56,139 bases of DNA from contig CAIRYW010000017.1 of NCBI GenBank assembly GCA_903882905.1, positions 1 through 56,139 of the forward strand. Reading direction: 5' to 3'. Made by a program: the position numbers and the translations under genes. This stretch comes from an uncultured bacterium (lineage in GTDB: Bacteria; Patescibacteriota; Minisyncoccia; Phycocordibacterales; CAIRYW01). The notes below the pieces were generated by a model. That model was given only the letters and a program-made list of their open reading frames with translations. It searched no databases and had not been told where the DNA came from. Positions 1 through 56,139 of the stretch are shown here, one piece after another. Each line of letters begins with the position of its first letter. Position 1 is the first letter of the stretch.

Positions 1-404
1 ATCTTAATCAAAATCTCTAAAAAATTCCCTAATTCTTTTTTACTTAAATTTGATACAGCTTTAGAAATAAACTTACTAGCAATTTTCTTTGCTGCATTAA
101 GTTCCTTTTTACCTTTCGCTGTAATGGCAATATTCACAGACCTTCTATCCTCAAGATTTGATTTACGTGTTAACAATCCTGAATTTATTAGACGTTCTAT
201 CATCTCAGTGGCTGATGGTGAACTTATACAAAAATACTCCGAAACCTCCTTCATCGAGGGACTCTTTTTACTATTTACAAAATAGAGCACCCTCATCTGC
301 ACCATTGAAGGGATTGATTCATTTGTATTTTTGCCAAAAGCTTCTTTTAATTTCTGATTGAATGAAAATAAAAGCGATGTAATTTTTTCAATATCTTTTT
401 GCAT
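1..404 (-). CDS. MarR-family transcriptional regulator (C-terminus truncated by window edge)
   Basis: My translation of the minus strand from 404: MQKDIEKITSLLFSFNQ...SMVQMRVLYFVNSKKSPSMKEVSEYFCISSPSATEMIERLINSGLLTRKSNLEDRRSVNIAITAKGKKEL; winged-helix with DRRSxxxxxTxxG wing typical of MarR. Absent from ORF track because it runs off the edge. Confidence 0.85.
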   Translation of the reverse strand, partial: MQKDIEKITSLLFSFNQKLKEAFGKNTNESIPSMVQMRVLYFVNSKKSPSMKEVSEYFCISSPSATEMIERLINSGLLTRKSNLEDRRSVNIAITAKGKKELNAAKKIASKFISKAVSNLSKKELGNFLEILIK

Positions 405-415
405 ATAGTTAGTTT

Positions 416-465
416 ACCTAATAGTTAGGTTCCCTAAGTATATAGCAAAATGGAAATCAAGTCAA
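416..465 (-). promoter_or_regulatory. Promoter and candidate MarR operator
   Basis: Minus strand TTGACT (465-460) - 17 nt - TATACT (442-437); overlapping inverted repeats ACCTAA-tag-TTAGGT (416-430) and TTAGG-ttc-CCTAA (425-437) immediately downstream of the -10. Confidence 0.6.
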
Positions 466-490
466 ATAATAATTTGCTCCTGAAATTTGG

Positions 491-1219
491 CTAAGCAAAA
501 AACACCTTTCTTATTTTCATCACTAGGTGGGCAAAATCGGTTTCTTGTTCTCTACGAGGATAAGGAAGATTGATTTTAAATTCCTCTCTGACCTTCCCTT
601 CTTTTACAAGAATAATTCTTTCTCCGAGTGAAACAGCTTCTTCTATGATATGAGAAACTAAAACTATAGTTTTTCCTGTTTCTTTCCAAATCTTAATAAT
701 ATCGTCGTGTAATTCTGCGGTCGTAATTGCGTCCAACGCAGAAAACGGTTCATCTAAAAGCAAAACTTCTGGCTCAACAGCCAAAGCTCTTGCAATTCCT
801 ACTCTTTGCTTTTGTCCACCAGAAAGATCTGTGGGAAATTTTTCACTTAACTCTGCAATGTTCATTAAAGTTAAATATTTGTGGACTTCGTGAGTGAGTT
901 TTGGATCTTTGATTCCCTTTTGTCGTAGTCCGAGTGCAACATTTTCAAAAACTGTGAGCCAAGGAAACAGAGCTCCAAATTGAAATGACATGGAAACATT
1001 TGCAGGTTTAATTAATTTACCAGTTGTTGGTTGTTCAATATTTGCAATCATTTTTAGGATTGTGGTCTTTCCACATCCTGATGGACCAATAAGACAAACA
1101 AATTCTCCTTCTTGCACGCTAAAAGAAACATCTGTTACAGCTTCATCTTTTTCGCCAACATATATTTTGCTAACAGATTCAAAAATTATTTTTTTTGGTA
1201 TTTTATTTTCTTTATCCAT
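491..1219 (-). CDS. ABC transporter ATP-binding protein (NitT/TauT/SsuB-type)
   Basis: Walker A GPSGCGKTT, LSGGQKQR signature, LLLDEPFSALD Walker B; likely start MDKENK at 1219 rather than 1270. Confidence 0.85.
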   Translation of the reverse strand: MDKENKIPKKIIFESVSKIYVGEKDEAVTDVSFSVQEGEFVCLIGPSGCGKTTILKMIANIEQPTTGKLIKPANVSMSFQFGALFPWLTVFENVALGLRQKGIKDPKLTHEVHKYLTLMNIAELSEKFPTDLSGGQKQRVGIARALAVEPEVLLLDEPFSALDAITTAELHDDIIKIWKETGKTIVLVSHIIEEAVSLGERIILVKEGKVREEFKINLPYPRREQETDFAHLVMKIRKVFFA

Positions 1220-1220
1220 A

Positions 1221-2057
1221 TTACTCAAATCTAAATCTCTCAGCCTTATGTAAAAGTTTTTGCCAAACAAATAAATTCATAATTGCTATAAGAACTACCA
1301 TAACCAAAACTGAATAAATAAAAAGTGTGCCATTACCACTCGAGGATGCATGAACCAAAAAACTACCAATTCCGAAAAGATCATTACTTTCGACTCCACC
1401 TGGAATATAAGTATGAATTGCTTCGGCAACTATTGTTAAGTTCCAACCTTGGGCAAAAGCCAAAATCGAACCGGTAACCAGTTCTGGAAAAACTCCAGGG
1501 AGTATAACTTTTTTAAAATATGATAATTTTGTAATCCCAAAAACTTTGGCTGCATAGGTAATATCTTTTGGAATAATCTTTAATCCCCCAACTAACGTAA
1601 AAACAATATTCCAAAGCATACTTAAAAACAAAATAAAAATTGCTGCACCATTCAACATTCCAAATCTAACAAAAAGTAAAATAACGATTGGAAAAAGTGC
1701 CAAAACTGGGATTGATTCTAAAATATCAAAAACTGGCAAAAGTATTGCTTCAAAAAAGCGATTATAAACAGCTAGAATTGCTAAAGGAAAAGCAATAATT
1801 ACAGCCAAAACATATGCAATAAAAAGTCTGCCGAAAGTTGCAAACGAAGCTTCAACAATATCTCCTAGAGAAAAATTTTCTGGTTGATTAGAATTTAGTG
1901 CCGGAAAAAATCTAAAAACAAAATACATAGCCAAAACAATTATCAAAGGTGCCAATAAAAAAGTATAAAATTTTTGAATTGGAGTAGCTGGATAACTCAA
2001 AAGAAACCTCCTATGATAGTTTTTTACATGCTTGTGATCCCTGCTGATTTCTCGCAT
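1221..2057 (-). CDS. ABC transporter permease (NitT/TauT-type)
   Basis: Multi-TM protein directly upstream of the ATPase; BPD_transp_1-like segment LGGLKIIPKDITYAAKVFGITKLSYFKKVILPGVFPELVTG. Confidence 0.8.
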   Translation of the reverse strand: MREISRDHKHVKNYHRRFLLSYPATPIQKFYTFLLAPLIIVLAMYFVFRFFPALNSNQPENFSLGDIVEASFATFGRLFIAYVLAVIIAFPLAILAVYNRFFEAILLPVFDILESIPVLALFPIVILLFVRFGMLNGAAIFILFLSMLWNIVFTLVGGLKIIPKDITYAAKVFGITKLSYFKKVILPGVFPELVTGSILAFAQGWNLTIVAEAIHTYIPGGVESNDLFGIGSFLVHASSSGNGTLFIYSVLVMVVLIAIMNLFVWQKLLHKAERFRFE

Positions 2058-2120
2058 ATAAACATTTTAACTCTTTTTGGCTAGAAACAAAATTTCTATC
2101 TTACGGAAAAATAACCTACA

Positions 2121-2705
2121 ATGATAAGAATGGAAATAGACGACAATCAACTAGTTAAAGATTACCTTAATGGATTAGAAGGTTCTTTTGAAATTATAGT
2201 AAAAAGATATACAAGGCCCTTGTATTCTTTTGTGTGGAGACTCTGCGGAAATAAGGAATCATCAGAAGACATAGTTCAAGACACCTTCCTTAAGGTTTGG
2301 AAAAATCTTAAGAGATTTGATCTGGAAAGAAATTTTAAAGTTTGGATTTACGCAATCGCTCGCAACAGTACATACGATTTCCTAAGAAAGAAAAAATTGA
2401 TTATGTTTTCTGAAATGGACAACACTGAGGATGATTCGACTTTTGAAGAAAACATCGCTGACGCGACTCCTTTAGCAGACCAATTATTTGAAGAAAAAGA
2501 AACATCTAAATTAATTGATGAATCAATAAAAAATCTTCCAGAAAGATACAAGGAAGTTGTTATACTTCGACATGAAACCGGAATGACGTTTGAAGATATA
2601 TCAGACACGCTCAAAGAACCTATGAATACTGTCAAAAGTCGATACAGAAGAGCTATTATGAAAATGCAAGAATCACTATTATTAAATGCACCAAAAAAGG
2701 TTTAA
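2121..2705 (+). CDS. RNA polymerase ECF-type sigma-70 factor
   Basis: Region 2 (SFVWRLCGNKESSEDIVQDTFLKVWKNLKRF) and region 4 (LPERYKEVVILRHETGMTFEDISDTLKEPMNTVKSRYRRA). Confidence 0.9.
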   Translation: MIRMEIDDNQLVKDYLNGLEGSFEIIVKRYTRPLYSFVWRLCGNKESSEDIVQDTFLKVWKNLKRFDLERNFKVWIYAIARNSTYDFLRKKKLIMFSEMDNTEDDSTFEENIADATPLADQLFEEKETSKLIDESIKNLPERYKEVVILRHETGMTFEDISDTLKEPMNTVKSRYRRAIMKMQESLLLNAPKKV

Positions 2706-2738
2706 AAGTCGTATTTACAAGGGTATAATCAAACTAAA

Positions 2739-3155
2739 ATGACAATAACAGATTTAGAAAAAATTTCTCTCAAGTTGGATATGATTCCATGTGAATACAA
2801 CTTAGAGGATAAAATAATAGAAAAAATTGAAAAAGCTCAAAGACATAATGCTCGCATTAAGTTAGAGTTTTTTGGTGTTTCTCTTTTTGCGATTATAGGA
2901 ATTGGTGTTTCCATTTTTGCAAAAATTTTCTCTGATTTTCAAAATTCAGTTTTCTATGATTACGCATCAATTTTATTTTCAGACACAAGGTTTGCTCTGA
3001 CGAATTGGAAACCTACTTTATTGCTCCTTGTTGAATCTGCTCCGATTCTAGATATTTTTATCATTGTCACAATAGTAGGAGTTGTGCTTTATCTATTATC
3101 TAAAACAACAAAAGAGGCTTCAATATTTTTACAACATAAATTAATTTACAAATAA
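2739..3155 (+). CDS. Small membrane protein, possible anti-sigma partner
   Basis: Follows the ECF sigma gene; several hydrophobic segments; no recognised domain. Confidence 0.5.
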   Translation: MTITDLEKISLKLDMIPCEYNLEDKIIEKIEKAQRHNARIKLEFFGVSLFAIIGIGVSIFAKIFSDFQNSVFYDYASILFSDTRFALTNWKPTLLLLVESAPILDIFIIVTIVGVVLYLLSKTTKEASIFLQHKLIYK

Positions 3156-3156
3156 A

Positions 3157-3675
3157 ATGGAAAAAATAGAAAAATTTTTTGAGTCAAAAAAACTACATAA
3201 AGTAGTTATAGTTTTATTATTATTAGGAATAATCCTTTTTATATTTGAGGCAGGTGTATTAGTTGGATATAAGCAGGCCTTCTTTTCTTGTCATTTAGGT
3301 GAGAACTATTACAAAGATTTCGAAGGAAAAGAAGTTAATGAGCAAATACTTCCAAACATTGATACTCAAAATTTACCAAATTCTAATGGGGCAACAGGAT
3401 CAATATTAAAAATTTCCTTGCCTTCTGTTGTTGTTGCAGATAGAGATGGAGTGGAAAAAACTATTACACTAACAGATGACACAATCTATAGAAAATTTAG
3501 AGGAGACATTTTAGCAACTGATTTAAAAGTTGGTGATTTTGTTGTTGTTATTGGTTCTCCAACAGAAAGTGGAAATATCGAAGCAAGACTTGTTAGAGTT
3601 ATACCTCCCCCACCACAAGTAAACCAAAATGCTTTAGGTCAAAGCACAACTAGTAGTAGTTCGATTACAAAATAA
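3157..3675 (+). CDS. Membrane-anchored protein with DUF5666-like domain
   Basis: N-terminal TM then VEKTITLTDDTIYRKFRGDILATDLKVGDFVVVIGSPTESGNIEARLVRVIPPPP. Confidence 0.5.
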   Translation: MEKIEKFFESKKLHKVVIVLLLLGIILFIFEAGVLVGYKQAFFSCHLGENYYKDFEGKEVNEQILPNIDTQNLPNSNGATGSILKISLPSVVVADRDGVEKTITLTDDTIYRKFRGDILATDLKVGDFVVVIGSPTESGNIEARLVRVIPPPPQVNQNALGQSTTSSSSITK

Positions 3676-3685
3676 TAAAAAAATA

Positions 3686-5416
3686 ATGAAAAGTATTTCG
3701 TACCTTTTTTCTGGCGTTTTTTATAAGAATTTATGGCAATTTCATAAAAAGCTCTCAATTTTAGGTGTGATTGTTTTAGCCAGCACTGCTTATGGCTCTG
3801 TAAAAATAATTCAAAATATTGGAGTCGGTACAAAATATGTCTTAACTGAAGCTCAAACAGGAACAATCCTTGGAACAGTAACTGGAACTGGACAAGTCGC
3901 AGCATCAAACCAAATTGACCTAAATAATAATGTCTCAGGCACAGTCCTAAGTGTTAATGCTATTACAGGACAAAAAGTTAATGCAGGCGATTTAATAGTT
4001 GAAATAGACCCTACCACCGCAAGAATTTCTTTACAAAATGCACAAATTGCTTTAGCAAAACTTCAAGAACCGACCGATCCCCTACAACTCGCAACAGATC
4101 AAAATAATCTTAACAGTGCAGTAACTTCAAAAGCTACAGCCGAAACAACCGGAATAAACAATGTTTCAAGTGCGCTTATTGATATGACAAATGTTATTTC
4201 TGGACTAAATACGATGCTATATGACAAAACAGGATATCTAAATTCTTCACAATTAATTTCTATGCCGGATATTGCCAGAGCCGATGCTTTGAGCGCTGGA
4301 GTCGCATTTGATCAAGCAAATAATATGTATAAACAAAATATTGCGAACTCAAAAAATGTAACAAGGGATAGTTCTTCTGCTGATATCGATAAGTTAATTT
4401 CCAGTACACTTGATACAGCAAAAGCTTTGGCACAATCAGTACAAAACGCAAAAGTGGCCGTTGATTACATAAAAAACCTGGACACAAGTCAAAGTGCTTC
4501 CGCAAACACAACAACTGCTGAAAATAATTTAAGCTCTTGGACTTCAACAATGAATTCAGATGTTTCGAGTTTGCTTAATTCTAAAAACACAATAGATAGT
4601 TCAACAAACGATATTGAACAACAGACTCTTACTCTTAAAAAACTTCAACAAGGAACTGATCCTCTAGATATTCAATCAGCACAACTTAGTGTTGAAACCG
4701 CTCAAAATAATTACAACAAATATTTTGTAAGAGCTCCTCTTGATGGGATCGTAGCAAAAGTTAGTGTCCAAGTCGGAGATCAAACAACCGGAAGTGTTGG
4801 GACCTTCATATCAACTTCAAAAATTGCAAATATTTCTTTGAATGAAGTCGACTCAGCAAAAGTTGCTATCGGCGACAAAGTTAATTTAACATTCAGTGCA
4901 ATAAATAATTTAACAATCACAGGAACAGTTGCTCAAGTTGATCTCGTTGGAACGGTTAGTCAAGGAGTTGTAACTTATAATATACAAGTTGCATTTGATA
5001 CCGATGACACAAGAGTAAAACCTGGAATGAGTGTTAGTGCCTCAATAATTACCTCAGCAAGTCAAAATATACTAGTAGTCCCTTCTTCTGCAATAAAAAC
5101 CCAAGGAAATATCTCTTACGTTCAAGCGTTTAAAAACCCTGTACCAAAAAGTTCTGAATCAGGATTTACATCAAATGAAACTCCAATTCAAATTATTGTG
5201 CAAACAGGAGCCTCTGACAATACAAACACAGAAATTACCTCTGGATTAAAAGTTGGAGACCAAGTTATCACAAAAATAACAGCATCCGCAACTGGAGGTA
5301 CAACTAGTCAAACACCAAGTTTACTTAGTGCTGTCGGAGGTAGAACAGCTGGTGCCGGAGGTGGCGGTGCAAACTTTAGACCGACAACTGGTGGAGGAGC
5401 CGCAAGAGGAAACTAG
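3686..5416 (+). CDS. HlyD/MacA-like periplasmic adaptor protein
   Basis: Biotinyl-lipoyl-like hairpin segments (VSGTVLSVNAITGQKVNAGDLIVEIDP; RAPLDGIVAKVSVQVGDQ), coiled coil, Gly-rich C-terminus; next to MacB-like genes. Confidence 0.85.
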   Translation: MKSISYLFSGVFYKNLWQFHKKLSILGVIVLASTAYGSVKIIQNIGVGTKYVLTEAQTGTILGTVTGTGQVAASNQIDLNNNVSGTVLSVNAITGQKVNAGDLIVEIDPTTARISLQNAQIALAKLQEPTDPLQLATDQNNLNSAVTSKATAETTGINNVSSALIDMTNVISGLNTMLYDKTGYLNSSQLISMPDIARADALSAGVAFDQANNMYKQNIANSKNVTRDSSSADIDKLISSTLDTAKALAQSVQNAKVAVDYIKNLDTSQSASANTTTAENNLSSWTSTMNSDVSSLLNSKNTIDSSTNDIEQQTLTLKKLQQGTDPLDIQSAQLSVETAQNNYNKYFVRAPLDGIVAKVSVQVGDQTTGSVGTFISTSKIANISLNEVDSAKVAIGDKVNLTFSAINNLTITGTVAQVDLVGTVSQGVVTYNIQVAFDTDDTRVKPGMSVSASIITSASQNILVVPSSAIKTQGNISYVQAFKNPVPKSSESGFTSNETPIQIIVQTGASDNTNTEITSGLKVGDQVITKITASATGGTTSQTPSLLSAVGGRTAGAGGGGANFRPTTGGGAARGN

Positions 5417-5435
5417 AGAAACTGTCTGAAAAAAA

Positions 5436-6146
5436 ATGATTGAAATAAAAAACGTAAAAAAAGTATACAAAACTGGTAATGTAGAATTTGAAGCTCTTCA
5501 TGGAGTTAGTTTTAAAGTGGAAGATGGAGAATTCGTAGCCATTATGGGTCCTTCAGGATCTGGTAAATCAACTTTAATGCACATTATTGGGGCTTTAGAC
5601 ACACCAACAAGCGGACAATATTTTTTAGACGGAAAGGATGTTTCCAAATTAACAGATGAAGAACTTGCAGATATAAGAAGACAAAAAATTGGTTTTGTTT
5701 TTCAATCTTTCAATCTTCTACCTCGAACAACAGTACTTAGAAATGTGATGCTTCCCCTAATTTATGCAGGAATTCCTCATGAACAAAGAAGACCCCTAGC
5801 TGAAAAAGCACTTCTTGCGGCAGGTTTTGATGAAACCCACTTTGAACACAAATCTAACGAGCTTTCCGGAGGACAAATTCAAAGAGTTGCTATCGCAAGA
5901 GCCCTTGTGAATGATCCTGTACTTATTTTAGCCGATGAACCGACTGGAAACTTGGATACGAAAACAGGTGACATAGTGCTTGGAACTTTTCAAAGATTAA
6001 ACAAAGAGCATGGTCGCACAATAATTTTGATTACCCACGAACCAGACGTAGCAGAATATGCTGACAGAATTGTTTTTATAAGGGACGGAGACATAGTCTC
6101 AGATTCAAAAACACATAAGAAAAAAATAGTTCACCCTCAAAAATAA
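5436..6146 (+). CDS. ABC transporter ATP-binding protein (MacB/LolD-type)
   Basis: GPSGSGKST, LSGGQIQRVAIARAL, LILADEPTGNLD, ITHEPDVAEYADRIVFIRDG. Confidence 0.95.
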   Translation: MIEIKNVKKVYKTGNVEFEALHGVSFKVEDGEFVAIMGPSGSGKSTLMHIIGALDTPTSGQYFLDGKDVSKLTDEELADIRRQKIGFVFQSFNLLPRTTVLRNVMLPLIYAGIPHEQRRPLAEKALLAAGFDETHFEHKSNELSGGQIQRVAIARALVNDPVLILADEPTGNLDTKTGDIVLGTFQRLNKEHGRTIILITHEPDVAEYADRIVFIRDGDIVSDSKTHKKKIVHPQK

Positions 6147-6150
6147 TCAC

Positions 6151-7374
6151 ATGACAATCCAAGATATTTATGAAGAAACATACACCGCCCTTTCGGCAAA
6201 CAAAGTCAGATCAAGTCTTACAATGCTTGGAATTGTTATTGGGATTAGCTCTGTGATTGCAATGATTTCGATTGGTCAAGGCGCACAAGGATCAATTCAA
6301 TCAAGTATACAATCTCTCGGTTCAAACCTTATTATGGTAACTCCTGGGGCACAGAGAACACCTGGAGTTGCTGTTTCCACTGGACGTGGAACAGCTCAGA
6401 GTTTAACTATGGATGATGCAAATGCAATTGCCTCAAGTGTCAGCGGAGTTTTAAGTGTCGCATCAGAAGTCTCAGGAAGACAACAAGTCACAGCTAGAGG
6501 TACAAACACGAACACAACTGTGCTGGGAACAAATGCTTCCTATTCAACTGTTAGAAACGTAAATACTGCTGATGGTTCTTTTATAACAGATGCACAGTCG
6601 AGTAGTCTTGCTCGCGTTGCTGTCCTTGGACCAACAACTGCAAGTGACCTGTTTGGGTCAAGTACAGAACCTGTTGGCCAGACAATCACAATAAAAGGGA
6701 TGCAATTTGATGTTATTGGCGTTCTTCAATCAAAAGGAGGAAGTGGATTTGGAAACAGAGATGATATGGTAATTATTCCAATCGCAGATGCACAAAAATT
6801 TTTAACTGGAAACCAATACGTCACCACAATAGATATTGCAGCTGTAAGTTCAGACGTTATGACTCAAGTTCAAGCAGATGTAACTTCCCTACTTTTAGAC
6901 AGACATAAAATTAGTGATCCAACTTTAGCTGACTTTAGCACAATCAATCAATCAGATATTGTTTCCGCTGCTTCTAGTGTTGTAAATACATTCACGATTC
7001 TTTTGGGTTCTGTTGCTGGAATCTCTCTTCTCGTTGGCGGAATCGGTATTATGAATATGATGCTAACAACTGTCACAGAAAGAACAAAAGAGATAGGACT
7101 TCGAAAAGCAATCGGTGCAAAAAAGAAAGATATCAGCACTCAGTTTTTAGCAGAAGCAGTAACTCTTACTTTCTTAGGTGGTTTAATCGGAATACTACTT
7201 GGAGCAGGAGTTGCTTATGCTTTTTCATATTTTGGAATAATTCAAACGCAAATATCCATTTATCCAATCCTTTTAGCTTTTGGGGTTTCAGCTGGAATTG
7301 GAATAATTTTTGGATATTATCCAGCCAAAAGAGCCGCTTCTCTTAATCCAATAGAGGCGCTTAGATATGAATAA
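6151..7374 (+). CDS. ABC transporter permease (MacB/FtsX family)
   Basis: N-terminal MacB_PCD region (ANKVRSSLTMLGIVIGISSVIAMISIGQGA), C-terminal FtsX region (GGIGIMNMMLTTVTERTKEIGLRKAIGAKKKDI). Confidence 0.92.
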   Translation: MTIQDIYEETYTALSANKVRSSLTMLGIVIGISSVIAMISIGQGAQGSIQSSIQSLGSNLIMVTPGAQRTPGVAVSTGRGTAQSLTMDDANAIASSVSGVLSVASEVSGRQQVTARGTNTNTTVLGTNASYSTVRNVNTADGSFITDAQSSSLARVAVLGPTTASDLFGSSTEPVGQTITIKGMQFDVIGVLQSKGGSGFGNRDDMVIIPIADAQKFLTGNQYVTTIDIAAVSSDVMTQVQADVTSLLLDRHKISDPTLADFSTINQSDIVSAASSVVNTFTILLGSVAGISLLVGGIGIMNMMLTTVTERTKEIGLRKAIGAKKKDISTQFLAEAVTLTFLGGLIGILLGAGVAYAFSYFGIIQTQISIYPILLAFGVSAGIGIIFGYYPAKRAASLNPIEALRYE

Positions 7375-7422
7375 TTAAAAGGTCAAAATTAAAAATTAAA
7401 ATAAATTAACAAAATAAAAAAA

Positions 7423-7857
7423 ATGAAAAACAAACACTTTACATTCACAATAATTTTAATCGTCATCGCTTTAGCTTCTGGGTTTTTTGCTGGTTCGTAT
7501 TACAAAGGTTCTCAGTCAACCTCAACAACAAGTAGTGCTTTACTGACACGAGGGACAACAACCGGGGCTGGATTAAGAGGAGTAAGAACTGGTGGTTTTG
7601 GTGGAGGAGTAACTGGAAATATAATCTCTAAAGACAACCAAAGTATCACTATCTCCATTCCAACAGGAGGATCACAAATTGTTTTTGTAAATCCAAGTAC
7701 AAGTATTGCAAAAAGTGTTTCTGGAACTCTTGATGACTTAAGCACAGGAACAACAGTAGTAGTAAGCGGTTCAACAAATTCAGATGGAAGTAGCCTTACT
7801 GCAAATTCAATCAATATTAGACCGGCACAAACGGCATCTTCTACCACTTCAAACTAA
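7423..7857 (+). CDS. Secreted/membrane-anchored protein with DUF5666-like domain
   Basis: N-terminal TM; Gly-rich linker; GNIISKDNQSITISIPTGGSQIVFVNPSTSIAKSVSGTLDDLSTGTTVVVSG. Confidence 0.5.
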   Translation: MKNKHFTFTIILIVIALASGFFAGSYYKGSQSTSTTSSALLTRGTTTGAGLRGVRTGGFGGGVTGNIISKDNQSITISIPTGGSQIVFVNPSTSIAKSVSGTLDDLSTGTTVVVSGSTNSDGSSLTANSINIRPAQTASSTTSN

Positions 7858-7860
7858 AAA

Positions 7861-8628
7861 TTATTTACCTATAAAAAAGAAGAAAACTATAGAAACTAAA
7901 ATTCTATAGATTCCAAAGCCTGTAAATTTGTGATTTTTAACAAAACCAATAAAGGATTTAATTGCTACTAGCGCAACCACAAATGAAACAAAAAGACCGA
8001 GAGCAAGCATTTCAAATTGACTTGGGGTTGTTGCTCCAATTCCTTTAATTAATTCTAATCCAGTCGCTGCAAGCATTGTAGGCACAGCAATTAAAAACGA
8101 ATATTCGGTAATTGTTTTTCTGTCTATACCAATTGATAAACCTCCAATAATCGTCGCAGCTGAACGAGAAACTCCAGGAATTATGGCAATAGATTGAAAA
8201 AGTCCAACAATTGCACAATCTTTATAACTTAACTTTTTTATTCCCAACTCACTTTTATCTTCATCCTTTTTCAAAATTTCAAAAAGTATAATTACAATAC
8301 CTCCCAAAAATAAAGACCAAAGTACAATACTTTCACTACCTAAAAAATTCTTAACGATTTTATAGAATGCCAAACCTATAATACCTGTGGGTATAAATCC
8401 AATTACAATTCTTTTCAATACCTCCCAATCAAAGAATTTCTTGAAATACAAAACAACAACAGCAAAGATCGCACCGAGCTGGATTATAATTTCAAAACTT
8501 TTTAAAAAATCATCTTGTGTTAAACCCAAAATCTTCGATGTTAAAATCATGTGTCCGGTCGAAGAAATTGGTAAAAATTCAGTAATTCCTTCAACAATTC
8601 CTAAAATTATTGTTTGTGTTATGTGCAT
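7861..8628 (-). CDS. uppP: Undecaprenyl-diphosphatase
   Basis: BacA/UppP motifs GIVEGITEFLPISSTGHMIL and PGVSRSAATI. Confidence 0.95.
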   Translation of the reverse strand: MHITQTIILGIVEGITEFLPISSTGHMILTSKILGLTQDDFLKSFEIIIQLGAIFAVVVLYFKKFFDWEVLKRIVIGFIPTGIIGLAFYKIVKNFLGSESIVLWSLFLGGIVIILFEILKKDEDKSELGIKKLSYKDCAIVGLFQSIAIIPGVSRSAATIIGGLSIGIDRKTITEYSFLIAVPTMLAATGLELIKGIGATTPSQFEMLALGLFVSFVVALVAIKSFIGFVKNHKFTGFGIYRILVSIVFFFFIGK

Positions 8629-8679
8629 TAATAAATTGTATCATAAGGAATCAAATTTAATGTTATAATCTCTCCTACA

Positions 8680-9942
8680 ATGCAGATAGAAAAAGCTATA
8701 ATTGATTTTTTATATAACAACAAATTCATATTTGAAGAGTTTGGTCTTCTTATTGCTTTTGTTGCCAGTGCAGCTGAATCCATCCCAATAATTGGTTTTA
8801 TTATCCCTGGACAAACCCTCCTCGTAATTGCTGCCATTTTTTCTAGACTTGGGGCTTATAACATTTGGGAATTGATAGCTATTGCAGCTCTTGGATCTTT
8901 CTTAGGAGATGCAACTGGATATCTTTTAGGTAGAAGATACTCTGCACCTATACTTCAAAAAATGCGGGGATTTATTTCTCATGAAAAAATAGAGAAAACT
9001 AAAATATTCACAGAAAAGCATGCAGGTAAAGCAGTTTTTTTTGGTAGGTTCAATTCATTCACAAGATCTTTTTCTCCATTTTTTGCAGGACTCTCAAATA
9101 TTTCAAAACCAAAATTCTTTTTTTACGCTTTAATATCTGGAATAGCCTGGTCTTTTTGTTTTGGAATATTAGGTTACATCATTGGTGAAGGATTTACTGT
9201 AATAATTCCTGCAATTGGAAAGTTTGTGGCGATTGCCACAATTATCGCCTTACTCATCATTTATATTGCAGAAAAAGCTAAACTTCGTGGAGGTAAATTT
9301 ACAAGGAAACAAATCGGGCTTTTCATTACTTCTATTATTTCACTTTATGCATTCGCAATTATTGCTCAAAATGTTTCTGACAACGGCGCCTTATCAATTG
9401 TAGATCAACAAATTGGAGCCCTTGTCGCCTCTTGGAGAAATCCTCTTTTACTTTCTTCTATTTGGTGGCTTGGATTGATAGGACCTTGGACATTTACACT
9501 TATTTGTTTAATTCCAGTCTTTGTACTTTTATTGTTTAGAAGATTTAAAGATTTATTTTTTTTCCTTATCTCAATATCTCTCAGTGGCGTTTTGGTTGTC
9601 TTTCTTAAAGCAGAATTTTCGAGACCAAGACCATTACTTCATTTTTTGTTTAAAGAATCGAGCTCAAGTTTCCCGAGTGGACATGCTGTTTTAGCCACAG
9701 TTTTCTTTGGTCTTATTTGCTACGAAATGAAAAACTACCTAAAAGAATGGCAATTCGCTTTACTTTGCGCATTTTCAAGCATTATGATAATTTTAGTAGG
9801 ATTTTCGAGAATTTATTTCGGAGTTCATTTTGCAAGTGATGTAATAGGAGGATTCTTTTTTGGAATATTTTTTATATCCTTTACATTACTTTTCTTCGAT
9901 GTACTTCCACACGTTTACAAGAAAATAATTATCAAAAAATAA
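8680..9942 (+). CDS. DedA (VTT) - PAP2 phosphatase fusion protein
   Basis: N-terminal DedA (ESIPIIGFIIPGQTLL, FGRFNSFTRSFSPFFAGLSNI), C-terminal PAP2 motifs KAEFSRPRP, SSFPSGHA, GFSRIYFGVHFASDVIGG. Confidence 0.9.
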   Translation: MQIEKAIIDFLYNNKFIFEEFGLLIAFVASAAESIPIIGFIIPGQTLLVIAAIFSRLGAYNIWELIAIAALGSFLGDATGYLLGRRYSAPILQKMRGFISHEKIEKTKIFTEKHAGKAVFFGRFNSFTRSFSPFFAGLSNISKPKFFFYALISGIAWSFCFGILGYIIGEGFTVIIPAIGKFVAIATIIALLIIYIAEKAKLRGGKFTRKQIGLFITSIISLYAFAIIAQNVSDNGALSIVDQQIGALVASWRNPLLLSSIWWLGLIGPWTFTLICLIPVFVLLLFRRFKDLFFFLISISLSGVLVVFLKAEFSRPRPLLHFLFKESSSSFPSGHAVLATVFFGLICYEMKNYLKEWQFALLCAFSSIMIILVGFSRIYFGVHFASDVIGGFFFGIFFISFTLLFFDVLPHVYKKIIIKK

Positions 9943-9957
9943 TTTTAAATCAATCAC

Positions 9958-11196
9958 ATGTCATACCACCCACCAAAAAAAATATTAGAAAGATATGCCG
10001 ATGTATTAGTAAATTTTGCCTTAGGTGGAGGTAAAGGAGTCCAAAAAGGTGAAACAGTATATTTAACAGTCAATGAATATGCAAAACCTCTATATATAGA
10101 GCTTTACAAAGCAATTATAAAAGCTGGTGGTAATGTTATCCAAAACTATATCCCTGATGAATCAGAGCCATATAGTAAAGCAAATAGTAGCGTTAGCAGA
10201 CTTTTTTACGAGCTTTCAAGCGATGAACAATTGAAATATTTTCCAAGTAAATATTTAAAAGGCTTAATTGATGAAACTGATCATTCAATATATATATTGT
10301 CTGATACAAATAAACACATCCTCAAAGGCATCGATCCTAAAAAAATCATGATGCGCGGTGAAGCCTTTAAACCTTATATGGATTGGAGAACAGAAAAAGA
10401 AAATAGAGGAAAATTTACTTGGACTCTCGCACTTTACGGAACACCGGCAATGGCAAAGGAAGCTAGAATGCCTCTAAAAAAATATTGGGATGAAATAATC
10501 AAAGCTTGTTTCCTAGACAAAAAAGACCCAATCAAAGAATGGAAAAAAGTTTTTGCTATGGTAGAAAAAGCTCAAGATAAACTTAACGCACTGCCAATTG
10601 AAAAAATGCATGTTAAAGGACCAGATGTTGATCTTTGGGTTCATCTTGGACATAAAAGAAAATGGATGGGAGGGAGCGGAAGAAATATCCCTTCTTTTGA
10701 ACTTTTTACATCTCCCTATTGGCCAGGCACAAATGGTTGGATAAGATTTTCCGAACCGCTTTATCGATATGGAAATTTAATCACAGGAATAGAACTTTGG
10801 TTTAAAGACGGAAAAGTTGTGAAAGCCAAAGCAAAAAAGAACGAAAAAATTCTCAAAGAAATGATTGCCACAAAAAATGCAGATAAAGCTGGAGAATTTT
10901 CTTTGACAGATAAAAGATTTTCCCGCATTACAAAATTTATGGCCGAAACCCTCTTTGATGAAAATGTAGGTGGTCCAAATGGAAATACCCACATTGCCCT
11001 TGGAAATGCCTATCACGACTGCCTTGCTGATGACCCTTCAACCCTTACACCAGAAGACTGGGAAGAACTCGGCTTCAACTCATCATCTGTTCACACAGAT
11101 ATTGTCTCAACTACTCCCCGCACCGTCACAGCCTACCTTGAAAATGGAAAAGAAATGGTAATCTACAAAGATGGAAAGTTCACATTCTTGGACTAA
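9958..11196 (+). CDS. Aminopeptidase, M29 family
   Basis: M29 features: VKGPDVDLWVHLG, RNIPSFELFTSP, NVGGPNGNTHIALGNAY, SSVHTDIVST. Confidence 0.85.
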   Translation: MSYHPPKKILERYADVLVNFALGGGKGVQKGETVYLTVNEYAKPLYIELYKAIIKAGGNVIQNYIPDESEPYSKANSSVSRLFYELSSDEQLKYFPSKYLKGLIDETDHSIYILSDTNKHILKGIDPKKIMMRGEAFKPYMDWRTEKENRGKFTWTLALYGTPAMAKEARMPLKKYWDEIIKACFLDKKDPIKEWKKVFAMVEKAQDKLNALPIEKMHVKGPDVDLWVHLGHKRKWMGGSGRNIPSFELFTSPYWPGTNGWIRFSEPLYRYGNLITGIELWFKDGKVVKAKAKKNEKILKEMIATKNADKAGEFSLTDKRFSRITKFMAETLFDENVGGPNGNTHIALGNAYHDCLADDPSTLTPEDWEELGFNSSSVHTDIVSTTPRTVTAYLENGKEMVIYKDGKFTFLD

Positions 11197-11923
11197 ACTC
11201 CAAATTCAAAATCACACTGAAGCAACCAAAAAACTTGGTCAAATAAAGGACGAAGTGATTTTATTCATAAAATCAAACAAAAATATCTATGAAAAAGATG
11301 TTTTAGATTTTATAAAAAAATCTTACAAAAAACACGGACTAGTAAATGATAGTAAAAAGGAATTTGCCATTGTAGCTTTTGGAAAAAATACCAAAGAAGT
11401 TCACTATTTTCCCAAAAAACAGGGTCAGAAGCTAAAAGCGAACAGCTTGATTTTACTTGATATTTGGGCTCGTTTAGATAAGCGAAACTCCCCTTATGCA
11501 GATATGACATGGATGTTCTATTTTGGAAATAAAGTTCCAAGTCAAATTCAAGAAAAATGGAAGGTACTAGCAGATGCTAGAGATATTGCAATTGAATATA
11601 TAAAAAAAGAAATCAGAAAAGGAAAATTACCTAGAGGTCTTGATATAGACAGAATATCTCATGATGTTATTGGGAAGTCAGGATTTGGAGAAAATATAAA
11701 ACATACAATTGGTCACTCCCTTGGATTTGATCATCCACACGGAAAACTACCAGGTATAAATTGGCGAGAATACTCCCCTATTTTAAAAAATGTCGGGTAC
11801 ACTGTTGAGCCTGGAATGTATTTTAGTGATTTCGGAATGAGAACAGAAATAGATTTTTATATATCAGAAAAGAATGAAATCGTTGTAACAACTCCAATCC
11901 AGAGCAAAATTGACACACTTTAA
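11171..11923 (+). CDS. M24-family metallopeptidase (Xaa-Pro aminopeptidase/MetAP-like)
   Basis: LLDIWARLD...YADMTWMF, HTIGHSLGFDHPHG, VEPGMYFSDFGMRTEIDFYI; overlaps 3' end of the M29 gene. Confidence 0.8.
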   Translation: MESSHSWTKLQIQNHTEATKKLGQIKDEVILFIKSNKNIYEKDVLDFIKKSYKKHGLVNDSKKEFAIVAFGKNTKEVHYFPKKQGQKLKANSLILLDIWARLDKRNSPYADMTWMFYFGNKVPSQIQEKWKVLADARDIAIEYIKKEIRKGKLPRGLDIDRISHDVIGKSGFGENIKHTIGHSLGFDHPHGKLPGINWREYSPILKNVGYTVEPGMYFSDFGMRTEIDFYISEKNEIVVTTPIQSKIDTL

Positions 11924-11949
11924 TTTTTAGTGTATTTTCAATTCGGCTT

Positions 11950-12309
11950 ATGAAAATATTCTTCTCTGTTCTTGGTATCTGGCATGGACTGCTATGGGCA
12001 CTAATCTCTTCTGGAACGATCCAAATAATCGACGCAGTTCCAAAAATCGATGCGAACCCCTTTGTGAATTTGCCAAACACACTATTGCGGATTGTAGGAG
12101 TCTTCGTAATTTTGTCTGCGGCATTTTTTGTGACGAAAGCGGTTGCAATAGGGATAACAGTACTATCCTTCACAAAAACATCCCTTGAGGATCACCGTAG
12201 AGGTCTGGAAGACCCAAAATGCATCACTTGTTACAAATGGTGTGGAGGCTTAGCAGGCTTACTGACATCAGGTCTATGGATATTGATGTACTTTTCATTT
12301 TCAAAATGA
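11950..12309 (+). CDS. Hypothetical membrane protein (orphan)
   Basis: 119-aa ORF with 3 hydrophobic segments; own promoter TTGACA (11910-11915) N17 TATTTT (11933-11938) and terminator at 12321-12342. Confidence 0.5.
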   Translation: MKIFFSVLGIWHGLLWALISSGTIQIIDAVPKIDANPFVNLPNTLLRIVGVFVILSAAFFVTKAVAIGITVLSFTKTSLEDHRRGLEDPKCITCYKWCGGLAGLLTSGLWILMYFSFSK

Positions 12310-12320
12310 ATCGATACCCA

Positions 12321-12342
12321 AGCGCGAACAGCGCTTTTTTTT
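12321..12342 (+). terminator. Intrinsic terminator
   Basis: AGCGC-gaaca-GCGCT followed by T-run. Confidence 0.75.
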
Positions 12343-12351
12343 ATAATTTTT

Positions 12352-13335
12352 TTACTTATCCCAACTAAAACCGTTTCCAAAGTGTCCGTATTTTGCAGTC
12401 TCACGAAATTGTGGGTCACGAAGTTTTAGAAATTCTATAATTGCTTTTGGTTTCAAATCATATCCTTTTATTTCTTCCTGTACTCCGTCAATATCTGCAA
12501 CTGCCATAAGTGGTTCAGCAACCCCAATAGCATATGCAAGATGTACGAATACTTCCTTCGCATTTCTTGCTTTCAAATAATCAACAGCAATTCTACGTGC
12601 CATATATGCAGCACTTCTATCTACTTTTGTGGCATCCTTTCCAGAAAAGCAACCGCCCCCAACAGGAATATTTGGTCCATAATTATCTACTGCAAGTTTT
12701 CTCCCTGTAAGTCCTGTGTCTGCTGCAAATCCTCCGATTGTCCAAACTCCGTTTGGGTTTTGCATCCAAACTTTTTGTAATTCTTCCCATGCACCATCAA
12801 AGTGCGGCAAGACTTTTGCTTTCATTACTTCTTCAAGTTTTACATCAGACATATCTCCGCTTGTACAAAGTGATGTCAAAACTTTTACAACTTTTCCATT
12901 ATTTACTGTGACCTGACTTTTACCATCGTGTCTTCCCATAGCTTTTGCAAGCTCACGAGAAAGCACAACCTCAAGCGGAAGAAATTCTAGAGTTTCATTG
13001 CACGCATATCCCACCATTATTCCTTGGTCGCCCGCTCCCTCTTGATCAACACCTGCTCCAATCTCAGGACTCTGCTCCACCACGTTTACATTCACTCCAA
13101 TATTTTCATCATACCCACAATCTTTGTAAACTTCCTGAGCAATTTTTCTCATGTTTACATAACCTGAAGTAGTAAGTTCACCTGTAATAGAAATAATACC
13201 GTGGCCTCCCATAGTTTCTATTGCTACACGAGATTTTGGATCTTGTGCAAGACATGCATCCAAAATTGCATCTGATATTTGATCACAGACTTTATCTGGA
13301 TGACCGACTGAGACACTTTCTGCTGTTTTTAACAT
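12352..13335 (-). CDS. metK: S-adenosylmethionine synthetase
   Basis: ESVSVGHPDKVCDQISDA, GAGDQGIMVGYACNET, GGCFSGKDATKVDRSAAYMAR; start MLKTAESVS at 13335. Confidence 0.97.
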   Translation of the reverse strand: MLKTAESVSVGHPDKVCDQISDAILDACLAQDPKSRVAIETMGGHGIISITGELTTSGYVNMRKIAQEVYKDCGYDENIGVNVNVVEQSPEIGAGVDQEGAGDQGIMVGYACNETLEFLPLEVVLSRELAKAMGRHDGKSQVTVNNGKVVKVLTSLCTSGDMSDVKLEEVMKAKVLPHFDGAWEELQKVWMQNPNGVWTIGGFAADTGLTGRKLAVDNYGPNIPVGGGCFSGKDATKVDRSAAYMARRIAVDYLKARNAKEVFVHLAYAIGVAEPLMAVADIDGVQEEIKGYDLKPKAIIEFLKLRDPQFRETAKYGHFGNGFSWDK

Positions 13336-13352
13336 ATTTTTATAAACAATTA

Positions 13353-13369
13353 GTCCGCAACTAGCGGAC
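13353..13369 (-). promoter_or_regulatory. Hairpin between SAM riboswitch and metK start (expression platform candidate)
   Basis: GTCCGC-tagtt-GCGGAC on minus strand, followed by a broken U-rich tract, 18 nt upstream of metK ATG. Confidence 0.45.
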
Positions 13370-13387
13370 CCCAAGATTAGAATATGA

Positions 13388-13490
13388 CTATTATCTTCCC
13401 TTGAGGGTTGGATTTGGCACCTTTTCTTTCGATGGTTGCCGGACAGATCACAAAGCCAATTCTTTCCCTGTCCTCTTGATAACTATTAAG
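13388..13490 (-). ncRNA. SAM-I (S-box) riboswitch
   Basis: Minus strand: AATAGTTATCAAGAGGACAGGGAAAGAATTGGCTTTGTGATCTGTCCGGCAACCATCGAAAGAAAAGGTGCCAAATCCAACCCTCAAGGGAAGATAATAG; carries UUAUCAAGAG, GGACAG/CUGUCC P2, GGCAACC, AAGGUGCCAAAUCC, CCCUCAAGGG P4 and GGAAGAUAA; directly upstream of metK. Confidence 0.95.
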
Positions 13491-13513
13491 TTGTGATAAT
13501 ATCTTAGCATTGT

Positions 13514-13936
13514 ATGAAAAAAACTCAAGAAAAAAAAGTATTAGTTTTTGGGACTTTCGACCATATTCATCCTGGACATATCTATTTTCTAAATGAAGCT
13601 AAAAAACTTGGAAATTTAACTATATCTGTTGCTTCTGACGAAAGCGTCTCTTCAAGAAAAAAAATAAAACCCTTAAAAAGTACTTCATCAAGAATCAAAG
13701 ATCTAAAAAGCCTAAAAATCTCAAACGAAATAATTTCTGGTGATAAAAAATTAGGCAACTGGTCAACACTTAAAAAAATAAATCCGGATATAGTTGCAAT
13801 CGGCTACGACCAAAAAGAACTAGAAATTGCTCTGAAAGACCTAAAGAAAAAAAATAATTTTAAATTTACAATCAAAAAAATCTCCGCAAAAAATCCAGAA
13901 AAATACCATTCAAGTATTATAAAAATCAAAAAATAA
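13514..13936 (+). CDS. Cytidylyltransferase-family nucleotidyltransferase (TagD/RibL-like)
   Basis: VLVFGTFDHIHPGHIYFLNEAKKLG with HxGH motif. Confidence 0.8.
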   Translation: MKKTQEKKVLVFGTFDHIHPGHIYFLNEAKKLGNLTISVASDESVSSRKKIKPLKSTSSRIKDLKSLKISNEIISGDKKLGNWSTLKKINPDIVAIGYDQKELEIALKDLKKKNNFKFTIKKISAKNPEKYHSSIIKIKK

Positions 13937-13945
13937 TTTTTAAAC

Positions 13946-14545
13946 ATGCAATACCTTGATCCCATTTTTTTAATCAATACGTTAGGGCTAGTTGGAATTC
14001 TCTCAATAATTTTTGCTGAATCAGGATTGTTTTTTGGTTTCTTTCTTCCTGGGGATTCATTAATTTTTACTGCGGGTTTACTTGCCTCTCAAAATTATTT
14101 AAATATTTGGATACTCGTGTTACTTGGATCAATTTGCGCAATCCTCGGAGACAGTGTTGGATATGCTTTTGGTAAAAAAATTGGACCAAGAATTTTCACA
14201 AAGGAGGATTCCTTTTTCTTTAACAAAAGTCATATTACCCGTTCACAGATTTTTTTTGAAAAATACGGAAAAAAAGCTCTGATCCTGGCAAGATTTGTAC
14301 CAATCATTCGTACATTTACTCCTATTATTGCTGGTGTTGGAAAAATGCCCTACAAATCATTCATTACTTACAACATTATTGGTGGTGTAAGTTGGGTCAC
14401 ATTAATGTCAGGTCTTGGTTACTTTTTTGGAAAGATTATTCCAAATCCAGATAAATATAGTTTACCTGTGGTGATACTGATTATTGTCATATCAGTCATC
14501 CCTAGTATTATCGAATTTCTTAGAAATAACCGAAGCTCCCAGTAG
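13946..14545 (+). CDS. DedA family membrane protein
   Basis: FFGFFLPGDSLIFTAGLLAS, ARFVPIIRTFTPIIAGVGKM. Confidence 0.9.
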   Translation: MQYLDPIFLINTLGLVGILSIIFAESGLFFGFFLPGDSLIFTAGLLASQNYLNIWILVLLGSICAILGDSVGYAFGKKIGPRIFTKEDSFFFNKSHITRSQIFFEKYGKKALILARFVPIIRTFTPIIAGVGKMPYKSFITYNIIGGVSWVTLMSGLGYFFGKIIPNPDKYSLPVVILIIVISVIPSIIEFLRNNRSSQ

Positions 14546-14696
14546 GACCGACCTACCCCACTTTACACCACAAGGGTACTTCTTATTTTCTAATTCCTTT
14601 TAGTCATAAGAAAACAAAGTCGTCCACAGGTGCCGACAATTAATTTTTATATAAGAAATCCTTGCTATAAAGAGAGAAAAATGTTTTAATTGTGAT

Positions 14697-14716
14697 ACGG
14701 CTTGAGGCCGTTTTTT
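14697..14716 (+). terminator. Intrinsic terminator or attenuator just upstream of typA
   Basis: ACGGC-ttgag-GCCGT-TTTTT, 16 nt before typA ATG. Confidence 0.65.
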
Positions 14717-14731
14717 GTTTAAATAAATAAC

Positions 14732-16528
14732 ATGGAAATCAGAAATATAGCTATAATCGCTCACGTAGACCACGGAAAGACCACTCTAACAGACGCTTTG
14801 ATGCGCCAGACTGGAATGATCACAACCGATGTATCAATGGACTCAAACGCCCTAGAAAAGGAGCGTGGTATTACTATTTATGCAAAAAATACATCTATTT
14901 TTTATAAAGACACAAAAATCAACATCGTAGATACACCGGGCCACGCCGACTTCGGTAGCGAAGTAGAGCGCGTCTTGCGTTCAATCGACTCAGTTCTTTT
15001 AGTTGTTGACGCACAAGAAGGCCCAATGCCACAAACACGTTTTGTACTAAAAAAATCTTTAGAGCTTGGACTTAAGCCAATTGTTATTTTAAACAAAATT
15101 GATAAACCTGCTGCAGACCCAAAAAGAGTTCATGATGAAGTTCTTGAACTTTTTATTGATCTCGGAGCAAACGATGAACAATTAAACTTCCCTATGGTCT
15201 ACGCTATCGGCCGAGAAGGAATCGCAAAGAAAAATCTTAGCGATGAAAGCGACAATTTAAATCCAATTCTCGATACAGTTCTCGAGCACGTACAACCAGC
15301 AAATACAAAAGATGACATCCCTCTTAAAGCTCAACCTTTTAATCTTGCGTATGACAATTTTCTTGGACGTATGGCAGTCTGCAGAATTTATGAAGGAACA
15401 ATTACGGATGGAGAAACTGTTGTTGTAAAAAAAGTAAACGGCGAGACAAAAAGTTATCGCCTAACAAAACTTTATACATTTGAAGGAATTGTAAAGAAAG
15501 AAGTTAAACAAGCTCACTCTGGAGATATTGTAATGATTGCAGGAATTCCCGATATTTATATTGGAGATACAATTTGTCACGATGCCACACAGGAAGCACT
15601 TCCTGCTATCAATGTTGATGAGCCAACTATTTCTCTTGAATTTTTTGTTAACGATTCCCCTTTTGCAGGAAAAGAAGGAAAATTTGTAACAACTCGTCAG
15701 ATTAGAGATAGACTGGAAAAAGAATTAGAAGTAAACATTGGACTTAAAGTTGATTTTTCAGAATCAGATAGATTTAGAGTGCACGGCAGAGGAGAACTTC
15801 ATATTGCAATTTTACTTGAATATATGCGTAGAGAAGGTTTTGAACTTTCTGTTTCTCAACCACATGTAATTATCAAAGAAGAAAATGGTAAAAAATTAGA
15901 GCCGTACGAAGAAGTAACAATTGATACTCCGGAAGAATACAGTGGGGCTGTTATTGAGAAACTCGGAAAACGAAAAGGTATTATGCACAACATGAAACAA
16001 GAAGGTTCTCAGGTACGAATCATTTTTGAAATTCCAACACGTGGTCTTTTAGGTTATAAAAATCAATTTGTTATTGATACTAGAGGTGAAGGAATTATTT
16101 GCTCACGTTTTATTGGTTTCCAAGAATACGTAGGTGTTATTGAAAAAAGAGAGACTGGCTCTATGGTTTCTATGGAAGCAGGAAAAGCTCTGGCCTTTGC
16201 ACTGGATAACCTACAACAAAGAGGAGTTCTATACATTGGGGCTGGAACAGAAATTTATGTTGGACAAGTTATAGGAGACACATCAAAAGGTGAAGATATT
16301 GATGTAAACCCAACAAAAGGAAAACAACTTACAAACATGCGAGCCTCAGGATCTGATGGAACAACTTACCTCACACCTCACCAAGAAGTTGATATCGAAA
16401 AAGGCCTTGAAATTATGCACGATGATGAACTACTTGAGATCACACCAAAATCTGTCCGCCTACGAAAAAGATACCTAACAAAAATAGATCGCGACCGCGC
16501 CGGCCGAAGAGCTAGAGGTTTGGAATAA
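14732..16528 (+). CDS. typA: Ribosome-associated GTPase TypA/BipA
   Basis: [69 protein letters not shown]. Confidence 0.97.
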
Positions 16529-16538
16529 TGATTTGAAA

Positions 16539-16937
16539 CTAAAATAAATATTTATATTTAGGATAATGTTCTTTTATCATTTCCTTCCATTGTGTTGTTT
16601 CATTTTTACTACTTAAATCAGTTTTACCGTATACAAGCAATATACAGACTTGATTAGTATTTTTATTTATAGCTACGATACATCTATTACCCGAACTATG
16701 ACGAGATTCTTGAGTGCTAGAAATTTTAAATTCCGTTTTACAAACCACAATGTCTGCATTTTTGTCAGTAATGTACTCTGCAATTTTTTTTAAAAACAGA
16801 ATATCAATTTTTTCAAACTCCTCAATTATAGTTCTTAAAGTAAAATCCCATGCTCCTTTATATTTCTTTTCAAAAGATTTAATAAAATGCCTTTCTGCAA
16901 AAGGTTCAACAATGACTTCATACTTAATAGACTTCAT
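16539..16937 (-). CDS. Putative toxin (RelE/HigB-like size and tail), partner of Panacea antitoxin
   Basis: 132 aa, overlaps 3' end of the HTH-DUF4065 gene by 14 nt; CILLVYGKTDLSSKNETTQWKEMIKEHYPKY tail. Confidence 0.55.
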   Translation of the reverse strand: MKSIKYEVIVEPFAERHFIKSFEKKYKGAWDFTLRTIIEEFEKIDILFLKKIAEYITDKNADIVVCKTEFKISSTQESRHSSGNRCIVAINKNTNQVCILLVYGKTDLSSKNETTQWKEMIKEHYPKYKYLF

Positions 16938-17616
16938 GAGGATCTTCTTGAGTTATGAGTGCATAGGAAACAATTTCTTCATCATCAGCCATTAAATATG
17001 GCAACTGGTTATGAGTAAAGTTTACAATTTCTTGGGTTTTTTTATCTTTCCATTTATGAGCAATTTTCTTCATTAAAGCTTCTTCTTCAGAAGAGAGTGT
17101 CTGTATTTTTTCATTCTTATTACTTTCAGATTCACTAATAAGAAACATATCTTTCCCGTCATCATTTTTTCTTTCAATATTTATTTTTCCGTCTTCTTCA
17201 AGTTCATCTAGTGCTCGAAAAAAAGTATCAGGTACTGGACCGTAAGTAATCTTTCGATATTGCATTCCACTCATACTTTCAAGATGATCGTAGAACCAAG
17301 CAAAATCTGCTAAATAAAGTAATTTAGCAAGTTTTGTTTTTGTTATCTTTCCATCTTTTGAAATATTCATACGCAAATATTTCAAAATCATGTGTTTATA
17401 CTTTTCAATATTTGCAATACTACCAGATAAAAGTTCATCAATACCAATACCAAAAAGCTTTGTGAACTTTTGTGCTTCATCTAAATCAAGTTTTTGCTTC
17501 CCTGCCTCGATTGCAGTGTAAGTTGGACGTGAGACTCCTATAGCCTTTGCAACTTGTTCTTGACTTAATTTTTTTTGAATGCGTAACTCTTTTATTTTTT
17601 CTATATAATTGTTCAT
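16924..17616 (-). CDS. XRE-type HTH + Panacea (DUF4065) domain antitoxin
   Basis: HTH KIKELRIQKKLSQEQVAKAIGVSRPTYTAIEAGKQ; DUF4065 region KLAKLLYLADFAWFYDHLESMSGMQYRKITYGPVPDTFFRALDELEEDGKI. Start MNNYIEKIKEL at 17616. Confidence 0.85.
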   Translation of the reverse strand: MNNYIEKIKELRIQKKLSQEQVAKAIGVSRPTYTAIEAGKQKLDLDEAQKFTKLFGIGIDELLSGSIANIEKYKHMILKYLRMNISKDGKITKTKLAKLLYLADFAWFYDHLESMSGMQYRKITYGPVPDTFFRALDELEEDGKINIERKNDDGKDMFLISESESNKNEKIQTLSSEEEALMKKIAHKWKDKKTQEIVNFTHNQLPYLMADDEEIVSYALITQEDPHEVY

Positions 17617-17636
17617 ATGAACAATTATATAGAAAA
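17597..17636. promoter_or_regulatory. 40-bp perfect palindrome centred on antitoxin start codon (candidate autoregulatory operator)
   Basis: TTTTCTATATAATTGTTCAT|ATGAACAATTATATAGAAAA. Confidence 0.85.
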
Positions 17637-17652
17637 CCTGTAAAGAAGTCAA
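17624..17652 (-). promoter_or_regulatory. Sigma-70-like promoter of TA operon
   Basis: Minus strand TTGACT (17652-17647) - 17 nt - TATAAT (17629-17624), ATG 7 nt further downstream. Confidence 0.7.
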
Positions 17653-17743
17653 ACAAATTTAGTCGAATTATTGACATATACAATGTATACCATAAAATAA
17701 ATACATAGGATTAGTCGAACCTAAATAAATTGAATAAAAAAAC

Positions 17744-17890
17744 ATGACCAGAAATGTAATTAGAACAAGCAAACGAATTGCTTCGGCAGCGTCTAGAGCT
17801 TTGCAAAATGCTAAAAATGGTAAAACTGTTAAGTCTATAGCAGGCGATGCTTTAGTAAACAGAAAGAGTAATTCAAAGAAAAGAGGTTAA
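17744..17890 (+). CDS. Small basic protein (48 aa)
   Basis: MTRNVIRTSKRIASAASRALQNAKNGKTVKSIAGDALVNRKSNSKKRG*; upstream TTGACA (17671-17676) N16 TAAAAT; below the ORF-track length cutoff. Confidence 0.6.
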   Translation: MTRNVIRTSKRIASAASRALQNAKNGKTVKSIAGDALVNRKSNSKKRG

Positions 17891-17991
17891 TTGAGCAAAT
17901 GTAGTGGCTTATAGAGAACCTGCGGAGAAAGAGAACAGATTGAGTCAAGACTATTCACCCACGGTGCTAGAAAAGTACACCTCGCTTATAA

Positions 17992-18015
17992 AAATACCGC
18001 TTGCGCGGTATTTTT
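17992..18015. terminator. Bidirectional intrinsic terminator
   Basis: AAATACCGC-ttgc-GCGGTATTT with T-run. Confidence 0.85.
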
Positions 18016-18017
18016 AT

Positions 18018-21000
18018 TTAGCTAATAATTTTATCAATTTCCCTCATTATTTTATCTGTTTCAGTAAGTGAAACTATTATTTGTTCGTACGTTTCAATCT
18101 CCATATTCGTTAGTTCTCTTCCTTTTCTGTCTTTCAAATATTTCTGAGCTGGCTGATATCCACCAATGTAAAAATTCCAAGCTATTTCAGGAACACCGCC
18201 AAAATATTGATCACTGTTAATATATACATTTTTATTACTGTAGGTTATTTTTTCTACTAAATTACTTCCCACAACTGAATAGGTCGTAATTGGTTTTTTT
18301 ACAATTGAATCTGTAAGTAAATGCAAATTACGAAGTTTTGTACCTAATGGTACAAGTTTCCAAAACGTTTCTTTTATTTCTGGAAATGGAACCCGAGGGA
18401 AATCAGTTTTGAGAAATTCTTTGTATTTTTCACGATAACTAGGAGAATACAAATATGCGTAAATGTAATCTAAAATATTCTCAGGTGTTGTCTCTCCAAC
18501 TATTTTATTTATCTCGTTCCAAATTTCTTTTTTAAGGTTTGAAATTTTTTCACCCTGTTGTGTATAAAAATAAAGTGGAAATGATGACCCAATTTCTGAA
18601 GTCTTATTTGAGACATAACTTGATTCAACCGTATTTCTATGAACTAAAACATGTCGAAATCCTTCAATTTTTTGTTGTCTACAAAGCATAATTCCAATAT
18701 TTTCTTTATTTAGGAAACATTGCATAACGTCCCAACGACCTCTTTCAATAAATTTTTTATCGTAGTAAACATATCGTATGTCAAAAGGACGGTAGTCTAT
18801 TTTAAAGACTTTGCTTTCTTCGTATTCAAAATTATGACTATTTGCATATGAAATAATGTTTGTTTTCAGATTTTCCTTATTTTCAGAAATTGCAACAGCA
18901 TCTCTACCTGTTACTATTCCCACACTTGAAATTTGGAATAAATCACTAACTGAAAAACCTTCATTGTACATATTCTTATTTACTCCCTCAGTCTTCCAAA
19001 TATCACAATCTTCAGGTAATTTTTTCCATTCCATATCATCCATATTTGAAGTGTCTAGAATTTGAAACTTATTTAAACGAGTTCCGTAAATATCACAAGA
19101 GTAAACTTCAGCAAGTTTCTTGTTGTTATTTTTTTGTGATTTTTTAACACCCAAAATTATTGAGACGCCAGACATAATATCAAAGACATTTTCGTCTTTT
19201 GTACCGTCTGGACTTATCTCTTTCTTTCTACTATTACCATGAAGATCGAGTACATATTTTGTCAAACGTATTTCGTAAATGCCATCTCATTCCTCTAAAA
19301 GTAGGGTTATCAATATATCCATGAGCTGTAATCATTCCTACAATTCCCTCTCCATTTTTTTCAATCAAACTTTCAGCAAAACGAATAAATTTAACGTAGT
19401 CATCATTAATCCATTTACTATTTCTCTCTTTTAATTTTTCTTTTCCTCCAATTTCCACCTTATACACATCATTATCTGTGTAATGAGGATTCATCGATTC
19501 ACCAGAATAAGGAGGATTACCTATCACCACCATAATCGGAAATTCTTTTTTTACTCTTGAGGCTTGTCTACTTTCTTCTGTAATACTATCTTGAAATCCA
19601 AAAAAACTATTTTGCTTTGAATAATCTGAAGCTTTATCTAAAGTGTTTGTTAAATATACACCCAGTCGCTCCTTAAGATTTTCAATGCCAGTATTTTCTA
19701 AAGTCATAGCAAGTTTTAGATGGGCTATTGTATATGAAGCCATCATAAGCTCAAAGCCGTGCAAACGTGGGACTAGGTCATTTTCAACATAAGATTTCCA
19801 AACACCTTCTCTACTCCCAAAAGATTTATAAATATGCTGTATCACCTCATTAAGAAATGTTCCAGTACCAGTTGCAACATCTAGTATTTGAACTTTGTGA
19901 TATTCTTTTTGGATTTTTTCTTCTTTTCCTTTACTATTTGTTTCTATTTTTTCCTGAGTAATTTTTTGATTATCCGCAAGCCCATTTTCAATACCAAAAT
20001 CATTCTTAAGAATAGAATCTACTGACCTCACAATAAACCGAACAACTGAAAGCGGAGTATAGAAAACACCCAATTCCATTTTCTTAACGGGATTATATTC
20101 AAGAAGGAAATCTTCATAGAAATGAATTACTGGATCAGGACCTTCGTGTGTTTTTCCAAACAAATCTTCAGTTTTAAAATATTCCTGCATTAAATCCTTA
20201 ACGTTAGCATGCGAAAAAACATCACAAAGCTCAGTAACTATTGTCTCTAGTCTTTTAGGGAAATTCACTCCAGCTATGTGATCAAAAAAATTTTGAAGAA
20301 AAGGGTTAGATGCCGGCACAAGTTCTCTTGCTTCCTGTCTTGTAAAATTTTTCGGTGTCTTATCGTTATATCTTGCAGCGAAAAGTCCATACACAAGTGT
20401 CTGAGCATACATATCAGCAAATTTTTCTATATCTATGTCTGCAATTAAATTTTCTTTTATGACCTGCATTATCTTTTTTAACTCTCCGTTTTCTGCCTTT
20501 TCTGAATTCAAAAAAGAAACAACATTATCCCGAATACGTTGAGCTCTTCCTCCCATTATTTTTGCAAGATGTTTCCCTGATTTAATTGGTTCCCGGCTTG
20601 AATGTGTAAAATCCAAAATTGTGCGGACTAACCTTTCCTTATTCTCAAGATTAAGATCAATACTTCTGTTTTTTAAATTTGGAGTACCAAGTGAAATAGA
20701 TTCATCGTATTTCTGTCCATTTCTATAAAATCTAAAAGAAAGGTAATCACTTATTATTAAATTAGTATAACCAAAATATCTAGTTGCTTGGGAGGATTTT
20801 TCTATTTTATCTAAATCCTCACCAACAGTTTTTACTTCAATATACAAAAGAGGTATCTCATTTTTAAGAATTATGAAATCTGGTTTGTTTCCACTAATGG
20901 CTTTTGGGTCATGTTGAATATGATATTTTTCTGATTTAGGGAAAAGAGTTTCCAAAAATTTCTGAAAACCTGTACGATATGACATTTCAGAACTAGTCTC

Positions 21001-21057
21001 ATCCTTAAAATAAGTAACTACGCTTTCTAGGTATTCAACTACATTTGAATTATCCAT
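18018..21057 (-). pseudogene. Type IIG/ISP-like restriction-modification enzyme, split by frameshift (ORFs 19234..21057 and 18018..19265)
   Basis: N-terminal PD-(D/E)xK-like region (KPDFIILKNEIPLLYIEVKT), SAM motif (DVATGTGTFLNE), NPPY motif (VIGNPPYSGESMN); reading switches frame at ...NTFDKI / YVLDLHGNSRKKE. Confidence 0.8.
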
Positions 21058-21077
21058 ATATTTATAGTCTTATTATT

Positions 21078-21842
21078 CTAACATATTGTATATTCACCTA
21101 CTTTTGTACGTTTTATCGAAAAAGCAAGAGATGGAACTCCGAGAATTTTTCCGAGCTCTTGCGCTAAGACGCGCATATAAGCTCCGCCAGTAGATAAAAC
21201 TTTTATAGAAATTACTTGATAATTTTCTTCAGCCTTTATTTTTTCATTCCATAAATCCAAAATTTCTTTTTGTCTAAAATCCCCAGTTACTTTTGCGATT
21301 CTATCTTGAATATTTTTTTGTAATTCTTCTCTACTAATTTCTCTTTGACTGAGAAATTCAATTTCGGTAATTTTTGCATTTGATTCGATTTCTTTTTCCT
21401 CTCCTTCCCTCGCCCACTGCCAAAGTGGTTTTCCTTCAAAAGTTTTTGAGGAGTAGGCGGGGTATTTTTGGGGGAGGGTTTTTAGTTGTTTAATTGCCGA
21501 TAAAAAACTCTCAGGAGCAAGGCCTCTCAAGAGGACGCCTTGCTCCTGAGAGTTTTTTGAGACAATTTTCACTTTTCCTAAGACATCTCCTGTATCTGTT
21601 TCAAAACCAAAAAGGACTTCGACTTCATATTCCTTCGAAAGGTACAAATAATCAGTTTTTAGCTTGCATTCCTCTCCTGCAAGGACCAAAAGTAGCCCTT
21701 CTGCCATCGGATCAAGTCTTCCTGCGTAGGTCAAAGGTAGGCCTTCATAGGCTGGATTTTCGGCTTTAAATCGGTTTAGGCATTCCAGTGGTGTTTCGCC
21801 AATTTCCTTGTAAAGTAATATTTTAGATTGTATTTGATTCAT
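21078..21842 (-). CDS. truB: tRNA pseudouridine(55) synthase with in-frame palindromic insert
   Basis: LTYAGRLDPMAEGLLLVLAGEECK, GAYMRVLAQELGKILGVPSLAFSIKRTKVGEY. Confidence 0.85.
   Translation of the reverse strand: MNQIQSKILLYKEIGETPLECLNRFKAENPAYEGLPLTYAGRLDPMAEGLLLVLAGEECKLKTDYLYLSKEYEVEVLFGFETDTGDVLGKVKIVSKNSQEQGVLLRGLAPESFLSAIKQLKTLPQKYPAYSSKTFEGKPLWQWAREGEEKEIESNAKITEIEFLSQREISREELQKNIQDRIAKVTGDFRQKEILDLWNEKIKAEENYQVISIKVLSTGGAYMRVLAQELGKILGVPSLAFSIKRTKVGEYTIC
21502..21558. repeat. Palindromic element within truB
   Basis: 22-bp perfect inverted repeat AAAAAACTCTCAGGAGCAAGGC / GCCTTGCTCCTGAGAGTTTTTT around a 13-nt centre. Confidence 0.9.
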
Positions 21843-21852
21843 ATATTGTTAA

Positions 21853-21916
21853 ACCCGCACACCAAAATACTTAAGAGTAAAGTGGGTACGTGTTGTTTAT
21901 TGTTTGGTGTACGGGT
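21853..21916. promoter_or_regulatory. Inverted repeat upstream of hisS
   Basis: ACCCGCACACCAAA (21853-21866) / TTTGGTGTACGGGT (21903-21916), one mismatch, between divergent truB and hisS. Confidence 0.5.
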
Positions 21917-21929
21917 AAAATGTATCAAT

Positions 21930-23168
21930 ATGACAGAAATAAACAAGAACAAACTTAGCACTGATTCTTATAAAGGTGTTCGCGACTTCTATCCAGAAGA
22001 TATGGCAATTGAGAATTATATTTTTAATATCTGGAAGAAAACAGCTGAAAGCTTTGGCTATGTTGAATACGGAGCATCTATTCTTGAACCCACAGAATTA
22101 TACAAAGCAAAATCAGGTGATGAAATTGTAAATGATCAGACATATTCTTTTAAAGACAGAGGTGACAGAGATGTAACCCTTCGACCAGAAATGACACCAA
22201 CTGTTGCAAGAATGGTTGCTGGCAAAAGACGAGAATTAAAATTCCCCCTTCGTTGGTATTCAATTCCAAATCTTTTTAGATACGAAAGACCTCAAAGAGG
22301 AAGACTTAGAGAACACTTTCAACTTAACTGCGATATTTTTGGACTAGAAGGAATAGAGGCTGAAGTCGAGATGATAACGCTTGCTTACCAAATAATGAAA
22401 AATTTCGGATTGAAAGATGAACAGTTTGAAATAAAAATAAATAGCAGAGGGCTTTTGATAGAAACTCTAGCTAAACAAGGTATTCCTCTTGAAAAAATTA
22501 CTGACGTAATCAGACTGATTGATAAGAAAAATAAGTTAAAAGATTTTGATGAGCAATACAAGGCACTTACCGGAAAAGAATTTGAACTAAATCTTCTTGC
22601 AAACCTAAAAATTAATTCATTGATCACAAAGTTAAGTAAAAAAAATATTCAAATAAACTTTGATTCATCTCTTGCTCGAGGTTTTGATTATTACACAGAC
22701 ATTGTTTTTGAAATTTACGACAAAAATCCTGCAAACCCTCGCGCTTTGTTTGGTGGTGGAAGATATGACAATCTTCTCGATATTTTTGGGGAGGAAAAAG
22801 TTCCAGCAGTCGGATTTGGCATGGGAGATGTCACTATTCGCGATGTCTTGGAAACCTACAATCTTTTACCTGAATATAAATCAACTACACAAGTGGCAAT
22901 TCTTCCCTTTTCTGCAGACTTTTATGATGAGGCAGAAAAAGTTGCAAATGAATTTAGAGGAAATAATATAAACGCCGTTGTAGATTATAGTGATAAAAAA
23001 ATTGGAGACAGAATTGCTAAAATTGATAAAGAAAAAATTGCATATATTTTGATAGTTGGAGAAGAAGAAGTGAAAACAAAAACATACAAACTAAAACAGC
23101 TTTCAACCAAAAAAGAAACTGAAATCTCTTTAAATGATATTAAAAAGATTATTTGGAAGAATATTTAA
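21930..23168 (+). CDS. hisS: Histidyl-tRNA synthetase
   Basis: KGVRDFYPEDM, TLRPEMTPTVARM, NLFRYERPQRGRLREHFQLNCDIFG, LARGFDYYTDIVFE, FGGGRYDNL. Confidence 0.97.
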   Translation: MTEINKNKLSTDSYKGVRDFYPEDMAIENYIFNIWKKTAESFGYVEYGASILEPTELYKAKSGDEIVNDQTYSFKDRGDRDVTLRPEMTPTVARMVAGKRRELKFPLRWYSIPNLFRYERPQRGRLREHFQLNCDIFGLEGIEAEVEMITLAYQIMKNFGLKDEQFEIKINSRGLLIETLAKQGIPLEKITDVIRLIDKKNKLKDFDEQYKALTGKEFELNLLANLKINSLITKLSKKNIQINFDSSLARGFDYYTDIVFEIYDKNPANPRALFGGGRYDNLLDIFGEEKVPAVGFGMGDVTIRDVLETYNLLPEYKSTTQVAILPFSADFYDEAEKVANEFRGNNINAVVDYSDKKIGDRIAKIDKEKIAYILIVGEEEVKTKTYKLKQLSTKKETEISLNDIKKIIWKNI

Positions 23169-23172
23169 TTTT

Positions 23173-23598
23173 ATGAGTGATGAGGAAAGAGATTTTACTA
23201 GAGAAACAAATATAGAGGCAAAGCAAATCATACTCGGAAACATTAAGATACTGGCTGACGAGGTAAGAGCTAATGCTGGTTGGGACCAGAATCAAATTAG
23301 TGATTTTTTAAGAAGATATGATCTTTTATTAATAGACATTCATGAATATATTGGCAAAACAAAAGCTCACCAAGAAAACGATCGTCTGGTATATTTTGAT
23401 TTTGATACAAAAGACCTACTAATTATTAATAACTTTATAAAGAAAGTGATAATTCCTATTCAAGAAAGGAAAATGCAAAACCCAAGACTTCTTACTAATG
23501 AAAAAAGAGAGTCAATTGAAAATTTATTAAATTACTTAAATGGTATGGTTATGCAAGGTGATATTATCGTTAAAGGTTCATCCAAACAAAATGCGTAA
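23173..23598 (+). CDS. Hypothetical protein
   Basis: 141-aa ORF from MSDEERDFTRETN, between hisS and an exonuclease gene. Confidence 0.6.
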   Translation: MSDEERDFTRETNIEAKQIILGNIKILADEVRANAGWDQNQISDFLRRYDLLLIDIHEYIGKTKAHQENDRLVYFDFDTKDLLIINNFIKKVIIPIQERKMQNPRLLTNEKRESIENLLNYLNGMVMQGDIIVKGSSKQNA

Positions 23599-24166
23599 AA
23601 TTGTATTCGATATAGAAACAAGAAATATTTTTGAGGATGTGGGAAAGGCCGACCCTGCCCTTTTGGATATTTCCATTGTTTGTATTTATGATTATTCAAC
23701 AGACGAATATTCAAGTTACCTAGTGGAAGAACTTCCTAAACTTTGGAAAATTTTGGAAGACACAGAAATCCTAATTGGATTCAATAGTAATCATTTTGAT
23801 ATTCCACTTTTAAATAAGTATTACCACGGAGATTTAAATAACATACAGAGCCTAGATATCCTAGAAGAAGTCAGAAAATCTATTGGTAGAAGAGTTGGAC
23901 TTGGAAATATTGCAGAAGCGACGCTCGGTCACGGAAAAAGCGGCCACGGTCTTCAAGCTGTCGAGTGGTGGAAAAAAGGAAATATAGAAAGTATAAGAAA
24001 ATACTGTATTGAGGACGTAAAAGTAACAAAGGAGGTCTATGAATATGCCTTAAAAAATGGCAAAATTAAGTATAAAGATGGCGAAATTATTAAAGATGCT
24101 ATAATTGATACCAAAGATTGGGACAACAAAAAAGAGGCTGTTTTAAATAGATCTCTCTTTTTTTAA
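23591..24166 (+). CDS. DEDDy-type 3'-5' exonuclease (RNase H-like superfamily)
   Basis: FDIETR, GFNSNHFDIPLL, YCIEDVKVTKEVYEY. Confidence 0.8.
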   Translation: MRKIVFDIETRNIFEDVGKADPALLDISIVCIYDYSTDEYSSYLVEELPKLWKILEDTEILIGFNSNHFDIPLLNKYYHGDLNNIQSLDILEEVRKSIGRRVGLGNIAEATLGHGKSGHGLQAVEWWKKGNIESIRKYCIEDVKVTKEVYEYALKNGKIKYKDGEIIKDAIIDTKDWDNKKEAVLNRSLFF

Positions 24167-24240
24167 TATTATTAGATTATTAAGATTAAAAATTAACCCA
24201 CCAAAAATTTTTAAAGAAAAATTTAGGCGGGTAAAAAAAT

Positions 24241-25011
24241 ATGGAAAACGAAACATCACACGAGCATTCAAATCATGAACACCATGAACATAATCACCCA
24301 CACCAAGAACAAAAACAAAATCCTTGGGCAATCCCTTTGGCAATTGTTTTAGCTGGTGGAATTGTAGCTCTTGCAGTTTTTTATTCTGGAAAAACAACTA
24401 CAAAAAATAATCCAACTCAAGCTGATGGAGCAACCGCAACACAAAATGTTGATGTTAGGCCTGTTGATTCTACTGACCATGTTTTTGGTGATGTAAATGC
24501 TCCAATTAAGATTGTTGAGTACAGTGATTTACAGTGTCCTTATTGCCAGGAATTTGATGCGACAATGAGACAAATCATGACTGACTACAAAGGAAAAGTT
24601 GCTTGGATTTACAGAAGCTTCTGGGCAGTAAGAAAACTTCCAGATGGATCAGTCTTTCACCCACTTGGCGGCAAGGCCGCTGAGTCAGCAGAATGTGTTG
24701 CTGAACTTGGAGGAAATGATAAATTCTGGGATTACATTGGAAAAGTATTCGCTGATCAAGCAAATGGAAGTTTGGACAATCTAGATAAATACGCAACAGC
24801 AGAAGGGATTGATCAGGCAGCATTTGATAAATGTCTATCAAGCGGAAAATACACTGCAAAAGTTGCAAGTCTCTATCAAGAAGGACTTAAATCTCAGGTC
24901 AATGGAACACCGAACGCATTTATAATGAGTAAAAATGGAATTGTAGTTATTCCAGGAGCTGTGCCCTACGCACAAGTAAAGGCTGCTTTGGATAGTATTC
25001 TGAAGAATTAA
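24241..25011 (+). CDS. DsbA-like thioredoxin-fold protein, membrane anchored
   Basis: His-rich N-terminus, TM, IVEYSDLQCPYCQEFDATMRQI (CPYC), GTPNAFIMSKNG. Confidence 0.9.
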   Translation: MENETSHEHSNHEHHEHNHPHQEQKQNPWAIPLAIVLAGGIVALAVFYSGKTTTKNNPTQADGATATQNVDVRPVDSTDHVFGDVNAPIKIVEYSDLQCPYCQEFDATMRQIMTDYKGKVAWIYRSFWAVRKLPDGSVFHPLGGKAAESAECVAELGGNDKFWDYIGKVFADQANGSLDNLDKYATAEGIDQAAFDKCLSSGKYTAKVASLYQEGLKSQVNGTPNAFIMSKNGIVVIPGAVPYAQVKAALDSILKN

Positions 25012-25021
25012 AAACTATAGA

Positions 25022-25056
25022 AAAAAAGGCGCAAAGCTTCGCTTTGCGCCTTTTTT
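25022..25056. terminator. Bidirectional intrinsic terminator
   Basis: AAAAAAGGCGCAAAGC-ttc-GCTTTGCGCCTTTTTT. Confidence 0.9.
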
Positions 25057-25065
25057 GTTTGATAA

Positions 25066-27984
25066 CTATTTCCAAATATCCCTTAGTTTACAATATTCGC
25101 AAGTTGTATCATCACATTTATTTTCCAAAATTTTTCCAGACCAAACAGAATCAACAAGAGATTGAATATCCTCCATAACTTTTTCAATATCAGAATCTGT
25201 AATCTCGAACGTTGAAATAGCACAATTTCCCTTTTCATCAGGAGTTAAAAAGACCAAAGAAGGAATAATTTTTTTGCCTTTGTACTTGGAATTGTCTTGA
25301 AGTAGTAACTTATAAAAAACTAACTGTCTAAAGTAATCTACGGTAGAATTTTTTGTATTACCTTTAATTTCATTTTCACTCATCCTACCTTTTGTTTTGT
25401 AATCAAAGACAAGAACTTCCTTATCTTTAACAATTACAGCATCAAGCCGACCTTTTAATGGAATTAAAACTTCTTTATTTCCAAATTTTCCACTAAAAAA
25501 ATTTTCTGTCTTAACTTCAGAAGAGACTTCCCCTTCAGTATTTAAGTGAGAAAATAAACTATGAGCTACATCACCAGCTCTTTTGCTTAATTCCTCAATA
25601 ATTGAATCTTTCTCAAACTTAGGTAACAGTGAACTATTTATATATTCACCGACTGTATCCTTGATAATTTTCTCTATTGTTTTTTCATCTTTCTCTGGTG
25701 ATTTCCAAATTTGATCCAAAGCCTTGTGCATAGCATTTCCCTTTTCTGATGAAGCATTTGGACCTTCGGGAACTTTCAAAATACTTTGCCAAACAAATTT
25801 GCTTGGGCAGTTTAAAAAGTGATTTAGAGCTGTGACAGAGAGACCTTCTTCTATTAAAACTTTTTTGGTGTAATCAATAATTTTTTCGTTGTCTTGCTTT
25901 TGAATATTTTTATTTGCCAAAGAATTGTTAACTGCCTGCGGGATGGATTGTTTCTTAATAGAATCTTGATTCAGCTCATCCAAAAATCTAAGTGGGGTAA
26001 ATAACTTTTCATCTTTGTTTTTTTCTGTTACAAACAAGGTAATGTGTTTTCTTGCTCGAGTTAAAGCTACATAAAATAGCCTTCGAGTATCTTTTAAATC
26101 TTCTCCTTCCTCTTTAGAATTTCCAGGAAGAACAAAAAATTCTCCATGCTTTCTAGAAATCCAAGATTCTTCTGTGGCAAAAGGAATAAATACATAATCA
26201 AATTCCTGTCCTTTACTTCCGTGAGCCGTCATTGCAAGCACTTGGGTCTCTGGAGCACCAATAGAAACCTTAATACTTTTTTCCTCAGCTGAAACTTTAT
26301 AAGCTAACAAATTTTTAATTAATTCACTTGGACTAGTAATTTCTCCTTGTTTTATAATTTGCTCAGAGAGTGAAATGATTCCTCTCCACACTTCCACAAA
26401 ACTTGGATCGCGGGCAATAATTTCTTCAAAGCCAGATAACTTTGCAATTTCAGTCAAAAAATGGATTGGACTATCGTTTACAATATTTTTCTTAATTGTT
26501 TTTAAAACAGGAATTATTTTCTCTACTTTTTCAAAATTTCCAGATTTTAGGGCTTTAATTGCTTCAATTTCTAATTCAAAATCTAAGTGCCAAAGTCCTG
26601 AGGCAATAGTTTTACTTAATAAATCAGTCTCTGAAAAATCATTTAAAAATCCAATCAATGAAAAAAAAATTAGACCTACAGGATGGGAAAAAATATTAAT
26701 TACTCTTTCGGAAGAAACCTTTATTCCTCGTTCCGTTAGAGCTCGTATTACATCTTCCAGCTCCTTATTTTTTCTTGTAATTATGGCAATTGTGGTTTCT
26801 GGTTCCTTTTTAATTATTTTATTTATTTCTTCACTTAAATATTCCTCAGCAGAAAAAACGTCTGGAGCAGAAATAATATCTATTGGCTTTGGCTCAGGCC
26901 TATGTCCAGTAAGCTTTACTCTGAGTTCTTGATGTTCACCTTCTGCATAGTTTTTTTCAATCATATTAAAACTTGCATCCAAAATATGTTGATGGGATCT
27001 AAAATTATCCTCCAATGCAATTAATTTCATATCATTCCATTTTTTTCCAAATCTTAAAAAATTTTCGAGAGATGCACCTTGAAAACGATAAATCGCTTGC
27101 TTTTCATCTCCCACAATAAAAACGTTTGGGTTATCGAAAAAATTAGCAATTAAAGTAATAATTTCATTTTGAGAATCATTAGTATCTTGATGCTCATCGA
27201 CGAGAATATACAAAAACTTTTCTTGAATTAACTGTAAAAATAATTCATCATTTTTTAAAGCTTTGAGTAGTTCAAAAATTAGATCGTCGTAATCAACTCT
27301 GTTTGCTTCTCTTTTTTGTTTTTCGTATTCTTTGTAAACCTTGGCAAATAAAATAGTTTTTTCACATTTTTCAATTAGTTTTTTTGCTTCAGCCTTTAGT
27401 CCACCCTTATTTTCTCCTCGTGTAGAAATTAAGTCTTTATCATTCTGAATTTCTTCAATTTTTTCTTTTGCAAAAACTAAAACTTGTTCAGGATTTTTAT
27501 CTCCTTTTTTTGATTCACTAATATTGTGAATTATTGAGTTTACATAAAAATCAGGTTTGCCTAAAGGTCTTATGAGTGCAAATTCTTTTTTCTCAAGAAT
27601 TTTTTTAATTAAAACTTCATTTTCAATTTCAGTTAATTGAACAGATTTATCTAAGTGCACAAAATGATCTCTATATTCAGAAATAAGCGAAGAAGCAAAA
27701 CTATGAAAAGTATGAACCCTAACTTCATCTGCTCTGCTTCCAATAATTTCTCTTAATTTCTTTTTGATCGCCTTAACTCCAGCATCGGTATAAGTAATTG
27801 CAAGAATCCCTGACGGAGGCGTATCTGTGAGGCGTAGAATGTTTGCAATGCGCAAAGTAAGAATAGTCGTCTTACCTGTTCCAGGCCCCGCAATAACCAT
27901 TACAGGCCCTTCTATAGTGTCCACAGCCTCCTTTTGGACCGCGGTTAGATTTTTGTATTTAGCTTGAAATTTCTCGTCTTTCAT
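25066..27984 (-). CDS. UvrD/Rep-family helicase with C-terminal PD-(D/E)XK (AddB-like) nuclease
   Basis: VIAGPGTGKTTILTLRIANIL, LVDEHQDTN, VGDEKQAIYRFQGA, MTAHGSKGQEFDYVFIPF, RRLFYVALTRARK; C-term LDAVIVKDKEVLVFDYKTK and CDDTTCEYC. Confidence 0.9.
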   Translation of the reverse strand: MKDEKFQAKYKNLTAVQKEAVDTIEGPVMVIAGPGTGKTTILTLRIANILRLTDTPPSGILAITYTDAGVKAIKKKLREIIGSRADEVRVHTFHSFASSLISEYRDHFVHLDKSVQLTEIENEVLIKKILEKKEFALIRPLGKPDFYVNSIIHNISESKKGDKNPEQVLVFAKEKIEEIQNDKDLISTRGENKGGLKAEAKKLIEKCEKTILFAKVYKEYEKQKREANRVDYDDLIFELLKALKNDELFLQLIQEKFLYILVDEHQDTNDSQNEIITLIANFFDNPNVFIVGDEKQAIYRFQGASLENFLRFGKKWNDMKLIALEDNFRSHQHILDASFNMIEKNYAEGEHQELRVKLTGHRPEPKPIDIISAPDVFSAEEYLSEEINKIIKKEPETTIAIITRKNKELEDVIRALTERGIKVSSERVINIFSHPVGLIFFSLIGFLNDFSETDLLSKTIASGLWHLDFELEIEAIKALKSGNFEKVEKIIPVLKTIKKNIVNDSPIHFLTEIAKLSGFEEIIARDPSFVEVWRGIISLSEQIIKQGEITSPSELIKNLLAYKVSAEEKSIKVSIGAPETQVLAMTAHGSKGQEFDYVFIPFATEESWISRKHGEFFVLPGNSKEEGEDLKDTRRLFYVALTRARKHITLFVTEKNKDEKLFTPLRFLDELNQDSIKKQSIPQAVNNSLANKNIQKQDNEKIIDYTKKVLIEEGLSVTALNHFLNCPSKFVWQSILKVPEGPNASSEKGNAMHKALDQIWKSPEKDEKTIEKIIKDTVGEYINSSLLPKFEKDSIIEELSKRAGDVAHSLFSHLNTEGEVSSEVKTENFFSGKFGNKEVLIPLKGRLDAVIVKDKEVLVFDYKTKGRMSENEIKGNTKNSTVDYFRQLVFYKLLLQDNSKYKGKKIIPSLVFLTPDEKGNCAISTFEITDSDIEKVMEDIQSLVDSVWSGKILENKCDDTTCEYCKLRDIWK

Positions 27985-28030
27985 TGGTTATATTGTCTCA
28001 TTTTACAGTCACTTTTTATATACCTATTAC

Positions 28031-28058
28031 AAAAATACCGCCAACAGGCGGTATTTTT
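28031..28058. terminator. Bidirectional intrinsic terminator
   Basis: AAAAATACCGCC-aaca-GGCGGTATTTTT. Confidence 0.88.
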
Positions 28059-28066
28059 GTTTTTAT

Positions 28067-29284
28067 TTAGTAGTTCTTTAATCTACCTACATTATCGTGA
28101 AGACGAATCTTTTCGAGAGCTTTAGCTTCGATTTGGCGAATTCTTTCTCGGGTTACAGCAAAAGTTTTTCCTACTTCTTCAAGGGTGTGCTGAATTCCAT
28201 CAAGGAGTCCGTGTCGCATTTCAAGAATTCTTCTTTCTTTTTCTGAGAGGTCATCAAGAATTTGTCCAACTTGGTCTTTAAGAATTCTCTGTGATGAATC
28301 TTGATCTGGAGATGGAATTTTTTCATCAGCAATAAAGTCTCCGTAAGTTGTTTTTTCATCACCATCATCTCCAACCGGAGTATCGAGTGATACTGTTGTT
28401 TGATCGATCTTTTCAATTTGGTAAACCTTATCAACATCTAGCCCCATTTCCACTGCAATTTCTTCTGGCATTGGATCTCGGCCTAAATCTTGAGAAAGTC
28501 TTCTTACAACTTGCTTGTATTTTGCGATTGTCTCCACCATGTGCACAGGAACTCGGATAGTTCGAGATTGATCTGCAAGAGCACGAGTAATTGATTGTCT
28601 AATCCACCAAGTCGCGTATGTTGAAAACTTATAACCTTTTGTCCAATCGAATTTATCAACGGCTTTAAATAAACCTAGGTTTCCTTCTTGAATAAGATCA
28701 AGTAATGTTAAATCTGGACTTCTTCCAACATATTTTTTTGCAATGGAAACAACAAGACGAAGGTTTGCTTTGGCAAGCAAGTTTTTCGCTTCCTCATCTC
28801 CATCCTGAATTCTTTTTGCTAAATCTTTTTCTTCGGCTGCGTGAATCAATGGATACTGACCAATTTCTTTGAGGTACATCTGGATTGAGTCGTAATTTTC
28901 TCTTTTGCTTCCATATTTTTTCAAAAAATCATCTTCAGTAGTTTTTATATCAAGAAAACCGCCTCCTTCGAGAATATCAATTCCTGCCGAAGTTAATCTT
29001 TCGTACAAAGAATCAAGAAAAACAACATCATCCTCAATTGTAGGAAAACTTTTCAAAATCTCATCATATGTGATGAACCCCCTCTCCTTACCCTTACCAA
29101 TAAGTAAAATAGCTTTTTTTTCTGAATCCTGATTCTTTTTTGATGCAGAAATTTTGGCAACTTTTTTTGCTTTTGGCGCTTTTTTTGCTTTAACTTTTAT
29201 TTTCTTAACTTTTTTTACAATTTTCTTTGCTGGTTTTTTAACTTGCTTTTTGGACTTTATTTTTTTTGTTGTTTTTTTCTTCAT
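28067..29284 (-). CDS. rpoD: Primary sigma-70 factor with Lys-rich N-terminal tail
   Basis: [69 protein letters not shown]-type region 4. Confidence 0.95.
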
Positions 29285-29296
29285 AAATTCTTTTAA

Positions 29297-30976
29297 TTAT
29301 CGAATAATATTATATTTTTTTGAAAGGTTTGAGAGATTAAGTGATATCTCTTGAAACTCTCGAAGCAGTCGACTTTCTTCTTCCTTATCTTTCACTGCTT
29401 CGGCTTTCTTTAATCTTTCAATTGATTTGGATAATTTTTCTCTTAAAATTTCGTCCTCTAACATGAAAAGGGCTTCGTTTTGGTAATAATCTAAATTCTC
29501 TGATCCATAATTCATCTTACCTTCAAAATAAATTTCATCTTTCTCTTCTTCTGGGAGGGATTCAAGACCAGTAAGATTCAAAATTTTCTTCCCAAACTCT
29601 TCTGCTTTTTCCTTATCCAATTCCCTCAAAACAAATAAAACTGAAAGAGCTTTTCGAAGGTAACTTTTACCTTTCGAAACATTAATATTTTTGGGCGGTG
29701 AACTTGAAATTTGCTCAATTGTAATTTTTTGCATCTCGTCCCGTAAAGCTCCTTCAGGAAGACTAAACTCCAAACTAACTTTTGCTAAGACTCTTGATTG
29801 GTCAATCGAACTTTCAATAGATCTTGCAAGTGGTAATATTTGAGACTTCAAAATTGTATCCGCCTCGCTACTTTTACCTTCAGTAATTTTTTTCTTTGCA
29901 ATTGAAAGAAAGTAATCAATCACACTTGGTGCTTCCCCGATAATTTTTTGCCAAGCTTTAGGATCAGTCTTAACAATATCTGCTGGGTCTTTTCCTCCAC
30001 TTATAACTGATGCTTTAACAAAAAAGCTTTTCTCTAGAGCCATTAAAGCCGCTCTGAAAGAAGCATTAACTCCAGCAGGATCTGAATCAAAAGAAATGAC
30101 AAGTGTATCTGTAATTCTTTTTAAATAAGTCAGGTGGTCGTAAGTGAGACTTGTACCACTAGTTGCAACAGTGTTTAAGACTCCTGCTTGATGACTCATG
30201 ATTAAATCCATCTGCCCTTCAACAAGCACTGCAAACTTTTTTTCTCTGATAGAATTTTTTGCAAAATTAATTCCATAGAGTGTTTTACTCTTTTCAAATA
30301 TCGGCGTTTCTGGACTGTTTATATATTTTGCTTCTTCACTTTCATTTTTAAGGATTCTTCCAGAAAAAGCTACAACTCTTCCGCTTGCGTCAAAAATTGG
30401 AAACATAATTCTTCCGCGGAATGCATCATAATTTCCTTTTGGTCCTTTTTTTGTAAGACCAGCAAGAAACAAATCATTTTCACTCCACCTTTTCCCTAAA
30501 CTTGTGATTAGTGAATGCCATTCATCTGGTGCAAATCCTACTCTAAATTGTTTTAGGGATTCAATTGATACTCCTCTGTCTTTCAAATAAATTAAAGCCT
30601 CTTTTGAATCACGAAGATTACGCTCAAAAAAAACAGTCGCATCTTCCATAATTTCAAAAAGTCTCTCTCGTTCACTTTTTTCTTTTATGTTTTCTCTTTC
30701 AATTGGAACCCCTGCTCTTTCAGCAAGAATTTTTAGTGCTCCTAAAAAATCCAAAGCCTCTATCTCTTCGACAAATGAAAAAATATCTCCTTTTTGGCCG
30801 CAACCGAAACAATAATAAGTATTTCTCTCCGGAGATACGAAAAAGGAAGCAGATTTTTCCTGATGGAATGGACATCTAGCTTTGAGGTAGGTTCCTGCTT
30901 TTTCGAGCGTAATATAGGAACCTACCACTTCTTCAATAGATAATTTTTCTTTTATTTTTTCTACTGTGGAGGACAT
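29297..30976 (-). CDS. dnaG: DNA primase
   Basis: Zinc finger CPFHQEKSASFFVSPERNTYYCFGCGQKGD; TOPRIM VEGQMDLIMSHQAG, SFDSDPAG. Confidence 0.96.
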   Translation of the reverse strand: MSSTVEKIKEKLSIEEVVGSYITLEKAGTYLKARCPFHQEKSASFFVSPERNTYYCFGCGQKGDIFSFVEEIEALDFLGALKILAERAGVPIERENIKEKSERERLFEIMEDATVFFERNLRDSKEALIYLKDRGVSIESLKQFRVGFAPDEWHSLITSLGKRWSENDLFLAGLTKKGPKGNYDAFRGRIMFPIFDASGRVVAFSGRILKNESEEAKYINSPETPIFEKSKTLYGINFAKNSIREKKFAVLVEGQMDLIMSHQAGVLNTVATSGTSLTYDHLTYLKRITDTLVISFDSDPAGVNASFRAALMALEKSFFVKASVISGGKDPADIVKTDPKAWQKIIGEAPSVIDYFLSIAKKKITEGKSSEADTILKSQILPLARSIESSIDQSRVLAKVSLEFSLPEGALRDEMQKITIEQISSSPPKNINVSKGKSYLRKALSVLFVLRELDKEKAEEFGKKILNLTGLESLPEEEKDEIYFEGKMNYGSENLDYYQNEALFMLEDEILREKLSKSIERLKKAEAVKDKEEESRLLREFQEISLNLSNLSKKYNIIR

Positions 30977-31035
30977 TTAATTTTTGCGAAGCAAAAAACC
31001 TAACAACTTAAAACTATAAACTCAAAACTAATTTT

Positions 31036-34000
31036 CTATTCCCCTTGAATTTCGTCTCTGTAAGTTGCCTGAAGATTCTCAATCATTTTTGATTTCTCAC
31101 TTCCCTTGAATCCTGTTCCTGCTGGGATTAGTCTTCCTAGAATTACGTTTTCCATAAGACCATTAAGTCTATCCTCTGCACCTTGAGCAGCTGATTGAAT
31201 CAACACTCTAGTTGTATGCTGGAATGAAGCCGCAGAAAGAAAACTCTGTCGTGATAGAGAAACATCGGTGATTCCAAGAACAATCTGATCTGCTTTTGCT
31301 TCCTCAAGTCCTGCAGCTTTCATTTTCTCATTTTCTTCAAATAGTTCACTCCATTCAATTATAGCGCCTTCTGCAAATACAGTGTCTCCAGCTTTTTTAA
31401 CTTTTAGTCTTCCAAACATTTGACGAACGATTACTTCAATATGTTTTCTTGAAACAGCTTCCCCTTGAAGTTCGTAAAGTTTTTTAATTTCAGAAATAAT
31501 ATAATTCTCAGTTATTTCTTTTCCAGCGTATTTGAATAGATCATCAATATCAGCTGAACCGTCTGTTAGAAGTTCACCTTTCTTTACATTATCTCCAACT
31601 TTTACTAGAGGCATTCTAAGTCTGTGTACTTCGTATTCAATAGCAGCCGCTTTTTTGACTTTACTTTTTTCTTCAAGTTCTGGAATGATAACAATTTTCT
31701 TTTCTTTTCTTCCATCAGTAACTTCTGAAACAACTCCACTTACTTTTGATATTACAGCAGGATTTTTTGGTTTTCTCTTTTCAAAAACTTCTTCCACTCT
31801 AGGCAAACCTTGAGTGATATCTCCACCAATCTGCGCAGTTCCTCCTGAGTGAAATGTTCTCATTGTCAGCTGAGTACCAGGCTCTCCGATAGCTTGTGCA
31901 GCCACAGTTCCAACAGCTTCTCCTAAATCAATTAATTTATTTCTTCCGAGATCCAATCCGTAACATTTTGCACAGATTCCTCCTCTTGATTTACATGTAA
32001 GTGGAGAACGTGCAAACACTTCACTGACTCCTGATTTTTCAATTATTTGTGCATCATCATCTGTAATAAGATGACCTTTTGCAAAAATTTCTTCTCCCTT
32101 GGCATCCTTAAGATCATCTGCCAAAACTCTTCCTCTAATACTCTTTGAGATTGGAGATTCAATTCCAGACGCTGTTTCTTTTTTAAGAATAATTCCTTCT
32201 TTAGTTCCACAATCTTCACTTGTAATGATAACATCTTGAGCTGCAACGAAAAGTCTTCTTGTTAGATATCCCGCTTTAGCAGTGTTCAGAGCTGTATCTG
32301 TAAGACCTTTTCTTGATCCGTGAGTTGTAATGAAGTATTCAATTGGATTTAATCCTTCTTTTGATGAAGACAGAATTGGGAATTCAATTGTTTCTCCTGC
32401 GGTATTTTGAATCAAACCTTTCATTCCAGACATTTGTGTTATTTGAGAAAGAGAACCTCTGGCACCAGATTTCCACATATCATAAACAGAACTCTTTTTA
32501 TCCATGTTTTCAGGAATAATTTTTTCGATTTCTGCTTTTGCTCCGTGCCAAATTTCAATATTTTTTCTAATTCTTTCTTCTTCGGACAAAAGACCTTCGT
32601 TGAATTGATTAATTGCTTCTTCTTCCTTTAACTTTGATTTTGCAATAATCGCTTTCTTTCCTTCTGGAACTTTGATGTCATCAATACCCCAAGTTGTACC
32701 TGAAAGAGTTACATATTTGAAACCAAAAGCCTTGATCTTATCCAGAATTGGAGGAAGGTTTGCAATACCGTATTTTGACATCAAGTCTGACATCAATGCG
32801 GCCATAGCTTTTTTATCAATTTCTTTATTTAAGAATGGATATTCTTCTGGCAATAATTCGTTGAATAGAATTCTTCCAACAGATGTTTCAATCATTTCTT
32901 CTGCAATGTTTTCGAATTTCTTTGTGTTTGGCTTTCTAACCAAAACCTTCGCTCTAAATGAAAGATTGTCGAAGTTAAAAGTTGCGATTGCTCCTGATGG
33001 ACCGCTGAAATATTTTCCTTCTCCTTTTTCTCCAGGAACAATTGTCGTCATCCAATAAGCTCCGAGCACAATGTCGAGTTTATCAACTGATGCAATTAGG
33101 TTTCCACTACCTGGTTTAAGAACGTTTTTGTCAGAAGCCATGATTTCACGAGCTTCAAGTTGTGCTTCTTCAGAAAGAGGAACGTGAACTGCCATTTGGT
33201 CTCCGTCGAAGTCGGCGTTGAACGCGGTACAAACAAGTGGATGAACACGAATAGCATTACCTTCAATCAAAATTGGTTTGAAAGCCTGAATACCTAATCT
33301 GTGCAATGTTGGAGCACGGTTTAGAAGAACATATTTATTTTTGATTACTTCTTCAAGAATTTCCCAAACTTCTGGAGCACTATCTTCAATCAATCTTGAA
33401 GCTCCTCTTATGTTGTAAGCAAGTTCTCTCTTTAGAATTTGAGCGACAACGAAAGGTCTGAAAAGTTCAAGAGCCATGTGTTTTGGAAGTCCACATTCAT
33501 TTAATTTCAAATCTGGTCCAACAACGATTACAGAACGTCCAGAATAATCTACTCGTTTTCCAAGAAGATTTTGTCTGAAAAGTCCTCGCTTGCCTTTCAA
33601 GTTATCTGAAAGAGATTTAAGTGGGCGTCTCTGAAGTTGTCCTAGACCTACAAAAGAATTTCCACCATGTCTGATTGAGTTATCAATAAGCACGTCAACT
33701 GCTTCCTGAAGAATTCTTTTTTCATTTCTAAGAATTACGTCAGGTGCATTAATTTCTTTAAGTTTCTTTAATCGATTATTTCTGTTGATTACTCTTCTAT
33801 ATAGATCGTTAACATCTGATGTTGCGTGTCTTCCTCCATCTAGGGCAACCATCGGTCGAAGTGCAGCTGGAATAACTGGAATTGCAGAAAGGAACATCCA
33901 TTCTGGTTTGATATTTGCTTCTATCATTCCCTTAATAATTCCAAGTCTTCTATTGATCTTATCTCTGTCTTGAGCACCAGCTTCTAGAATATCTTTTTCA

Positions 34001-34704
34001 AGTTCTGTTTTTAATTTTTTAAGATCTAAACTTTTGAATAGGTTATAAATAGCTTCAGCTCCGATTGATGCTTCAAAAATTGTTCCATATTTTAGAGAAA
34101 ACTTGTGATAGTTAATCTCATCAAGAACTTTTCCAACTTTGATGCTTTCAATTTCACCTTTTGTTGTTAAGAATAATTCTTTGATTGCATCCTTTGTTTT
34201 GTCGTCCTGAATATTCTTTAGTTTATTTTTGAATTCTCCATCGAGGTCAGTTAGAATTCTTCTCTTTTCATTTTCATTTATTTTTGTGACAAGGTATCCT
34301 GCAAAGTAGACAACTTTTTCTACTTCTGATGATTGTACTCCAAGAATTAGAGAAATCCTTGATGGCATTGAACGCAAGAACCATATGTGGGCAACCGGTG
34401 TTGCTAGCTCAATGTGTCCCATTCTTTCACGTCGCACAATTGATCTTGTTATTTCAACTCCACATTTTTCACAAACAATTCCTTTATATCTAATTCCTTT
34501 GTATTTTCCACAATAACACTCAAAGTCTTTATCTGGACCGAAGATTTTTTCATCAAACAAACCATTTTTTTCTGATCTCTGAGTTCTGTAGTTCATTGTC
34601 TCAGGTTTTGTAACCTCACCATAAGACCATTCTCTGATTCTCTCAGGAGAAGCAACTTTGATGCCTATTGAGTCGAAATTTTGAAATTCTTTTTTCTTTA
34701 TCAT
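31036..34704 (-). CDS. rpoC: RNA polymerase subunit beta'
   Basis: NADFDGDQMAVHVPLS, CGKYKGIRYKGIVCEKCGVEIT, GEPGTQLTMRTFHSGG. Confidence 0.99.
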   Translation of the reverse strand: MIKKKEFQNFDSIGIKVASPERIREWSYGEVTKPETMNYRTQRSEKNGLFDEKIFGPDKDFECYCGKYKGIRYKGIVCEKCGVEITRSIVRRERMGHIELATPVAHIWFLRSMPSRISLILGVQSSEVEKVVYFAGYLVTKINENEKRRILTDLDGEFKNKLKNIQDDKTKDAIKELFLTTKGEIESIKVGKVLDEINYHKFSLKYGTIFEASIGAEAIYNLFKSLDLKKLKTELEKDILEAGAQDRDKINRRLGIIKGMIEANIKPEWMFLSAIPVIPAALRPMVALDGGRHATSDVNDLYRRVINRNNRLKKLKEINAPDVILRNEKRILQEAVDVLIDNSIRHGGNSFVGLGQLQRRPLKSLSDNLKGKRGLFRQNLLGKRVDYSGRSVIVVGPDLKLNECGLPKHMALELFRPFVVAQILKRELAYNIRGASRLIEDSAPEVWEILEEVIKNKYVLLNRAPTLHRLGIQAFKPILIEGNAIRVHPLVCTAFNADFDGDQMAVHVPLSEEAQLEAREIMASDKNVLKPGSGNLIASVDKLDIVLGAYWMTTIVPGEKGEGKYFSGPSGAIATFNFDNLSFRAKVLVRKPNTKKFENIAEEMIETSVGRILFNELLPEEYPFLNKEIDKKAMAALMSDLMSKYGIANLPPILDKIKAFGFKYVTLSGTTWGIDDIKVPEGKKAIIAKSKLKEEEAINQFNEGLLSEEERIRKNIEIWHGAKAEIEKIIPENMDKKSSVYDMWKSGARGSLSQITQMSGMKGLIQNTAGETIEFPILSSSKEGLNPIEYFITTHGSRKGLTDTALNTAKAGYLTRRLFVAAQDVIITSEDCGTKEGIILKKETASGIESPISKSIRGRVLADDLKDAKGEEIFAKGHLITDDDAQIIEKSGVSEVFARSPLTCKSRGGICAKCYGLDLGRNKLIDLGEAVGTVAAQAIGEPGTQLTMRTFHSGGTAQIGGDITQGLPRVEEVFEKRKPKNPAVISKVSGVVSEVTDGRKEKKIVIIPELEEKSKVKKAAAIEYEVHRLRMPLVKVGDNVKKGELLTDGSADIDDLFKYAGKEITENYIISEIKKLYELQGEAVSRKHIEVIVRQMFGRLKVKKAGDTVFAEGAIIEWSELFEENEKMKAAGLEEAKADQIVLGITDVSLSRQSFLSAASFQHTTRVLIQSAAQGAEDRLNGLMENVILGRLIPAGTGFKGSEKSKMIENLQATYRDEIQGE

Positions 34705-34722
34705 AGTGATTATGGTTATTGA

Positions 34723-37700
34723 TTAATTTTTTTCTGAACCTCTTTCAGGTTTTGAATTTTCTTTCGACTTTCCTAGAACTACATCCAGCGCCAATCCTCT
34801 AAGGTTTGCAAGAAGTACGTTAAATGATGCTGGAGAATTGTGATTTACTATTCTTTCCCCTCTTACGATTGCATCGAATGTTGCAGATCTTCCTTGAATA
34901 TCATCTGATTTAACTGTAAGAATTTCTCGTAGCATATATGAAACTCCGTGTCCCAAAAGGGCCCAGACTTCCATTTCTCCAAATCTTTGTCCTCCATTTT
35001 GTGCCTTTCCTCCAAGTGGTTGCTGAGTAATCAAAGAGTACGGACCAATTGATCTCATGTGTATCTTGTCTTCTACCATGTGGTGCAGTTTCAAAATATA
35101 CATATATCCAACAGCAACGTCTTGTCCAAAAACTAGACCAGTTCTTCCATCAAAAAGTTTCATTTTTCCGTTTTCATTGAAACCTGCTTTTTTAAGTTCA
35201 TCTTTAATTTCTGTATCTGTTGCTCCAGCAAAAGGAGGAACAATTGCCTGATAGTTAAGTGCGTTTGCAGCAAGACCTAAGTGAATTTCTAGAATTTGTC
35301 CTAGGTTCATACGTGAAGGCACTCCAAGTGGTGTAAGAACAACATCAATTGGTGTTCCATCAGCCATATAAGGCATATCTTCTTCTGGAAGAACAATTGA
35401 GATAACACCTTTGTTTCCGTGTCGTCCTGCAAGCTTGTCTCCAACTGAAATATTTCTTAACTGTGCGATTTCAATGTGAATTCTTTTGATAATTCCACTT
35501 TCTAATTTATCTCCATTCTCTCTTGAGAAAACTTTTACACCGATGATTCTTCCTCTCTTTCCGTTTTCCATTCTCTTTGATGTATCCTTTACATCGCGAG
35601 CTTTTTCTCCAAAAATAGATCGGAGCAATCTTTCTTCTGGTGTTAGTTGTGTTTCACCTTTTGGTGTAATTTTTCCAACAAGAATATCTCCAGGGCGAAC
35701 TTCTGCTCCAACTCTAATGATTCCGTCCTCATCCAAGTTTCGAAGTTTTAATTCTCCAACGTTTGGAATATCGTGTGTTGTAACTTCGGGACCAAGTTTT
35801 GTGTCACGGACGTTTACAACAAATTCTTCAACGTGAATTGAAGTAAATTTACTTTCTTTAACTAATTTTTGTGAAATGACAATAGCATCTTCATAGTTTT
35901 GTCCTGCCCATGTCATGAAGGCAACAAGAACGTTTTGCCCAATGGCCATTTCTCCATCAACAGTTGTTGATGTATCTGCCAAAACACTATCTTTAGAAAC
36001 TTTTTCTCCAACAGAGACAGTAGGTCTTTGGTGAAAAGCAGTAAATTGGTTTGTTCTTTCAAAATGAGCTAAGTTGTATTCTTTTTCTTTTCTTCCATAT
36101 TTAACAGTCACTTTCTTTGAATCAACAGTTGATACAACTCCTTCATCTTCTGCCAAAATTACTCTACCTGTATCGAATGCTGCCTTTTTTTCTATACCAG
36201 TTGCAACAAGTGGAGCTTCAGGAATTACACAAGGCACTGCTTGTTTCTGCATGTTTGATGCCATAAGTGCTCTGTTTGCTTCATCGTGGTTTAGGAAAGG
36301 AATCATAGAAGTTGCAATAGAAAAAGCCTGATTTGTTGCGACATCCATAAGATCTACTTTGTCTCTGTTGATGTATCCTGGCTTTCCTTTAATACGAACT
36401 TCTACTTTTTCAACTGTAATATTTCCTTTTTCATCAACTGGAGTTGCGGCGTGAGCAATAATATAGCCTTCTTCTTCAAGAGCATTCATATAAGAAACGT
36501 CTTTTGTGACATGTCCATTTTTTACTTTTGCATATGGAGTTTCAATCATTCCGAATTCATTTACTCTTGCATATGAAGAAAGGTGAAGTACCAATCCAAT
36601 GTTTGGACCTTCAGGTGTGTGAATAGGACAAATTCTTCCATAGTGAGAAGTGTGAACGTCACGAACTTCAAAACCAGCTCTTTCTCGTGTAAGTCCACCG
36701 GGACCCAAAGCAGAAACTGTTCTTAAGTGTTCAAGTTCTGTAAGTACGTTTTCCTGCTGCATAAATTGTGACAGCTGGTTTGTTGTAAAAAATTCTTTGA
36801 TTCTTGCTTGAAGTGGTCTAGGAGAAATAAATTGCACAGGAAGATTTGATTCAGTATCAATTGTAGACATTCTGTTTTGAATGTTTCGCTTGATTTGAGT
36901 CATACCAACTCTAATTTTTTGTTGCAATAATTCTCCAACATAACGCACTCTTCTTGAACCTAGGTGATCAATATCATCAGCATTTGCTTCACCGTTTGAG
37001 TTCAAAAATGCAAGGTGATTAATTATTGTTACAAGATCATCCAAGCTTAGAGTTTTTTGTGTAAGAGATTTTTCATCCATTCCCTTCTCAAATCTCTTAT
37101 TAAATCTATGTCGTCCAACTCTTGAAAGATCATAGCGCTCTCCATCAAAAAGACTTGCGACAAATTCTCTCGCATTTTCTGCTGTTGCTAAATCTCCGTC
37201 TCTTTGTCTTTTGTGAATTTCAATAAGTGATTCTTCTTGAGTTTTTGTGTGATCTTTTGCAAGAGTTGCTTCAATATGTTTTCTGACTCCTTCATCTTTA
37301 AAAGCTTTCAAGATATCCTCAGTTGTCTTAAGTCCAAAAGCTCTAAGTAAGCATGTAATTGGGAATTTTCTCTTTCTGTCAATTCTTGCATATACAGCAC
37401 CATCAGCTTCACTTTCAATTTCTACCCAAGCACCTCTGGCTGGAATTATTTTTGCTCCAAAAAAGTTAAGCCCCTTTGATTCAGACATAGTAAAAAAGAC
37501 CCCAAAGGATCTTGCTAGCTGAGGAACAATAACTCTCTCAATACCATTAATAATAAAGGTACCGTGATCTGTCATTACAGGAAAATCAGCCAAAAATACC
37601 TCTTGCTCTTTTTCTGTACCTAAAATCTTATTCTTAAGTTTTACTATAACTTTTAGAGGGGCTTCAAGAGTAAGTTTGTTCTCTTTTGCATAACTTTCAT

Positions 37701-37932
37701 CAAACTTTGGCTCTCCCATATCAAATTTACCAAAACTGAATTCAAACTTCTTTCCTGAATAATCTGAAATTTTTCCAAATTCATCAAAAACTTCTTTGAG
37801 ACCTTTCTCAAGGAGAACTTTAAAAGAAGTTGTTTGTCCTTCCACTAGATTAGGAAGTTCAACTAATGGTTTCCTAAATCTTGAAAAAAACTTTTTGTTT
37901 TCGGTGTTGGCACTGACACCAGTTCTTATCGC
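34723..37932 (-). CDS. rpoB: RNA polymerase subunit beta
   Basis: SALGPGGLTRERAGFEVRDVHTSHYGRICPIHTPEGPNIGL, GRHGNKGVIS; likely start MAIRTGVSANTENKKFF at 37932 (ORF extends to 37962). Confidence 0.98.
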   Translation of the reverse strand, partial: AIRTGVSANTENKKFFSRFRKPLVELPNLVEGQTTSFKVLLEKGLKEVFDEFGKISDYSGKKFEFSFGKFDMGEPKFDESYAKENKLTLEAPLKVIVKLKNKILGTEKEQEVFLADFPVMTDHGTFIINGIERVIVPQLARSFGVFFTMSESKGLNFFGAKIIPARGAWVEIESEADGAVYARIDRKRKFPITCLLRAFGLKTTEDILKAFKDEGVRKHIEATLAKDHTKTQEESLIEIHKRQRDGDLATAENAREFVASLFDGERYDLSRVGRHRFNKRFEKGMDEKSLTQKTLSLDDLVTIINHLAFLNSNGEANADDIDHLGSRRVRYVGELLQQKIRVGMTQIKRNIQNRMSTIDTESNLPVQFISPRPLQARIKEFFTTNQLSQFMQQENVLTELEHLRTVSALGPGGLTRERAGFEVRDVHTSHYGRICPIHTPEGPNIGLVLHLSSYARVNEFGMIETPYAKVKNGHVTKDVSYMNALEEEGYIIAHAATPVDEKGNITVEKVEVRIKGKPGYINRDKVDLMDVATNQAFSIATSMIPFLNHDEANRALMASNMQKQAVPCVIPEAPLVATGIEKKAAFDTGRVILAEDEGVVSTVDSKKVTVKYGRKEKEYNLAHFERTNQFTAFHQRPTVSVGEKVSKDSVLADTSTTVDGEMAIGQNVLVAFMTWAGQNYEDAIVISQKLVKESKFTSIHVEEFVVNVRDTKLGPEVTTHDIPNVGELKLRNLDEDGIIRVGAEVRPGDILVGKITPKGETQLTPEERLLRSIFGEKARDVKDTSKRMENGKRGRIIGVKVFSRENGDKLESGIIKRIHIEIAQLRNISVGDKLAGRHGNKGVISIVLPEEDMPYMADGTPIDVVLTPLGVPSRMNLGQILEIHLGLAANALNYQAIVPPFAGATDTEIKDELKKAGFNENGKMKLFDGRTGLVFGQDVAVGYMYILKLHHMVEDKIHMRSIGPYSLITQQPLGGKAQNGGQRFGEMEVWALLGHGVSYMLREILTVKSDDIQGRSATFDAIVRGERIVNHNSPASFNVLLANLRGLALDVVLGKSKENSKPERGSEKN

Positions 37933-38185
37933 CATGATCTTATCCTTTTCGATTGTGGTCATATTTTTTTATGCCGAGCTTTGAACAATTAAAAAGCAAA
38001 AAGAGAAAATTACAAAAAATTCTTTTTTCGCTTTCAATTATCCGAGACGCCGGAAAGATTATTATGATTATCTATTTATAAAATAAATCGCGATTTGACA
38101 ACCATAACACAATCTTTCACGAATTCGCATGATTATACTACTATATTTATATAGCGCAACATTGACATTACCTAGATATTAATGG

Positions 38186-38914
38186 CTAATGAGTTTTTCG
38201 CCATTCCTCAATATCCTTATGGTTACCAGACAAAAGAACCTTTGGTACCTTATATTTCTTCCCTTTATAAGCTATTACTTCAGGACGAGTGTACATCTCA
38301 CTTGAGGCTTCCCTTTCTTCTTCTCTAGAATCAAAGTTTCCTAAAACTCCCTCAATTTGGCGCGAAATAGAATCAATCAAAATCATTGCTGGAATTTCCC
38401 CACCAGTAAGCACATATGGACCGACGGAAATATTTTCCATTTTAAAAATCTTTTTTACACGAGAATCTATTCCTTCATATCTACCACAAATTAAAATAAT
38501 ATCAGAATATTTTTTTACAGAATTTTTAGCATATTTAGTATCAAAGTTTTTTCCATCTGGAGAGAAGAATACAATTTTAGGTGCGAGTTTTGAGTTGCGA
38601 GTTTTGAGGACTATCTTTTTCGATTTTTTCTCTAACCTCGCACCTCGCACCTCGCACCTTCTTAAAGCCACTTCAATGGCCTTAAGAACCGGCTCTGCTT
38701 CTATCACCATCCCTGGACCTCCGCCGTAAGGTTTGTTGTCTACTCTAAGATATGGCTTCTCTTTTCCTTTTTGAACTTTAGTTGGTTTTACAAAATCTCG
38801 TGGGTTATAGAAAAGAACTGAAATTTTCTTTTCGTTTATTGCTCGCGCCAAAATAGACTCGGAAAGGTACGAGTTAACTAAATCTGGAAATAATGTAATT
38901 ACGTGGAAACGCAT
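38186..38914 (-). CDS. trmD: tRNA (guanine-N1)-methyltransferase with repeat-containing insert
   Basis: VDNKPYGGGPGMVIEAEP, LICGRYEGIDSRV, YVLTGGEIPAMILIDSISR, YTRPEV, PKVLLSGNHKDIEEWR. Confidence 0.95.
   Translation of the reverse strand: MRFHVITLFPDLVNSYLSESILARAINEKKISVLFYNPRDFVKPTKVQKGKEKPYLRVDNKPYGGGPGMVIEAEPVLKAIEVALRRCEVRGARLEKKSKKIVLKTRNSKLAPKIVFFSPDGKNFDTKYAKNSVKKYSDIILICGRYEGIDSRVKKIFKMENISVGPYVLTGGEIPAMILIDSISRQIEGVLGNFDSREEEREASSEMYTRPEVIAYKGKKYKVPKVLLSGNHKDIEEWRKTH
38580..38659. repeat. Repeat-derived segment within trmD
   Basis: + strand GGTGCGAGTTTTGAGTTGCGAGTTTTGAG ... CCTCGCACCTCGCACCTCGCACC: two tandem-repeat blocks in inverted relation (GGTGCGAG vs CTCGCACC). Confidence 0.8.
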
Positions 38915-38932
38915 GTGTAGCTATCAGCTTTT

Positions 38933-38952
38933 AGCTGTTAGCTATTAGCTTA
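38933..38952. repeat. AGCT-rich degenerate tandem repeat
   Basis: AGCTATCAGCTTTTAGCTGTTAGCTATTAGCTTA upstream of trmD. Confidence 0.5.
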
Positions 38953-38995
38953 AAGAAAAACATAATAAAAGCAAATATAGCTTTACAAAAAAATA

Positions 38996-39013
38996 CCCCT
39001 AGCGAACTAAGGG
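38996..39013 (-). terminator. UUCG-tetraloop intrinsic terminator for small orphan ORF
   Basis: Minus strand CCCTTAG-TTCG-CTAGGGG-TATTTTTTTG. Confidence 0.7.
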
Positions 39014-39050
39014 TTGAAGAAAGGACTACCAAGTTGCAGTCCGAGGTCGG

Positions 39051-39176
39051 CTACTTGCCGTCGTCGGTCTTGGCAATTTGCGATCCGCGGCGCCGGCTGC
39101 TGAAACGGTCTGACCGGCGCGAACCGGGTTTAATTCCAATCGGGGTTTGTTTGCGGGCTTTGTTCTCTTGGCTCAT
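39051..39176 (-). CDS. Small Arg-rich orphan protein (41 aa)
   Basis: MSQENKARKQTPIGIKPGSRRSDRFSSRRRGSQIAKTDDGK*; promoter TTGACG (39215-39210) N17 TAACTT (39192-39187); GC-rich relative to flanks; terminator downstream. Confidence 0.55.
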   Translation of the reverse strand: MSQENKARKQTPIGIKPGSRRSDRFSSRRRGSQIAKTDDGK

Positions 39177-39220
39177 ACAGCTTTAAAAGTTACACCAATG
39201 TTAAAATTTCGTCAATAGTT

Positions 39221-40006
39221 TTAATTTGAAATTGGAACTTCAATTCTTGGTGCGCCGTAAGGTCTTGAACCTAATTGATATTCTTTAAACTGCAAAATGA
39301 CACTAGAATCAGAAAACATGAAAGTATCGAAATTTGTTATAGTCGCAACCAACCCATCATTATTATCCAAAAAACTAGTGTCAGTATTGCCTGTTTGGGA
39401 GTAATATTTTTTCAATTCTCCTGTTGCATTCTTTGAAAGATTATTCAAAAAATCTACTGGCCTAAAAAAGTCACTTAATTTTTTTTCTGTTCCATCACTT
39501 AAGCTAAAAGTATGAGATTCAAAGTTTGTATATGGATGTGCAAGTAATCCCCCGCCGACAAAGGTCGAATACAGAACACTGACAGTCCCGAATTTTTCAG
39601 ATGTCGTAGCGTCACTTGTAAGAGCAATCTCAAATGGTGAAAGAGATGGAGGTGTATTTTCTGGAGAAATATTTGAAGAAACATCTCCCGTAATTTGTAA
39701 TTTTATTACCTGAACTTCTGCCTCTATTTGAGAATTAATTGCACCCCACTTATTTCCCAAAGTACTATCAAAAACTGGATAAGTAGCACTAAATGTCCAT
39801 TTACCTCCTGGATCTTTGTCTGTAATTGTTTTGGAACTGATAGTTGGTGTAAATACTTGTGTGGTTTGTGTTGTACTAATATTTTGTTCTGCAGATTTAG
39901 TATTTAAAACATAGGAAACAAGAATTTGAACATAGTGAGGATTTATAGCCACAAGAACTACTATCAATATAACGACTCCGACTATATAAGGAATAATTTT
40001 CTTCAT
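39221..40006 (-). CDS. Secreted protein with DUF4163/DUF3298-like (RsiV-like) region
   Basis: N-terminal TM; FSATYPVFDSTLGNKWGAINSQIEAEV... AHPYTNFESHTFSLSDGTEKKLSDFF... VILQFKEYQLGSRPYGAPRIEVP. Confidence 0.65.
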   Translation of the reverse strand: MKKIIPYIVGVVILIVVLVAINPHYVQILVSYVLNTKSAEQNISTTQTTQVFTPTISSKTITDKDPGGKWTFSATYPVFDSTLGNKWGAINSQIEAEVQVIKLQITGDVSSNISPENTPPSLSPFEIALTSDATTSEKFGTVSVLYSTFVGGGLLAHPYTNFESHTFSLSDGTEKKLSDFFRPVDFLNNLSKNATGELKKYYSQTGNTDTSFLDNNDGLVATITNFDTFMFSDSSVILQFKEYQLGSRPYGAPRIEVPISN

Positions 40007-40031
40007 TAAGTTGATTATAACATTTCCTGTG

Positions 40032-40106
40032 TTGTCATTCCCGCGAAAGCGGGAATCTAGGGTTTTACTACATACATCTGGATTCCCGCTTTCGCGGGAA
40101 TGACAA
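40032..40106. repeat. REP/BIME-like palindromic repeat
   Basis: TTGTCATTCCCGCGAAAGCGGGAATC (40032-40057) / GATTCCCGCTTTCGCGGGAATGACAA (40081-40106), each arm itself a hairpin. Confidence 0.9.
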
Positions 40107-40162
40107 ATAACATTTTAACTTATTTCTTTGATGATTAACACTAATAATGCTAGTCTGTCTCC

Positions 40163-40864
40163 ATGGAAGAACTAAAAGCACAACTAAATAAAATCAATCT
40201 TAAGCTTGAAAATAAAGCCATCGAGCGACTTTGGAAATTTAAAGAAATTGTTCTTGAAAAAAATAAGGTTTTAAACCTTACAGGTATCACTGAAGAAAAA
40301 GACTTTATTCTCAAGCACTTAATTGATTCCCTTTCAGTTATAGATTCCATACCTGCTGGAACAAGAAACATTATAGATATTGGTACAGGTGCCGGTTTTC
40401 CAGGAGTACCAATAAAAATCGCAAGACCAGAAATAAATGTTACCTTACTCGATTCATCAAAAAAGAAAGTAGTTTTTTTGAAAGAAGCTATCAAATCTTT
40501 AGAACTTGAAAATATAAAAGCTGTGGCAGAAAGAGCAGAAGATTTGGCACAAGATAAAAATTTTAGAGAGAAATATGATGTAGCAATTTCAAGAGCAGTA
40601 GCATTGCTTCCTGTATTAGTTGAATACTCTCTACCTTTTGTAAAAGTTGGAGGAATTTTTATTGCTCAAAAATCTCAAAACGAGGAAGAATTGAAATCAG
40701 CGGAAAGAGCAATAAACATTCTTGGTGGAAAAATTAGAGAAATTATTTCAATAAAAATAGAAAATATTCCGGATCGCTCGCTAATCATTATTGAAAAAAT
40801 TTCTCGTACTCCACTAAATTTCCCGAGAAAACCAGGAACTGCTTCAAAGGAGCCTATAAAATAA
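40163..40864 (+). CDS. rsmG: 16S rRNA (guanine-N7)-methyltransferase
   Basis: NLTGITEEKDFILKHLIDSL, IDIGTGAGFPGVPIKIARPEINVTLLDSSKKKVVFL. Confidence 0.93.
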   Translation: MEELKAQLNKINLKLENKAIERLWKFKEIVLEKNKVLNLTGITEEKDFILKHLIDSLSVIDSIPAGTRNIIDIGTGAGFPGVPIKIARPEINVTLLDSSKKKVVFLKEAIKSLELENIKAVAERAEDLAQDKNFREKYDVAISRAVALLPVLVEYSLPFVKVGGIFIAQKSQNEEELKSAERAINILGGKIREIISIKIENIPDRSLIIIEKISRTPLNFPRKPGTASKEPIK

Positions 40865-40865
40865 A

Positions 40866-42554
40866 TTATTTCTGTCTTTTTTCTAAACGTAGGAGATGGA
40901 TATTTCTTTCTTTATCAAAACCATCAACATCAAAGGCGTACTTTTCTATCATTTTTGAAGCTTGATGAGCTCCGAGATAATGTGGCATTACCACGTAAGT
41001 TGCTCCTGCAAGATAAAGTTTCTTTGTCTGCACGATATCGTGTGACATTGTAATTACAATACCTGATTTGTTTTCTTCTCTGTAGGTTTTTGTTATAAGC
41101 ATATTTGTTTCAAAATCTGGAATAGTTGAAACAATCAATTTTATTTGAGAAAAATTAATTTCTCTCAAAAACTCAACATCATCAGCATCACCATATTTAA
41201 ATGGAATTCCTTCTTCTTCTAATCTTTTAATAGCCGAAGGATTAAAATCTACTGCAAAAAATTTAGCTTTTATATGCCTTGCTGCTTCAGAAAAATCTTC
41301 TCCTACTCTGTGATATCCAAAAATTATCATATCAAAATCATTTACCTTGGATTTTTTTTCATCTTTTGTTCCTTTGATCATTTCAAAGAAACCAATAAAT
41401 CTTCTCAGTCTGTTGTAAATATTTTCTGAATAAAGAATCAAATAGGTTGAAACTGATATTGTGAAAACAAAGACTAACGTGATAATTGAAACTATTGTGT
41501 TACTTATTTGTCCATTTGAAGCTCCAACGGCAACTAAGATAAGTGAAAATTCGCTAATTTGTGAAGAAGTCATTGCAACCAGAAAACTGGTTCTTTTTTT
41601 GTAACCCAAAATTTTCATTACAAAAAATACAATGATTGGATTAATCAACAAAACAAAAACTGAAAGAATAATTGAGGGATACAAGACTTGTGTATCTAGA
41701 CTCAAAGAAATTCTTGAGCCAAGAAGAACAAAAAACAACATGATAAAAAAATCTCTAAGTGGCTTAAGACGAGATCCTATTTCTTCGGCAAATGGAGAGA
41801 CAGCAAAAGTTGCACCAGCCACAAGGGCGCCAATACCTGATGAAAAACCAATTGCAGAAAAAAATGAGGATAATCCAAGTCCCCATGCTATTGAAAACAA
41901 AAAAAGTAATTCAGGAGAAGAGGAAAAAAATTCTGAAAGTTTTGGAAGTACATATTTACTTATAATGAAAAGTAGAACAACAATAACTATTCCTTTAAAT
42001 AGTAGAGCTAGAAAAATATGCTCAAGATCAGCACCTGTAGTAGAGACAGAAACATTTAGAGAGGCAACAATTAAAATTAAAGCGGCAATAAAATCCTCAA
42101 CCAAGAGCATTCCTAAAACAATTTTTCCATGAAGTTTACCCAGACTTCTTTTATCCGAAAATAATTTCAAAATTATAATGGTACTCGAAAATGCCAAAGC
42201 GGCACTAGCATAAGCAGCTGAAACGATATCGAAACCAAGCCACCTGACAACAAAAAAACCTGCGACTGAAGTGATAATTGCTTGTGTTACTCCAACAAAA
42301 AAGGAAGTAACTCCAACCTCTTTTATAATTTCAGGATTTAGATGGACACCAACAATAAATAAAAGTATTGAAATTCCAATTGTAGAAAATATTTCAAGAT
42401 CCGAAGTTGAGTGCAAAATATTAAAAACATAAGGACCAACCGCAATACCAGTAAGAACATAACCGACAATTAAAGGTTGTCTTAAAAGTTTCATTATTGC
42501 TCCAAAAAGAACAGCAACAAAAACAATAATACTTATTTCAAAAAAAAATGTCAT
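40866..42554 (-). CDS. Kef-type cation/proton antiporter with TrkA-N domain
   Basis: Na_H_exchanger TM region (GYVLTGIAVGPYVFNILHST) plus C-terminal TrkA_N (DMIIFGYHRVGEDFSEAARHIKAKFFAVDFNPSAIKRLEEEGIPFKYGDADD). Confidence 0.9.
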   Translation of the reverse strand: MTFFFEISIIVFVAVLFGAIMKLLRQPLIVGYVLTGIAVGPYVFNILHSTSDLEIFSTIGISILLFIVGVHLNPEIIKEVGVTSFFVGVTQAIITSVAGFFVVRWLGFDIVSAAYASAALAFSSTIIILKLFSDKRSLGKLHGKIVLGMLLVEDFIAALILIVASLNVSVSTTGADLEHIFLALLFKGIVIVVLLFIISKYVLPKLSEFFSSSPELLFLFSIAWGLGLSSFFSAIGFSSGIGALVAGATFAVSPFAEEIGSRLKPLRDFFIMLFFVLLGSRISLSLDTQVLYPSIILSVFVLLINPIIVFFVMKILGYKKRTSFLVAMTSSQISEFSLILVAVGASNGQISNTIVSIITLVFVFTISVSTYLILYSENIYNRLRRFIGFFEMIKGTKDEKKSKVNDFDMIIFGYHRVGEDFSEAARHIKAKFFAVDFNPSAIKRLEEEGIPFKYGDADDVEFLREINFSQIKLIVSTIPDFETNMLITKTYREENKSGIVITMSHDIVQTKKLYLAGATYVVMPHYLGAHQASKMIEKYAFDVDGFDKERNIHLLRLEKRQK

Positions 42555-42577
42555 ATGAAAATTATATCATTTTAAAC

Positions 42578-42614
42578 AAAAAACTTACCCACTTGAATTG
42601 TGGGTAAGTTTTTT
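42578..42614. terminator. Intrinsic terminator
   Basis: AAAAAACTTACCCAC-ttgaatt-GTGGGTAAGTTTTTT. Confidence 0.88.
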
Positions 42615-42635
42615 TAACTCTAAAATATTTTCAAC

Positions 42636-43454
42636 CTACGGATTCACCTCACTAAAGCTAGCATTGATGTAGCAAGTAGCATATTTGGTAGAGGTACCAG
42701 TTGTGGTAGTTGTTGCTCCTGTTATTGGATTGGGGAGGTTTTCACCACAAGTTAGTTTGTATTGTGTTTCTTTGGTAACTTTGCTGTCGTTGAATGTTTT
42801 AGGTGAAAGAATAGGATAAGTATAGGTTTGATCACCTTGAGCTGAGCCTGTAAGAGTACAAGTTGAGTATTTATCTTCTGTTAGTAGGTTAAAGACTGGA
42901 CTGCAATTTCCTCCTGTACCATTAGTTGAATTGTATGGATTGATGGTGTTAGCTTTGAAATCTTTTATTACTACTTGTCCTGAAGGAAGATTAGTACCTC
43001 CGTTTGTCTCTATATATATTTGTGCGGCTGATTTTGTACATGTAAGGGTTGTAGGGTTACAAGTTGAACCTACGCCATTTACAGCTACACAATCCTTGTC
43101 TGGATTACATCCGTCGACTATCTTTGTTCCCGAGCAAGCGAGTTTTGGGGTGCAGACTACGGGGGTTGGAATGACAGTGCCCACAGAGCCACCACTATTA
43201 TTAACAGGTGGATAATATACTGGGGGAGGAGGTTGAGGTGGTGGACAATTTTGTCCTAAAACAGCGCACCTTTGATCTCCACCATAATGAGTATTACCTA
43301 TATTAAAATTCCCACAACCTGAATCTGAATAGCAAACATGTCCTTTTTTACAACTTTTAGCTTCTGCTTTGGGAGCGTTTATACCAAAAGCAAATACAAT
43401 TGCAAAAACAAAACCTGAAATCAGAAATAATTTTTTCATATTTTTGGTATTCAT
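42636..43454 (-). CDS. Secreted Cys-rich, Pro-rich hypothetical protein
   Basis: Signal peptide MKKLFLISGFVFAIVFAFGINAPKAEA; CPPPQPPPPVYYPPV linker; multiple Cys pairs. Confidence 0.6.
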   Translation of the reverse strand: MNTKNMKKLFLISGFVFAIVFAFGINAPKAEAKSCKKGHVCYSDSGCGNFNIGNTHYGGDQRCAVLGQNCPPPQPPPPVYYPPVNNSGGSVGTVIPTPVVCTPKLACSGTKIVDGCNPDKDCVAVNGVGSTCNPTTLTCTKSAAQIYIETNGGTNLPSGQVVIKDFKANTINPYNSTNGTGGNCSPVFNLLTEDKYSTCTLTGSAQGDQTYTYPILSPKTFNDSKVTKETQYKLTCGENLPNPITGATTTTTGTSTKYATCYINASFSEVNP

Positions 43455-43459
43455 ATATC

Positions 43460-44539
43460 TTATTTGTTATTTCCCAAATTAATAATAGATTGATTTATTT
43501 TTGCTTTCATATCAGATTTTTCTAACATTCCGAGAGTAATATCTGTATCAACTAGACTTAATGCTTTATTGTAGGCTTCTTTAGCTTTTGATTTGTCTCC
43601 CGTTGCTTCCAATAAAAGTCCTTTTACAACATAAGCGAATGAATCATTACCATAAAAACTTACCGCCTTTTCAATATCCTGGTCAATTTGATTTTTTAGG
43701 GATTCATTCTTTACTACATAATCATTGAGTAAAATTTTGGCATACGCCCTGTTTGCATATGCGTTACCATATTTATCATATGAATCAATCGATTTGGAAA
43801 AATCATCTATTGCAATTTGATAATTCCCAGAGTCTATTTCTGCCAGGCCAAAAATTTCATAGGCTGTAGCTTTTACATATGCAATCTGAGTTACATCGAT
43901 AGCAGCTTGCGCATATTTTTTTGCATTTTCAAAATCACCTTTTCCTTGAGCAATTCTTGCTAAGTTCATTAAAGCAACGTCATTTTTACTATCTATACTG
44001 TAAGCTTTTATGTAATCAGCTTCAGCAGAGGTTAGGTCACCAGATAGATCATACGCATGACCTCTTTTTACGTAACCAAGTGGAGAATCTGGATAAAGTG
44101 CAATAGCTTTATTGTATTGTTCTAATGCTTTAGAGTAATTTTGTAAGACTTCGTAAGAATATCCGAGAACTAAGTCTGCTTGATACTCTTGATTTTTGTC
44201 TGGACTATTTGCAAGAACCTCATTTGCTATAGCAATAGCTTTATTTCCATATTCTACTTCTTTGAACTCTAGACTAGCTTTTTCCAGATACGCATTGGCC
44301 AAATCAATTTTGGATTGATTGTCATTATTAGAACTTACTAACTGTTCAGCTATTTGTACTTCTTTTTCAACATCTCCAGATTGAGCATTTTTCATCAATT
44401 CATCGTTTAGAATAGTTTGATTATACTCGGCAAGGGAAATAATCTTACCGTTTTGAATTGTATAAAACTTTAAAAAGACGAATATCGATAAACCTAAGAG
44501 AACAATCACAATAAGGGAGATGATAAAATATTTTTTCAT
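43460..44539 (-). CDS. TPR-repeat membrane-anchored protein
   Basis: ALEQYNKAIALYPDSPLGYVKRGHAYDLSGDLTSAEADYIKAYSIDSKND. Confidence 0.85.
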   Translation of the reverse strand: MKKYFIISLIVIVLLGLSIFVFLKFYTIQNGKIISLAEYNQTILNDELMKNAQSGDVEKEVQIAEQLVSSNNDNQSKIDLANAYLEKASLEFKEVEYGNKAIAIANEVLANSPDKNQEYQADLVLGYSYEVLQNYSKALEQYNKAIALYPDSPLGYVKRGHAYDLSGDLTSAEADYIKAYSIDSKNDVALMNLARIAQGKGDFENAKKYAQAAIDVTQIAYVKATAYEIFGLAEIDSGNYQIAIDDFSKSIDSYDKYGNAYANRAYAKILLNDYVVKNESLKNQIDQDIEKAVSFYGNDSFAYVVKGLLLEATGDKSKAKEAYNKALSLVDTDITLGMLEKSDMKAKINQSIINLGNNK

Positions 44540-44778
44540 AAAAATTTTTGGAGCATTTTCGCCAATTAATTAATAGTAAATTGCTACATAAATTCTATCA
44601 TATAGGTACTAAAAAACCACAAAGGTTTGTTCACAGGTATTTTTCTGCGCGACTTGTTTTTGTTTACAAAAACAGAAGTACCCTTGTGGTAAAAAATTCT
44701 GCGAAGCCTACTCCGGCACTCGTTGCTACTCGCCCGACTCGCGCCAGAACCCTTTGCGGTTTTTAGAAATTTAACTTT

Positions 44779-45138
44779 TTAGACGAACAAATAAGCTAGA
44801 GCACCTGCAAGAAGAGCCATATTTTTCATAAAATTTGCCTTATCTGTTGCATGAGCATTTGCGTCTGTTATTGTCCAAAAATTATGTATCATGAAAGTTA
44901 CAGGAATCAAAAATAGGACAATAAGGGCAACTGAAACCGGGACATACAAAGCAAGTAAAATTCCAGCTCCACCTAGGATGACCATCACTCCGCTAACTAC
45001 AACAGCAAGTTTAGGTGAAGGTACTTTTTTTGAAGCTGCATAATGAGCAAGCATATCTCGGTGTTTGAGATGATTAATACCACTCATAATAAAGTATCCA
45101 CCAAAAATCACTCTACTGACAATTAATAAATATTGCAT
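44779..45138 (-). CDS. DoxX family protein
   Basis: SRVIFGGYFIMSGINHLKHRDMLAHYAASKKVPSPKLAVVVSGVMVILGGAGILL. Confidence 0.85.
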   Translation of the reverse strand: MQYLLIVSRVIFGGYFIMSGINHLKHRDMLAHYAASKKVPSPKLAVVVSGVMVILGGAGILLALYVPVSVALIVLFLIPVTFMIHNFWTITDANAHATDKANFMKNMALLAGALAYLFV

Positions 45139-45242
45139 ATTTTTTTGTTAATTTTTAAACTACCTACTTTGGCTATCTATTTTACACCCAGAACAGCCTT
45201 TATCAAAAGGTTATCAGGAGAAGAACTTTCCTAAAAGTTTAT

Positions 45243-45998
45243 TTAGACTTCGATTTTTGAGAACATTTTTGCACCAATAAACATAACAATCAAAACTAAA
45301 ATTGAAATAATAGTTAAATCAAACCCTACTCCGAAATGGGCTGCGCCAGAAAGAGTCCCTCTCAGAGCATCAACTCCATAGGAAAGAGGATCTAACCTAG
45401 TGACAATCTCTAAGGCTTTAGGCAAACCATCAATTGGAAACAAAGCACCGGAGAGAAAAAACAAAGGCATAACAAGAAAATTTATTATTATTTGAAATCC
45501 CTGCATGTCATCAAGTCTAGAACCGATAGCTGTGCCAAGTGCTGTAAAAAACAAAGCAATCAAAAACATTGCAAGAAATGCCACAGGAAGCATAGTAAGA
45601 GAAATTGGTCTAAATCCCACAAAAAAAGTCAAAGTAAAAACTACCAAACCTTGTATCATCGCAACAGTAGCTCCACCAAGTGTTCTTCCTATCATTATGT
45701 AAATACGAGAAACAGGAGCAACTAAAGTTTCTTTTAAATAACCAAACTGCCTGTCCCAAATTATTTCTATACCAGAAAAAATAGATGTAAAAAGAATACT
45801 CATACACATTACTCCGGGTGCCAAAAATTGCATATAATTTCCTCCTCCAGCTTTTGCGTAAATAGGACCAAATCCGAAACCAAGAGCCACTAAAAATAAA
45901 ATTGGCTGGCCAAGTGAACCGATCATTCTAGATTTTGATCGAACGTATCTTTTTAATTGTCTAAGCCAGAGTATGTATATTATTTTGAGGTTTTTCAT
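45243..45998 (-). CDS. ABC-2 type transporter permease
   Basis: RSKSRMIGSLGQPILFLVALGFGFG; EIIWDRQFGYLKETLVAPVSR; six-TM pattern. Confidence 0.88.
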   Translation of the reverse strand: MKNLKIIYILWLRQLKRYVRSKSRMIGSLGQPILFLVALGFGFGPIYAKAGGGNYMQFLAPGVMCMSILFTSIFSGIEIIWDRQFGYLKETLVAPVSRIYIMIGRTLGGATVAMIQGLVVFTLTFFVGFRPISLTMLPVAFLAMFLIALFFTALGTAIGSRLDDMQGFQIIINFLVMPLFFLSGALFPIDGLPKALEIVTRLDPLSYGVDALRGTLSGAAHFGVGFDLTIISILVLIVMFIGAKMFSKIEV

Positions 45999-46037
45999 AT
46001 ATTTTTGTTATGAACGTAGTGAATTAGAAAAATAATG

Positions 46038-46165
46038 ACCCTGTTAAATAAAATTTGATTATCACTTCGCTTTGTTTATTTTCATTACTCATTTTTGTTT
46101 ATATTAATCATTTATTTTAACTTCTAATCAAATTTTAATTTTTTGAAAAAATTATTTAACAGGGT
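46038..46165. mobile_element. MITE-like inverted-repeat element
   Basis: ACCCTGTTAAATAA (46038-46051) / TTATTTAACAGGGT (46152-46165), inner AAATTTGATTA (46051-46061) / TAATCAAATTT (46125-46135). Confidence 0.6.
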
Positions 46166-46199
46166 GAGTAATTTATACTCGCTTTGCTCGTTAAATTAC

Positions 46200-47033
46200 T
46201 CAATGTTTCCAACGTCTAGCCATTCTTGAAGCTCCATTTTCTGCACCTTCATCCCTTATCTGTTTACCAGTGAGTGCCAAAAAAGCATCCTCTAAACTTT
46301 TTGTATTAGTCTTTTTTTTCAAATCATCTGGACTGCCTTCTGCAACAATTTTTCCATGATCAATTACTGCAATTCTATCTGCATTTCTTTCTGCCTCCTC
46401 CATATAATGAGTCGTAAAAAAGACTGATAAACCTTCCTTTTCACGCAGTGCCTTTATATGAGTCCACATATTATTTCTTGTTTGTGGATCAAGACCAAGA
46501 GTCGGCTCATCCAAAAATAAAACTTTTGGATGGTGAAGAAGACCGCGAGCAATCTCTAAACGCCTTTTCATTCCTCCTGAAAAATTTTTTACTAAATCAT
46601 TTTTTCTATCCCATAAATCAACAAGCTTCATAAGTTCTTCAATTCTTCGTTTATACAAAATTTTCTGTAGTCCATACATCACTGCATGAATTTCCATATT
46701 CTCGTAAGCAGTAAGCTCAGTATCGAGTGATGGATCTTGAAAAATAATCCCAAAAGAATTACGAACTTCATTGGGATTTTCTAAAACGTTAGAACCATCA
46801 AGTATCACTTCACCTGATGTAGGGACAAGAAGTGTTGTCAGCATTCTTATGGTAGTGGTCTTTCCTGCACCGTTTGGTCCTAAAAACGCAAAGGCTTCAC
46901 CCTTTTTTACATTAAAAGAAATATTTTTTACCGCTTCAATTTCATTAAAATTTTTTACTAATTTTTTTACTTCAATAATGTTTGGCATATTTAAAAAATT
47001 ATTAATTAAGCTGTTGTCCGATTTTGAATCCAA
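46200..47033 (-). CDS. ABC-2 type transporter ATP-binding protein
   Basis: GPNGAGKTTTIRMLTTLLVPTSGEV, FSGGMKRRLEIARGLLHHPKVLFLDEPTLGLDP; likely start at MPNIIEVKKL. Confidence 0.92.
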   Translation of the reverse strand: MDSKSDNSLINNFLNMPNIIEVKKLVKNFNEIEAVKNISFNVKKGEAFAFLGPNGAGKTTTIRMLTTLLVPTSGEVILDGSNVLENPNEVRNSFGIIFQDPSLDTELTAYENMEIHAVMYGLQKILYKRRIEELMKLVDLWDRKNDLVKNFSGGMKRRLEIARGLLHHPKVLFLDEPTLGLDPQTRNNMWTHIKALREKEGLSVFFTTHYMEEAERNADRIAVIDHGKIVAEGSPDDLKKKTNTKSLEDAFLALTGKQIRDEGAENGASRMARRWKH

Positions 47034-47175
47034 CCCAGATTCCTACTATGGCAAAGACGGCGCTGAGGACAAGTGATGACGATGAAAACATATCTCCTCC
47101 CCAGAGGGCTGGAATATAACCTCCAACAACCGAACCGATTGTCATGAAGATAAAAACTAAAGATTTTGTACTCAT
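47002..47175 (-). CDS. Small membrane protein (57 aa)
   Basis: MSTKSLVFIFMTIGSVVGGYIPALWGGDMFSSSSLVLSAVFAIVGIWVGFKIGQQLN*; two hydrophobic segments; below ORF-track cutoff. Confidence 0.6.
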   Translation of the reverse strand: MSTKSLVFIFMTIGSVVGGYIPALWGGDMFSSSSLVLSAVFAIVGIWVGFKIGQQLN

Positions 47176-47177
47176 TT

Positions 47178-48041
47178 TTAATTAATCCTTGAAAAAATCT
47201 GAAGTTTTTCTTTGACCAGATTCTTCACTGCAAGTACAGCGTTCTCTGCGAGCTTGTATCCTGCAACTTCATCACTTTCATTCAGAGATTTTTTTAAAGC
47301 TTCCTTGTAAGCCACTCTTATCTCTGTATTTATATGTACGACTGAAACACCGTTTAAGATTGCATTTTGAAAATCTTCTTTAGAATTTCCTGAACCGCCA
47401 TGCAATACCAAAGGAATTTTTACTGCATCACTAATTTCTTTTACCCTTTGGATATTTAACTTCGGTTCTGGAGCAAACTTAAGCATGCCGTGAATATTTC
47501 CAACTGCAGGAGCAAAAAAATCTACGCCAGTCTCCATAACAAATTTTTTTGCGTCTTCTGCTGTCGTGAGCATTTTGTCTCCCACCGATGCTCCTTCGGG
47601 AATTGCATCCAACAATTTGGATGACGTTCCAATGTATCCTAATTCCCCTTCCACAAAAATATTTGGATTTACACTTTTTGCATACTCTACACACCGCTTC
47701 GTAATTTTGATGTTTTCATCAAGCGGTAATTTTGCTCCGTCAAAAATAACAGAATCAAAACCTTCATCAACTACTTCTTTAACTCTCTCAAATGAATAAG
47801 TGTGGTCAGCATTTAGAAAAACTGGAAGACCTTGATCCTTGTAACTTTTGACCAAAGCAACAACTTGAGGAATTCCAATAAAATCCCTTTCGCCTTCTGA
47901 AACTCCAATAATTACAGGAACATTTAATTCTTTCGCAGCTTCAACAATTCCTTTAAGGGTTTCTAAATTTGAAATATTAAAATGCCCGATTGCAACTTTA
48001 TTTTTATGCGCCTCTTCTATGTATTCTCTGTATGTTTTCAT
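47178..48041 (-). CDS. fba: Class II fructose-bisphosphate aldolase family protein
   Basis: GHFNISNLETLKGIVEAAKELNVPVIIGVSEGE, NADHTYSFERVKEVVDEGFDSVIFDGAKLPLDENI, VLHGGSGNSKEDFQNAILNGVSVVHINTEIR. Confidence 0.92.
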   Translation of the reverse strand: MKTYREYIEEAHKNKVAIGHFNISNLETLKGIVEAAKELNVPVIIGVSEGERDFIGIPQVVALVKSYKDQGLPVFLNADHTYSFERVKEVVDEGFDSVIFDGAKLPLDENIKITKRCVEYAKSVNPNIFVEGELGYIGTSSKLLDAIPEGASVGDKMLTTAEDAKKFVMETGVDFFAPAVGNIHGMLKFAPEPKLNIQRVKEISDAVKIPLVLHGGSGNSKEDFQNAILNGVSVVHINTEIRVAYKEALKKSLNESDEVAGYKLAENAVLAVKNLVKEKLQIFSRIN

Positions 48042-48112
48042 ATAAATATTTTATCACAAATCTACACACTAAGTTTGCAAACTTACCCAATAACTAATAA
48101 TATTGAAAACAA

Positions 48113-48313
48113 ATGAAAACGTACAATGATGATCCCTCCTCTTTTGAGGAAGACGGCCCACTTCGGATGACTTTCTTATTAGCCTTCGTATTCGGATTGC
48201 TCGGGATCCTCTGGATTTACGAGACAGTCAAAAAGGGCTTCTGCCTCATGCGGAACGCCTGGAGTTCCTGGCTGGAAGAAGGAAGAAAGCTCGATAAACA
48301 TCGTCTTTGGTAA
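48113..48313 (+). CDS. Small orphan protein with one TM (66 aa)
   Basis: MKTYNDDPSSFEEDGPLRMTFLLAFVFGLLGILWIYETVKKG...; GC-richer than flanks; terminator directly downstream. Confidence 0.5.
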   Translation: MKTYNDDPSSFEEDGPLRMTFLLAFVFGLLGILWIYETVKKGFCLMRNAWSSWLEEGRKLDKHRLW

Positions 48314-48316
48314 CTC

Positions 48317-48347
48317 GCTAAGCCCTTACTGCTTAGCATTTTTTTTT
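48317..48347 (+). terminator. Intrinsic terminator
   Basis: GCTAAGC-ccttact-GCTTAGC-ATTTTTTTTT. Confidence 0.85.
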
Positions 48348-48358
48348 GTATAATTATA

Positions 48359-48549
48359 AGAACCTATCAAAAAAATAATGAACTTTACAAACAGCAAAAT
48401 TTTGAAGGAAAAAATGAAGGATGAGGAAGAAGGTTTAATTATATTAAGCCGACTGACGAAACTTAATTTTTTACCAAAATTTTGCCGTTTGGATGTTCAA
48501 GTGTCGGATTTAGGTATTTTTATTAACGGTTATTTTTTAGATAGGTTCT
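48359..48549. mobile_element. MITE-like element with ~20-bp terminal inverted repeats
   Basis: AGAACCTATCAAAAAAATAA (48359-48378) / TTATTTTTTAGATAGGTTCT (48530-48549), 19/20; inner CAAACAGCAAAATTTTG vs CAAAATTTTGCCGTTTG. Confidence 0.6.
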
Positions 48550-48551
48550 AA
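48378..48551 (+). CDS. Possible small ORF (57 aa) coextensive with the inverted-repeat element
   Basis: MNFTNSKILKEKMKDEEEGLIILSRLTKLNFLPKFCRLDVQVSDLGIFINGYFLDRF*; stops 1 nt before pfkB-like ATG. May be fortuitous. Confidence 0.3.
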   Translation: MNFTNSKILKEKMKDEEEGLIILSRLTKLNFLPKFCRLDVQVSDLGIFINGYFLDRF

Positions 48552-48552
48552 C

Positions 48553-49560
48553 ATGTTTAATTCAAAAAAATATGATCTAATCGCAATCGGGGATACTGTC
48601 ACCGATGCTTTTATTCGCTTAGAAGAAGCTCATGTAAATTGCAAAGTAAATACAGAAGAATGCGAAATTTGTATGCGCTTCGGAGATAAAATTCCTTACG
48701 AATTTGTTGAGGTTTGTCCTGCGGTCGGAAATTCTGCAAACGGTGCTGTTTCTGCATCGAGACTTGGACTCAAAAGCGCAATCATCACAAACATCGGTAA
48801 TGATTCAGAAGGACTTGATGCCCTAAATCAATTTAAAAAAGATAAAGTCAGTACTGAATTTGTTGTAACAAACAAAGGAATGAAAACCAATTATCATTAT
48901 GTGCTTTGGTTTGAGTCAGATAGAACTATTCTTATCAAACACGAAAAATATCCCTATGCCCTGCCAAAAATGAAAGCACCGAAATGGATTTATTTAAGTT
49001 CACTTGGTGAAAATTCTTTGCCTTTTCATAAAACGATTGAAGAATATTTAATAAAAAATCCTGAAGTAAAATTGGCTTTTCAACCAGGTACTTACCAAAT
49101 GAAGTTTGGAACTGAAGCGCTAAAAGAAATTTATAAAAGAGCTGATGTCTTTTTCTGTAATATTGAAGAAGCTGAAAGAATTCTTAGAATTCAAAGTAGA
49201 GAAAATATAAAAGAGCTTGCAAAAAAGATTGGTGACCTTGGACCAAAAATAGTTTGCCTAACTGATGGAGCAAATGGTGCCTATGTATATGAAAAATCAA
49301 AAGACACTCTTCTCTTTATGCCGCTTTACCCAGATATCAAACCTCCCTACGAACGAACAGGAGCAGGAGATGCTTTTGCTTCAACTTTTACTTCGGCTTT
49401 GATTAAAGGAAAAACTCTTGAAGAGGCTTTGGTGTGGGCACCGATAAATTCCATGTCTGTAGTCCAGCAAATCGGTGCACAAAAAGGACTTCTCACAGAA
49501 CAAAAACTTTTAGAATATTTAAAAACCGCTCCTGCAGAATATAAACCAAGACTTGTTTAG
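48553..49560 (+). CDS. PfkB-family carbohydrate kinase
   Basis: GDTVTDAF, AVGNSANGAVSASRLGLKSAIITNIGND, RTGAGDAFASTFTSALIKG. Confidence 0.92.
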   Translation: MFNSKKYDLIAIGDTVTDAFIRLEEAHVNCKVNTEECEICMRFGDKIPYEFVEVCPAVGNSANGAVSASRLGLKSAIITNIGNDSEGLDALNQFKKDKVSTEFVVTNKGMKTNYHYVLWFESDRTILIKHEKYPYALPKMKAPKWIYLSSLGENSLPFHKTIEEYLIKNPEVKLAFQPGTYQMKFGTEALKEIYKRADVFFCNIEEAERILRIQSRENIKELAKKIGDLGPKIVCLTDGANGAYVYEKSKDTLLFMPLYPDIKPPYERTGAGDAFASTFTSALIKGKTLEEALVWAPINSMSVVQQIGAQKGLLTEQKLLEYLKTAPAEYKPRLV

Positions 49561-49563
49561 ATT

Positions 49564-50205
49564 TTACAAACTTACTTTACTTACATAATCTGCTCTCACT
49601 ACATATCGTAATTCTTTTGTAGAGCCGAATAAATCACAAGTTGAGAGAGTTAACATATTTTCTTTACTGGTTAGATCTACTTCTTCTTTGCTTGCTTGCA
49701 CTAGACGCTCATCGCGAACTTTATAAACATATTTTGTACTGGTTGAATAAACATCAATCTCATCCCCTGCTTTTAGGTTTTCAATTCCATTGAAAGCTTT
49801 ATAGGCTTGATTGTGAACTACAGAAAGTGTACTGCTATGTCCAAAGAGAAAAAGATTTCCACTTGCAGGATAACCTGAGCCAGAATATCTGACGGCACCT
49901 TTTAGGAGATATTCATTCAAAATTGCATTGTCTATAGTGTTTGGATCAGAGACACTTATATCCACTCCAACTTTTGGAATTTGAATTTTTGTTGGAATAT
50001 CTTTGGCCGTGACAACTTGATTTTGGCTAGTTGACCCATTTTGTAGGAGGTTAAGTTTAAGTGCATCCGCTGGAGAATTTCCATTTGGTAATAATTCTTC
50101 AGGGACAAAACCCAAGACATACAACACAATAAAAGTTACAACAAAAATGCCGGTAAAAATTAATCCGAAATTTATATACTTTTTTTGTTCATTATTTAAT
50201 CTCAT
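49564..50205 (-). CDS. Sortase family protein
   Basis: N-terminal TM; IQIPKVGVDISV; LFLFGHSS; MLTLSTCDLFGSTKELRYVVRA (catalytic His, TLSTC, Arg). Confidence 0.9.
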   Translation of the reverse strand: MRLNNEQKKYINFGLIFTGIFVVTFIVLYVLGFVPEELLPNGNSPADALKLNLLQNGSTSQNQVVTAKDIPTKIQIPKVGVDISVSDPNTIDNAILNEYLLKGAVRYSGSGYPASGNLFLFGHSSTLSVVHNQAYKAFNGIENLKAGDEIDVYSTSTKYVYKVRDERLVQASKEEVDLTSKENMLTLSTCDLFGSTKELRYVVRADYVSKVSL

Positions 50206-50249
50206 TTTATTTCTTCATTATCTCATTAAAAATCTGACATCCCAAACTT

Positions 50250-50305
50250 GCTCAAGGGTAGCCCTTGAGCGTTAGAGTTGACAAAAATAGTAAAAGTAGT
50301 ATAAT
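50250..50305 (+). promoter_or_regulatory. Promoter with upstream inverted repeat
   Basis: TTGACA (50278-50283) N16 TATAAT (50300-50305); GCTCAAGGG-tag-CCCTTGAGC (50250-50270) just upstream. Confidence 0.7.
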
Positions 50306-50351
50306 ACTGCTAAAGCTAAAACCTAGCTTTTCTAATAAATAATTCAAAAAT

Positions 50352-51998
50352 ATGGGAGACAAAAAAGATCAAATTCCACATAATTTACCTACAGATAACA
50401 CACAAACAGATGTGCACTATTCTTCTATAGAACAAAGTGTCCACACTTACCCTTTGGATCGTGAAATGCACGAAAAAACAGAAGAACCAGAAAAAGAAAA
50501 AGCTGGTGCAGACAAAGCTATTAAATACGCTCTTGTAATCGGTTTTCTTGTTATTCTTTTTGTTGTTAGTCTTGGAATTGTCTCTTTCCTACCAAGTATA
50601 ATTTCAAATGTATCCACAACAGCTTCCACTTACCTCTTCTCAACTTTTTCTTCTCAACCAAAAATTACTCTAACTTTAGACAAAAATGAAGTTGGAATAG
50701 GACAACCTTTTACCCTTTCATGGAAAAATAATACAACTGATACGAATGGAAGTTATTCTTTTAGTTTTAAATGTACTGAGGGAATTACCCTAGTCGATGC
50801 AAGTTCTAGTAAACCGATTGTATGTGGTACCTACTACCCTATCGGAAGCGACAATTGGTCTATTAAATTAATTTCAAATTCAAAAAATACAGGAAGTGTT
50901 TCTCTTCCAATGAATGTTAGTTTTTTTGAAACTAACAGAACAGAACCAAAACTTACAAATTCAATTTCCATCTTAGCTCTTGGAACAAATGGGAATAATT
51001 CTGGATCATCAAACAATTCTTCTACTAGCACAAATTCAGGAGTGACTGTGACTTCACAAAATAATTCACAGAATAATTCAAGTGGATCAAGAGCTTCATC
51101 ATCAAATTATTATTATCCTGCAAATGGCAAAAGTGATTTGGCAATTACTTTAGTCAAAAGCGGTATGGTGGTAAACAATGGAAGCTTTGTTCAAACTTCT
51201 GCAATTAATGCTGGATCAAGAGTTATGATTCAATTTAATGTTGCAAACAATGGAACGGCTCCTTCTGGAGCTTGGTCTCTAACAGCAACTCTTCCAACAA
51301 CAATTCAAAATGAAAAAACATACTCTTCTGGTACAGAGCCATCACTTAAGCCCGGAGATTCTTTCACTATGAGTCTTGCTTTTGATTCGTTTGATTCATC
51401 AGCAAATCAAGCGATTATTACACTTTTATCTAGTGCCGACTCAAATGTTTCAAATAATACTTTAACAATTCCATTTACTGCAGGTTCAACTTATAGCAAT
51501 AACAACAATTACAACTACAATAATAATTACTACAACAGCAATGGAAATTATTACAATAACAATGCAAGCCTAAACGTTGCAATAACCAACCTTGGTCAAT
51601 TCAACCGATCAACAGGACAGTTTTATTACAACGGATACAACAGCTCAATTTATTCAGGATCAACTGTTGGCGTTCAATTTACAGTGACAAACAATGGAAG
51701 TACTGCAACAGGACCATGGTCATTCAATGCAACGCTCCCAACAAATTCCAATTCTAACTACAATAATAATTATTGTAACGGATATAATTGCAATAATAAT
51801 TACTACAATAACAACGGAGGAACTTACAACTATTCTTCAGGAACAGAGCCTTCACTTGCACCAGGTCAAAGTATGAGTTTTACAATTGCCTTTGATAATC
51901 CAACTATTGGATCAGATACTGTTTATATTAATGCTTATGGAAGTTCTGTCTCAGGTGGAAACAACAGCGCTACAAGAACTTTCTACGTAAGTAATTAA
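50352..51998 (+). CDS. Membrane-anchored surface protein with two CARDB-like domains and Asn/Tyr-rich linkers
   Basis: TM near N-term; duplicated VQFTVTNNGSTATGPWSFNATLPT...YSSGTEPSLAPGQSMSFTIAFD units; NNNNYNYNNNYYNSNGNYYNNN linkers. Confidence 0.75.
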   Translation: MGDKKDQIPHNLPTDNTQTDVHYSSIEQSVHTYPLDREMHEKTEEPEKEKAGADKAIKYALVIGFLVILFVVSLGIVSFLPSIISNVSTTASTYLFSTFSSQPKITLTLDKNEVGIGQPFTLSWKNNTTDTNGSYSFSFKCTEGITLVDASSSKPIVCGTYYPIGSDNWSIKLISNSKNTGSVSLPMNVSFFETNRTEPKLTNSISILALGTNGNNSGSSNNSSTSTNSGVTVTSQNNSQNNSSGSRASSSNYYYPANGKSDLAITLVKSGMVVNNGSFVQTSAINAGSRVMIQFNVANNGTAPSGAWSLTATLPTTIQNEKTYSSGTEPSLKPGDSFTMSLAFDSFDSSANQAIITLLSSADSNVSNNTLTIPFTAGSTYSNNNNYNYNNNYYNSNGNYYNNNASLNVAITNLGQFNRSTGQFYYNGYNSSIYSGSTVGVQFTVTNNGSTATGPWSFNATLPTNSNSNYNNNYCNGYNCNNNYYNNNGGTYNYSSGTEPSLAPGQSMSFTIAFDNPTIGSDTVYINAYGSSVSGGNNSATRTFYVSN

Positions 51999-52003
51999 TC
52001 TTT

Positions 52004-52039
52004 AAAACAGCCGAGGCGCTTAAGCGCCTCGGCTGTTTT
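52004..52039. terminator. Bidirectional intrinsic terminator (36-bp perfect palindrome)
   Basis: AAAACAGCCGAGGCGCTT|AAGCGCCTCGGCTGTTTT. Confidence 0.92.
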
Positions 52040-52040
52040 T

Positions 52041-53180
52041 TTAAATATCAATTTCTCCACTCTGAATTTGTTGTTTTAAATTTACATCAGAAATTGATGC
52101 CATGAAATCTAACATTTTTTGCTTTTCTATTCCGTCTGAAAAACTAGGAACTGAATCATTTATGACTACAGGAAGAATAGATATATTTTCTCCATTATTT
52201 GTCTTTGTAATTTGAAGAGCAATTGCATGGGTAGTTCCATAAGAAAAATTCTGATCAAAAACAAAATTACCTAAAGAATAAAAAATTGGTTTGTTATTAT
52301 AAATTTCAACGCCCTCTACAACATGCGGATGAGACCCAATAACCATATCTGCTCCACTATCAATCATCAATCTTCCGTTTTTTTTCTGTAAGTCGGTTGG
52401 GTAATCTTGATACTCAACTCCCCAATGTGGCATTACGATTACAAAATAATTCACATCTTTTAGTTCCTTTATTAAATCAAGAGTATGGTCAACCTTTCCA
52501 CCAAATTCATTCCAACCAATAAACGCTATTTTGAAACCATTTTCATTAAAAGTGGCAACCCTATCATCTTTATTAAAATAATCTCCAAAAGGCTGTATAT
52601 TTATGCTTTTCAAAAAATCATAAGATTGCCTTATTCCTTCAAGCCCAAAATCATTATTATGATTATTTGCCTGCGAGAGTGCATCAAAACCAACATTTTT
52701 CAAAATATTTAAAACGGAAGGATTGAAAGTAAATTGTAAAATTGTGTGATCTTGCGCTGAAATAGAATTAAAATTTGTTATAACGCCTTCAAGATTGGCA
52801 ACCGAAATATCAGAATTTTTTATTTGTTCTGTTGTAGAAGCAAAAATATAATTTTGTCCAAATTGATTAATTCTCAATCTCACCTGCCTATCAAGCATCA
52901 CATCACCTGCAACAAAGATACTGAGTTTATTTTCTGGAACTTGGATAGGAACAACAACTAGTTTTTCTTGAGCAGTATATTTTGGAAAAAAAATTACAAA
53001 TAATAAAAGTAAAGTAAAAATAGAAAGAAGTAATATTAATATTTTAGTTTTCACTTTCCTTATAATTTTTCTTGAGGAGAGACCTCCAAAAAAAGAGGAC
53101 TCACCTCTAAAAAATTTAGATATCCAATCTTGCCATTTTTGCGTTTGATTGGATGAAAGATTTTCTAGCTGGAACATCAT
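52041..53180 (-). CDS. CapA/PgsA-family (poly-gamma-glutamate synthesis-like) metallophosphatase
   Basis: FVAGDVMLDRQVRLRI, VANLEGVITNFNS, ALSQANNHNNDFGLEG, MPHWGVEYQDYPTDLQK, DMVIGSHPHVVEGVEIYNNKPIFYSLGNFVFD. Confidence 0.92.
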   Translation of the reverse strand: MMFQLENLSSNQTQKWQDWISKFFRGESSFFGGLSSRKIIRKVKTKILILLLSIFTLLLLFVIFFPKYTAQEKLVVVPIQVPENKLSIFVAGDVMLDRQVRLRINQFGQNYIFASTTEQIKNSDISVANLEGVITNFNSISAQDHTILQFTFNPSVLNILKNVGFDALSQANNHNNDFGLEGIRQSYDFLKSINIQPFGDYFNKDDRVATFNENGFKIAFIGWNEFGGKVDHTLDLIKELKDVNYFVIVMPHWGVEYQDYPTDLQKKNGRLMIDSGADMVIGSHPHVVEGVEIYNNKPIFYSLGNFVFDQNFSYGTTHAIALQITKTNNGENISILPVVINDSVPSFSDGIEKQKMLDFMASISDVNLKQQIQSGEIDI

Positions 53181-55185
53181 TTCCCATCAAAATATCTACT
53201 ACCTTATCTGCCTCAATTGCATCCTCAATATTTATTTGCTTTAGCACTCTGTTGTTTTTGTCCATTGTAGTTTCTCCAAGTTCTTCGGCATTCATTTCTC
53301 CAAGACCTTTGTATCGCTGAATAGTAACTTTTTTATTTACTTTCTTGTCTTTTTCTTTTCCGCCTTTTTCATCCACTTCCTCCTCAGGCGTTTCTTCTGT
53401 GGCACCTTCCTCACCTTCTGAAACTTCTGTTATTTGAATTTTTTCATCTTTCAAAAACTTTTCTTTTTCTTGTTCAGAATAAAAATAATGAAAATCTTTT
53501 CCAAGTTTCAATTTGTAAAGTGGTGGTTGAGCAATATAAATATATCCAGCTTCGATTAAAGGTCTGAAGTGTCTATAGAAAAGAGTTAAAAGAAGAGTTC
53601 TAATGTGCGCACCGTCAACGTCGGCATCTGTAGCGATAATAATTTTGTGATATCGAAGTTTTGTAATATCAAATGTATCTCCAATAGCAGTTCCAAGAGC
53701 AACGACAAGATTTGTAATTTGTTCAGACGCGAGCATCTTGTCCAATCTAGCTCTTTCAATATTTAAAATTTTTCCTCGAAGGGGCAAGATTGCTTGAGTT
53801 CTTCTATCTCGTCCAGTTTTTGCAGTACCTCCAGCAGAGTCTCCCTCTACAATAAATAGTTCTGATTCTGAAGCATCTTTACTTTGGCAGTCGGCAAGTT
53901 TTCCAGGTAAAGTCATTCCCTCAAGTGCGCCTTTTCTTAGGATTGAATCCTTTGCCGCTTTTGCGGCTTTTCTTCCGCGCATCGCAAGAATAACCTTATT
54001 CATTATAGCTTTTGCGTCATCTGGATTTTCTTCCAAATACATTGAAAATGCATCACCCAAAACAGTAGATACTGCTCCTTGCGCTTCCATGCTTCCAAGT
54101 TTTGCTTTTGTTTGTCCTTCAAATTGAATTTCAGGAAGTTTTACAGAAATAACAGCGGTAATTCCTTCAAGCACATCGTCTCCGATAAAACTTTCATCTG
54201 CTTCTTTTGTATAACCATTTTTTTTGGCGTAAGTATTGATTGTTCTTGTGAGAGCGGTTTTGAAACCAGTAATGTGTGTTCCTCCTTCTGGGTTGTAAAT
54301 ATTATTCGCGAAACCTGCAATTTTTGCAGAAATATCATCGATGTATTGGATAGCAACTTCAACCAAAGTTTTTCCTTCTTCTTTTTCTACATAGAAAATA
54401 TTTTTGTGAATGGGTTTTGAGAGAGTGTTATAAAATTTAATTAGTGATACTAATCCTCCTTCAAAATAAAAACTAACAGAAGGAACATCTAGACTTTCAT
54501 CTTTCAAAAAGAATACTTCATCAAAATTAATTTTTTCTTTATACTCCCTGGCATCAACCACATTAATCAAAAGATTTTTTACAAGGTAAGCTTGCTGGCG
54601 AAGATGAGTTACTATTTTTTCGTAGTTAAATTCAATTCCCTCTTTAAAAATTTCAATGTCGGGTTTGAAAGTGGTAATAGTTCCGTGCTCTTTTGAGTTT
54701 GCAACTTTTTTTACTTTGCTAAGTGGTTTTCCTATTTTATATTCTTGAAGATATTTTCCTCCGTCTCTGTGCACTTCTGCTTTGAGGTGTATTGATAGTG
54801 CATTTACAACTGATGCTCCCACTCCGTGAAGTCCTCCAGAAAATTTGTAAGAATTATTATCAAATTTTCCTCCAGCGTGAAGAACTGTCATAATAGTTTC
54901 AAGAGCAGAAACTTTTGTTTTGGAATGCATATCAACTGGAATTCCGGCTCCATCATCAACAATTCGAACATATCCGTCAGGAAGAAGAGCTACTTCAATT
55001 CGAGAACATCTATTTGCCATAGCCTCATCGCGAGAGTTATCAAAAATTTCCCAAACTAAATGATGAAGACCATCTGGTCCTGTGGTTCCAATATACATTC
55101 CAGGTCGTCTTCTAACCGCTTCAAGACCCTCTAGGACAGTAATCTGAGCCGCTCCATATTGCTGTTTTTTTTCTGGTTTAACCAT
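53116..55185 (-). CDS. gyrB: DNA gyrase subunit B
   Basis: LEAVRRRPGMYIGTTGPDGLHHLVWEIFDNSRDEAMA, VEGDSAGGTAKTGRDRRTQAILPLRGKILNIERA, IIATDADVDGAHIRTLLLT; start MVKPEKKQQYGAAQ at 55185. Confidence 0.97.
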   Translation of the reverse strand: MVKPEKKQQYGAAQITVLEGLEAVRRRPGMYIGTTGPDGLHHLVWEIFDNSRDEAMANRCSRIEVALLPDGYVRIVDDGAGIPVDMHSKTKVSALETIMTVLHAGGKFDNNSYKFSGGLHGVGASVVNALSIHLKAEVHRDGGKYLQEYKIGKPLSKVKKVANSKEHGTITTFKPDIEIFKEGIEFNYEKIVTHLRQQAYLVKNLLINVVDAREYKEKINFDEVFFLKDESLDVPSVSFYFEGGLVSLIKFYNTLSKPIHKNIFYVEKEEGKTLVEVAIQYIDDISAKIAGFANNIYNPEGGTHITGFKTALTRTINTYAKKNGYTKEADESFIGDDVLEGITAVISVKLPEIQFEGQTKAKLGSMEAQGAVSTVLGDAFSMYLEENPDDAKAIMNKVILAMRGRKAAKAAKDSILRKGALEGMTLPGKLADCQSKDASESELFIVEGDSAGGTAKTGRDRRTQAILPLRGKILNIERARLDKMLASEQITNLVVALGTAIGDTFDITKLRYHKIIIATDADVDGAHIRTLLLTLFYRHFRPLIEAGYIYIAQPPLYKLKLGKDFHYFYSEQEKEKFLKDEKIQITEVSEGEEGATEETPEEEVDEKGGKEKDKKVNKKVTIQRYKGLGEMNAEELGETTMDKNNRVLKQINIEDAIEADKVVDILMGNDVPARKSFIQSNAKMARLDI

Positions 55186-55221
55186 CCTTTTTATTTGAAT
55201 TTGATTGAAAAAAATTACATT

Positions 55222-55267
55222 AAGTCCCGACGTTTCAGTCGGGATCCCGACTGAAACGTCGGGACTT
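55222..55267. repeat. 46-bp perfect palindrome in gyrB leader
   Basis: AAGTCCCGACGTTTCAGTCGGGA|TCCCGACTGAAACGTCGGGACTT; each arm is itself a hairpin (TCCCGAC-gtttca-GTCGGGA); followed by T-run on + strand. Confidence 0.9.
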
Positions 55268-55319
55268 TTTTGGCTTTTTGTCCTTATATTATAGCATTTT
55301 TTGAGTAAATAAATCAGCA

Positions 55320-55348
55320 TTGACAGACATATTTATTAGTGGTAACTT
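55320..55348 (+). promoter_or_regulatory. Promoter for orphan gene 55358
   Basis: TTGACA (55320-55325) N17 TAACTT (55343-55348), ATG at 55358. Confidence 0.55.
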
Positions 55349-55357
55349 TGAATAGAT

Positions 55358-55783
55358 ATGAACACTGACACGACTGCTCTTGATTCACTCAAGGGCGAAG
55401 AAAACCCACGCAAACAAACCGAGGCTCTGTTGAACAGTTTCAACGACATCAACGGCCTCACTGCAGCAGTGGACGTCATTGGCTTCTACAAAGAAGTTCA
55501 TTCACTCTGGTACGTGTACCAGCAGATTGAATACAATGCCCTATCGCCCGAGCTGTACAAAGAAAAACAGTTCCGGCAATCTGGACTTGACGCAGCGAGG
55601 AGAAGTTGCCTCGACAGGATGGTCACGTTGTGCCTGCAAGCAAAAGGCAAACAACGCAGGCGACTCTACTGCGAATTCAAAGTGACCATCAACTCAATGG
55701 ACCAAAACCGCTACGTCTGCATAAGTGGAAGGAAGGCTCTCAGCCGAGTTCCCTTGTGGCTCTACTGGGGAAGTTGGAAATAA
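55358..55783 (+). CDS. Hypothetical orphan protein (141 aa)
   Basis: MNTDTTALDSLKGEENPRKQTEALLNSFNDING...; GC-richer than neighbours; own promoter and downstream terminator. Confidence 0.5.
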   Translation: MNTDTTALDSLKGEENPRKQTEALLNSFNDINGLTAAVDVIGFYKEVHSLWYVYQQIEYNALSPELYKEKQFRQSGLDAARRSCLDRMVTLCLQAKGKQRRRLYCEFKVTINSMDQNRYVCISGRKALSRVPLWLYWGSWK

Positions 55784-55855
55784 CCAGCTGCGCACATTCT
55801 CATCACCGTCTCTCGCTTCATGTGATTGACGGTATTTTTTATTTTCACTTTTTGC

Positions 55856-55885
55856 AAAAGCCGCCCCTAACGGGGCGGCTTTTTT
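55856..55885 (+). terminator. Intrinsic terminator
   Basis: AAAAGCCGCCCC-taac-GGGGCGGCTTTTTT. Confidence 0.92.
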
Positions 55886-55913
55886 GTTTGTATTTTTTAT
55901 TTTTCTCCCCTCC

Positions 55914-56139
55914 CTACTGAATCATCTTGTTAGCAAGCAAACTCATCAGTCGAACAGCATTACCCTGAGCAACCTTGGCGTCTTTACTTGCAACAAAGGC
56001 ATCCCATTGTTTGGTGATATTTGGATCAGCAAGTTGTCTGACATCACTCTCAAGCTTGACACGGTCATCATATGAGATAGCGCCTGTGGTGTTTAGAACT
56101 ACATCAATGTATTCCTTCAAGACTCTAGAGGTTTGAATA
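55914..56139 (-). CDS. Hypothetical protein, N-terminus beyond window
   Basis: Frame stays open to the window edge: IQTSRVLKEYIDVVLNTTGAISYDDRVKLESDVRQLADPNITKQWDAFVASKDAKVAQGNAVRLMSLLANKMIQ*. Confidence 0.55.
   Translation of the reverse strand, partial: IQTSRVLKEYIDVVLNTTGAISYDDRVKLESDVRQLADPNITKQWDAFVASKDAKVAQGNAVRLMSLLANKMIQ

Follow-up and report, generated by a model that had tools for sequence, protein, structure and literature searches.

A palindromic element in frame in truB of a Paceibacterota genome is probably a copy of a dispersed REP/REPIN-like repeat

Introduction

REPs have been described within ORFs and also in frame inside the TnpA_REP genes of subclass 2.4 (PMC3733652, PMC6006769). 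The truB genes of Stenotrophomonas maltophilia, Erythrobacter litoralis and Sphingopyxis alaskensis carry REPs, and that of Rickettsia conorii carries the Rickettsia palindromic element RPE-1 (PMC3733652). In the limited open-access literature on REPs and Parcubacteria, no description of such a family in CPR bacteria was found.

A palindrome in the truB frame of a member of the Paceibacterota (Parcubacteria, CPR), a bacterium with a highly reduced genome, was analysed here. The genome (G000) is of 746 kb in 29 contigs, and the window, the whole stretch of DNA analysed, is the 56,139 nt of contig 17.

Results

A perfect inverted repeat lies in the truB reading frame

The features of the gene and of its palindrome are as follows.

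21078 to 21842, minus strand: truB (tRNA pseudouridine synthase B), 254 aa, frame intact, D44 of GRLDP invariant in alignments
21502 to 21558 (57 bp), minus strand: palindrome within the truB gene, with perfect arms of 22 bp, encoding residues 95-114 SKNSQEQGVLLRGLAPESFL
21523 to 21534, minus strand: apical core CCTCTTGAGAGG of the palindrome, exact at 10 genome sites
21502 to 21507, minus strand: terminator-like U6 of the 3' hairpin foot, pairing with A6 at 21553-21558

The ORF was identified as TruB by Pfam (TruB_N, 4.7e-20), and the invariant GRLDP residues are intact. Sequence inspection and an inverted-repeat search confirmed the predicted 22-bp perfect inverted repeat in the truB frame: the arms (21502-21526 and 21534-21558) are 25 nt long and 96% complementary with one mismatch, the outer 22 bp being perfect. 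As RNA of the coding strand the hairpin has a dG of -43 kcal/mol (z -9.0), and none of 200 shuffles was equally stable. The longest perfect stem in truB (loop 3-20) is 22 bp, against a maximum of 11 bp in 300 codon shuffles. Thus the palindrome is real and far above the chance level. Downstream of truB, at 18018-21057 of the minus strand, two adjacent overlapping ORFs resemble a split type ISP / Eco57I-like restriction-modification gene, with N6_Mtase followed by Type_ISP_C.

The truB palindrome belongs to a dispersed family with conserved pairing

The genome was searched with the 63-nt element and further copies were found. The best match, with 87% identity over 54 nt (E 3e-13), lies between uvrD and a divergent gene. 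The core CCTCTTGAGAGG has 10 exact sites in the genome and 15 with one mismatch, as compared to 1 for the backwards control. All but one of the core sites fold as long hairpins, which have the inner sequence in common while the outer stems differ yet stay complementary. Accordingly, the middle of the truB palindrome is not a plain loop but holds the conserved core of a repeat family, and its outer stem is locus-specific. The related hairpins of G000, about 26 in number, are united by one of two features, the core at the apex (TCCTCTTGAGAGG) or the sequence of the outer stem (ACTTGGAGG..CCTCCAAGT), and have the approximate consensus AACTTGGAGGTAAGTCCTCC-TCTTGA-GAGGTCTTTCCTCCAAGTT. A dispersed, multi-copy palindrome, as in REP/REPIN systems, is thus present in G000, and the outcome that would have counted against the original prediction, that no other copy exists, did not materialize.

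A covariance model detected 26 loci in G000 at E <= 0.002, on many contigs, and no copies of the repeat in three other genomes of the host's taxonomic family, none of them of the same genus. Among 14 aligned copies, both sides were altered in 17 of 23 pairs, and covariation was 0.478 versus 0.186 +/- 0.023 in shuffled and at most 0.14 in slid alignments. These results show that the truB palindrome is a member of the family and that pairing is kept by compensatory changes. Rfam gave no match at the family copies examined, only a nearby tRNA. In this long form, the ACTTGGAGG-type outer stem is found in about half of the copies, together with two inner GGAGG-N5-CCTCC units; the two inverted repeat units are degenerate.

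A short form of the repeat is associated with RAYT-like Y1 transposase genes

Searches were extended to 397 genomes of the order. The short palindrome ACTTGGAGG-N5-CCTCCAAGT, which has the same stem, was found in 39 of the 397, in a patchy distribution and often in several copies; its backwards control gave zero matches in the same set. It is clustered on the flanks of a Y1_Tnp (PF01797) gene, within which further copies are found in frame; G000 is one of the genomes concerned. Y1_Tnp is present in 37 of the 39 genomes with the exact short palindrome versus 207 of the 358 without it (p 1e-6, genome kinship ignored). The gene of G000 is the following.

C27:67285-67992: RAYT-like Y1 transposase gene, PF01797 over cut-off, NHFH at 100, candidate Tyr at 160

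It thus has the Y1_Tnp domain, the HUH motif and a candidate for the catalytic Tyr of a RAYT; NCBIfam REP_Tyr_transpos matches it below the cut-off only. The short form flanks this gene, and the truB-type long form was not seen beside it. No family repeats adjoin the second Y1 transposase of G000 (contig C21). In genome G042, a long hairpin consists of two inverted copies of the core of the RAYT-gene REP, TTGGAAGCAAGGCTTCCAA, which is the arrangement of a REPIN. The tags GTAG, GTGG and CGTC were searched for at the feet of the short palindromes, and 4 matches of any tag in 174 feet were not above chance. Taken together, these data show that the short form is associated with transposase genes of the RAYT-like Y1 (HUH) kind.

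Internal in-frame palindromes with stems of 9 or more were seen in 26 of the 30 nearest transposase homologues, as against 0.8 of 30 in codon shuffles. They lie mostly near codons 60 and 152, one before the HUH motif and one after, and are usually identical to the flanking copies, though the sequence varies between genomes. In the homologues L146-L175 they encode the peptide LGGxASK at two conserved positions. At the second site both length and peptide are similar in most homologues, and the idea that the internal REPs are recent insertions was therefore dropped; the site is ancient.

The sequences around 87 short palindromes were also compared. The flanks prolong the stem by at least 3 bp past the motif in 41% of cases versus 5% with shuffled flanks. 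Either short palindromes enter hairpin tips or stems lengthen afterwards, and a part of this apex signal is not recent insertion, given how ancient the internal site in the transposase gene is. In G016 (L076) one palindrome is nested in the loop of another copy.

Copies lie just past stop codons or in frame, and termination does not unify them

The second family copy in the window is given below.

53059 to 53119, minus strand: family copy that begins at the gyrB stop codon and lies within the N-terminal portion of a PGA_cap ORF with an uncertain start codon

For 22 of the 26 copies the distance to the 3' end of a gene is no more than 80 nt, and for most it is no more than 25 nt. The copy near uvrD overlaps just one short, probably spurious ORF. 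Copies in reading frames occur in truB, in purN and possibly at the start of the PGA_cap gene. The purN copy (residues about 69-89) is a clean in-frame insertion, with some 17-20 aa extra relative to two homologues. In-frame insertion in more than one gene, as in RPEs, is therefore seen for truB and purN, with PGA_cap uncertain. The preference for sites just past stop codons and the existence of in-frame copies are shown by these positions. The other copies in the genome and the purN insertion support the suggestion, made in the original prediction, of a CPR analogue of in-frame palindromic elements.

It was also proposed there that the palindrome is an intrinsic-terminator look-alike. The stem does end in U6 on the coding strand; however, the U6 pairs with the A6 of the 5' foot, the feet are symmetric (A6...T6) so that both strands are alike, and the middle is occupied by the conserved core. 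If the element attenuated transcription inside the gene or terminated it in both directions, the GC-rich hairpin and its U6 would halt truB transcription when translation lags, and the family members would be terminators that share a conserved sequence at the apex. The hairpin stability, the location of 22 of 26 copies just downstream of genes and the strongly maintained pairing are consistent with this. However, a stem followed by a U-tract is not the rule, the U-rich foot being present in only 6 of the 26 copies, and a terminator role thus does not unify the family. Copies inside purN, and the short form inside RAYT genes, also argue against it, as does the fact that a terminator needs no conserved apical sequence. 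A trailing ribosome normally suppresses a terminator hairpin inside an ORF, which counts against attenuation as well. This explanation appears unlikely.

The TruB loop is rich in palindromes

The element is bordered on one side by the conserved strand DTGDVLGK and on the other by the helix preceding YPxYSSK. The length of this loop varies among relatives, from 27 to 69 residues in 87 genes with 30-35 in most, and is 39 residues in G000, a net gain of about 6 aa. The anticipated simple absence of the roughly 19 aa from relatives was thus not borne out; with a loop just about 6 aa longer, the truB element is not a clean 19-aa insertion. The relatives identified through TruB are Candidatus Nomurabacteria, Taylorbacteria and other Paceibacterota, which gives an approximate placement of the host. 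The single-sequence fold was poor (pLDDT 52), and an AlphaFold model from an alignment of 31 sequences was used instead. Its pLDDT is 90.6 overall and low only at residues 91-110 (61-68); residues 110-120 are modelled in the canonical helix.

Perfect stems of at least 12 bp were counted in truB across the order. There were 25 in 135 genes (20 of which had been chosen for long alignments, a mild bias), as compared to about 3 in other coding DNA totalling 144 kb, an enrichment of about tenfold. Eleven of the 25 lie in the same loop, which makes up 13.6% of residues (p 2e-4). Four of the order's truB palindromes are of the ACTTGG..CCAAGT type. In G002, of the same taxonomic family as G000, an unrelated 14-bp palindrome occupies a TruB loop of normal length, and the truB palindromes of G033 and G110 are in canonical residues. 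Not all truB palindromes are therefore simple insertions.

These observations, with the small net length change in G000, are in favour of formation in situ, under which selection or template switching makes the truB loop prone to palindromes, and the hairpin would have grown at its present site without insertion. Formation in situ alone does not give the match to dispersed copies (87% over 54 nt, and an exact 12-nt core), and as the full account of the G000 element it is improbable. A broader possibility, put forward tentatively, is that in-frame palindromes of different bacterial phyla repeatedly land, or arise, in one and the same surface loop of TruB. The CPR source might be an untagged REP system, in which the RAYT-like gene itself harbours the palindrome in frame at two places, and the tendency of palindromes to cap longer locus-specific hairpins would suggest tip insertion or later extension.

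Other palindromes were noted. At 40032-40106 the window has an inverted repeat of 29 bp, TTGTCATTCCCGCGAAAGCGGGAATC, which is REP-like but differs from the truB palindrome; a sequence similar to it, ATTCCCGTCTTCACGGGAAT, is read in frame in this loop of TruB in G018 (L051). Loop-free perfect palindromes of the window are at 17597-17636 (20 bp arms) and 52004-52039 (18 bp arms). A truB match with 6 in-frame TGA codons (G219:C1:61535-62293) suggests TGA recoding or a misassigned contig.

A DNA uptake signal, with inverted pairs forming hairpins as in Neisseria, would account for the presence of ACTTGGAGG-N5-CCTCCAAGT, a short inverted motif, close to the ends of genes, but it was rejected as very unlikely, because CTTGGAGG as a single motif shows no enrichment in the window (2 versus 1.2 expected) and copies number tens, not hundreds. 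Chance or an assembly artefact is hardly conceivable and is refuted by the codon shuffles, which never exceeded 11 bp, and by the presence of the family on many contigs, the intact truB frame also speaking against it.

Discussion

The truB palindrome most probably represents a dispersed repeat, REP/REPIN-like and non-autonomous, of which this copy came to sit in frame; two inverted GGAGG-N5-CCTCC units between ACTTGGAGG-type ends are its likely structure. We infer a REPIN-like origin of the long form from the coexistence of the ACTTGGAGG-type outer stem and the two inner units. The copies could have been spread by a RAYT-like Y1 transposase via single-stranded hairpin DNA, the enzyme that mobilises the long form being putative. 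The insertion in truB may be tolerated as the encoded residues would fall in a flexible surface loop with the frame kept, and the intergenic copies may be mostly neutral or serve as 3'-end hairpins.

In-frame palindromic repeats and REP/RAYT-type systems are hereby extended to a highly reduced CPR lineage, and truB offers a case of miniature repeats turning into protein sequence. With Rickettsia, Stenotrophomonas, Erythrobacter and Sphingopyxis (PMC3733652) and now Paceibacterota, the reason why truB attracts palindromes becomes open to testing.

Among known systems, the resemblance to rickettsial elements proposed in the original prediction holds for the kind of element, a palindromic repeat in frame in functional genes. 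Unlike RPEs, most G000 copies are intergenic; a transposase association is not claimed for RPEs in the sources read, whereas the G000 short form has one. The nearest known kind is the RAYT-associated REP/REPIN (PMC3116915, PMC6006769, PMC3733652) rather than the RPEs proper. Both are short palindromes dispersed mostly after genes, with occasional in-frame copies in ORFs. As in those systems, a Y1 transposase gene is flanked by the same sequence in the case of the short form, and inverted pairs that form a larger hairpin are clear in G042 and degenerate in G000. The G000 family differs in its nearly symmetric repeats without the GT[AG]G or CGTC foot, in its reduced CPR host and in the putative nature of the mobiliser of its long form. 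With TnpA_REP subclass 2.4 (Bertels group 4; PMC6006769) it shares REPs that both flank the transposase gene and lie in frame inside it, while the CPR genes have two recurrent internal positions and palindromes without the GT[AG]G foot.
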